Source: Limnothrix sp. RL_2_0 | Lineage (GTDB): Bacteria; Cyanobacteriota; Cyanobacteriia; Cyanobacteriales; MRBY01 | DNA: 42,427 nt | NCBI GenBank assembly: GCA_012033055.1 | Contig: JAAUPR010000025.1 | Coordinates: forward strand, 1-42,427 | Direction: 5' to 3' | Shown here: positions 1 to 42,427 of the stretch, one piece after another | Numbering within the stretch: the stretch's first letter is position 1 | Layout of the letters: every line of letters begins with the position of its first letter | Notes under the pieces: generated by a model | Seen by the model: the letters and a program-made list of their open reading frames with translations, nothing else | Databases searched by the model: none | Told to the model about the DNA's origin: nothing | Translations under genes and position numbers: made by a program

Positions 1-194
1 AAATCGCCAACAGTATTTTAGAGAATATCCGTGATTTGGCGATCGCCTCGGTGGGAATCAGGACATGGACACCCAAGCTTAAACTGACGGTGGAACTCAC
101 GCTGGAAGCGGCATGGGCGATCGCCCCCAATACCCTAATCGAATGTTGTGACCAAGCCCTTTATGCAGCGAAAGAACAAGGTCGCGATCGCTGA
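1..194 (+). CDS. C-terminal end of a GGDEF-domain protein (5' partial)
   Basis: An open frame enters from the left edge (first whole codon at 3) and stops with TGA at 192-194. The last residues read DQALYAAKEQGRDR. This matches the final helix of diguanylate cyclase (GGDEF) domains, where the consensus is roughly AD-x-ALY-x-AK-x-x-GR. GGDEF enzymes make the second messenger cyclic di-GMP from two GTP. The GG(D/E)EF signature and any sensor domains lie outside the window, so activity cannot be judged. Three HIP1 octamers fall in this short stretch. The family call rests only on the C-terminal motif. Confidence 0.7.
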   Translation, partial: IANSILENIRDLAIASVGIRTWTPKLKLTVELTLEAAWAIAPNTLIECCDQALYAAKEQGRDR

Positions 195-351
195 TTTTTT
201 ACTCAGACATTGCCGCCTCTAGCGCCGACGGATAAGCTGAAAGGTGTGTTTAAAACATTTTTGATTCCCAAAACAATAGTAATGGGAAGAAGAGAAAGAA
301 ACGATTTAAAATTGAAATATTATCTGTGTGTGATTGGAGTGAGGTGACTGA

Positions 352-1077
352 GTGGATTTTTTGGAGATGCTGAATCGGGGTGGCCCTGCAATGTGGCCGC
401 TGGTTGTCCTGTCGATCATGGCCTTGAGTACGATTATTGAGCGCATTTGGTTTTGGTGGCAAGTTGTCCAACAAAGTCAGCGAGTACAAGACAAAATCCT
501 CGATGCTGCCCATTACCAATGGCAAGCCGTAAGCGAGATTGCCCGCACCTGCCAGAAGCACCCCCTTGGTCGTTTTCTTTATGCTCCCCTAAAGCAAGAA
601 TATGCCGATCCTGAGATCTTTCACCTAGCCCTCGAAGCAGCGGCAGACGAAGAACTTTCGCTAATGCGCCGGGGTGAAAAATTGCTCGAAGCTGTGATTG
701 CCCTGTCTCCCCTCCTTGGCCTTTTGGGTACAGTACTCGGTCTGATTAGCTCCTTGGGTTCGATCCAACTCAGCGATTTAGGGACAGATTCCACCACTGG
801 TGTGACCCTCGGTATTGGTGAGTCGCTCATTTCGACAGCCTCTGGGCTAATTGTGGCGATCATTAGTTTGGCTTTTTATCGTTTATTTCAGGCGTTTTCT
901 AGTAATCAAGTCCGTTTATTTAGGCAGGCGGGCAGCGAATTGGAATTACTGTACCGTCAGAACTTTTTGGATGGTTTACCAGCTCCAGCGGTATCTTCTG
1001 AAACGAGTTTAGAGAATTCGGAAATGTCTACGGCGATCGCCCCTGCCCCGACAGAAGAGAATCCCGATGAAAAATAA
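352..1077 (+). CDS. MotA/TolQ/ExbB-family proton channel protein
   Basis: This 241-residue protein has the ExbB/TolQ layout. One transmembrane helix lies near residues 12-34 after a short N-terminus. A cytoplasmic helical stretch follows, then two helices near 113-140 and 153-178, the first carrying a [12 protein letters not shown] motif. ExbB/TolQ proteins form the pentameric inner-membrane stator that uses the proton gradient to drive TonB- or Tol-type transport. The start is GTG at 352, preceded by a GGAG ribosome-binding site at 336-339. The next gene overlaps by 11 bases and encodes the ExbD partner. No tonB is present in the window, so whether this pair serves iron/B12 uptake or envelope maintenance is open. 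Confidence 0.88.
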
Positions 1078-1771
1078 TCAACAATCCCCCAACCCGAAAA
1101 TCAGTACCCTTGGCTTGCGCCCATTCAAACTATGGCAAGAAGAACAAACCAATGATTTTCGCATCGAAATTATTCCGCTGATCGATGTCATTTTTTGTGT
1201 ACTGACGTTTTTTATCTTGGCGGCAGTCAATTTATCCCGGCAACAAGCCATTAACCTCGATTTGCCAACCGCTAACAGTGGCACAGTGCAGATGCCCAAT
1301 ATGGCGATCGTTAGCCTGACTGACTTTGGGCAAATCTATGTCGAGAAACAATTAATCCAAACCCAACAGCAATTCACCCAAATCGTTCAAGATTATCTGG
1401 ATCGCAATCCCAGCGGCCTCGTCATCCTGAACGCTTCAGAAAAACGGTCTTACCAAGAGGTGATGCAAGTCCTAGATTGGCTAAAATCCATTGGCGGCAC
1501 AAGGGTTGCCCTCGGTACAATGTCTGGTTCCCAGCGCATGATGCAGAACATGGACAACTTTTTCGATGAAGGACAAAATCCCGGTGTAACGCCTGTAAAT
1601 CCTGCAATTCCCAGAGTCCCGACCTTTGAACCGTCTAACGATTTTCAGTTTGAGCCTTTAGATAGTGGTGAAACGTTACCGCCGCCGGATGGTTTCGAGC
1701 TGGAATTAAAACCCATTGATGGGTTCGGGGAACCGCCTAGTCCGGAACAGATTGAAGCTGGTCAACAATAG
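1067..1771 (+). CDS. ExbD/TolR-family biopolymer transport protein
   Basis: This 234-residue protein pairs with the preceding ExbB-like gene. It has a short cytoplasmic N-terminus and a single transmembrane helix near residues 35-57 carrying PLIDVIF. Asp40 is in the position of the essential proton-relay aspartate of ExbD/TolR. A periplasmic domain follows. ExbD is usually about 140 residues; here the extra length is a proline- and acid-rich tail from about residue 175, which may reach across the periplasm. ATG at 1067 lies inside the exbB-like frame, implying translational coupling. The 3' end overlaps the convergent kinase-like gene by 35 bases (1737-1771). Confidence 0.88.
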
Positions 1772-2368
1772 TCAAAATTTGCTGGTGAATGGCATCGGGT
1801 GAATTCGTCGCGTTTAGTCGTTGCCACTGTCCTCCATACTGGGTAAAAATCTGCTCGTAATTTTGATGTACTTGGGTTAATTTGGCTTGGGTTTCGTAGA
1901 TCTCTTGGTGCGATCGCCGCTTGATTCTTTCTAGGGCAACTTCCACCGGGAGATCACAATAGAAAACAAAATCTGGATTAGGAAAATCTTGATTAAGGCG
2001 ATAGATAAAGGCGTATTCGTCAGGACTATTCGCGTTGTAGGCGAGGGATGAAAAATAGTACCGGGTGGTGATCACTTGGTGACCCGTAGCCAGCATTTTA
2101 AACACGCCATCAATTTCGTTGTACAAATGATCATGGCGATCGCCAGCGAAAGATAAGCCATCTGTCGATTAAAATTTTTAGGGTCGTCAGTGAAACGAAA
2201 TCGTTTGCGGAGCGCCTCCCGCACCAAATTGCCGATGATGCCGTTGGAAGGTTCCGGACTAAGCACCGACGGGATATTTTGCTGCCGAAAATACTGGTGT
2301 AAAAGCTCCGCTTGAGTCGAACTACCAGAGCCATCAATGCCTTCAAAAACGATAAATTTTCCTTTCAT
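1737..2368 (-). pseudogene. tmk: thymidylate kinase-like gene interrupted by a one-base frameshift
   Basis: Two overlapping minus-strand frames together make one dTMP-kinase-like protein of about 210 residues. The N-terminal frame starts at ATG 2368 with FEGIDGSGSST and runs through YLSLA. The C-terminal frame resumes with DRHDHLYNEIDGVF and includes VITTRYYFSSLAYN and PDFVFYCDLP. Adding one base at the GGCGATCGCC palindrome (2135-2144) restores LADRHDH, the family's conserved ADR motif. dTMP kinase phosphorylates dTMP to dTDP for DNA synthesis. The P-loop lysine is replaced by serine (GSGSST instead of GxGKST). The SPEPS segment looks unlike the standard bacterial TREPGG motif, so this may be a divergent paralogue rather than the housekeeping enzyme. 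The start overlaps the upstream stop as TGATG. Sequencing error or a true mutation are both possible. Confidence 0.75.
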
Positions 2369-3596
2369 CACCAACACATTTCTGCTAATAATCCCGACTG
2401 TTCTAGCAGATTATCCCATGTTGTAAAAGGTTGTTGGGATTGAATTAAATTTCGACAATGGTAAATCAATTTGCCAGAGCGATCGCCGAGTACTGTCGCG
2501 CCTAATATTTTTTGTTGCGAATTAAGCCATAATTTCACGGTCAAATTTAACGGAAACTGTAATTGATCAACGCGATCCATTGCAAATATTTTTTGTATTA
2601 CTATTATCTCTTTCGATAACAATTTTGTTTGATAACCGACATGGTCAAAAGGATAGGATTCAAATAAACGATAAGGAATAATTGCGTAGGGACAAATTTG
2701 TTTTTTCGCTGCGAAATATTCATGACAATAGTTTCCGCTTCGGCGATCGCCAACTCTGGTAAATCATAACCCCCTAAAACTGCACCGCTCCCAAATATCT
2801 GTGGATGGGGAGTCTGTAATGTTTCATCCACTTGCAACCACATATTTTCTGGGGAACAACAATCCTGTGGCAAATTTAATTGAGTTGTATTACCCCAGCG
2901 GCGATCGCCCCAGATAATCGCAGTATTTTCTTGATTCAAAATTTGCTGTTTTTCAACATTGTTTAGATTACGGTAAATTTCAACACCAGCTACTTCTAAA
3001 AAGGTTTGTATTTGATGAGAAAATCCTAAATCTTTAGCAGGGAATAGTCGAGAGGAAAACAATAATTTAACTTTTTTTCCTAGCTGTGACAAAGTATAGG
3101 CTAGAGTCAATAACTGTGAAGATTTTCCTACAATTACAATGTTATTTCCTAAGCTTTTCCAAATTTTTTGATTCAGTAAATCTGGTGGAGTTAAATAATT
3201 TTTGTCTGGCGGTGTTGCCCAAGTACTTCCTGTGGCGATCGCATAATATTTTGAACGTAATTGTCTTGTTGCGGTCGAAAATACTGTCTCTGGCCGCCAC
3301 TGAAAACGCCCGAATTCAGAAATCACATCCACACCGGATTCCGCCAATTTTGCGAGGGGTTCATAAAAATCCCACGGGGCGATCGCCTGACTAAGCCACT
3401 CTTCCAGTTTTACCGACGGAGACTGTGCTGTGTAGTGCCCCAAAACTTTCAGTAATGCTCGCGCCTGCATATCCCGGAGCGGATGATCATTTTGCTGCAC
3501 TAAACCCACCCGCAGACCAGCGGCGATCGCCCGTTGCGCAGTGACTAAGCCCCCATGGGTTGCCCCAATCACCACCAAATCATAATCCACAGCCAT
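2368..3596 (-). pseudogene. pyridine nucleotide-disulfide oxidoreductase-like flavoprotein, frameshifted near its C-terminus
   Basis: The main frame (ATG at 3596) encodes an N-terminal FAD fold (YDLVVIGATHGGL), a central ATG motif (YAIATGSTW), a degenerate second dinucleotide fold near GKSSQLL and a late FAD motif near IFGSGAVLGGYDLPELA. It then loses register. A second frame continues with CPYAIIPYRLF, PFDHVGY and the dimerisation-like end down to 2368. Together they would give about 409 residues if one base were restored near 2695-2735. The T6 run at 2701-2706 (A6 on the coding strand) is the likely site. The fold resembles mercuric reductase/dihydrolipoamide dehydrogenase, but the redox-active CxxxxC motif is absent (PLRDMQARALL occupies that region), so it is not a canonical disulfide reductase. 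It overlaps the kinase-like gene by TGATG. Confidence 0.72.
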
Positions 3597-3677
3597 AAAT
3601 ATCCCGTCTGCACAAATCCAGAAGGCATATCATACCCCACTGCCTTTGCTCCCAGCTTTGAACCCATGCACAAACAT

Positions 3678-3705
3678 AAAAAAATCCCCCGATATTCGGA
3701 GGATT
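3678..3705 (-). terminator. rho-independent terminator of pnp
   Basis: On the minus strand, about 30 bases past the pnp stop, AATCCTCCGA and TCGGGGGATT form a 10-bp stem (one G-U pair) around a three-base loop. A run of seven U follows. No other gene lies between it and pnp. Confidence 0.85.
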
Positions 3706-3734
3706 AAATAATTAATTAACTAGGGAATTAAAGA

Positions 3735-5882
3735 TTATTCCGCAGCTTCTTCACGGGCAGCTGTTGCTTCGTCCGGGTGAATGCCGAGGCGAGTTAAGTT
3801 AATGCGACCTTTGTTGTCGATCTCACGCACCTTAACGACGACTTCATCACCAACAGCAACTTCATCTTCCACCTTGCCGACGCGACCTTCTGCCAACTGG
3901 GAAATGTGAATCATACCTTCTTTGCCGGGCAGGATTTCCACAAAAGCACCAATCTGAATAATGCGGGTCACCTTACCAAAGAACACATCACCTTCACCCA
4001 ACTTGCGAGTCATATTGAAGATCATCTTCTTGGCATTTTCTGCATTCGCTGACTCAGAAGAGGCGATCGTAACCGTACCATCATCAGCAATATCGACTTT
4101 GGCACGGGTTTGTTCGGTAATACTCTTAATGGTTTTACCACCCGGTCCGATCACCATACCGATGAGGTCTGGGTCAATCTTAATCGTGAGAAGACGTGGC
4201 GCAGAAGGAGACAATGCGTTTGGCTCAGAGATTACCGCTGTCATCTTTTCAAGAATGTGCAAACGGGCAGGCAACGCTTTATTAATCGCTTCGGCAATGA
4301 CATCAACGGCTAGGCCAGTGATTTTCATATCCATTTGCAACGCTGTGATGCCATCCGCTGTTCCAGCCACCTTAAAGTCCATATCTCCAAGGAAATCTTC
4401 AATGCCTTGAATGTCTGTCAAGATGCGCACTTCTTTGCCTTCTTTAATCAGACCCATGGCTGCACCACTGACTGGTTTCGTAATCGGCACACCTGCATCC
4501 ATGAGGGCAAGGGTCGAACCACAGACGGAACCCATGGAGGTAGAACCGTTAGAGGATAATACTTCTGACACCACACGAATGACGTAGGGGAATTCAGTCT
4601 GGGGCGGTAGTACTGGAATTAAGGCTCGTTCTGCTAATGCACCGTGACCGATCTCTCGACGACCCGGCGATCGCATAGGGCGAGTTTCACCCACAGAGAA
4701 AGGCGGAAAATTGTAGTGATGCATATAACGCTTTTCATCGGAAGGATGAAGATCATCCATCATCTGCGCATCACCGGGAGTTCCTAATGTCGCAATAGAG
4801 AGTACTTGGGTCAAACCACGATTGAACAAGCCACTACCATGAACTGTGCGGGGCAAAATTTCAGTCTTACAAGAAATCGGACGTACTTGATCCAATTTAC
4901 GACCATCAACACGCACCCCATCTTCAACAATTTGGGCACGCATTAACTTCTTGGTTAAAGCTTTAAATGCATTACCGATTAATTTTGAATCCTCTTCGAC
5001 CTTGACTCGCATTTCGTCATCTTCTGGCAATGCTTCGATGACATCGATTACTTCAGCCTGCTTGATCGCATCTAGTGCTTCGTCGCGGGTCTTTTTGTCA
5101 AAGTCAAACTGACTCAAGACGTGTTTTATTTTGTCGGAAGTTTGCTTCGCAATGAATGCTTCGAGAGATTCTTCCTTTGCTGGTTGCTCTGCTTTAACGA
5201 TTTCGATGCCGAGTTCTTTAATCAATTCCAGTTGGCTTTCGATCAATTCTTGAATTGCTTCGTAGGCAAAGTCGATCGCCTCGATCATGTCTTGCTCAGG
5301 CAGTTGATTTGCCCCAGCCTCAACCATGATTACACCTTCAGGAGTTCCTGCTACCACAAGGTCAAGATCACCGCTCATAATCTCGCGATATGTGGGGTTA
5401 AGAATGAAATCGTCTCCCACTAAACCAACGCGCACAGCAGCCATGGGGCCATAGAAAGGCAAGCCAGCGAGCAATGTCGCCACGGAAGCACCTGTTACAG
5501 CCAGCACATCGGGCGGTACATCTTCATCTAAAGATAGGGTTGTTGCCACGATCTGAATGTCATCCCGGAGCCACTGGGGAAATAGGGGACGCATTGGACG
5601 GTCAATTAGTCGGGACACTAAGGTTGCTCGCTCAGGGGGTCTACCTTCTCTGCGTAAGAAACCACCCGGAATGCGACCTGCTGCATATAATCTTTCTTCG
5701 TAGTCCACGAGGAGCGGTAGAAAATCTATCCCTTGTCTACCCGGTGCAGTCGTCGCGCTGACTAGAACCGCCGTTTCTCCTGATTCGATAAGTATTGAAC
5801 CACCAGCTTGAGGCGCTAATAAACCTGTTTTTAGTCGAATCTCCCGTCCATCGAAAGAGATTGACTTAGTAAACTCTTGCAT
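3735..5882 (-). CDS. pnp: polyribonucleotide nucleotidyltransferase (PNPase)
   Basis: PNPase degrades RNA 3'-to-5' with phosphate, and in cyanobacteria it also makes heteropolymeric 3' tails. The 715-residue protein has the standard order: two RNase PH-like domains with a helical linker, a KH domain near 555-620 with IGPGGKTI, and an S1 domain from about 625 carrying [17 protein letters not shown]. The second RNase PH domain carries [14 protein letters not shown], with the catalytic aspartates. The start is ATG at 5882 with AGGAA upstream. The gene is divergent from the ribosomal cluster and ends in its own terminator. The usual neighbour rpsO is absent, so the E. coli-type rpsO-pnp operon is not present. 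Confidence 0.97.
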
Positions 5883-5902
5883 TATTGCGTTCTTTCCTTT
5901 TA

Positions 5903-5933
5903 TTTATAATCACTTTTCTCTGTTCTGTGGCAA
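5903..5933 (-). promoter_or_regulatory. candidate pnp promoter
   Basis: On the minus strand TTGCCA (5928-5933) and TATAAA (5903-5908) are 19 bases apart. Transcription would start about 15 bases before the pnp ATG, just ahead of the AGGAA site. The long spacing and short leader keep confidence low. Confidence 0.35.
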
Positions 5934-6029
5934 TCGTAACACCTTAAGGCCGGGTCAGTTGGCGATCGCCATACTCTGCAACTATCAAAAAATATCCCCC
6001 TAACAGAATCACTTTTTCACCTACGCCCC

Positions 6030-6059
6030 TTGCAAATACCCCAGCTTCTCCCCTATAAT
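6030..6059 (+). promoter_or_regulatory. main promoter of the rplC ribosomal cluster
   Basis: TTGCAA (6030-6035) and TATAAT (6054-6059) are separated by 18 bases, a near-consensus group 1 sigma promoter. Expected initiation is near 6066, giving a leader of about 400 nt before rplC. It faces away from pnp. Confidence 0.75.
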
Positions 6060-6065
6060 GCTCGC

Positions 6066-6464
6066 TTGTGGCTAAAAAGTAACCAGTTATACGAAGTTAT
6101 CCGGTTGTATCCCAGAGCACTTTTTCAATATTTATATTGATGAACCGTCGCTCTAGCGGCGAATAAACCCAACCAGCTAACAATAAGTATCTCTGTTGAA
6201 CCATCACTGGAGTCGAGCCTTCCCCCGTGGAAGCAGAACCAGTCGGATTCTACAGTTACACCAAGATACTGAGAGCACCAAACCTTTTAAGTCTTGGGTA
6301 ATGCGTAAGCCCTACCTGTAGAACGCCAGTCTTTCAGAGAAATTAAAAACTCTGAATAAACCCAGAGTGGAAGACAAGAACCCCAACTCCATCACCAATG
6401 GAGAGGTTCATATTATTTCCGCTCGTCTTAACGTTGTTTATTAGTTGATAGAGGTATTTGTTCC
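6066..6464 (+). promoter_or_regulatory. long structured 5' leader of rplC (582-bp pnp-rplC intergenic region)
   Basis: I see no convincing ORF or known RNA here, but the leader is rich in inverted repeats. CGTCGCT/AGCGGCG lies at 6146-6161 (one wobble, two-base loop as drawn). CTTCC/GGAAG (6219-6233) sits inside ACTGG/CCAGT (6206-6243). TTCTACAG (6248-6255) pairs with CTGTAGAA (6316-6323) and encloses CCAAGA/TCTTGG (6261-6266, 6292-6297). TTCAGAG/CTCTGAA lies at 6333-6356, and CTCCAT/ATGGAG at 6387-6403. Sequence modules also recur: GAATAAACCCA at 6161-6171 and 6354-6364, GTGGAAG at 6227 and 6367, and TGAACCRTCRCT at 6141 and 6197. This suggests a folded, partly duplicated regulatory leader, possibly an r-protein autoregulatory element. 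The ligand is unknown. Confidence 0.6.
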
Positions 6465-7106
6465 GTGTCACTCGGTATCCTCGGCACTAAACTCGGCATG
6501 ACCCAAGTCTTCGACGCAGAAACTGGAGCAGCTATTCCAGTCACTGTCGTTCAAGCCGGTCCTTGCAAAGTAACCCAAGTCAAAACCTCAGAAACAGATG
6601 GTTACACCTCCGTCCAAATCGGTTACGGAGCCGTAAAAGAAAAAGCCCTCTCCAAGCCCGAGCTCGGTCACCTTGGTAAAGCAGGCGCTGCCCCTCTACG
6701 CCATCTCAAAGAATATCGCCTAGACGATGTTGCCTCCTACGAACTAGGACAAGACGTCGGCGCAAGCATATTTGAAGCAGGTCAAATCGTTGATGTTTCT
6801 GGCCTCACTATTGGTCGTGGTTTTGCTGGCTATCAGAAACGTCACAATTTCAAACGTGGCCCCATGACCCACGGTTCCAAGAACCACCGTCAGCCCGGTT
6901 CGACTGGAGCGGGTACAACCCCCGGTCGTGTCTATCCCGGTAAAAAGATGGCTGGTCGTTACGGCGGCACCAAAGTCACTGTACGTAAGCTGGAAATCGT
7001 CCGTGTAGACGGAGAACGGAACCTTTTACTGATTAAAGGAGCTGTCCCCGGCAAGCCCGGCAATCTATTGAGTATTGCTCCTAGCAATGTCGTAGGCCAA
7101 AAGTAG
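6465..7106 (+). CDS. rplC: 50S ribosomal protein L3
   Basis: L3 binds 23S rRNA early in large-subunit assembly and reaches towards the peptidyl-transferase centre. The 213-residue product starts [14 protein letters not shown] and contains the conserved loop [15 protein letters not shown], which includes the glutamine region methylated in many bacteria. The start is GTG at 6465, with GAGG at 6450-6453. It heads the cluster because rpsJ is elsewhere in cyanobacteria. A 133-bp gap with its own promoter-like sequence separates it from rplD, so L3 may be partly uncoupled from the genes downstream. Confidence 0.97.
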
Positions 7107-7193
7107 TTCAATATTTTGCAAACACAAAAAAGTCTGAAACGCTTTTGTAAAGATCAATTAATTGAATGCTTTTTAAACTCAAAACTTCTTGTT

Positions 7194-7223
7194 TTGACAC
7201 TCAAATAGCTGATAACCGATAAT
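7194..7223 (+). promoter_or_regulatory. internal promoter before rplD
   Basis: TTGACA (7194-7199) and GATAAT (7218-7223) are 18 bases apart, immediately before rplD. Initiation near 7230 would leave only about 10 nt of leader and no Shine-Dalgarno, so the transcript would be nearly leaderless if the promoter is used. Confidence 0.5.
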
Positions 7224-7239
7224 CCGATATTTCATCCCT

Positions 7240-7872
7240 ATGGTTAACTGCGCAGTTAAAAATTGGCAAGGCAAGGATGTTGCAGAAGCAACCCTTGACC
7301 TAAAAATTGCCAAAGAAGAAAATGCTTCCCATATCGTCCACCGTGCATTAGTTCGCCAGCTGAATAATGCGCGTCAAGGCAATGCTTCCAGTAAAACACG
7401 TGCAGAAGTACGTGGTGGCGGTCGTAAACCTTGGCGTCAGAAAGGTACAGGTCGTGCAAGAGCGGGTTCTATCCGTTCTCCCTTATGGCGCGGCGGTGGT
7501 GTGATTTTTGGCCCCAAGCCCAAAGAGTACAACCTAAAAATGAACCGAAAAGAGCGTCGTCTCGCTCTACGTACGGCGTTTCAAAGTCGTGTTGAAGATC
7601 TCATTGTTGTTGAGAGCTTCGCTGGCGAACTTACAGCTCCCAAGACAAAAGAATTAATTGCTGCGATGTCCCGCTGGGGTATTGCTGACAATGAAAAGAC
7701 TCTTTTGATTATGGATGAGCTAGTAGAAAACGTTTATCTTTCTGCGCGCAATGTTGCTTCGTTAAAGTTAATCCCAGCTGATGGTCTGAATGTTTTTGAC
7801 ATTCTTAACGCCAAAAAAATAGTTGTAACTTCCGAAGCTCTAGCAAAAATCCAGGAGGTTTACAATGACTAG
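7240..7872 (+). CDS. rplD: 50S ribosomal protein L4
   Basis: L4 lines the polypeptide exit tunnel with L22. The 210-residue protein has the Arg/Gly-rich tunnel loop near residues 45-95, including [20 protein letters not shown], and the C-terminal domain follows. In E. coli L4 represses its operon through the leader and through RNase E; nothing here shows that directly. ATG 7240 has no visible Shine-Dalgarno. The 3' end overlaps rplW by 8 bases. Confidence 0.97.
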
Positions 7873-8170
7873 TAGAGTCCAATCTCGTGATTTAGCAGAT
7901 CTTATCCTTAAGCCGATTGTGAGTGAGAAAGCCACAATATTGCTTGAAGATAATAAGTATGTGTTTGACGTTGTGCTCAAAGCCACGAAAACAGATATCA
8001 GAGCCGCCATTGAAGGTTTGTTCGAAGTTAAAGTTGTGAAAGTCAACACCAGCCGTCCTCCTCGCAAGAAGAAACGTGTTGGTCGATTTATCGGCTTTAA
8101 ACCTCAGTACAAGCGGGCAATTGTCACCTTGGCAGAAGGGGATACAATCACTTTGTTCCCCGAAGTATAA
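7865..8170 (+). CDS. rplW: 50S ribosomal protein L23
   Basis: L23 sits at the tunnel exit and docks trigger factor and SRP. The 101-residue sequence begins with a short extension, then [14 protein letters not shown], and carries the basic loop [13 protein letters not shown] 7865 overlaps the rplD end and is served by a strong AGGAGG at 7853-7858 inside rplD, so the two genes are translationally coupled. Confidence 0.96.
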
Positions 8171-8192
8171 TCGTCATTCACTTGAATAAATC

Positions 8193-9020
8193 ATGGGTAT
8201 TCGTTCATTTAGGCCATATACTCCGGGAACTCGTCAGGCTACTGTCTCCGACTTTTCGGATATTACTAAATCTAAACCAGAAAAATCTCTTACTAAATAT
8301 AATCACCGCAAGAAAGGTCGTAATAACCGTGGTGTGATTACTTGTCGTCACCGTGGTGGTGGTCATAAGCGTCTTTATCGCCAGATTGATTTCCGCCGTG
8401 ATAAGCGTGATCTTTTGGCTGAGGTAATTGCCATTGAATACGATCCCAACCGCAATGCTCGCATTGCTCTAGTTCAGTATGAGGATGGCGAAAAGCGCTA
8501 CATTCTTCAACCTGCTGGATTAGGTGTTGGTGACAAAATCATTGCTGGCGAGAACTCGCCTTTTGAAACAGGCAATGCTTTACCGCTCTACAAAATTCCT
8601 TTGGGTACTGAGATTCACAACATCGAGCTTTATGCTGGCCGCGGCGGACAAATGGTTCGTACGGCAGGTAGTTTTGCTCAGCTTGTTGCGAAGGATGGAG
8701 ACTATGTCACTATCAAGCTTCCTTCTAAGGAAGTGCGCATGGTGAGAAAGGAGTGCTATGCAACGATCGGCAAGGTCGGTAATGCGGAAGCTCGTAATCT
8801 TAAGCTCGGTAAAGCGGGTAGAACTCGCCACCTCGGCCGTCGTCCTCAGGTTCGCGGTAGTGTGATGAACCCAGTGGATCACCCCCATGGTGGTGGTGAA
8901 GGTAGAGCTCCTATTGGTCGTAGCGGCCCTGTTACTCCTTGGGGTAAGCCTGCTCTCGGCAAGAAGACTCGCAATAAGAAGAAGCGTAGTAGTGCTTTGA
9001 TTGTGCGCCGTCGCCGTTAA
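8193..9020 (+). CDS. rplB: 50S ribosomal protein L2
   Basis: L2 bridges the subunits and is needed for peptidyl-transferase assembly. The 275-residue protein has the N-terminal basic region [21 protein letters not shown], the OB and SH3-like domains, and the C-terminal [13 protein letters not shown] motif with its universally conserved histidine. There is no clear Shine-Dalgarno before ATG 8193, and the gap from rplW is 22 bases. Confidence 0.97.
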
Positions 9021-9055
9021 TCCATTTTTATTCATCTCACTTAGTTGGAAAATCT

Positions 9056-9334
9056 ATGGGTCGTTCACTCAAAAAAGGTCCGTTTATTGCGGATAGTCTC
9101 TTAAAAAAAATTGACAAGCTTAACGCTAATGGTGATAAGCAAGTCATTAAAACTTGGTCTCGGGCATCCACAATTTTGCCTCAGATGGTAGGTCATACGA
9201 TCGCCGTTCATAACGGTCGTCAGCATGTGCCTGTCTTTGTCTCTGAGCAGATGGTAGGTCACAAGTTGGGGGAATTCGCTCCCACTCGTACCTTTAAAGG
9301 TCATGCCAAGAGTGACAAGAAAGCACGTCGCTAA
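9056..9334 (+). CDS. rpsS: 30S ribosomal protein S19
   Basis: S19 lies in the 30S head and contacts S13 and the A-site tRNA region. The 92-residue product starts [15 protein letters not shown] and includes [14 protein letters not shown] and the end [12 protein letters not shown], all family landmarks. Length is standard. It is preceded by a weak GGA motif and followed 15 bases later by rplV. Confidence 0.97.
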
Positions 9335-9349
9335 GGGTTAAAGAAAACA

Positions 9350-9709
9350 ATGACTATCGATACTCAAAAGGAAGTCAAGGCGATCGCCCGCTACATTCGT
9401 ATGTCACCCCGTAAAGTTAGGCGGGTTCTTGACCAGATACGCGGACGTAGCTACCGAGAAGCTCTGATTATCCTCGAATTTATGCCCTATCGCTCCTGCG
9501 ATCCGATTCTCAAAGCCCTCCGCTCAGCCGTTGCTAACGCAGAGCACAACGAAGGACTTGATCCCGCTAGTCTCGTTGTCAGTACCGCATTTGCCGATGC
9601 TGGCCCCGTACTCAAGCGTTTCCGTCCCCGGGCCCAAGGTCGCGCGTTTCAGATTCGCAAGCCGACTTGCCATATCACAGTTGCTGTCGCCCCTAGCGTC
9701 GACGACTAA
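9350..9709 (+). CDS. rplV: 50S ribosomal protein L22
   Basis: L22 is the early-assembly protein whose beta-hairpin forms part of the exit-tunnel constriction with L4. The 119-residue protein has [19 protein letters not shown] at the start and the hairpin region [19 protein letters not shown] near the end. AAGGG precedes ATG 9350. Codon third positions look more C-rich here than in rplB or rplD; the cause is unknown and the effect is mild. Confidence 0.97.
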
Positions 9710-9752
9710 GACCGCTCACCCTAGTGAATCGTAAACATCAAAGGAACAAGCC

Positions 9753-10475
9753 GTGGGACAAAAAATTCATCCAATTGGTTTTCGTTTGGGCATTACTAAG
9801 GAGCATCTCTCCCGCTGGTATGCCGACCCCAAACAATACCCAGAACTTCTTCAAGAAGACTATAAAATTCGTCAGTATGTCGAGGCGAACCTCAACAATG
9901 CTGGCATTTCCAAAGTTTTGATTGAGCGTAAAGCCGATCAAGTGGATCTTGAAATTCACACTGCTCGTCCGGGTGTTGTCGTTGGTCGTGGAGGTTCAGG
10001 TATTGAAGCTCTTCGCACTGGACTACAAACAACCCTTGGTGATCAACGACAAATTCGTATTAATGTTGTCGAAGTCACCCGTGTTGATGCTGATGCTGCT
10101 TTGATTGCAGAGTACATTGTGCAACAGCTAGAACGTCGTGTTTCTTTCCGTCGTGTTGTTCGTCAGGCGATTCAAAGAGCACAAAGAGCTGAAGTTCAAG
10201 GCATCAAAATTCAGGTCAGTGGTCGTCTCAACGGTGCAGAAATTGCCCGTACAGAATGGGTTCGGGAAGGTCGTGTACCTCTCCATACCTTAAGAGCCGA
10301 CATTGATTATTCTTACAAGACTGCCCAGACTATCTACGGAATTCTCGGCATCAAAGTATGGATCTTTAAAGGCGAAATCATTCCGGGTCAGGAAGATGCC
10401 CCTGCGGCTAATGCTGCACCGTTGCCACGTCGTAAATCTCGGCGCCAGCAATTTGAAGATCGTAGCGAGCAGTAA
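9753..10475 (+). CDS. rpsC: 30S ribosomal protein S3
   Basis: S3 forms part of the mRNA entry channel and its helicase activity. The 240-residue protein starts [13 protein letters not shown]. It has a KH type 2 domain with [14 protein letters not shown] and a C-terminal domain with [16 protein letters not shown], and ends in a basic tail. The start is GTG at 9753 with AAGGAA just upstream. A 67-base gap follows before rplP. Confidence 0.97.
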
Positions 10476-10542
10476 TTTTAGTTAGTAGGGTTATGCCTTA
10501 ATTTAACTTTTCTGCACTCACTGTTTATTCCTTCAGGAAACA

Positions 10543-10962
10543 ATGTTAAGTCCAAAACGTACAAAATTCCGAAAGCAGCATCGCGGTCGTATGCGCGGAA
10601 TGGCACAGCGGGGTAATACAGTTCAATTTGGTGATTTTGCTCTACAAGCGATTGAACCAAGTTGGATTACGGCTCGTCAGATTGAAGCTTCCCGTCGTGC
10701 GATGACTCGTTACATCAAGCGTGGTGGTAAAATCTGGATCCGAATTTTCCCTGATAAGCCAATCACTATGCGCCCTGCTGAAACTCGGATGGGTTCAGGT
10801 AAAGGTAATCCAGAATTTTGGGTTGCTGTGGTTAAGCCTGGTCGAGTCATGTTTGAAATGAACGGTGTTAGTGAGCCGATTGCCCGCGAAGCCATGCGTC
10901 TTGCTGCTCAAAAGCTCCCCATTAAAACTAAGTTCATTACTCGCAACGTGGAGTACATCTAA
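10543..10962 (+). CDS. rplP: 50S ribosomal protein L16
   Basis: L16 organises the A-site side of the 50S subunit and contacts tRNA elbows. The 139-residue sequence begins [19 protein letters not shown] and contains [21 protein letters not shown], both diagnostic. AGGA lies just before ATG 10543. rpmC follows after three bases. Confidence 0.97.
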
Positions 10963-10965
10963 ATC

Positions 10966-11172
10966 ATGCCTTTACCCAAGATTGAAGATGCTCGTAAACT
11001 CAATGATCAAGAGTTGTCTGATGAGATCGCTGCTGTCAAAAAACAGTTGTTTGAACTACGTCTACAACAGGCGACTGGTCGTCTGGAAAAGACCCATGAG
11101 TTTAAGCACAATCGTCACCGTCTTGCTCAGTTGATGACAATTGAGCGTCAGCGGCAACTCCAAGCTCAGTAA
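10966..11172 (+). CDS. rpmC: 50S ribosomal protein L29
   Basis: L29 is a small helical-hairpin protein near the tunnel exit beside L23. The 68-residue product has the family pattern [13 protein letters not shown]...[18 protein letters not shown] with an acidic first helix and basic second helix. GGAG lies in the end of rplP. The stop at 11172 is 19 bases before rpsQ. Confidence 0.94.
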
Positions 11173-11191
11173 AAGTAGGAAAATACCTCGT

Positions 11192-11431
11192 ATGGCTGCT
11201 AAAGAAAGAGTCGGGTTGGTTGTTAGCGACAAAATGGATAAAACCGTTGTTGTTGCTGTTGAGAATCGATCCCCTCATCCTAAATATAAAAAAATCGTGG
11301 TCAAAACCAAGCGTTTTAAAGCCCACGATGAGGAAAATAAATGCCAAGTTGGCGATCGCGTCCGTATTCGCGAGACTCCTCCAACTAGCAAAACCAAGCG
11401 TTGGGCTATCGCTGAAATCCTCGCTAAATAG
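11192..11431 (+). CDS. rpsQ: 30S ribosomal protein S17
   Basis: S17 is an OB-fold primary 16S rRNA binder of the 30S body. I place the start at ATG 11192 ([10 protein letters not shown]) rather than the in-frame ATG at 11141 inside rpmC. S17 homologues begin here, and AGGA stands at 11177-11180. The 79-residue protein has [11 protein letters not shown] and the basic strand [13 protein letters not shown]. One HIP1 site lies within the gene. Confidence 0.95.
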
Positions 11432-11468
11432 CTTCAAACTTTTTTCCGTTTACCCTTACAAAAAAGCC

Positions 11469-11837
11469 GTGATCCAACAACAAACTTATCTAAATGTTGC
11501 CGATAACAGCGGTGCTCGTAAGCTAATGTGCTTACGGGTTCTGAGTACAGGGAATTGTCGCTATGGTGGCATCGGCGATCAAATTGTCGCTGTTGTGAAA
11601 GAGGCAATCCCAAACATGGGTGTCAAAAAGTCTGATATCGTCCGCGCGGTTATCGTTCGTACTCGTCAGCCCTTACGTCGTGTGAGTGGCATGAGTATTC
11701 GCTTCGATGATAATGCGGCTGTAATTATCAATGCTGAAGGCAATCCCAAAGGTACTCGCGTTTTTGGCCCTGTTGCCCGTGAGTTACGGGATAAAAATTT
11801 TACTAAAATTGTTTCCCTTGCACCGGAGGTTCTCTAA
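11469..11837 (+). CDS. rplN: 50S ribosomal protein L14
   Basis: L14 contacts 16S helix 14 in an intersubunit bridge and is the docking site of the silencing factor RsfS. The start is set at GTG 11469, giving the standard N-terminus [18 protein letters not shown] and 122 residues. A longer in-frame extension to 11220 is only the shadow of rpsQ. The C-terminus [24 protein letters not shown] is typical. TAA overlaps the next ATG as TAATG, so rplX translation is coupled. Confidence 0.95.
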
Positions 11838-12187
11838 TGGCAGGACGTAAAAGTTCCACCCCTGAACGGCATAGTATGCACGTTAAGAAAGGGGACACTG
11901 TTCAGGTCATCTCTGGTCGAGACAAGGGCAAAGTGGGAGAAGTTCTCAAGACTCTTCCTAAGTCCAGTAAGGTCATCGTCAAGGACGTGAACATTCGTAC
12001 AAAGCATGTGAAACCTCAGCAGGAAGGTGAATCTGGTCAAATTCAAACTTTTGAAGGGGCCATTCATAGCTCAAATGTGATGCACTATTCTGAAAAGAAA
12101 AAAGTTGCGAGTCGCATTGGCTATCAAGTGACTGATGATGGTCGCAAGGTACGTGTTTTGAAAAAGACTGGTGAAATCATTGATTAA
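11837..12187 (+). CDS. rplX: 50S ribosomal protein L24
   Basis: L24 initiates 50S assembly near the tunnel exit. The 116-residue protein has the KOW-type stretch [20 protein letters not shown] and the core [13 protein letters not shown]. It carries a short N-terminal extension compared with the E. coli protein. ATG 11837 shares its A with the rplN stop, and GGAGGT at 11825-11830 lies in the rplN end. Confidence 0.96.
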
Positions 12188-12200
12188 TTTTGATGATATT

Positions 12201-12262
12201 GATCCTTGTGGATCGAAAACTATTTATTTAAATTTAGTTTCCCCTGACCAAGCCCAGGGAGG
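12201..12262 (+). promoter_or_regulatory. two hairpins in the rplX-rplE gap, one covering an SD-like site
   Basis: GATCC/GGATC (12201-12205, 12210-12214) makes a short stem-loop. CCCTG (12242-12246) can pair with CAGGG (12255-12259), partly covering the GGGAGG at 12257-12262 that is the only strong ribosome-binding sequence before rplE. This would allow translational control of rplE. Only pairing potential is seen. Confidence 0.35.
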
Positions 12263-12277
12263 TTAAACGAATTATCT

Positions 12278-12823
12278 ATGTCTCAAAGACTAAAAACTCT
12301 CTATCGAAACGATATTGTTCCTAAATTAACGGAGCAGTTTGGTTACAAGAATATTCACGAAGTTCCTAAAGTTATAAAAATTTCAGTGAACCGTGGTCTG
12401 GGAGAAGCGGCTTCTAATGCGAAAGCGATGGAGTCTTCCCTTGTCGAACTTTCGACCATTACAGGTCAGCGTCCTGTGATTACTCGTGCGAAAAAGGCGA
12501 TCGCCGGATTCAAGATTCGTCAAGGTATGCCAGTCGGCGTAATGGTGACGCTTCGATCCGAAAAAATGTACGCATTTTTAGATCGTCTCATCAGCTTAGC
12601 CTTGCCCCGAATTCGTGACTTCCGTGGCATTAGCCCAAAAAGTTTCGATGGACGCGGTAACTACAGCCTAGGAATTCGTGAGCAACTCATTTTCCCTGAA
12701 ATTGACTACGATTCCATTGATCAAATTCGAGGAATGGACGTTTCCATCATCACCACCGCAAAAACCGATGAAGAAGGTCGTGCGTTGTTGAAAGCGATGG
12801 GTATGCCCTTCCGCGAAAGCTAA
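12278..12823 (+). CDS. rplE: 50S ribosomal protein L5
   Basis: L5 binds 5S rRNA and contacts P-site tRNA. The 181-residue protein contains [41 protein letters not shown] and the end [22 protein letters not shown]. In many bacteria rpsN follows; here rpsH comes next, as usual in cyanobacteria, where S14 is encoded elsewhere. The 90-base gap before it holds candidate regulatory hairpins. Confidence 0.97.
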
Positions 12824-12848
12824 ATCTTAGGAGAGATTAAAGGTAATA

Positions 12849-13250
12849 ATGGCGGCGAACGATACCATTTCCGATATGCTGACGCGCATCCGTAATGCGT
12901 GCATGGTTCAGCATGAAAATACGAAAGTCCCTGTGACCCGTATGACCCGTAATATCGCTGACGTTTTAAAAGACGAAGGCTTTATTGAGAACTATACCGA
13001 AGCTGGCGAAGGCATCGACAAGCATTTAGTTATTTCCCTGAAATATAAGGGACGTAACCGCAAGCCGATCATCCAAAAGCTTCAGCGGGTAAGTAAGCCC
13101 GGCCTCCGAGTTTACAGTAACCACAAAGAGTTGCCGAGAGTTTTAGGAGGAATCGGGATTGCGATTATCTCTACCTCTAAAGGTGTCATGACTGATCGCC
13201 AAGCTCGTCAACAAGGAATCGGTGGTGAAATTCTCTGCTACGTCTGGTAA
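12849..13250 (+). CDS. rpsH: 30S ribosomal protein S8
   Basis: S8 binds 16S helix 21 and in E. coli represses the spc operon. The 133-residue product shows [14 protein letters not shown] at the start and [27 protein letters not shown] at the end, the family signature. AGGAGAG lies before ATG 12849. No S8-type mRNA operator was recognised by eye near rplE. Confidence 0.97.
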
Positions 13251-13284
13251 TCGTAGCTGAATCTGATATCAGGAGAAATAACGA

Positions 13285-13827
13285 ATGTCTCGTATTGGTA
13301 AAAAGCCAGTTCCTATTCCCGACAAAGTAACTATCACCCTCGATGGTCTACATATCTCTGTTAAAGGGCCAAAAGGTACTTTAGAGAGAACTTTGCCCGG
13401 TAAAGTAACAGTGGCACAGGAAGACAACACCATTGTTGTTACCCCCGTTGACTCTTCACGGCCAGCTCGTGAGCGTCACGGCCTTTGTCGCACCCTCATC
13501 GCTAATATGGTGGAAGGGGTTTCTAATGGTTATTCCAAGAATTTGGAAATCATTGGTGTGGGTTATCGTGCCCAAGTGAAAGGAAATGTTCTGACACTTA
13601 ACGTTGGTTATAGCCAACCTGTGGATATGGAAATGCCTGAAGGCATAACTGCAGCCATGGGAGAAAAGAATACTCAAGTCATTATCTCTGGTAACGATAA
13701 AGAGATTGTCGGCAATACAGCGGCTAAAGTCCGTGCCGTCCGTCCCCCTGAGCCTTACAAAGGTAAAGGTATTCGCTACCAAGGTGAGCAAGTTAGACGT
13801 AAAGCTGGTAAGGCAGGTAAGAAGTAG
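13285..13827 (+). CDS. rplF: 50S ribosomal protein L6
   Basis: L6 lies near the GTPase-associated centre. It has two similar domains: [14 protein letters not shown] begins the first, and the C-terminal motif [22 protein letters not shown] ends the second. Length is 180 residues, normal for the family. AGGAGA precedes ATG 13285. rplR follows after five bases. Confidence 0.97.
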
Positions 13828-13832
13828 TAGAG

Positions 13833-14195
13833 ATGAAAGCAACTCGCAAGCAACTCACCCAACGTCGCCACTTTCGGATTCGCCGTCGAGTCGAAGGTAC
13901 TGGCGATCGCCCCCGTTTGGCAGTGTTCCGTTCCCACAAGCATATCTATGCCCAAGTCATTGATGACGAAAAGCAGCACACCCTTGTAGCTGCATCAACC
14001 CTAGACAAAGACCTTAAAAGTAATCTCCCATCTGGTGGCAACATTAGCGCATCAACTGCCGTAGGTAGTCTGATTGCTAAACGTGCCCTAGAACAAGGCA
14101 TCAGCAAAGTTGTATTTGATCGTGGCGGTAACCTTTACCATGGCCGCGTCAAAGCACTCGCAGAAGCCGCTAGGGAAGCCGGTTTAGACTTTTAA
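13833..14195 (+). CDS. rplR: 50S ribosomal protein L18
   Basis: L18 binds 5S rRNA together with L5. The 120-residue protein carries the N-terminal basic region [23 protein letters not shown] and the end [26 protein letters not shown], both typical. Its start is five bases after the rplF stop, which suggests coupled translation. A HIP1 site lies in the 5' part. Confidence 0.97.
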
Positions 14196-14225
14196 GTTAT
14201 TGATGACATCATTAGGAAAATAATT

Positions 14226-14747
14226 ATGGCAAAGCGTCGTAAATCATCAAAAAACAAAGAAAAAGATACGAACTGGCAAGAGCGCGTGATCCAAATCCGT
14301 CGCGTCAGCAAAGTTGTCAAAGGTGGTAAGAAACTAAGTTTCCGCGCCATTGTAGTAATTGGCAATGAGACCGGTAAGGTCGGCGTTGGCGTTGGCAAAG
14401 CAGGAGACGTGATTGGCGCAGTTCGTAAAGGAGTTGCAGACGCTAAAAAGCAAGTCGTTGATGTGCCCCTAACCAAAACAAACACCATTACCCACCGTAT
14501 TAATGGTGTTGCAGGTGGAGCGAGAGTGATGATGCGCCCCGCTGCTCCCGGTACCGGTGTAATTGCAGGTGGAGCTGTACGGACAGTCCTTGAACTTGCT
14601 GGCGTCAAAAACATTTTGGCAAAACAGCTTGGCTCAAAAAGTCCTTTAAACAACGCCCGTGCTACCGTTGATGCCCTTGGAAACCTACGCAGTTTTTCTG
14701 CCGTTGCCCAAGAACGTGGTGTTGCCATTGAGCGAATCTACGCCTAA
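14226..14747 (+). CDS. rpsE: 30S ribosomal protein S5
   Basis: S5 shapes the mRNA entry site and affects decoding accuracy. The 173-residue protein has the double-stranded-RNA-binding-like N-domain ([23 protein letters not shown]), the glycine-rich [17 protein letters not shown] loop, and the C-domain. AGGAAA precedes ATG 14226. rpmD (L30), which follows rpsE in many bacteria, is absent as expected for cyanobacteria. Confidence 0.97.
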
Positions 14748-14798
14748 ATCTAGGTGTTGGTCACAACATCGAGCAGAAGTTTTAACCAAGAAACAACA

Positions 14799-15257
14799 AT
14801 GAAACTATCAGATATCGCTCCTAAAAAAGGATCAAAAAGACGCCGCCGCCGCGTTGGTCGTGGTATCGCCGCAGGTCAAGGAGCAAGTTGCGGCTTTGGC
14901 ATGAGAGGACAAAAATCGCGTTCTGGTACCGGCACCAAAGCTGGTTTTGAAGGTGGTCAAATGCCTTTATACCGTCGTGTCCCCAAGCTTAAGCACTTCA
15001 CGATTATTAACCCCAAAAACTTTACTGTTATCAATATCTCCAAATTGGCAGATCTCGATGCAGGTACTGAAGTAACTTTAGATAGCCTGATGCAGAAAGG
15101 CATCGTCACTAGTAATGATGGTCCCTTGAAAATTCTAGGTGATGGGGAAATATCCGTCGCGCTAACAGTGAAAGCATCTGGTTTTACAGCTAGTGCGAAA
15201 ACTAAGATTGAGGCCGCTGGCGGTACATGTGAAGTGGTTAGCCGCTCAAAAGGTTAA
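14799..15257 (+). CDS. rplO: 50S ribosomal protein L15
   Basis: L15 is a late-assembly 50S protein with an extended N-terminus that threads into rRNA. The start is taken as ATG 14799 ([21 protein letters not shown]), giving 152 residues. The earlier in-frame ATG at 14754 would add 15 residues with no family match. [22 protein letters not shown] and the C-terminal beta region are typical. The Shine-Dalgarno is weak. Confidence 0.95.
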
Positions 15258-15341
15258 TCAAATCAAGTTAAACTTTAAAAAAAGTTAACTACTCTTTATT
15301 TGATCTATCCAATAGCGTAATTTCCACAAGAGAATTTTATT

Positions 15342-16658
15342 ATGGTCGTCAGTCGCGAAAAAACACCCACTGCACAGGAAACTTTCATGCAGATGGCGCA
15401 GGCAGCTGGACTGAGGGGTCGACTCTTAGTCACGCTAGGGTTGCTAGTGCTTGTCCGTTTTGGGGTTTTTATTCCTATTCCGGGCATTGATAGGGCTGCT
15501 TTAAGTCAAGGCATTCAAAACTCTCCCTTTCTAGGCTTTCTTGATGTCTTTGCTGGTGGTGGTTTGTCTGCTGTTGGCATCTTTGCCTTAGGCATTTTGC
15601 CTTACATCAACGCTTCCATCATCATGCAGCTTATGACAGCGGCTATTCCAGCCCTTGAAGAAATGCAGAAGAATGATGGAGAGGCTGGCCGCCGTAAGAT
15701 ATCTCAAATTATTCGCTATGTAACTGTTGGTTGGGCTGCTTTACAAAGTTTTGGCATCACACTCCAAATTTTGCGCCCTTATGCAGTCGATCCAGGATTC
15801 ACTTTTGTTTTAGAAACAACCCTTGCTCTTACTGCTGGTTCAGTATTTGTCATGTGGATTTCTGAGCTTATTACAGAAAAGGGATTGGGTAATGGTGCTT
15901 CGCTATTGATTTTTGTCAATATTGTGGCTGTACTACCTAGAACATTAGGTAATACCATCGAGTTTGCTCAAGCTGGTGGACGTGCAGTTATCGCTAAAGT
16001 TATTTTGCTTTTGCTTGTATTTTTAGTGATGATTATTGGCATTGTCTTTGTTCAAGAAGGTACTCGTCGTATTCCTATTGTTTCTGCCAGACGCCAAGTG
16101 GGTCGTAAACTTTATCGTGAAAGAACGAGCTACTTGCCTTTGCGGTTGAACCAAGGTGGAGTTATGCCAATCATTTTTGCTTCGGCCGTTTTGGTTTTAC
16201 CTTCTTCTCTGGTAGGTTTTGCTTCTGGTGAGGGTGCGTTTAGTGATTTCTTGGTGAGTGTTACTAATTTTCTCCAGCCGGGCAAAATCCCTTATGTTAT
16301 TTTCTATTTGACACTAATTCTTTTCTTTAGTTATTTCTATGCGTCTCTCATCGTTAACCCGGTGGATATGTCTCAGAATCTAAAGAAAATGGGATCTAGT
16401 ATTCCGGGGATTCGTCCGGGTAGGGCGACTAGCGAATATCTGGAAAAAGTTATCAATCGGTTGACTTTGCTGGGAGCTATTTTCCTTGGTTTGGTGGCTA
16501 CAGTTCCTACTTTTGTTGAAGGTGCTACTGGTGTTACTACTCTTCAAGGTTTTGGTGCAACATCATTGTTGATTCTGGTTGGTGTGGCGATCGACACAGC
16601 TAAGCAAATTCAAACTTATGTCATCTCCCAACGTTATGAAGGGATGGTGAAACAGTAG
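15342..16658 (+). CDS. secY: preprotein translocase subunit SecY
   Basis: SecY is the channel of the Sec translocon in plasma and thylakoid membranes, working with SecE (encoded at 27813), SecG and SecA. The 438-residue protein has ten hydrophobic segments. It shows the plug and TM2 region FAGGGLSAVGIFALGILPYI and the cytoplasmic loop RRIPIVSARRQVG in the middle. The C-terminus has the conserved GVAIDTAKQIQTYVISQRYEG. The usual position between rplO and adk is kept. An 84-base AT-rich gap separates it from rplO. Confidence 0.97.
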   Translation: MVVSREKTPTAQETFMQMAQAAGLRGRLLVTLGLLVLVRFGVFIPIPGIDRAALSQGIQNSPFLGFLDVFAGGGLSAVGIFALGILPYINASIIMQLMTAAIPALEEMQKNDGEAGRRKISQIIRYVTVGWAALQSFGITLQILRPYAVDPGFTFVLETTLALTAGSVFVMWISELITEKGLGNGASLLIFVNIVAVLPRTLGNTIEFAQAGGRAVIAKVILLLLVFLVMIIGIVFVQEGTRRIPIVSARRQVGRKLYRERTSYLPLRLNQGGVMPIIFASAVLVLPSSLVGFASGEGAFSDFLVSVTNFLQPGKIPYVIFYLTLILFFSYFYASLIVNPVDMSQNLKKMGSSIPGIRPGRATSEYLEKVINRLTLLGAIFLGLVATVPTFVEGATGVTTLQGFGATSLLILVGVAIDTAKQIQTYVISQRYEGMVKQ

Positions 16659-16745
16659 TTTTGCCCGGTTTTCTGTAGGATTGGATTTGTTTTTGCTGAT
16701 TTGTTCAATTCTTACTTTTGTTCAAAATGTTGGGAGTTAATTGTT

Positions 16746-17309
16746 ATGGCACAGGGCACTCGTTTGATTTTTCTAGGGCCTCCCGGAGCTGGAAAAGGTA
16801 CGCAGGCTCAAGTTCTTGCGGCTGATTGCAAAATTCCTCATATTTCAACGGGTGAAATTCTGAGACAGGCAATAAGCGACAAAACAGTTTTAGGGATTAA
16901 AGCTAAAGGGTTTGTCGATAAGGGTGAGCTTGTGCCTGATAACTTAATTCTCGACTTAATTCGAGAGAGACTAAAGCAGGCAGATGCTGCTGATGGTTGG
17001 ATTCTGGATGGGTTTCCCCGAAATGTTAGTCAAGCTGAGTTTTTGGGGGTCTTGTTGAATGAACTTGAGCAAAGTTGTGACTTCGCGATTAATCTCGAGG
17101 TTTCAGATGATGTGTTAATTGATCGTCTTCTCGGCCGTGGTCGTAAGGATGATAATCGTTCAACTATTGCCCGTCGTCTTGAGGTCTACCATGAGCAAAC
17201 GGCTCCAGTCATTCATTTTTATGAGAGTCAGGATGCTCTAAAGTCTGTTGATGGCGATCGCCCAATGGATGAAGTTACAGAGGCACTGAAAGCTTGTCTT
17301 GTTAATTGA
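16746..17309 (+). CDS. adk: adenylate kinase
   Basis: Adenylate kinase interconverts ATP+AMP and 2 ADP. The start at ATG 16746 gives 187 residues beginning AQGTRLIFLGPPGAGKGTQ with the P-loop; an earlier in-frame ATG at 16701 adds 15 unlikely residues. GFPRN and the arginine-rich LLGRGRKDDN region are present. The long zinc-type LID domain is missing and replaced by a short loop, the short-type adenylate kinase found in cyanobacteria. GGAG lies at 16733-16736. Confidence 0.96.
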   Translation: MAQGTRLIFLGPPGAGKGTQAQVLAADCKIPHISTGEILRQAISDKTVLGIKAKGFVDKGELVPDNLILDLIRERLKQADAADGWILDGFPRNVSQAEFLGVLLNELEQSCDFAINLEVSDDVLIDRLLGRGRKDDNRSTIARRLEVYHEQTAPVIHFYESQDALKSVDGDRPMDEVTEALKACLVN

Positions 17310-17356
17310 CCAAAGTCCTCTTAATTTATTGAATTCACTAAGGAGATCAAATTGTT

Positions 17357-17581
17357 TTGTCTAAACAAGATCTGATTGAAATGGAGGGAACTGTTACGGA
17401 ATCCCTTCCTAATGCGATGTTTCGAGTCGATCTAGATAACGGCTTCAACGTCCTAGCCCATATTTCTGGGAAGATTCGCCGCAACTATATCAAAATATTA
17501 CCGGGCGATCGCGTCAAAGTGGAGTTAACCCCGTACGACCTCACAAAAGGCCGCATTACATATCGCCTAAGAAAGAAATAA
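17357..17581 (+). CDS. infA: translation initiation factor IF-1
   Basis: IF-1 occupies the ribosomal A site during initiation. The 74-residue OB-fold protein matches the family over its full length ([23 protein letters not shown] ... [11 protein letters not shown] ... [13 protein letters not shown]). The start codon is TTG at 17357, about 11 bases after AGGAG. No ATG or GTG exists that would give the conserved N-terminus. TTG is unusual for this gene and should reduce initiation. Confidence 0.95.
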
Positions 17582-17590
17582 TAATTAATT

Positions 17591-17641
17591 ACAAGCATCA
17601 ATAGTCATATCCACAATAAATTGATATGATTAGGAGCTTGT
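17591..17641 (+). promoter_or_regulatory. two-part hairpin between infA and rpmJ
   Basis: ACAAGC (17591-17596) pairs with GCTTGT (17636-17641). Inside it TCATATC (17605-17611) pairs perfectly with GATATGA (17623-17629) around an 11-base loop. No clean U-run follows, so a regulatory or processing structure is more likely than a terminator. The 139-bp gap is AT-rich and has no ORF. Confidence 0.45.
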
Positions 17642-17720
17642 GGTGTTTTATATTAAGTAACTATTTAGAAATAATGGTTATTAGCATTATAAAAACTACT
17701 TAGATGTAACGTTAAAACCT

Positions 17721-17834
17721 ATGAAAGTTCGAGCATCCGTTAAAAAAATGTGTGACAAGTGTCGCGTTATTCGCCGTCGCGGTCGCGTTATGGTCATTTG
17801 CTCTAACCCAAAGCATAAACAGCGCCAAGGCTAG
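17721..17834 (+). CDS. rpmJ: 50S ribosomal protein L36
   Basis: This 37-residue gene encodes [17 protein letters not shown] at the start and ends in KHKQRQG. It has the zinc ribbon C-x2-C, a third cysteine (VICSNP) and histidine in NPKHK, so it is the zinc-binding (C+) form. L36 stabilises the 50S core rRNA. It sits between infA and rpsM as in most bacteria. Confidence 0.96.
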
Positions 17835-17894
17835 AACAGATTTTTAGAAACACATTTATTTTTATTTTTAGTTGATTTTAGGGAGAATGAAATC

Positions 17895-18272
17895 GTGGCA
17901 CGAATTGCAGGCGTTGATCTGCCCCGTGACAAGCGCATAGAAATTGCGTTGACCTATGTCTATGGCATTGGCTTGTCTAGAGCACAAAAAGTTATCGCAA
18001 GTACCGGTGTTGATCCTGATACTCGCGTAAGAGATTTATCCGATGAGGACGCTTTGAAATTGCGTTCTTTCGTGACGGATAACTTCCAAGTCGAAGGCGA
18101 TCTCCGTCGCTTAGAGTCTATGAATATCAAGCGATTAGCTGATATTGGTACTTATCGTGGTCGTCGTCACCGTCAAGGTTTGCCAGTACGTGGCCAAAGA
18201 ACCCGTACGAACGCTCGTACAAGACGCGGCCGCCGAGTAACTGTTGCAGGTAAAAAGAAAGTACCTCGTTAA
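17895..18272 (+). CDS. rpsM: 30S ribosomal protein S13
   Basis: S13 lies in the 30S head and contacts P-site tRNA and bridge B1. The start is GTG 17895 after GGGAG, giving 125 residues. [25 protein letters not shown] and the basic tail [15 protein letters not shown] are diagnostic. The order rpmJ-rpsM-rpsK-rpoA-rplQ is the classic alpha operon, minus rpsD. Confidence 0.97.
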
Positions 18273-18330
18273 AATCTAGGGTTTTCCAAACATCAAACAT
18301 ATTCATTTAGTTCCTTAAAGATTAGAAATT

Positions 18331-18720
18331 ATGGCACGTCAAAAGAAGAGTGGCGCCAGAAAAGTAAAAAAGAATATTCCTAACGGAGTCGCTCACATCC
18401 AATCTACCTTTAACAACACTATTGTCACCATTAGTGACGTAAAGGGTGACGCTGTTTCTTGGTCTTCCGCAGGAGCAAGTGGCTTCAAAGGCGCAAAGAA
18501 AGGAACTCCCTTCGCTGCTCAGACCGCTGCTGATAATGCTGCTCGCCGTGCGATGGATCAAGGAATGCGTCAAATTGAAGTCATGGTGAGTGGTCCGGGA
18601 GCTGGCCGTGAAACTGCGATTCGTGCTCTCCAAGCAGCTGGTTTGGAGATTACTCTGATTCGCGACGTTACGCCAATTCCTCATAACGGTTGCCGTCCAC
18701 CCAAGCGCAGACGAGTATAA
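18331..18720 (+). CDS. rpsK: 30S ribosomal protein S11
   Basis: S11 is on the 30S platform near the mRNA exit. The 129-residue protein has [16 protein letters not shown], the central [17 protein letters not shown] helix and the end [18 protein letters not shown], including the conserved asparagine-glycine that can form isoaspartate. rpoA follows directly because rpsD is not in this operon in cyanobacteria. Confidence 0.97.
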
Positions 18721-18811
18721 CGTTGAAAACCGCTAATTAGAAATTAAGTCAAGAAAGTATCTTGTTTGTTTCTTAAGGACAGATTGCTAAGTAAGGGAGA
18801 TCAAAAAAAGA

Positions 18812-19753
18812 GTGGCACAGTTCCAAATTGAGTGTGTGGAAAATAAAACACACAAAAATCAGAGTCAGTATAGTAAATTTGTCTTTGAACCTTTAGACCG
18901 AGGGCAAGGTACCACTTTAGGGAATTCCCTAAGGCGTATTCTTTTATCTAATCTCGAAGGAGCTGCTGTAACAGCGCTGCGGATTGGTGGTGTGAATCAT
19001 GAATTTGCCACTGTTCCGGGTGTTCGCGAGGATGCCCTAGAAATTATCCTCAACATGAAGGAAATTGTACTTAAAAGTTTTACTCATCAGCCTCAGATCG
19101 GCCGACTAGTCGCCACTGGACCTGGTCAAGTGACGGCAGCTCAATTTGATCTTCCTTCTGAAGTTGAAGCTGTTGATCCCAACCAGTACATTGCGACGCT
19201 TGCTGATGGCGCGAAACTTGAAATGGAGTTTCGTATTGAAAAAGGTAAAAGTTATCGTGCTGTTCAGCGTGGGAAAGATGAAGCTGGCGCTTTGGATTTT
19301 CTTCAAATTGATGCTGTCTTCATGCCCGTAACTAAAGTCCGTTACAACGTTGACAGTATCTATTCCGAAGGAGATGCGGTTAAAGACCGTCTTACTTTGG
19401 AAATCTGGACAAATGGTGGTATCAAGCCTGAGGAAGCTCTGTCTCAGGCGGCTTCTATTGCCGTTGAATTGTTTAATCCTCTTAAGGATCTAACCCTTGA
19501 AGCGATTCAGGACGATTATCAAGAGGATGAAGACCCCACCAGCCAAATTCCGATTGAGGAGTTGCAATTATCTGTCCGAGCCTACAACTGTTTGAAGCGA
19601 GCACAGATTAATTCTGTTGCTGATCTTCTTGATTACAGTCAGGAGGATTTACTCGAAATCAAAAATTTCGGACAGAAGTCTGCAGAGGAAGTTATTGAAG
19701 CCCTTAAGACTCGTCTAGGCATCACTTTGCCGGAAGAAAAAGCGGCTAAGTAA
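18812..19753 (+). CDS. rpoA: RNA polymerase alpha subunit
   Basis: Alpha dimerises to nucleate RNA polymerase assembly. The 313-residue protein has the N-terminal domain with GTTLGNSLRRILLS, and an acidic linker near residues 225-240. The C-terminal domain (LSVRAYNCLKRAQINSVADLL ... IKNFGQKSAEEV) binds UP elements and activators. The start is GTG 18812 after AGGGAG. The 91-base gap before it can fold two competing small stems (CAAGA/TCTTG at 18750-18764 or AAGAAA/TTTCTT at 18751-18774); whether they regulate rpoA is unknown. Confidence 0.97.
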   Translation: MAQFQIECVENKTHKNQSQYSKFVFEPLDRGQGTTLGNSLRRILLSNLEGAAVTALRIGGVNHEFATVPGVREDALEIILNMKEIVLKSFTHQPQIGRLVATGPGQVTAAQFDLPSEVEAVDPNQYIATLADGAKLEMEFRIEKGKSYRAVQRGKDEAGALDFLQIDAVFMPVTKVRYNVDSIYSEGDAVKDRLTLEIWTNGGIKPEEALSQAASIAVELFNPLKDLTLEAIQDDYQEDEDPTSQIPIEELQLSVRAYNCLKRAQINSVADLLDYSQEDLLEIKNFGQKSAEEVIEALKTRLGITLPEEKAAK

Positions 19754-19803
19754 TGACTAAATATTAGTTTTTATTTTTTATCTATTTTGAGGAGGAATAG
19801 TTC

Positions 19804-20154
19804 ATGCGTCATGGTTGTCGCGTCCCAGAATTGGGAAAACCTGCTGATCAACGCAAAGCCCTTTTAAGAGCTTTGACAACTCAGTTAATTCGTCATGGTC
19901 AAGTGAAAACTACTAAGGCTCGTGCTAAAGCTGTACGTTCTGAAGTTGATCACATGATCACTTTAGCTAAGGATGGTTCTTTGGCCGCCCGCCGTCGTGC
20001 TCTTGGTTATGTGTATGACAAGCAGCTGGTACACGCCCTATTTGCTCAGGCGAAGGAACGTTATGGCGATCGCCAAGGTGGTTACAGTCGCGTTGTTCGC
20101 ACTGTCCGTCGTCGTGGTGATAATGCAGAAATGGCAATCATTGAGCTGGTGTAG
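19804..20154 (+). CDS. rplQ: 50S ribosomal protein L17
   Basis: L17 lies near the tunnel exit. The 116-residue protein starts [21 protein letters not shown] and contains [15 protein letters not shown]; it is the short bacterial form. A strong GAGGAGG is placed before ATG 19804. It follows rpoA as in other alpha operons, and truA begins 17 bases later. Confidence 0.97.
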
Positions 20155-20171
20155 AAGCTTTAATTGTCCAG

Positions 20172-21005
20172 ATGATGTCTGTCGATGAAGAACCCACTGA
20201 TTTCAAGAAACGCACCGCTTTAGTCGTCCAATATATCGGCACTAACTTTTGCGGTTGGCAGAAACAAAAGTCAGGAAGAACTGTTCAGCAGACAATTGAG
20301 ACAACAATTACTGACGTTGTTGGTAAGCCAATCCGAATCCAAGGTGCAGGAAGAACAGATACCGGCGTACATGCCGCAGGTCAATTCGCTCACTTTGAAT
20401 GTGAAAGTCCTATTCCGGGAAATAAATGGTCAAAAATATTAAATGATCGTCTCCCTGAAGACATCAACATTCGAGCATCCCAAGAGGTGTCAGACCAATG
20501 GCATGCCCAGTTCTCCGCCCTCTGGCGTCGCTACCGTTACACCATCTATACCCATCCCACCCCAAACCTTTTTGTCAAACCCTTCGCTTGGCATTACTAT
20601 CAGGCTCCTCTTGACGAAACTCTGATACAAGCTGCCCTAACCCCTCTTTTGGGAAGGCATCATTTATCAGCATTTCACCGTTCAGGCTCCAGTCGCTCCC
20701 ACTCTTGGGTTGAGATACAGGCCGCAGAATGTTCCCGTAGAGGATCCTTTATTCATATAGAAATTCAGGCTAATGGCTTTTTGTATGGCATGGTGCGCCT
20801 TTTGGTCGGCATGTTAGTGGAAGTAGGACAAGGAAAACTCTCTCTCGAACAATTCAAAGATATCTGGATTAACGAACGACGTGACCTTGTAAAATACTCT
20901 GCCCCAGCAAAAGGACTTTGCTTACTACGGGTCGGCTACCCTAAATCTCTATTCCCGCCTCACATCTGGTTTGACAGCCAGCCAACCTTTTTACTAACCC
21001 ATTAG
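20172..21005 (+). CDS. truA: tRNA pseudouridine(38-40) synthase TruA
   Basis: TruA converts uridines 38-40 of the tRNA anticodon arm to pseudouridine. The 277-residue protein has the catalytic motif [11 protein letters not shown] with Asp63, preceded by the [10 protein letters not shown] strand, and RVGYP near the C-terminus. Two adjacent ATG codons (20172, 20175) could start it. It lies between rplQ and rplM and is very likely cotranscribed with them. There is no strong Shine-Dalgarno. Confidence 0.95.
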
Positions 21006-21039
21006 TGGAATTATTAATGCTTCTATAAGCAAAACTCCT

Positions 21040-21495
21040 ATGATTAAAACTCCTTTACCAAAACAAGATTCCTTAGATCAAAAGTGGTATGTGATTGATG
21101 CCGCTGATCAACGTTTAGGTCGCTTGGCCACAGAAGTTGCTAAAATTCTACGTGGTAAAAATAAGCCCGAATTTACCCCCTCAATGGATACAGGTGACTT
21201 CGTGATAATTGTCAATGCCGAAAAAGTGGTTGTCACCGGACGAAAGCCGGAACAGAAGCTTTATCGTCGCCACTCCGGTCGTCCCGGTGGAATGAAGGTA
21301 GAAACCTTTAACCAACTTCAAGATCGCATTCCCGAACGTATCGTTGAGAAGGCAATTAAAGGAATGTTGCCTAAAAATTCTTTAGGACGTAGCCTCTTTA
21401 CTAAGCTGAAAGTTTATTCCGGCTCTGCACATCCCCACGATGCCCAACAACCTGAAACAATCATCATCAACACTATTCCCGGAGGAGATAAGTAA
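21040..21495 (+). CDS. rplM: 50S ribosomal protein L13
   Basis: L13 is an early 50S assembly protein. The 151-residue product carries [28 protein letters not shown] and HSGRPGGMK, and ends in a PHDAQQPE segment. Its TAA overlaps the rpsI ATG as TAATG, with GGAGGAG just upstream (21480-21487), so S9 translation is coupled to L13. Confidence 0.97.
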
Positions 21496-21902
21496 TGCCT
21501 GACAATAAAGATCGCGTGGTTTATTTGGGAACTGGTCGCCGTAAAGCTGCCATTGCCCGTGTTCGCCTAGTGCCCGGTTCTGGTAACGTTGTTGTAAATC
21601 ATCGCTCTGGTGAAGACTATTTCAACCGTATTCCCGGCTACCTTGCTGTCTTAAAATTACCTCTCGAGACTTTAGGTCTTGAAAGTGAGTACGATATTTT
21701 GGTTAATGCCCATGGCGGTGGTTTAACTGGACAAGCTGATGCTGTAAAACTCGGTGTTGCCCGTGCCCTTTGCCAGCTAGACCCAGACAATCGTCAACCC
21801 TTAAAAACAGAAGGTTATTTGACAAGGGATCCCCGCTGTAAAGAGCGGAAGAAATATGGCTTACATAAAGCCCGTAAAGCACCTCAATTCTCCAAGCGTT
21901 AA
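21495..21902 (+). CDS. rpsI: 30S ribosomal protein S9
   Basis: S9 has a C-terminal tail that reaches P-site tRNA. The 135-residue protein shows [17 protein letters not shown], the central [21 protein letters not shown], and the end RKAPQFSKR with the terminal Lys-Arg that contacts the anticodon loop. It is coupled to rplM by TAATG. Confidence 0.97.
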
Positions 21903-21952
21903 TTTAGTATTTCGCTTAAATTCTTTGACTCAGTTTAATATTCGTAAATCCT

Positions 21953-22183
21953 ATGCCTAAAGCCGATCTCCACCCCAAATGGTATCCTGAAGCCAAAGTT
22001 ATCTGTAACGGCGAAGTTGTGATGACTATTGGCTCTACCCAACCAGAAATTAATGTAGAAATTTGGTCTGGTAACCATCCTTTCTATACTGGAACTCAAA
22101 AAATTATTGATACAGAAGGTCGAGTTGATCGATTCTTACGTAAGTACGGTATGCTCAGCAATACTTCCGAAGATAAGGAATAA
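21953..22183 (+). CDS. rpmE: 50S ribosomal protein L31 (zinc-independent form)
   Basis: L31 bridges the 5S rRNA region and the 30S head. The 76-residue protein has HPKWYPEAKVICNGEVV, NHPFYTGTQ and GRVDRFLRKYG, and is of normal length. Only one cysteine remains (Cys18). The CxxC found before HPF in zinc-binding L31 is replaced by WSGN, so this should not bind zinc. It closes the cluster; a strong terminator follows 21 bases later. Confidence 0.95.
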   Translation: MPKADLHPKWYPEAKVICNGEVVMTIGSTQPEINVEIWSGNHPFYTGTQKIIDTEGRVDRFLRKYGMLSNTSEDKE

Positions 22184-22204
22184 TTTATTTTGTGAGCGTC
22201 TTTT

Positions 22205-22239
22205 GACCCGGCAGTTCGCTGCTGGGTTCATTTGTTTTT
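22205..22239 (+). terminator. terminator of the ribosomal super-cluster
   Basis: GACCCGGCAG (22205-22214) and CTGCTGGGTT (22219-22228) form a 10-bp stem (two G-U pairs) around a TTCG tetraloop. A T-rich tract follows at 22231-22239. It ends transcription after rpmE. Confidence 0.78.
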
Positions 22240-22271
22240 GGGCTTATTTTTTCTATTAAAGTATTTGTATT

Positions 22272-23390
22272 ATGGCTGAAGCTTATTTGCTTGATAAATT
22301 GAAGTCGGTGAAGGAAACATTTCTTGAAATGACTCGTCGCTTGGCAGATCCTGACATTGCAACTAATCCCGATGAATTACAGCGGGTCGCAAAAATTCGA
22401 GCTTCTTTAGAGGAAACAGTCCAAACCTACGATGAATGGCAGGAGGCTCAAGAAGAGTTGCGGGGGGCTAAGGAAATTTTTCGGGAGTCTGCTGGTGATC
22501 CGGAAATGAAAGAAATGGCTGCGGCTGAGGTTAGTGAGTTAGAAGCTAGTATTGATGATTTGGAAGATCGTCTCAAGATTTTGCTGCTTCCTAAGGATCC
22601 TAATGACGATAAAAATATTATGTTGGAGATTCGTGCTGGTACTGGAGGCGATGAAGCGAGCATCTGGGCTGGGGATCTACTACGAATGTACTCCCGCTAT
22701 TCGGAGTCGCAAAATTGGCGTATTAAGTTGCTGAGTGAATCTACGGCTGATATGGGTGGTATCAAGGCAGTCATTTTAGAGGTTCAGGGTGAGTGGGTTT
22801 ATAGCAAGTTGAAATATGAGGCTGGGGTTCATCGGGTTCAACGTGTCCCGGTCACTGAGGGGGGGGGACGGGTTCATACTTCTACGGCGACGGTGGCAAT
22901 TATGCCAGAAGTGGATGATGTGGAAGTGAAGATTGATGCGAAAGATATTGAAATGACGACTGCCCGATCTGGTGGTGCTGGTGGGCAAAATGTGAATAAG
23001 GTGGAAACTGCGGTTGATTTGATGCATAAACCCACAGGGATTCGTATTTTTTGTACTGAGGAGCGATCGCAGCTACAAAACCGAGAGAGGGCGATGCAGA
23101 TTTTACGGGCGAAGCTTTATGAGATGGAGCTACAGAAACAGCAAGATGAAGTGAGTTCGATGCGTAAATCCCAAGTGGGTACAGGATCGCGTTCCGAAAA
23201 AATCCGCACCTATAATTACAAAGATAACCGAGTGACAGACCATCGGTTAGGGCAGAACTTTGTGCTTTCGACGGCTCTGGAAGGTGATATTGAAGGTATG
23301 ATTCAATCTTGTATTACGCAAGATCAACAATCACAACTTGAGCAGCTTGCCTCGGATGATTCTGCGACGGATGGTCTTGCTACTGCTTAG
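22272..23390 (+). CDS. prfA: peptide chain release factor 1
   Basis: RF1 reads UAA and UAG and triggers peptide release. The 372-residue protein has the stop-codon recognition motif PVT (193-195, the RF1-type PxT) in [16 protein letters not shown], and the catalytic GGQ at 237-239, whose glutamine is usually methylated by PrmC. The start ATG 22272 has no clear Shine-Dalgarno. It begins 33 bases past the cluster terminator and probably has its own promoter (possibly TTGTTT and TATTAA before it). The 3' end overlaps the convergent gene by four bases. Confidence 0.97.
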
Positions 23391-23722
23391 GACTTATCGG
23401 TTTTCGGTGGTTGAATTTCACTGCTGACTTCGTAAAAGTCTATTTCTGGTGGGGCTGCGAACAATGGGGTCATTTTCGCCATGATTTTTTTGCTGAGCTC
23501 TGATTGGTTATTGTCCATGTCTTCGATGTTGTCCCATAGGATCATGGCAATACCTTTATCTGTACCTGTTTTTTGTAGGAGAAAAGCGCCTTTAAACCCT
23601 TCTGTGTAGCTAGAGACGGCTTTTTCGTAAAGGGTTTGGGCTTGGGCAAAGTGGCCGGGTTTGAATTCGCCGATCGCCACGTATGCGACTTTATGTTTGA
23701 GGCAGTTATTAAATTCTTGCAT
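23387..23722 (-). CDS. small antibiotic-biosynthesis-monooxygenase (ABM)-like protein
   Basis: This 111-residue protein looks like a ferredoxin-like dimeric alpha/beta-barrel protein of the ABM type. [25 protein letters not shown] gives a strand then helix, and [16 protein letters not shown] gives a strand then helix. There is no recognised cofactor motif, so enzymatic activity cannot be claimed. An AAGAGA stretch lies about 10 bases before ATG 23722. It lies downstream of pepP on the same strand with a 123-base gap. The family assignment is from pattern only. Confidence 0.55.
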
Positions 23723-23845
23723 TGCTGAAATCTCTTGGCAGGTGTATCCGCAGATGGGTGGCTTTTTTGCCGTTATTTCTGTTTATTCTTCCAATCTAAC
23801 GGTAAAAGTTCGGGCAATGGGTTTTGCGAACTTTCTTAATCTCGG

Positions 23846-25207
23846 TTAAAAGTTCATAAGGTTTTCGATAGTGGCAGTTCTAGTAGCTAGGTTTTCGCTG
23901 AGGTTTTTGGAGCCGTTGGGAGTGATTAAAATATCGTCTTCGATACGGATGCCTCGCACATCGGCAAACTGCGTAAGTTTCTCCCAATGGACTATTTTTT
24001 TGTATTTTTCTTGTTTTTGGGCATTTTTCAAGAGGGCGGGAATTTGGTAGAAACCGGGTTCAATGGTCACAATCATGTTTGTTTTGAGGGGACGATTAAG
24101 GCGCAAAAAGCATTCGCCAACGCGATCACCGCGCGTTCTACCGGGGGAATAACCTGCTAAGTCGCCAAGATCTTCCATATCGTGGACATCCAAGCCTAAT
24201 AAATGACCGATGCCGTGGGGAAAAAATAAGGCATGGACATCTTGGGCTAGTAAGTCCTCCACTTGTCCGCGCAGGATGCCTAAATTAACGAGTCCTTCTG
24301 TCAAAATTTTTGCGGCGAGCCAATGGATATCGCGGTATTCAACGTCTGGCTTTAAAGCGGCGATCGCCTGATCATGGGCAGCTAAAACCACCTCATAAAT
24401 ATCCCGTTGCGTTGCCGAAAATCTGCCGTTAATTGGATAAGTTCGAGTCAAATCTGCCGCCCAACCATAGGGAGTTTCTGCTCCGGCATCCACCAGCAAC
24501 AAATCACCTTCCTGAAAGGCTTGAAATGAATGCTCGTTATGGAGCACATCGCCATGGGTTGTGACGATACTGTTGTATGCGCAGCTCATCTGCGAACCTA
24601 GGATATATCCCTCAATTGCCCCCCTAACGACAGCTTCATTATTGGCTCGAACTGCGGTTTTTATTCCTTGTTGATGGGCTTGAATCGAAATATCGATGGC
24701 TGATTGAATCTGGGCGATCGCCTCTGCATCATGGGTCAGACGACAACTGATAACGGCTTCAGCTAATTGCTGGTCACGCCCGGCTAAATGATTTGGTTCT
24801 GATAATTCCCTGCCGACTATTTGGGACTGACATAAACGTTGGTAAGGATCGACAAGGGGAATCGTTGCTGCTCCCATTACATATTTTTTTAACTCCGACT
24901 TTGCCAGAATCTGATCGACTTGTAAGGATATTTGTAGCTCTTCCTTTTGCGTGAATTCCCCATGCCACAATGCATCTTCAGCCGTGGGGAAATCCATAAA
25001 TAAAACGTGGCGATCGCCCTCCAGAAATAACACTGCGCCTGCCAATGGCAACCCCGCAAAATATAAAAAATGACTACTGGCCCGGAAATGGTATTGATTT
25101 GCCCGAAAATTTCGACTCAGGCGATCGCCAGCAAACAACAACACAACACCATCGAATTGCTTCACTAGCCGATGCCGCCTTGCCAAAACTTGTGAATTTA
25201 CCATCAT
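23846..25207 (-). CDS. pepP: Xaa-Pro aminopeptidase (aminopeptidase P)
   Basis: Aminopeptidase P removes an N-terminal residue before proline using a two-metal centre. The 453-residue protein has the N-terminal creatinase-like domain (FRASSHFLYFAGL) and the pita-bread domain. Apparent metal ligands are Asp240 (LLVDAG), Asp252 (ADLTRTYP), His335 (FPHGIGHLLGLDVHD), Glu383 (TIEPGFY) and Glu423 (RIEDDILIT). All five are present. Two tandem ATG codons stand at 25207 and 25204. The gene is divergent from the porin. Confidence 0.93.
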   Translation of the reverse strand: MMVNSQVLARRHRLVKQFDGVVLLFAGDRLSRNFRANQYHFRASSHFLYFAGLPLAGAVLFLEGDRHVLFMDFPTAEDALWHGEFTQKEELQISLQVDQILAKSELKKYVMGAATIPLVDPYQRLCQSQIVGRELSEPNHLAGRDQQLAEAVISCRLTHDAEAIAQIQSAIDISIQAHQQGIKTAVRANNEAVVRGAIEGYILGSQMSCAYNSIVTTHGDVLHNEHSFQAFQEGDLLLVDAGAETPYGWAADLTRTYPINGRFSATQRDIYEVVLAAHDQAIAALKPDVEYRDIHWLAAKILTEGLVNLGILRGQVEDLLAQDVHALFFPHGIGHLLGLDVHDMEDLGDLAGYSPGRTRGDRVGECFLRLNRPLKTNMIVTIEPGFYQIPALLKNAQKQEKYKKIVHWEKLTQFADVRGIRIEDDILITPNGSKNLSENLATRTATIENLMNF

Positions 25208-25481
25208 GCTCCAAAAATACAGACCCTAAAAATTAACCTGCTATTAATCCTTCATCAAAGCCCAGTTAATGATTCTCCGCTTTACTTAGAATGCATTCAG
25301 TTTAAATAGATAATGTATTAGACCCTACAGGATATGTAAGTTCAAGACTTTTTCCTGTAAATACATTGCCAAAGACTATACGACCGTTAACTATTGCGAA
25401 TATATTGCATTAGATTCAGTCGTGTATTATGCTGACCTTGCTTACATATCAAATAATTCAGGTGTGAGGCTTGATTTAATT

Positions 25482-27068
25482 ATGTCTAAAAAAATGAGAA
25501 CTATTCTTAGCAGTGCATCCATTGCTTTGGGTGCAACTGTCGCCGTAACCGGAACGGCGATCGCCGAAGACAACACAGTTGTCCTCGATCAGATCAACCA
25601 ATACAACGACGCTAACTCCTTCGCTCAAGTCAACAGCGTATTCCAACTCCGTGACGTAGCCCCTTCCGACTGGGCCTTCGACGCACTCCGGAACCTCGTT
25701 GAAAAATATAACTGTATCGTTGGTTATCCCGACGGCACATTCCGTGGCAACCGCCCCCTCAGTCGTTACGAATTTGCCGCAGGCCTAAACGCTTGTATGC
25801 AATCCATCGAGCGCCTCATCGTGGGTGGCGGTACTGATGTAGACGCAGCCGACATCACCCGTCTCCGTCGCCTCGTCGAAGAATTTGAAGCCGAACTAGC
25901 AACCCTAGGTGCACGAGTAGACGACATCGAAGGTCGCGTCGAGTTCCTCGAAGATCATCAGTTCTCCACGACAACTAAGCTCGGCGGCGAAGTCATCATG
26001 ACCCTCGCTAACGCCTTCGGTGATAACAAAGCCGGTGGCGGCGACCTTGACTCCGAAGTCACTTTCAGCGATCGCGTTCGTTTGAATCTCGACACAAGTT
26101 TCCGCGCTGACGGCAAAGACCGCTTGCGTACTCGTTTACAAGCTGGTAACTTCACCTCTCTCTCCAATGTAACTGGCACTGACACCGCTCGCTTGGGTCA
26201 CGATGAATCTAACGGTAATAACATAGAAGTCTCCGATTTGTACTATCGTTTCCCCATCGGTTCAAAAACCCGGGCTTACGTTGGGACAGTCGGTCTTGAT
26301 ATCGATGACATCTTTGAAGTCACCAACCCCTACTTTGAAAGTAGTGGTGATGGTGCGCTTTCTCGATTTGCTCGCCGTAACCCCTTAACCCTTCGTAGCT
26401 CCGAGGGTGCAGGCATTGGTTTTAACCACAAACTTAGCGACAAATTTACTTTCTCCGGTTTGTATTTAGCCTCTGATGGAGACGCTCCAGACCCAACTCA
26501 AAAGAATGGGCTTTTCAACGGTGCTTATAGCGCGGGTGCTCAGCTTGCATTCGCTCCTAGCAGCAAAATCGATCTTGCTTTGACCTACATCAATAGCTAC
26601 CAACCAAGTGGTAGTGTAAACCGTACTGGAAGTACAGTTAATGGCAACGCAAAGCGCCCCTTTGGAAATAACACTCCTACCTCCTCCAACAATTTTGGTC
26701 TTGAAGCTAGCTGGATGGCTGCCTCTAAACTTAACCTTGCCGGTTGGATTGGCTACAGTGCAGCTAACAACGAACTGAATGGTAATGATGCGGACATCTG
26801 GACTTGGTCTGTCAACGCTGCCTTGCTGGATGTTGGTGGTGATGGTAACGTTCTCGGTCTCATGTTTGGTCAGCCCCCCAAAGCTACAAGCATCGATGGT
26901 GGTACTGCAGATCCTGATACTTCTTATCTCGCTGAACTTCAGTACCGCTACAAACTCAACGACAACATCACTATCACTCCCGGCGCATACGTGATTTTCA
27001 ACCCCAACCACAACGACGCTAATGACACCATTGTTGTCGGTGCTGTTCGTACAACGTTTAAGTTCTAA
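25482..27068 (+). CDS. SLH-domain OprB-type outer-membrane porin
   Basis: This is a cyanobacterial major-porin-type protein of 528 residues. I chose ATG 25482 because it gives a signal peptide (residues 1-28, cleavage after AIA), rather than an upstream start at 25422. An SLH domain spans about 56-108 (VAPSDWAFDALRNLVEKYN ... PLSRYEFAAGLNACM) and anchors the barrel to peptidoglycan-linked polymer. A coiled coil follows at about 124-158. A carbohydrate-selective OprB-type beta-barrel then ends in the phenylalanine expected for outer-membrane insertion (RTTFKF). Codons are C-rich, as in a highly expressed gene. The 274-bp upstream gap is AT-rich with no clear promoter. Confidence 0.93.
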   Translation: MSKKMRTILSSASIALGATVAVTGTAIAEDNTVVLDQINQYNDANSFAQVNSVFQLRDVAPSDWAFDALRNLVEKYNCIVGYPDGTFRGNRPLSRYEFAAGLNACMQSIERLIVGGGTDVDAADITRLRRLVEEFEAELATLGARVDDIEGRVEFLEDHQFSTTTKLGGEVIMTLANAFGDNKAGGGDLDSEVTFSDRVRLNLDTSFRADGKDRLRTRLQAGNFTSLSNVTGTDTARLGHDESNGNNIEVSDLYYRFPIGSKTRAYVGTVGLDIDDIFEVTNPYFESSGDGALSRFARRNPLTLRSSEGAGIGFNHKLSDKFTFSGLYLASDGDAPDPTQKNGLFNGAYSAGAQLAFAPSSKIDLALTYINSYQPSGSVNRTGSTVNGNAKRPFGNNTPTSSNNFGLEASWMAASKLNLAGWIGYSAANNELNGNDADIWTWSVNAALLDVGGDGNVLGLMFGQPPKATSIDGGTADPDTSYLAELQYRYKLNDNITITPGAYVIFNPNHNDANDTIVVGAVRTTFKF

Positions 27069-27114
27069 ATTCCCTTTACCTTCGTGAAGGTTGAGCTTAT
27101 TGCTTTATTTTTAG

Positions 27115-27143
27115 AAAGTGAGCCTATTTGGCTCACTTTTTTT
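27115..27143 (+). terminator. terminator of the porin gene
   Basis: AAAGTGAGCC (27115-27124) and GGCTCACTTT (27130-27139) form a perfect 10-bp stem with loop TATTT, running into seven T. An extra ACCTTC/GAAGGT inverted repeat lies at 27078-27091. Confidence 0.92.
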
Positions 27144-27173
27144 GTTCTCCTAGCCCAATAAAAGATTTCCTTT

Positions 27174-27202
27174 TTGACATTAAGGTTAGTTGTCCATATA
27201 CT
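27174..27202 (+). promoter_or_regulatory. rplS promoter
   Basis: TTGACA (27174-27179) and TATACT (27197-27202) are separated by exactly 17 bases, a near-perfect housekeeping promoter. It lies between the porin terminator and rplS. Confidence 0.85.
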
Positions 27203-27229
27203 GGTAGACTGTGAGTTTTTTGAAAAACC

Positions 27230-27592
27230 ATGAACGCTGAAGCAATTATTCGCTCCATCGAATCAGAGCACCTCAAAGATGATCTTCCGACCATCCATGT
27301 TGGTGACACTGTTCGAATTGGAGTCAAAATCAAAGAAGGTAGTAAAGAGCGGATTCAGCCTTATGAAGGCACCGTCATCGCAATGCGTAATGGTGGAATT
27401 AACGAAACCATCACTGTGCGCAAAATTTTCCAAGGTGTCGGTGTAGAGAGGGTTTTCCTTCTTCATTCCCCCATCGTGGATAACATTAAGATAATGCGCC
27501 GAGGCAAGGTTCGCCGTGCCAAACTGTACTATCTTCGTGATCGCGTTGGAAAAGCAACTCGAATCAAGCAACGTTTTGATCGTCCTATTTAG
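27230..27592 (+). CDS. rplS: 50S ribosomal protein L19
   Basis: L19 lies at the 30S-50S interface beside L14. The 120-residue protein shows the family core [28 protein letters not shown] and [13 protein letters not shown], ending in [20 protein letters not shown]. Start ATG 27230 has no Shine-Dalgarno. It lies just before tRNA-Trp, secE and nusG, an arrangement common in cyanobacteria. Confidence 0.97.
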
Positions 27593-27616
27593 CACAATAT
27601 ATAGGGCCAAAATAGC

Positions 27617-27646
27617 TTTACCCGACGATTTCATTTATGCTATACT
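27617..27646 (+). promoter_or_regulatory. promoter for tRNA-Trp / secE
   Basis: TTTACC (27617-27622) and TATACT (27641-27646) are 18 bases apart. The -10 element ends 30 bases before the tRNA. It could drive tRNA-Trp and read on into secE-nusG. Confidence 0.65.
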
Positions 27647-27676
27647 CACTAAGGCTTGTTTGAAAAATAGCATCAA

Positions 27677-27749
27677 GCGTCCTTAGTTCAGTTGGTAGAA
27701 CGCAGGTCTCCAAAACCTGATGTCGGGGGTTCAAGTCCTCCAGGGCGCG
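27677..27749 (+). tRNA. trnW: tRNA-Trp (CCA anticodon)
   Basis: A 73-nt cloverleaf. The acceptor stem is GCGTCCT/AGGGCGC with one wobble and the D stem is GTTC/GAAC. The anticodon stem CAGGT/ACCTG holds loop CTCCAAA, so the anticodon at 27710-27712 is CCA. The T stem GGGGG/CCTCC holds loop TTCAAGT, and the discriminator is G. The 3' CCA is not encoded. It lies between rplS and secE. Confidence 0.95.
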
Positions 27750-27812
27750 TACTGAGTTTTCTCTAAAACTCAAATTAAATATTACAGTTGCTCTGGGGAG
27801 GAGTTTCTGATT

Positions 27813-28040
27813 GTGGCTAAAACAAAAAAGGCTGTGGACGCCGAAACTCAAAAGCCGGAAGGTTTTGACGTAACTAAGTATGCTAATGAGACGAAAGACG
27901 AACTTGCAAAAGTTGTTTGGCCTTCTCGCCAACAGCTTCTGAGCGAGTCTGCTGCCGTTATCCTGATGGTGATTTTAGTTGCAACAGTCGTATATGTTGT
28001 CGACAACTTGTTCGTCTGGGCGTCAGGCAAAGTATTTTAG
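27813..28040 (+). CDS. secE: preprotein translocase subunit SecE
   Basis: SecE clamps SecY. The 75-residue single-span form has an acidic N-terminus, the amphipathic helix motif ETKDELAKVVWPSRQQLL, and one transmembrane helix near 46-68. The start is GTG 27813 with GGGGAGGAG upstream. It sits directly before nusG, as in nearly all bacteria. Confidence 0.95.
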   Translation: MAKTKKAVDAETQKPEGFDVTKYANETKDELAKVVWPSRQQLLSESAAVILMVILVATVVYVVDNLFVWASGKVF

Positions 28041-28055
28041 AAACTCCGACTTTTT

Positions 28056-28658
28056 ATGGAAAATTCAGAAGAGCAGACAGGAATGCAAACTGGCCTCAAA
28101 CCTCGTTGGTATGCGGTCCAAGTTGCTTCCGGATGTGAAAAAAGAGTTAAAGCAAATCTTGAACAGCGAGTTCACACTTTGGATGTGGCGGATCGCATTT
28201 TTGAAGTGCGTATTCCTCAAACTCCTACTGTCAAAATCCGTAAGGATGGCAGTCGCCAACATAGTGAGGAAAAAGTTTTTCCTGGATACGTTTTAATCCA
28301 AATGGCTCTTAACGATGAAGCTTGGCAAGTCGTCAAAAACACTCCCCATGTGATCAACTTCGTTGGTGCTGAACAGAAACGAAGCTACGGCAGAGGCAGA
28401 GGTCATGTGAAGCCTGTACCTCTAAGTATGTCAGAAGTAGAGCGTATCTTTAAGCAAGCTCAGGTTGTTGAACCCACTATCAAGATTGATATGTCGGTTG
28501 GCGACAAAATTCTTGTCCTTTCTGGTCCGTTTAAGGACTTTGAGGGTGAAGTGGTAGAGGTTAGTCCTGAGCGCAGTAAACTGAAAGCTCTATTGTCTAT
28601 CTTTGGTCGAGATACGCCAGTAGAACTTGAATTTAATCAAGTGGAAAAACAGAGCTAG
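28056..28658 (+). CDS. nusG: transcription termination/antitermination protein NusG
   Basis: NusG binds RNA polymerase and couples it to ribosomes or Rho. The 200-residue protein has the NGN domain ([21 protein letters not shown] ... FPGYVLIQM) and a C-terminal KOW domain ([22 protein letters not shown]). The first 15 residues are a variable extension. The spacing to secE (15 bases) and rplK (2 bases) supports an operon. Confidence 0.96.
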
Positions 28659-28660
28659 CA

Positions 28661-29086
28661 ATGGCAAAAAAAGTTGTTACGTTAATTAAATTGGCTTTAC
28701 CTGCGGGTAAGGCTAACCCTGCACCTCCTGTTGGTCCAGCTTTGGGTCAGCATGGTGTCAATATCATGGCTTTCTGCAAAGAATACAATGCCAAGACGTC
28801 TGACAAGGCCGGCATGATTATTCCTGTGGAAATTTCGGTCTATGAGGATCGAAGTTTTACCTTTATCCTCAAAACGCCTCCTGCCTCGGTATTGATCCGC
28901 AAGGCTGCTGGTATTGAAAAAGGTTCTGGGCAACCGAATAAGGAGAATGTAGGTTCTATTACTCGCGCTCAATTGAAAGAGATTGCGACGACGAAAATGC
29001 CGGATCTAAATGCGAATGATATTGAAGCGGCGATGAATATCGTTGGTGGAACTGCCCGTAATATGGGCGTATCTATCGTTGAATAG
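28661..29086 (+). CDS. rplK: 50S ribosomal protein L11
   Basis: L11 forms the GTPase-associated centre with the L10-L12 stalk. The 141-residue protein has [25 protein letters not shown] and the C-terminal RNA-binding part with [27 protein letters not shown]. Length is standard. It starts two bases after nusG. Confidence 0.97.
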
Positions 29087-29128
29087 ACTGAGTCTATGTC
29101 GGTTTGAACTAAATTAAAATTTTTGTGA

Positions 29129-29166
29129 TTGGGGAGAGGCGAGTGTCTCGTTAATTACCCAAGGAG
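29129..29166 (+). promoter_or_regulatory. hairpin over the rplA ribosome-binding site
   Basis: TTGGG (29129-29133) can pair with CCCAA (29158-29162), and GAGA (29134-29137) with TCTC (29146-29149), leaving an eight-base internal loop on the 3' side. The outer stem overlaps the AAGGAG of rplA (29161-29166). Two stems split by an asymmetric loop resemble the general plan of L1-binding sites, but only pairing potential is seen. Confidence 0.35.
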
Positions 29167-29171
29167 TATAA

Positions 29172-29888
29172 ATGTCAAACAAAATGTCACGACGGTTTCG
29201 TGAAGCTCAAGAGAAAGTTGCTGATCGAGTCTACGAACCTTTGGAAGCTCTTGAACTTCTCAAAGAAACAGCTACAGCCAAGTTTGATGAGACTGCTGAG
29301 GCTCATATTCGTCTCGGAATTGACCCTAAGTATACGGACCAACAACTTAGAACGACTGTCGGCTTTCCTAAGGGGACTGGTCAGTCGGTTCGTGTTGCTG
29401 TCATTACCCGTGGCGAACAGGTTAAGGTTGCTGAGGAATCTGGTGCTGATTTAGTCGGTTCTGAGGAGCTGATTGAAGAAATTCAGAAGGGAATGATGGA
29501 TTTCGAGGTTTTAATCGCAACTCCTGATATGATGCCTAAGGTCGCTAGGTTAGGTCGCCAACTAGGTCCCCGTGGCCTAATGCCTTCCCCTAAGGGTGGT
29601 ACGGTGACTACTGATGTGGCTGCGGCGATCGCCGCATTCAAGGCTGGCAAACAAGAGTTTCGAGCCGACCGTGCCGGTATTGTTCACGTTCTATTCGGCA
29701 AATCTTCTTTTGAAGCCAAGGATTTGCTCGAAAACCTGAAAGCGTTGCAAGAAACAATTGATCGTAACCGTCCATCTGGCGCAAAAGGTCGTTACTGGCG
29801 CAGCGTTTTTGTCTCGGCATCCATGGGCCCATCCATTGAAATTGATGTCAATTCGTTACGTGATCTTTCCCTAGATGAAGTCGAATAA
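29172..29888 (+). CDS. rplA: 50S ribosomal protein L1
   Basis: L1 forms the mobile stalk that guides E-site tRNA release and is often an autogenous repressor. The 238-residue protein has [26 protein letters not shown] and [19 protein letters not shown], the diagnostic motifs. AAGGAG precedes ATG 29172. The 85-base gap before it can fold a hairpin over that site. Confidence 0.97.
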
Positions 29889-30102
29889 TCGATTTTGATT
29901 TAGTAGCAAAAAATTTAATAGCACCAATGCCAGAGACAGCAGGAGTCTTTTGACTTAAATTTCCTGCTTAGGTACTACGCTACATTTAACAAGTTTCTTC
30001 CAAGATTATTTGGAGAAAAGAGCGTGACCCCTGCATTTCCCGCTGGGGTCTATTTTTATCGCTCGTCGGTCAATCTCTCTCAAAAAAGGAGGTGAGAACA
30101 AG
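29889..30102 (+). promoter_or_regulatory. rplJ leader, probable L10(L12)4-binding region with attenuator
   Basis: This 214-nt gap has no ORF. It has the position and general look of the ribosomal L10 leader: paired GCAGGA (about 29937) and TCCTGC (about 29963) segments. A terminator-like stem GACCCC/GGGGTC (30026-30031, 30045-30050) is followed by TATTTTTATC. A very strong AAGGAGGTGA then precedes rplJ. L10-L12 binding here would repress rplJL; the stem could attenuate read-through from rplKA. Confidence 0.6.
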
Positions 30103-30630
30103 ATGGGAAAATCACTCGCTGAAAAGCAAGTTCTAGTTGCAGAAATCAAAGATCTTCTCAAAGAAGCACAGCTAACTTTTGTAATTGATTACAAAGGATT
30201 AACTGTTTCTGAAATTACAGATCTAAGAAACCGTCTGCGTCCAAGTGGTGCGTTTTGCAAGATTGCGAAAAACACCCTAATGCATAAAGCCGTTGATGGC
30301 GATGAAAATTGGCAGCCTATGCAATCTTTGCTTAAAGATTCATCTGCGTTTTTGATTGCTGGCGACGATGTTGCCTCTGCAGTTAAAGCGTATAAGGAAT
30401 TCCAAAAGGCTACTAAGAAGACAGAACTTCGTGGTGGCGTAATGGAAGGTCAAGCTTTATCAAAGGAGCAGATCGAGGCAATTGGCGATCTTCCTAGTAA
30501 GGAAGAGCTTTATGGGCAAATTGCTGGTTCTATCAATGCAGTTACCGCGAAAATTGCGATTGGAATCAATGAAATCCCCAGTTCTTTGGCAAGAGCTATT
30601 CAGGCTCTTTCCGAAAAGGAAGCAGCTTAA
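30103..30630 (+). CDS. rplJ: 50S ribosomal protein L10
   Basis: L10 anchors L12 dimers to the ribosome. The 175-residue protein has the rRNA-binding N-domain (VIDYKGLTVSEITDLRNRLRPSG ... AKNTLMHKAV) and a C-terminal helix that carries L12. It has a strong Shine-Dalgarno and a structured leader. rplL follows after 84 bases. Confidence 0.97.
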   Translation: MGKSLAEKQVLVAEIKDLLKEAQLTFVIDYKGLTVSEITDLRNRLRPSGAFCKIAKNTLMHKAVDGDENWQPMQSLLKDSSAFLIAGDDVASAVKAYKEFQKATKKTELRGGVMEGQALSKEQIEAIGDLPSKEELYGQIAGSINAVTAKIAIGINEIPSSLARAIQALSEKEAA

Positions 30631-30639
30631 GTTTTCTCT

Positions 30640-30662
30640 TTGCGTAAATGACAATTATGCAA
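30640..30662 (+). promoter_or_regulatory. stem-loop between rplJ and rplL
   Basis: TTGCGTAA (30640-30647) pairs with TTATGCAA (30655-30662), one G-U pair, around a seven-base loop. No U-run follows. It may be a processing or stability element adjusting the excess of L12 over L10. Confidence 0.45.
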
Positions 30663-30714
30663 GAACTTATGGTGCATTTTGTAAATATAATTTCTATTTC
30701 TAAGGAGATATAAA

Positions 30715-31101
30715 ATGTCCGCTACTACTAATGAAATCCTAGAGAAGTTACAATCTCTAACCCTTCTCGAAGCTGCTGAACTCGTTAAGCAGATTGAAGA
30801 GACTTTTGGTGTAAGTGCTGCTGCTCCTGCTGCTGGCATGGTTATGGCTGCTCCCGGTGCTGGTGCTGCTGAACCTGAAGAAGAAAAGACTGAATTTGAC
30901 GTCGTTCTTGAAGAAGTTCCTGCTGACAAGAAGATCGCAGTTCTTAAGGTTGTTCGTGGTGTTACAGGCCTCGGTCTTAAGGAGGCAAAAAGTCTTGTTG
31001 AGTCCGCTCCCGTTGCTATCAAAGAAGGCACTGGTAAGGAAGATGCAGAAGAAACTAAAACTAAGCTTGAAGAAGCTGGTGCTAAGGTTGCTATCAAGTA
31101 A
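30715..31101 (+). CDS. rplL: 50S ribosomal protein L7/L12
   Basis: L12 is the multi-copy stalk protein that recruits translational GTPases. The 128-residue protein has a dimerising N-domain ([22 protein letters not shown]), an Ala/Pro hinge near residues 38-58, and the C-domain [30 protein letters not shown] precedes ATG 30715. rpoB does not follow; a strong terminator ends the unit. Confidence 0.97.
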
Positions 31102-31143
31102 TTTATTATTTGATGCTGTAAGTATTTAGTTCTCATGTATGAG

Positions 31144-31182
31144 GAAGTAGTTGATCTTGCGAGATTAACTACTTCTTTTTTT
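31144..31182 (+). terminator. terminator of rplL
   Basis: GAAGTAGTT (31144-31152) pairs with AACTACTTC (31167-31175). The helix continues inward through a G-U pair and ATCT/AGAT to loop TGCG, a 14-bp stem in all. A T-run follows. Confidence 0.92.
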
Positions 31183-31206
31183 AGTGATAATTGATCCTAC
31201 AAACAA

Positions 31207-31239
31207 GTCTCTGAATTTTATAATCGAGAGACCTTTTTT
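31207..31239 (+). terminator. possible second terminator between rplL and gatA
   Basis: GTCTCT (31207-31212) pairs with AGAGAC (31227-31232), followed by CTTTTTT. It is weaker than the first hairpin. Read on the minus strand it could act at the end of gatA, though no strong U-run exists there. Confidence 0.4.
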
Positions 31240-31266
31240 GCTATGTCTTAAAATGTCGCTGAAATG

Positions 31267-32724
31267 TTATAAGTTGGCGTGTTTGTTGTGCCATGGAGTC
31301 GCTTTTTCGTAGGCATGGGCGACTTGAAATAATAAGTCCTCTTGAAGTACATTTCCGATAAGCTGCAAACCAATGGGCAGTCCTTTTTGGTCAAAGCCAC
31401 AGGGAACGCTGATTGCTGGGAGACCGGCCAGATTAACTGGAATGGTCATCAAATCGGAGAGGTACATACTGAGTGGATCGTCTGTTTTTTCGCCGGCTTT
31501 AAAGGCTGTGGTGGGAGAAGTTGGACAGGCTAATACGTCGACTTTGGCGAATGCTGCGTCAAAATCTTCTTTGATTAGTGTTCTTACTTTTTGGGCTTTG
31601 AGATAATAGGCATCGTAATAGCCTGCTGATAGTGTGTATGTTCCCAACATGATGCGGCGTTTGACTTCGGCTCCAAAACTTGCGGATCTTGTTTCGGTGT
31701 ACATGTCAATGAGGTTATCTGCTGTGCTGCTGCGAGTGCCGTACTTGACTGCGTCATAGCGAGCTAGATTTGCGGAGGCTTCTGAAGGGGCAATGATGTA
31801 ATAGGCTGGCAATCCAAAACGGAATCTTGGGCAGGAAATGATGTTGATTTCTGCGCCTAGTTCTTGGAGTTGATTGATCGCCTGACGCACAACTTTTTCT
31901 ACTTCGTCATCTAAGCCTTCACCAAAAGTTTCTTGGATAATGCCAATTTTTAAGTTGGGCTTGGATTTTAAGTTGGGTTGAAGTAGTTGGCTATATTTGG
32001 GGGTTTCTACGTTGAGGCTGGTGGAATCTTTGGGGTCATATCCGGCGATCGCCTCCAATAGAATGGCCGTATCTTCCACTGTTTTGGCAAAGGGGCCAAT
32101 CTGGTCAAGGGAAGATGCATAAGCCACGAGACCAAACCGAGAGACTAAACCGTAGGTAGGTTTCATGCCAACAACACCACAGAGAGCTGCTGGCTGGCGA
32201 ATAGAACCACCGGTATCCGACCCGAGGGAAATGGGTGCTTCATTGGCTGCTACTGCCGCTGCTGACCCTCCTGAAGAACCGCCGGGCACTCGCGTCGTAT
32301 CCCATGGATTACCCGTCACTTGGTAGCCTGAATTTTCGGTAGAGCTACCCATCGCAAATTCATCGAGGTTTGTTTTGCCGACCATGATGGCGCCAGCTGC
32401 CTTCAGCTTCTGCGTCACTGTAGATTCATAAGTGGGAATAAACCCTTCAAGAATGCGTGAACCACAAGTGGTTGGAATACCTTTCGTACAGAGATTATCT
32501 TTGATCGCAATGGGAATCCCTTCTAGTAAACCGATGGTTTCGCCCGCTGCGATTTTCGCATCGACTGCTGCAGCTTGGGCTAGGGCTTGTTCCTTAGTGA
32601 GGGTCAAAAAAGCTTTTACCTCCGGTTCGACTGCGGCGATGCGCTCAAAAGTTGCTGTCATAATTTCCACAGCAGAGCGTTCTTTTGAGATCAATTGGTC
32701 GTGTAGCGCACGGATAGCTGACAT
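31267..32724 (-). CDS. gatA: Asp-tRNA(Asn)/Glu-tRNA(Gln) amidotransferase subunit A
   Basis: GatA is the amidase that releases ammonia from glutamine for the GatB-catalysed conversion of misacylated Glu-tRNA(Gln) or Asp-tRNA(Asn). The 485-residue protein has the amidase-signature triad Lys75 (IAIKDN), cis-Ser150 ([14 protein letters not shown]) and Ser174 ([10 protein letters not shown]). gatB and gatC are not in the window, as is common in cyanobacteria, where gat genes are dispersed. It converges with rplL and is divergent from acpP. Confidence 0.96.
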
Positions 32725-32758
32725 GCTTTTTATTGTTTTCTCCTAATACCCCAACCAG

Positions 32759-32786
32759 TTTATATACTCCCCTTCCTTCCTGACAA
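32759..32786 (-). promoter_or_regulatory. candidate gatA promoter
   Basis: On the minus strand TTGTCA (32781-32786) and TATAAA (32759-32764) are 16 bases apart, about 35 bases before the gatA ATG. Confidence 0.5.
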
Positions 32787-32968
32787 TCACCTAATCTAAA
32801 AAAAATTGGCGATCGCCTCTGTAAGGGAACCACTATCCGATAAGATAATTAGAGTTTATGTTAATTTAGTAAGTCTGTTTCTAGTCAGCACGACGAGATG
32901 CTAAATTGATGAGCGCTCAACTTAATATTAAAAATTAGCTGCGCTTAGATAGATTTAAGGAATCATCA

Positions 32969-33214
32969 ATGAACCAAGAAATTTTTGAAAAAATCAAAGG
33001 TATTATCGTCGAACAACTTGATGTCGACGCTGATTCCGTAGCTCCCGAGTCCAACTTCATTACTGATTTTGATGCAGACTCCCTCGATACCGTAGAGCTC
33101 ATTATGGCTTTTGAGGAAGAGTTTGATATCGATATCCCTGATGAAGAAGCCGAAAAAATCACCACAGTGGGTGAAGCCGTAGAAGTCATCGACTCTAGCA
33201 CCAAAGCTAGCTAG
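32969..33214 (+). CDS. acpP: acyl carrier protein
   Basis: ACP carries acyl chains in fatty-acid synthesis on a 4'-phosphopantetheine arm. The 81-residue, strongly acidic protein has the attachment motif [10 protein letters not shown] with Ser38. AAGGA precedes ATG 32969. It heads the acpP-fabF pair; its upstream 244 bases, shared with divergent gatA, are AT-rich. Confidence 0.97.
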
Positions 33215-33362
33215 TCAAATCTAGAACATTTCGTTCAATTCTAGTTGTGAAGCTGCGAACTTTTCCTGAGTTATCGCGGCTTTCTGGCTAGTTTTCATTA
33301 TTTTTACGGCTCTAACCCACTCCTTGGGCTTTTCTCCACTGCAAAGACATCAAATATTAATT

Positions 33363-34619
33363 ATGGCAAACTCATCTCTGCATCGCGTTGTAATCACCGG
33401 CTTGGGGGCCATTACTCCCATCGGCAATACCCTAGAGGAATACTGGGAAGGCTTGATGGCAGGCCGCAATGGGATTGACCTGATTACAGCATTTGACGCA
33501 TCCGAACATGCCTGTCGCATCGGTGGAGAAGTTAAGGGCTTCGATCCCTACGAATTTATTTCTAAAAAAGAAGCGAAACGGATGGATCGCTTTTCACAAT
33601 TTGCTGTTGCCGCAAGTAAGCAGGCGATCGCCGATGCTGGCCTTGAGATTAACGACAGTAATGCTCCTGACATCGGTGTCATGATTGGCACAGGGGTCGG
33701 AGGTCTTAAGGTTTTAGAAGATCAGCAAACCATCTATTTAGATAAGGGGCCCAGCCGTTGTAGTCCATTCATGATTCCCATGATGATTGGTAATATGGCT
33801 GCGGGATTAACCGCCATTCACACCGGTGCTCAAGGCCCTAATAGTTGTACGGTGACAGCCTGTGCAGCGGGTTCTAATGCCGTGGGTGAAGGGTTTCGTT
33901 TAGTCCAACGGGGTTATGCAAAAGTAATGATCTCCGGTGGTACGGAAGCTGCGATTACGCCATTAAGTTACGCCGGATTTGCCTCAGCTCGAGCTTTATC
34001 TCGCCGTAATGATGATCCCAAGCATGCTTGTCGTCCCTTTGATAAGGACCGTGATGGTTTTGTGATGGGTGAAGGGGCTGGCATTTTGATCCTTGAAGAA
34101 CTTGACCATGCGATCGCCCGTGGCGCGAAAATTTATGGCGAGATCGTTGGTTATGGCATGACCTGTGATGCCTACCATATGACCGCTCCTACACCAGAAG
34201 GCACCGGGGCAACCCGCGCCATCGAGTTGGCTTTGAAGGATGCCGGTTTAGCCCCCAACGAAGTGAACTATGTCAACGCCCATGGGACGAGTACCCCAGC
34301 CAACGACATTACCGAAACGAAAGCCATTAAACGTGCCCTAGGGGATCAGGCCTATAAAATTCTCGTGAGTTCGACGAAATCCATGACAGGTCACTTGCTC
34401 GGAGGTTCTGGCGGTATTGAAGCAGTGGCCACAGCCATGGCGATCGCCAATGATCGAGTTCCCCCCACCATTAACCTAGAAACCCCTCAAGAAGGCTGCG
34501 ATTTAGATTACGTCCCTAACGAGAGCCGCGCCCATAAAGTGGAAGTTGCCCTTTCCAATTCCTTCGGTTTTGGTGGCCATAATGTCACATTGGCATTCAA
34601 AAAATATCGCCCCGAATAA
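33363..34619 (+). CDS. fabF: 3-oxoacyl-[ACP] synthase II
   Basis: FabF condenses malonyl-ACP with acyl-ACP in chain elongation. The start at ATG 33363 gives 418 residues beginning ANSSLHRVVITGLGAITPIGN; a start at 33324 adds 13 unmatched residues. The catalytic triad is Cys167 (VTACAAGSNA), His307 (NAHGTSTPANDI) and His344 (SMTGHLLGGSG). It follows acpP after 148 bases, the usual arrangement, and precedes transketolase. Confidence 0.97.
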   Translation: MANSSLHRVVITGLGAITPIGNTLEEYWEGLMAGRNGIDLITAFDASEHACRIGGEVKGFDPYEFISKKEAKRMDRFSQFAVAASKQAIADAGLEINDSNAPDIGVMIGTGVGGLKVLEDQQTIYLDKGPSRCSPFMIPMMIGNMAAGLTAIHTGAQGPNSCTVTACAAGSNAVGEGFRLVQRGYAKVMISGGTEAAITPLSYAGFASARALSRRNDDPKHACRPFDKDRDGFVMGEGAGILILEELDHAIARGAKIYGEIVGYGMTCDAYHMTAPTPEGTGATRAIELALKDAGLAPNEVNYVNAHGTSTPANDITETKAIKRALGDQAYKILVSSTKSMTGHLLGGSGGIEAVATAMAIANDRVPPTINLETPQEGCDLDYVPNESRAHKVEVALSNSFGFGGHNVTLAFKKYRPE

Positions 34620-34655
34620 ATGTTATCGATTTGACAGAATCATTCTTGCCCATCG

Positions 34656-34671
34656 ATCCCAACAGTGGGAT
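34656..34671 (+). promoter_or_regulatory. inverted repeat between fabF and tkt
   Basis: ATCCCA (34656-34661) and TGGGAT (34666-34671) flank ACAG, and the stem can be extended by CATC/GATG past a bulged G. There is no T-run, so this is not a clean terminator; it may be an operator or leader hairpin. Confidence 0.3.
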
Positions 34672-34770
34672 GATGAGTGTAATTTTGGGGAGAGCCCATC
34701 GCCATACTCGATGTATTGGTAACCCTTTATAGTTTTTCCTATTTGTTGTTTACAGTCAGAAATACGCACT

Positions 34771-36777
34771 ATGACCGTCGCTACCCAATCTATTGACCAA
34801 CTTTGTATCAATGCAATCCGCTTTCTAGCAATTGATGGCGTCGAGAAGGCAAAGTCCGGTCACCCCGGCCTACCGATGGGCGCAGCTCCCATGGCTTATA
34901 CCCTCTGGGATAAGTTCATGCGCTTCAATCCCAAAAATCCTAGCTGGGTAAACCGTGATCGCTTTGTCCTCTCGGCAGGTCATGGCTCCATGCTCCAGTA
35001 CGCTTTGATGTACTTGGCTGGTTATGACAGTGTTTCCCTCGAAGACCTGAAGCAATTCCGCCAGTGGAAATCCAATACCCCCGGTCACCCTGAGAACTTT
35101 GTGACTCCTGGTGTTGAAGTGACGACTGGCCCCCTTGGTCAAGGTATTGCTAATGGTGTTGGTCTTGCCCTTGCTGAAGCCCATTTGGCGGCTCGTTTTA
35201 ACAAGCCCGATGCCAAAATTTTTGACCATTACACCTATGTGATCATGGGTGACGGTTGCAACATGGAAGGTATTTCTGGTGAAGCCGCTTCCATCGCTGG
35301 TCACTGGGGACTTGGTAAGCTCATTGCCCTGTATGACGATAACCACATCTCTATTGATGGTTCTACAGATGTTGCTTTCACTGAAGATGTCAGTGCCCGC
35401 TTTGAAGCCTACGGCTGGCATGTACTCCATGTAGAAGATGGCAACACTGATATCGATGCGATCGCCAAAGCTATTGAAGAAGCAAAGGCTGTCACAGACA
35501 AGCCCACAATGATTAAAGTCACCACCATTATTGGTTACGGCTCTCCTAACAAAGGCAACACTGCTGGCGTTCACGGTGCAGCCCTCGGTGAATCTGAAAT
35601 CGAACTCACTCGTAAAGAACTTGACTGGAACTATGGGCCTTTTGAAGTACCCGAAGATGCCCTAAGTCACTTCCGCAAAGCTTGTGACCGTGGTGCTAGT
35701 GCAGAAGCCGAATGGAACCAAACCATGGCGACCTACAAGACTAAGTATACTGACGAAGCTGCTGAGCTTGAGCGCCTCCTTTCTGGTGAACTTCCCGCTA
35801 ACTGGGCTGATTGTCTTCCCACCGCGACCCCTGATGTCCCCGGCCTCGCAACCCGCAAACATTCCCAGACAACTCTTAATGCGATCGCCCCTGTGCTCCC
35901 TGAGTTGATTGGTGGTTCCGCTGACTTGACCCACTCCAACTTGACTGAGCTAAAAGTTTCCGGTGATTTCCAGAAGGGCGCTTACGAAAACCGTAACGTT
36001 CACTTCGGTGTCCGGGAACATGCCATGGGTGCGATTTGTAATGCGATCGCCCTCCACGGTACAGGCTTAATTCCTTACGGTGCGACTTTCTTGATCTTCA
36101 GTGACTATATGCGGAACTCCATCCGTTTATCTGCACTATCTGAGACCCGCGTGATCTGGGTAATGACCCATGATTCCATCGCCCTCGGGGAAGATGGCCC
36201 AACCCACCAACCCATCGAACAAGTTGCCTCCCTCCGGGCAATTCCTAACCTCTACGTTTACCGTCCCGCTGATGTCAACGAGACTTCTGGTGCGTACAAA
36301 GTTGCGGTAGAAAGCAAGAACACGCCTACATTGCTCGCCCTCACTCGCCAAAACCTCCCCAACCTCGAAGGTAGCTCCATCGCTAAAGCTGAGATGGGTG
36401 GTTATGTGCTGTCCGATAGTGAAGGAACTCCCGACATTATCTTGATCGGTACTGGTAGTGAGGTTGGTCTTTGTGTTGACGCAGCTAAAGAACTCACTGC
36501 GGCTGGCAAAAAGGTTCGTGTTGTGTCCATGCCTTGTGTTGACCGTTTTGAAGAGCAAGATGCGGCTTATCAAGAGTCTGTTTTGCCGAAGGCTGTCACT
36601 AAGCGTGTTGCGGTAGAAGCCGGTTGCACCATGAGCTGGTACAAGTATGTTGGTTTTGAAGGCGCTGTGATTGGCGTTGATACTTTCGGTGCTTCTGCTC
36701 CGGGCGATGTCATTATGAAAGAATTTGGCTTCACTGTTGAAAATGTTGTGAGCACTGCAAAATCAGTACTCGGCTAA
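34771..36777 (+). CDS. tkt: transketolase
   Basis: Transketolase moves two-carbon units in the Calvin cycle and pentose phosphate pathway with thiamine diphosphate. The 668-residue protein has His31 (SGHPGLPMG), His71 (SAGHGS), the cofactor/metal motif GDG at 160-162 with Asn191, and the pyrimidine-domain stretch [20 protein letters not shown]. Codons are C-rich, consistent with high expression. The start is ATG 34771, with no strong Shine-Dalgarno. A terminator follows. Confidence 0.97.
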
Positions 36778-36813
36778 TCACAGAGAACTAACTAATTCGT
36801 TTGAATGAAATTT

Positions 36814-36848
36814 AAGAGGGGTGGGATTTTAGTCCTACCTCTTTTTTT
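36814..36848 (+). terminator. terminator of tkt
   Basis: GGTGGGAT pairs with GTCCTACC (wobbles included), the stem extending outward through AGAGG/TCTTT, followed by a run of seven T at 36842-36848. Confidence 0.8.
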
Positions 36849-36934
36849 GGGAGAATTTGAGGTGGATGTTGTTGCGATGGGGGAAACCATGGACAATGGA
36901 AATCGTTGTCGCCCAGTATTTTTCGTAAGGCTCC

Positions 36935-37840
36935 ATGTACCCAAGTTTTTTGCCTCCCCTCGTTAATCAACTTACTGAACCTGAGGCGATCGCCATGGCT
37001 CAGTCTCTCCAACAGGCGGCGATCGCCACATCTTTACGACCAGAGCCAATTTTGACGAGTTTTTCCCAACAGGGCAACGGCAAACAGGCCATTTTGTTAA
37101 TCCATGGTTTTGATAGCTCCGTGCTGGAATATCGATATTTGATGCCAAAATTAGCGGAGCATTTCGACGTTTGGGCGGTGGATTTACTCAGTTTTGGCTT
37201 TACGGAGCGACCGGAGAATTTGGTGTTTAATCCCGACACAATTCGTGAGCATCTCCATAGTTTTTGGCAACAGAAAATTAATCGTCCCGTAATCATCGTT
37301 GGAGCGTCCATGGGAGGAGCGGTTGCCCTCGATTTTGCCCTTGCTTATCCTGAGATTGCGAAACAAATCGTGTTGCTTGATAGTGCTGGATTAGCACCAA
37401 AACCATTTAGTCGTTTTGCGATGGTTCCACCGTTAGATCGTTGGGCTACGGACTTTTTAGGCAGTATGAATGTGCGTCGTAAGATTTGCCAAAGTGCCTA
37501 TTTCGACAAGTCCCGCGTGACGGAAGATGGGGTGATTTGTGGGGCAATGCATGTGGGCTGCGATCGCTGGCAAGAGACATTGATCAAATTTACGAAAGGA
37601 GGCGGTTATGGGTCTTTTTATCCAAAGCTGAAAGGCATTAGCCAACCAACGCTGATTTTGTGGGGACGGCAGGATCAAATTCTGGGTATAAAAGCGCCAC
37701 TCAAATTCAAACAGGGCATTAAAAATAGTGTTCTGCACTGGATTGATAATTGCGGACATTTACCCCATGTGGAGCAAACGGACGTGGTTGTAACGAAAAT
37801 CTTAGAATTTTGTCAAACACCTGCTGTCTCTGTAGGCTAA
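36935..37840 (+). CDS. alpha/beta-fold hydrolase
   Basis: This 301-residue protein has the complete alpha/beta-hydrolase triad: Ser125 in the nucleophile elbow GASMGG, Asp247 in LWGRQDQ, and His275 in NCGHLPHVEQ. The oxyanion motif is LLIHGFDSS (about 54-62) and a lid lies near 155-220. No signal peptide is visible. Substrate is unknown; homologues in cyanobacteria are annotated broadly as hydrolases or esterases. ATG 36935 has AAGG upstream. Two HIP1 sites lie 31 bases apart at its 5' end. Confidence 0.88.
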   Translation: MYPSFLPPLVNQLTEPEAIAMAQSLQQAAIATSLRPEPILTSFSQQGNGKQAILLIHGFDSSVLEYRYLMPKLAEHFDVWAVDLLSFGFTERPENLVFNPDTIREHLHSFWQQKINRPVIIVGASMGGAVALDFALAYPEIAKQIVLLDSAGLAPKPFSRFAMVPPLDRWATDFLGSMNVRRKICQSAYFDKSRVTEDGVICGAMHVGCDRWQETLIKFTKGGGYGSFYPKLKGISQPTLILWGRQDQILGIKAPLKFKQGIKNSVLHWIDNCGHLPHVEQTDVVVTKILEFCQTPAVSVG

Positions 37841-37890
37841 ACTAGAATTAAGAATTATTACGAAATAAGTTATTCAGCGAGGATATTCCC

Positions 37891-38061
37891 ATGGCAGTTC
37901 CTGAGCCTACTGTTAAGCCTGATCTCGAAGATCCTAAGTTTGGTTTCAATATTTACTCCGAAAAGCTCAATGGTCGTGCGGCGATGATTGGTTTCATTAT
38001 TGCGATCGCCATCGAACTCATCACAAGGGAAGGCGTTTTGACTTGGTTGGGTCTCGTCTAG
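37891..38061 (+). CDS. high-light-inducible (Hli/Scp) one-helix protein
   Basis: This 56-residue protein is MAVPEPTVKPDLEDPKFGFN at its start. It then has the chlorophyll a/b-binding signature EKLNGRAAMIGF (Glu24, Asn27, Arg29, Met32, Gly34) and one transmembrane helix near 31-52. Hli proteins dimerise, bind chlorophyll and carotenoid, and protect photosystem II assembly and chlorophyll synthesis under stress. AGGA lies before ATG 37891. It begins 50 bases after the hydrolase, so it may be cotranscribed or use a short promoter there. Confidence 0.93.
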   Translation: MAVPEPTVKPDLEDPKFGFNIYSEKLNGRAAMIGFIIAIAIELITREGVLTWLGLV

Positions 38062-38098
38062 ACTAAGTTACCAAGCCATTCACAATTTTATTTAACCC

Positions 38099-38138
38099 AG
38101 ATCTTCATTTTGAGACAATTCAAATTGGAGATCTTTTT
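38099..38138 (+). terminator. candidate terminator of the Hli gene
   Basis: AGATCT (38099-38104) pairs with AGATCT (38129-38134), with an inner TTTGA/TCAAA stem, followed by TTTTT and an A/T-rich tail. The stem is interrupted. Confidence 0.45.
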
Positions 38139-38212
38139 ATTTGTCGATAAGATCGAAGTTTGTTACCTAATCTTTTTTCCAGACCTTTTAGCTGCTGCAT
38201 TAGCCTATTTTT

Positions 38213-39787
38213 ATGATCCGACTGAACGAAATCAAGTTGCCCCTCGACCACGAACCAGAGGCGATCGCCGAGGCTATTTGTACCAAGCTTGACCTCAAAC
38301 CCCACGAGCTACTGGAATACACAATTTTTAAACGCAGCTTCGATGCCCGTAAAAAGCGCAATATTTTTCTGGTTTATATCGTCGATATCAAGACCCACAA
38401 AGACAAATCGCTCCTGAAAACTTTTCGGCAAGATCCCCATGTCATCCCGACTCCAGAAATGGATTACAAAATGGTGGGTCATGCACCGGAGAATTTTGAT
38501 TTTGGCGATCGCCCGATTGTGATCGGCATGGGGCCATGTGGCATGTTCGCAGGGTTAATGTTGGCGCGGATGGGTTTTCGACCGATTATTCTTGAACGGG
38601 GTAAACAGGTAGACGAACGCACGAAAGATACCTTTGCCTTTTGGAAAAAACAAGGTGAATTTAATCCCGAATCCAATGCCCAATTTGGAGAAGGGGGAGC
38701 CGGAACTTTTTCCGATGGCAAACTTTACAGTCAAGTGCGCGATCGCCACCATTACAAGCGCAAAGTCTTAGAAGAATTCGTCGAAGCAGGTGCAAATCCC
38801 GAAATTCTCTACATCGCCAAACCCCACATCGGCACATTTAAATTAGTCGGTGTCGTGAAAAAAATTCGCGCAACAATTGAATCCCTCGGTGGTGAAATTC
38901 GTTTTCAAAGCAAAGTAAAAACCGTCGAAATCGAAGACCGCAAAGTTAAAGGCGTTACCCTCGAAAATGGCGAATTTATTCCCAGTACCCACGTCGTCAC
39001 AGCGATGGGACATAGTGCGCGGGAAACCTTCCAAATGCTCTATGACCAAGGCGTTTATATCGAACCCAAACCCTTTTCCATTGGCTTTCGTATCGAGCAT
39101 CCCCAACCCTTAATCGATGAATGTCGTTATGGCGAATTTGCGGGAAACAAAGTGCTCGGCGCAGCGGATTACAAACTCGTTCACCATTGTAAAAATGGGC
39201 GATCGGTTTACAGTTTTTGTATGTGTCCCGGCGGTTTAGTGATTGGTGCAACATCAGAATCTGGCATGGTGGTGACCAATGGAATGAGTCAATATTCTCG
39301 CAACGAACGCAACGCCAATAGCGGCATTGTCGTGGGCATTACGCCAGAAGAAGACTATCCAGATCACCCCCTTGCAGGCATTAATTTACAGCGAAAATTT
39401 GAATCGAAAGCCTTTGAATTAGGTGGTAAAGATTACAGTGCGCCGGGTCAATTAGTGGGTGATTTTTTGGCAGGTCATTCTTCGGAAACATGGGGTAAAG
39501 TGAAACCTTCGTACGCGCCGGGTGTAAAACTTACAGATCTGGGTGAAGCCTTGCCAGATTTTGCCATTGAAGCGATTCGGGAAGCGTTACCTGCTTTCGA
39601 TAGAAAAATAAAAGGTTTTGCGATGGCAGATGCGATACTGACGGGCGTGGAAACGCGTACTTCTTCACCAATTCGCATTAAGCGTGGCAAAGATTTTCAG
39701 AGTATCAATACCCAAGGTCTTTATCCCGGTGGAGAAGGGGCTGGTTATGCGGGGGGGGATTCGTTTCTGCCGGTATCGATGGCGTGA
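38213..39787 (+). CDS. FAD-dependent oxidoreductase (COG2509-type, NAD(FAD)-utilising dehydrogenase)
   Basis: The 524-residue protein has an N-terminal domain of about 95 residues with a KRSFDARKK motif. An FAD-binding Rossmann fold follows (IGMGPCGMFAGLMLARMGFRPIILERG, glycines at 105/107/110). Then come ESNAQFGEGGAGTFSDGKLYSQ and an end ETRTSSPIRIKRGKDF ... GEGAGYAGG. This is the layout of the COG2509 family, whose reaction is not established. ATG 38213 has no clear Shine-Dalgarno. The protein is soluble by eye. Confidence 0.85.
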   Translation: MIRLNEIKLPLDHEPEAIAEAICTKLDLKPHELLEYTIFKRSFDARKKRNIFLVYIVDIKTHKDKSLLKTFRQDPHVIPTPEMDYKMVGHAPENFDFGDRPIVIGMGPCGMFAGLMLARMGFRPIILERGKQVDERTKDTFAFWKKQGEFNPESNAQFGEGGAGTFSDGKLYSQVRDRHHYKRKVLEEFVEAGANPEILYIAKPHIGTFKLVGVVKKIRATIESLGGEIRFQSKVKTVEIEDRKVKGVTLENGEFIPSTHVVTAMGHSARETFQMLYDQGVYIEPKPFSIGFRIEHPQPLIDECRYGEFAGNKVLGAADYKLVHHCKNGRSVYSFCMCPGGLVIGATSESGMVVTNGMSQYSRNERNANSGIVVGITPEEDYPDHPLAGINLQRKFESKAFELGGKDYSAPGQLVGDFLAGHSSETWGKVKPSYAPGVKLTDLGEALPDFAIEAIREALPAFDRKIKGFAMADAILTGVETRTSSPIRIKRGKDFQSINTQGLYPGGEGAGYAGGDSFLPVSMA

Positions 39788-39796
39788 AAGTTGCTG

Positions 39797-39818
39797 AGGC
39801 GATCGCCCTAAATATTCT
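39797..39818 (+). repeat. 22-bp direct repeat, left copy
   Basis: AGGCGATCGCCC followed by TAAATATTCT. It is identical to 40342-40363; the pair flanks the DUF29 gene. The left half contains HIP1, but the right half is not part of that motif. Confidence 0.85.
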
Positions 39819-39833
39819 TCAGATTAGTTCAAA

Positions 39834-39861
39834 TTGAAAGCTTTAAAATAGAAAATAATAT
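39834..39861 (+). promoter_or_regulatory. candidate promoter of the DUF29 gene
   Basis: TTGAAA (39834-39839) and TAATAT (39856-39861) are 16 bases apart, about 25 bases before the ATG. Confidence 0.45.
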
Positions 39862-39885
39862 CTTGGTATTAATCGGAGCACAACA

Positions 39886-40335
39886 ATGGTGCGGACGACG
39901 ATTTCTTTGGCGCAACTGTATGAAGCAGATTATGCGCAATGGCTTGATGAGATGATCATCCTTTTGAAACAGGGAGATTTATCACAGCTAGATCAAGTCC
40001 ATTTATTAGAGGAGCTAGAAGCCTTGGGGCGCAGTGAACGTCATGCGATCGCCAGTCTGACTATTCAGATTATGGTGCATTTATTATTGTATCAATATTG
40101 GGAAGTGGAACGGGGGTGCAATGCAAATCATTGGCAGGTGGAAATTCTAACGTTTCGTACTCAACTTAATCTCAAGTTAACGAAAAATCTCAGCAATTAT
40201 CTTGGGCAAAATTTAGATTCGCTTTATCAAAAAGCTCATAAAATTGCATCGTTAAAAGCTCAAATCACGCTACCGCAACAAAACCTATTTACACTCGCTC
40301 AGGTTTGTGATGAGGACTGGTTGCCAGAAATTTGA
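39886..40335 (+). CDS. DUF29 family protein
   Basis: This 149-residue helical protein matches the cyanobacterial DUF29 pattern: LYEADYAQWLDEMIILLKQGDLSQLD, then LLEELEALGRSERHAIASL, then LLLYQYW and W at mid-length. DUF29 proteins occur in many paralogues in cyanobacteria and have no proven function. CGGAG precedes ATG 39886. The gene is bracketed by a 22-bp exact direct repeat, which suggests that it was inserted or duplicated as a unit. Confidence 0.82.
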   Translation: MVRTTISLAQLYEADYAQWLDEMIILLKQGDLSQLDQVHLLEELEALGRSERHAIASLTIQIMVHLLLYQYWEVERGCNANHWQVEILTFRTQLNLKLTKNLSNYLGQNLDSLYQKAHKIASLKAQITLPQQNLFTLAQVCDEDWLPEI

Positions 40336-40341
40336 AGAGGC

Positions 40342-40363
40342 AGGCGATCGCCCTAAATATTCT
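40342..40363 (+). repeat. 22-bp direct repeat, right copy
   Basis: Identical to 39797-39818, starting six bases after the DUF29 stop codon. The copies are 545 bases apart start to start. Confidence 0.85.
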
Positions 40364-40519
40364 CATAAACAATCAATCCATCAACGCGACGAGCTAAAAA
40401 ATTTAAAGCTAGGCTATCTTATTTGTTCTTCCGACCTGCTTTTAACCTACACAGCTAACAATAAAATTGAGGAAGCGACTATAAATGTAGCCATCTTGTT
40501 CGTTTTTAATAAAATTCAA

Positions 40520-41719
40520 CTAATCACACAACTTCAATCCTTCTTCAATTAGAATCATAGTTTTTCTGAAACCTAGATTTGCTAACTCTGGATCAGAGTC
40601 ATACAACCATATCTCTTCAATATCAGGCAGACTTTCGTTTTGTGATTGAGCCATAGCAGTTGCAGTTCCATTAACTGTATAGGTTACACCACTATCAACT
40701 TCAAAGAAAACAGCGCTAGGAACTAAGCATTTCAGCGTACCGCTGTGGACAGATAAAGGCCATTGCTCTCCAAACTCTGAAGCTGTTACGAAACGCTCAT
40801 TACTTGATACGGAATTTGAAGCTGAATCTACGCTTGAAACTGAACCCTTTCGAATAGTTATCCATATTCCTAATGTGAAGATCGCAAAAAATGCGGTTGC
40901 TATGGCTGAAACTAAAGGGCTAGTCGTAGATTTAGAGCGGCTAGAGTTTGAACGCAGAGATTCACTCTTGCTATTGACTCGTTTTTTCTGATTATGGAAA
41001 GTTGCTTGTTTTGATTTTTCGGATGATTCACTAATTGCCTTACGTTCTAAGTCAGAAAATTCATCTACCAAAACTTGATCAAACAAACGAAATTCATCTC
41101 GCCAAGCTGGACTTCCGTCACTGATCTTCCTAGCATAAACCCTAATCTTATTAATTCCACCTAGTTCCTGACCATTCAAAATATTTTGAATAATTTCTAT
41201 TGATATTGCTTTCTCTGGTATTTTTGTAGATTCTAAAAGAATATTTAATAAATTTTCTTGCCTACGAGTCTTAACCTTAATCCCTTGTAATTTGAACTTA
41301 TATTTAAGCTGTTGTGTAACCTCAGATTGGTTTTGTGGATTTTTTGCTTTCTCTATCCTAAGAGAAAACTCATGAAAAAATTTACTTGCCGCTTCAGTTT
41401 CCTTTTTTACAGAAATAAATGGTAGGACATTTTCATATTGGTCATAACCAGGCTTGAAACCGGGACTTACAGTTTTAGAACCAGAGTAATGAATTTCGAT
41501 AAAACTGTATTTAAGGGCATTCCAAGATGAAACTTTGTGAAGTTGATAATTTGTTATGTCTTTGAGGTTAATTCTCTTCTTCTCACCTGTACGCTTACTG
41601 AATACGGTACTCAACTTATGTATAGTGAGAAACTTCTCATCAACTTCCCACTCGGTATGTAATCGCTTAAAAGCAATGATATTATTTTCTCTCTCTAGAA
41701 ATTCACCAAAGTCTGACAT
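40520..41719 (-). CDS. membrane protein with PH-like N-domain and DUF2511 (YebY)-like C-domain
   Basis: I start this at ATG 41719 with AAGAG upstream (399 residues); a TTG at 41752 would add 11. Residues about 10-125 look like a bacterial PH-like beta domain (LTIHKLSTVFSKRTGEKKRINLKDITNYQL ... FHEFSLRIEKA). A soluble middle domain and a Ser/Lys-rich linker follow. A transmembrane helix lies near 268-289 (LVSAIATAFFAIFTLGIWITI). A C-terminal domain from about 310 (FVTASEFGEQWPLSVHSGTLKC) resembles DUF2511/YebY. Two cysteines in it (LKCLVP and KLCD) could form a disulfide outside the membrane. AT-rich, no HIP1 site. Function unknown; domain calls are by eye. Confidence 0.68.
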   Translation of the reverse strand: MSDFGEFLERENNIIAFKRLHTEWEVDEKFLTIHKLSTVFSKRTGEKKRINLKDITNYQLHKVSSWNALKYSFIEIHYSGSKTVSPGFKPGYDQYENVLPFISVKKETEAASKFFHEFSLRIEKAKNPQNQSEVTQQLKYKFKLQGIKVKTRRQENLLNILLESTKIPEKAISIEIIQNILNGQELGGINKIRVYARKISDGSPAWRDEFRLFDQVLVDEFSDLERKAISESSEKSKQATFHNQKKRVNSKSESLRSNSSRSKSTTSPLVSAIATAFFAIFTLGIWITIRKGSVSSVDSASNSVSSNERFVTASEFGEQWPLSVHSGTLKCLVPSAVFFEVDSGVTYTVNGTATAMAQSQNESLPDIEEIWLYDSDPELANLGFRKTMILIEEGLKLCD

Positions 41720-41737
41720 GATTCGCTCTTTTAAGTT

Positions 41738-41753
41738 GTTGACATCAGTCAAC
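41738..41753 (-). promoter_or_regulatory. perfect inverted repeat before the membrane-protein gene
   Basis: GTTGAC-ATCA-GTCAAC lies 18 bases before the ATG at 41719 and covers the alternative TTG start. It could be an operator or an mRNA hairpin controlling translation. Confidence 0.45.
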
Positions 41754-41816
41754 TTTGTAGGAGTTTTTCAGTAGAGTTAATTCTACTTAGAATGCAGATT
41801 TACTTTTACTATTAAG

Positions 41817-41847
41817 ATTATAGATGATTGCTTGAAATCCTCTACAA
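41817..41847 (-). promoter_or_regulatory. candidate promoter of the membrane-protein gene
   Basis: On the minus strand TTGTAG (41842-41847) and TATAAT (41817-41822) are 19 bases apart. The -10 element is perfect, the -35 and spacing are weak. Confidence 0.4.
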
Positions 41848-41852
41848 ACTAG

Positions 41853-42427
41853 TTATTGACATTGCTCTTCCCACCAAGTCCTTAAACCACGCATAGCATC
41901 TACTTCGTTTTCTTTCGCTTTAGTCAGAAACTCATACAATTTCTCTTTGGGAATCATCGGAAAAGTTGGACTTTGCTCAATCTCAACATAAATCCCATCA
42001 TTGAGTTGATAAATTCGCCATTCCTTACCATTAAATCGCCAAAATTCTGGTACGCCTAACTCCGAATAAAACTGATTTTTTGAGATATCCGTGTGAGTAA
42101 TATCCACTTCCACAACGAGATCGGGCGGTGGATCCTTAGTGAAATCAACATTACGACCTTTCACTAAAGGCTGATTTTGAATGTAGTAGGCATTATCTGG
42201 TTCAGCACTTTTGTTTTGGTTGGGATAGTTGAGTCGCGTCGAACCCATTGCCTTAATCGGCAACCCCATCAGCTCCACTAAACCCCGAATGAAATATTCA
42301 ATTAGAGATCGATAAAATTCGTGATCCTCTAAGGGCACAGTAATCTCCAAAGTCCCATTGTCGTAAGTTAGGTGGGCATTCCGTGAATAGGGCAGTGTTT
42401 CTACAATCACGAGGTAGTCATCCCAAG
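41853..42427 (-). CDS. Uma2 family (DUF820) restriction-endonuclease-fold protein, 5' partial
   Basis: The frame runs off the right edge. Before the GTG at 42410 it still reads WDDYLVI, the usual Uma2 N-terminus, so the true start lies beyond the window. The visible 191 residues show ETLPYSRNAHLTYDNGTLEI and then the PD-(D/E)XK core: AEPDNAYYI, then PPPDLVVEVDITHTD and ISKNQFYSELGVPEFW. Uma2 proteins form large paralogous families in cyanobacteria; they have a nuclease fold, but their role is unknown. The intact motifs suggest it is not degenerate. Confidence 0.85.
   Translation of the reverse strand, partial: WDDYLVIVETLPYSRNAHLTYDNGTLEITVPLEDHEFYRSLIEYFIRGLVELMGLPIKAMGSTRLNYPNQNKSAEPDNAYYIQNQPLVKGRNVDFTKDPPPDLVVEVDITHTDISKNQFYSELGVPEFWRFNGKEWRIYQLNDGIYVEIEQSPTFPMIPKEKLYEFLTKAKENEVDAMRGLRTWWEEQCQ

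What the first reader, a model, noticed from the sequence alone, without database searches (positions are those of the whole stretch)
40520..41719. Unusual membrane protein joining a PH-like domain, a linker, one helix and a YebY-like domain
The architecture suggests a cytoplasmic membrane-binding or signalling part coupled through one helix to an extracytoplasmic disulfide-capable DUF2511-like domain. I know of no described system with this combination. The gene is AT-rich, lacks HIP1, and has a perfect inverted repeat before the start, consistent with recent acquisition.
Basis: partly seen in the sequence, partly recalled or inferred. Interest (0 to 1): 0.55.

Follow-up and report, generated by a model that had tools for sequence, protein, structure and literature searches.

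The report
Chimeric membrane protein with DUF2511 head
A cyanobacterial gene encodes a one-helix membrane protein stitched together from a probable PH-like domain, a small domain that many cyanobacteria place in front of very different proteins, and an outer disulfide-capable head also carried by temperate phages; the combination was not seen elsewhere, and its job is unknown.

Summary
The gene is real: 399 codons, minus strand. Its C-terminal head is DUF2511/YebY (Pfam E 4e-10; profile match to solved YebY and a lipoprotein), with both cysteines at the family's invariant positions. One helix (268-290), N-in. The "linker" is mostly wrong: residues 130-212 form a confidently modelled alpha-beta-beta-alpha-beta-beta domain found in 54 of 100 related cyanobacterial genomes, usually at the N-terminus, before signal peptidase, PrsW protease, CheW, EcsC and other outputs; no Pfam model was seen to cover it. 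The PH-like call is supported but unproven: no sequence relatives, and a low-confidence single-sequence model whose listed structural neighbours are mostly PH-superfold (29 of 41, my classification). The gene is accessory: absent from 5 of 5 same-genus genomes at a variable site, GC3 0.275 against 0.39-0.49, its middle domain closer to copies outside the genus. HIP1 absence and the inverted repeat carry little weight. DUF2511 genes lie beside the CI repressor in several temperate phages, so the best mechanism is an envelope-facing binding head (immunity or exclusion type) anchored to a cytoplasmic adaptor. That mechanism is inference. New combination of mostly known or recurrent parts: a new variant, moderate interest.

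The parts
40520..41719 (-). whole gene, 399 aa, ATG start; an in-frame TTG 33 bp upstream (41752) would give 410 aa
41345..41719 (-). residues 1-125, probable PH-superfold domain, no sequence relatives found
   Evidence: no relatives at E 1e-3; low-confidence model, mostly PH-superfold neighbours
41084..41332 (-). residues 130-212, recurrent cyanobacterial alpha-beta-beta-alpha-beta-beta domain without a Pfam model
40922..41083 (-). residues 213-266, charged and Ser-rich linker
   Evidence: sequence; models much of it as a helix with mixed confidence
40850..40918 (-). residues 268-290, single transmembrane helix, N-in by flanking charge (7 Lys/Arg before, 2 after)
40526..40786 (-). residues 312-398, DUF2511/YebY domain, extracytoplasmic
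40727..40729 (-). Cys331, first invariant cysteine
40526..40528 (-). Cys398, second invariant cysteine
41738..41753 (.). GTTGAC-ATCA-GTCAAC inverted repeat upstream of the ATG; of a kind expected by chance

Best explanation
The gene encodes an accessory, chimeric single-pass membrane protein (N-in, C-out). In the cytoplasm sit a probable PH-like domain and a small alpha/beta domain that cyanobacteria place before many unrelated outputs; I propose that these two dock the protein on a membrane or partner and cluster it (inferred). Outside sits a DUF2511 head closed by one disulfide. I propose that it works like an immunity or exclusion lipoprotein: the head binds an incoming molecule or an envelope component at the outer face of the membrane, as the lantibiotic self-resistance lipoprotein MlbQ is thought to do and as the DUF2511 proteins made from the repressor end of temperate phages plausibly do. 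Shown: the ORF, the domains except the PH-like one, the helix, the conserved cysteines, accessory status. Inferred: topology, disulfide, ligand binding, protective role.
For: Domains: (a DUF2511 profile built without the window gene scores it 49.1 bits against at most 3.7 for 200 shuffles; a middle-domain profile without it 47.2 against at most 2.7). Middle domain in 54 of 100 relatives; all 61 loci found with a consensus query are titled as cyanobacteria. Of 96 complete distinct ORFs with the domain, 0 had a predicted helix before it and 73 had one or more after it, as expected of a cytoplasmic N-terminal module. PDB: a six-sequence DUF2511 profile finds 2mvo/6qfp 'Putative lipoprotein' E 3.3e-10 and 7n0j YebY E 0.0023; I recall 2mvo as MlbQ. 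MlbQ's role in NAI-107 resistance: passages of PMC4828448 and PMC4698656. Of 11 annotated regions read, 7 have the DUF2511 gene next to a phage repressor or in the same position. The P. luteola one is zinc ribbon - helix - DUF2511, a precedent for a cytoplasmic domain on this head. Accessory.
Against: No DUF2511 protein of this shape has a tested function in what I read. The window gene is not in a prophage as far as the contig shows (neighbours DUF29 and Uma2). Phage hits to this head alone are weak (E 0.08-8); the link rests on their DUF2511 annotation and on phrog_2950 (E 1.6e-12). E. coli YebY lies beside YebZ, a putative copper importer, which points elsewhere. The other four of the 11 regions: Shewanella beside an integrase, Deinococcus beside a tail tape measure gene, Clavibacter on a plasmid near a relaxase, and Aeromonas LPM4, whose match was only a zinc ribbon and not DUF2511. 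PADLOC gave only one weak match, on the N-terminus (E 0.0097).
Confidence: 0.35

Rival explanations
1. A transmembrane sensor: the DUF2511 head binds a ligand outside and the helix passes a conformational signal to the middle and PH-like domains, which recruit a cytoplasmic effector.
For: Outer domain, one helix and cytoplasmic domains is a sensor layout; the middle domain also heads a CheW-like protein and precedes many single-helix proteins.
Against: No output enzyme, DNA-binding domain or kinase partner in the protein or beside it. The middle domain also heads proteins without predicted helices, 23 of 96.
Confidence: 0.25
2. A copper or redox related envelope protein, as suggested for YebY by its neighbours.
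For: yebY lies by yebZ and pcoC in many gammaproteobacteria (passage of PMC3548706) and yebZ is listed as a putative copper importer (passage of PMC12288456); two conserved cysteines.
Against: No CopC, CopD or YebZ gene next to this one. Both cysteines are family-wide and fit a structural disulfide. Phage and plasmid members lie in other contexts.
Confidence: 0.15
3. A chance fusion or decaying orphan without function, recently built at a variable site.
For: No orthologue of the N-terminus in 291 other phylum genomes or 387 other order genomes at E 1e-3; no other DUF2511 gene of this length; atypical GC3.
Against: Frame open over 399 codons, cysteines and fold residues of two domains kept, sensible order of domains around one helix.
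Confidence: 0.2

Closest known systems
DUF2511 / YebY family (PF10709; PDB 7n0j)
   Same: fold residues, both cysteines, extracytoplasmic placing
   Different: the DUF2511 genes in the other nine genomes of the phylum found are short (lipoprotein-like or one helix, two with broken frames); none has room for the middle and PH-like parts
2mvo/6qfp 'Putative lipoprotein' (recalled as MlbQ, lantibiotic self-resistance lipoprotein)
   Same: DUF2511-like core by profile, E 3.3e-10
   Different: lipoprotein, not helix-anchored; no cytoplasmic domains
Prophage DUF2511 proteins between cI and int (PSP3, SW9, Midge, 613R3; phrog_2950)
   Same: DUF2511 domain
   Different: small proteins in a lysogeny operon; window gene has no phage neighbours in view
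P. luteola prophage protein WP_010799795 (zinc ribbon - helix - DUF2511)
   Same: cytoplasmic domain, one helix, DUF2511 head; DUF2511 part 33% identical
   Different: zinc ribbon in place of PH-like and middle domains
Unnamed cyanobacterial alpha-beta-beta-alpha-beta-beta domain proteins (signal peptidase, PrsW, PGA_cap, CheW, EcsC, Pilin_GH fusions)
   Same: middle domain, cytoplasmic side, often before a single helix
   Different: domain is normally N-terminal; here about 130 residues precede it, and the output is DUF2511

Membership tests
DUF2511/YebY | match to PF10709 above its cut-off | tested here: met
   40.4 bits against 21, residues 312-398
DUF2511/YebY | conserved cysteine pair | tested here: met
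   Cys331 and Cys398 invariant in 6 of 6 aligned; the profile aligns them with cysteines of the YebY chain
DUF2511/YebY | export across the membrane | not testable with these tools
   only hydropathy and charge bias
Cyanobacterial middle domain | profile match by a model built without the window gene | tested here: met
   47.2 bits, residues 132-212; 200 shuffles at most 2.7
Cyanobacterial middle domain | no membrane helix before the domain | tested here: met
   none before residue 132 (peak at 269-287), as in 96 of 96 complete ORFs. Its position is unusual: more than 60 residues lie between first Met and domain in only 3 of those 96
PH superfold | seven-stranded barrel capped by a C-terminal helix | tested here: inconclusive
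   single-sequence model, pLDDT 39.6, strands then helix 109-126; best Z 5.1, 29 of 41 rows PH-superfold by my knowledge of the entries; Foldseek E 0.51 or worse
Bacterial PH families in Pfam | sequence match | tested here: inconclusive
   only FucT_N at E 0.019, below its cut-off; HMMER filters drop weak matches
Lantibiotic immunity lipoprotein (MlbQ type) | lipid-anchoring cysteine and a lantibiotic gene cluster beside it | tested here: not met
   helix anchor with no cysteine near it; neighbours DUF29 and Uma2; contig ends just beyond Uma2
Prophage lysogeny gene | neighbouring repressor or integrase | tested here: inconclusive
   none among the neighbours scanned, but the contig ends just beyond Uma2, so one side is out of view

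The most novel reading that the evidence does not exclude
A phage-type exclusion head (DUF2511) has been captured by a cyanobacterium and plugged into a general, still unnamed cyanobacterial cytoplasmic docking system, which places unrelated outputs (protease, signal peptidase, pilin, exclusion head) at chosen membrane sites. The window protein would then be a host-owned barrier against phage or peptide entry.
Probability: 0.15. Interest if true: 0.65.

Novelty: new variant of a known kind. Interest (0 to 1): 0.36.

Why it matters
The single gene is an accessory curiosity. It exposes two wider things that can be tested: a cyanobacterial domain without a Pfam model that recurs before many unrelated outputs, and a small disulfide-capable domain of unknown function that sits next to the CI repressor in P2/186-like phages and resembles a solved lipoprotein that I recall as a lantibiotic immunity protein. 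A function for either would carry over to many genes.

Tried and rejected
Rejected: the middle as a plain linker. Rejected as evidence for acquisition: HIP1 absence and the inverted repeat; the zero expectation is for a pattern chosen after seeing the match. Weak N-terminal matches (E 0.001-1): of the ten loci returned I read four, which were a frame with a stop inside or proteins that looked unrelated, such as a sulfotransferase-like ORF; taken as chance. PDC-M03B (E 0.0097): followed, in which the window's own genome has no match at E 1e-3; not pursued. FucT_N: below cut-off. The whole-protein structure model is confident only for residues about 131-210 and part of the linker and helix; its PH-like and DUF2511 parts are not usable. 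Structure neighbours of the middle domain (alpha-lytic prodomain-like 4hlb and KhpB, both Z 8.5; RimP 7.8; BolA, secretion-ring and KH-like folds below) are common small folds, so I name no relative. Whole-protein tblastn in phages: no match. The first genome-contig scan and the viral-contig scan with the whole protein: none. The Aeromonas phage LPM4 hit was not counted as DUF2511: it matched only the zinc ribbon. Literature searches for DUF2511, YebY and related terms showed no function paper in the listings; of papers I saw search listings and passages only (passages: PMC4828448, PMC4698656, PMC3548706, PMC12288456, PMC9927464). No paper on the middle domain turned up in one search with general terms.

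Full report
What is there. The ORF runs 41719 to 40520 on the minus strand, 399 codons from ATG; an in-frame TTG at 41752 would add 11 residues. It lies between a DUF29 gene (39886-40335, plus strand) and a Uma2 gene (41853-42410, minus strand). The contig ends at 42427, so one side is unknown.

Head. Pfam gives DUF2511 over residues 312-398, E 4e-10, well above its cut-off. PHROGs gives phrog_2950, E 1.6e-12. A DUF2511 profile built without the window gene gives 49.1 bits; 200 shuffles reach at most 3.7. The protein has two cysteines, 331 and 398; both are invariant in six aligned domains. A profile of those six finds the solved chains 2mvo/6qfp 'Putative lipoprotein' (E 3.3e-10) and 7n0j YebY (E 0.0023). 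I recall 2mvo as MlbQ; that name comes from no call. MlbQ is described as conferring resistance to the lantibiotic NAI-107 (passages of PMC4828448 and PMC4698656).

Helix and topology. One hydrophobic stretch, peak 269-287. Seven Lys/Arg in the 27 residues before it and two in the 27 after; one and three acidic residues. This favours N-in, C-out. It is not a proof.

Middle domain. Searching 100 related genomes with the whole protein gave matches in 54, all lying within residues 117-313, most within 120-250. The matched segments align as one domain. A profile built from 38 loci pieces without the window gene gives 47.2 bits at 132-212; 200 shuffles reach at most 2.7. A consensus query found 61 loci in the genome collection, all titled as cyanobacteria. 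Among 96 complete distinct ORFs at 89 loci (window gene left out), none had a predicted helix before the domain, 73 had one or more after it, 52 exactly one, 23 none, and 17 held two or more copies. C-terminal partners by Pfam: signal peptidase, PGA_cap, PrsW, CheW, EcsC (8 proteins scanned); PrsW, Pilin_GH, EcsC and others (48 scanned of those fetched). No family in either scan was matched by more than 2 proteins, so no Pfam model appears to cover the domain. The window's genome has nine profile matches and the five same-genus genomes three to seven each (the profile includes the window copy). The model is confident here (pLDDT mostly above 90), order alpha-beta-beta-alpha-beta-beta. Best structural neighbours reach Z 8.5 (4hlb and KhpB), which may mean only a common small fold.

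N-terminus. No sequence relative at E 1e-3 in 291 other phylum genomes or 387 other order genomes. The single-sequence model is poor (mean pLDDT 39.6) but shows strands followed by a helix at 109-126. Of 41 listed neighbours with Z 2 or more, I count 29 as PH-superfold (Tfb1, bacterial PH 3hsa and 3dcx, GLUE, FERM, FACT subunits, PRU, PTB and others), 10 as chemokines and 2 as other; the best Z is only 5.1, and Foldseek's best E is 0.51. The classification rests on my knowledge of the entries. PH-like is the likeliest reading, unproven.

Inheritance. The FAD-dependent gene upstream (38213-39787) is conserved at 84-91% identity in 5 of 5 same-genus genomes, but what follows it differs from the window in all five (in one of them a 70% identical DUF29 gene is kept), and none has the window gene. 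GC3 is 0.275, against 0.39-0.49 for five other genes at this end of the window. The closest middle domains, ranks 2-66 of the 129 held, lie outside the genus; the best copy in its own genome ranks 80th. Caution: part of the outside set was picked by similarity to this gene. DUF2511 occurs in 7 of 386 phylum genomes and 4 of 388 order genomes, own genome included. The nine others have open frames of at most 234 aa, two of them broken, and the intact ones look like lipoproteins or one-helix proteins (by eye). Together this supports an accessory chimeric gene. The five-genome genus sample is small.

Phage link of the head. I read 11 annotated regions, 10 fetched by this protein or its head and 1 by the P. 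luteola protein. In PSP3, SW9, 613R3 and Midge the DUF2511 gene lies between the annotated repressor and the integrase; RCIP0057 has the same layout with the repressor position labelled hypothetical; in K. pneumoniae 176 it follows CI; in P. luteola it follows an HTH regulator next to phage tail genes. The Shewanella gene lies next to an integrase, the Deinococcus gene next to a tape measure gene, the Clavibacter gene on a plasmid near a relaxase. The eleventh, Aeromonas LPM4, matched only through its zinc ribbon. The P. luteola protein is zinc ribbon, helix, DUF2511, so a cytoplasmic domain on this head has a precedent. Genes in that position are usually made in the lysogen (recalled knowledge of P2/186-like phages), which suggests exclusion or conversion.

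Mechanism. Most likely, at about 0.35: a membrane-anchored binding head with a protective role, docked from the cytoplasmic side by the middle and PH-like domains. The head's role is inferred from MlbQ and the phage position, the docking role from how the middle domain recurs before unrelated outputs. A sensor is the main rival.

Verdict. Observation partly confirmed; interpretation partly supported. New variant of a known kind; interest 0.36.

Noticed in passing
L059-L118 and own-genome loci L035, L041, L047, L052, L057: A cyanobacterial domain without a Pfam model (about 95 aa, alpha-beta-beta-alpha-beta-beta) heads many unrelated membrane and soluble proteins, sometimes in tandem.
   Followed up: partly
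L144, L145, L146, L166, L167, L170: DUF2511 genes sit between CI repressor and integrase, or just after CI, in P2/186-like phages and a prophage; a candidate superinfection-exclusion or conversion gene.
   Followed up: partly
L052 (own genome, contig C192): The roughly 1000-aa tandem-domain protein of the genus is split here into a 432-aa frame and a second overlapping frame, so it may be broken or carry a sequencing error.
   Followed up: no
window 29912-30065 and 27677-27749: L10 leader and tRNA-Trp; ordinary.
   Followed up: no
   Followed up: no
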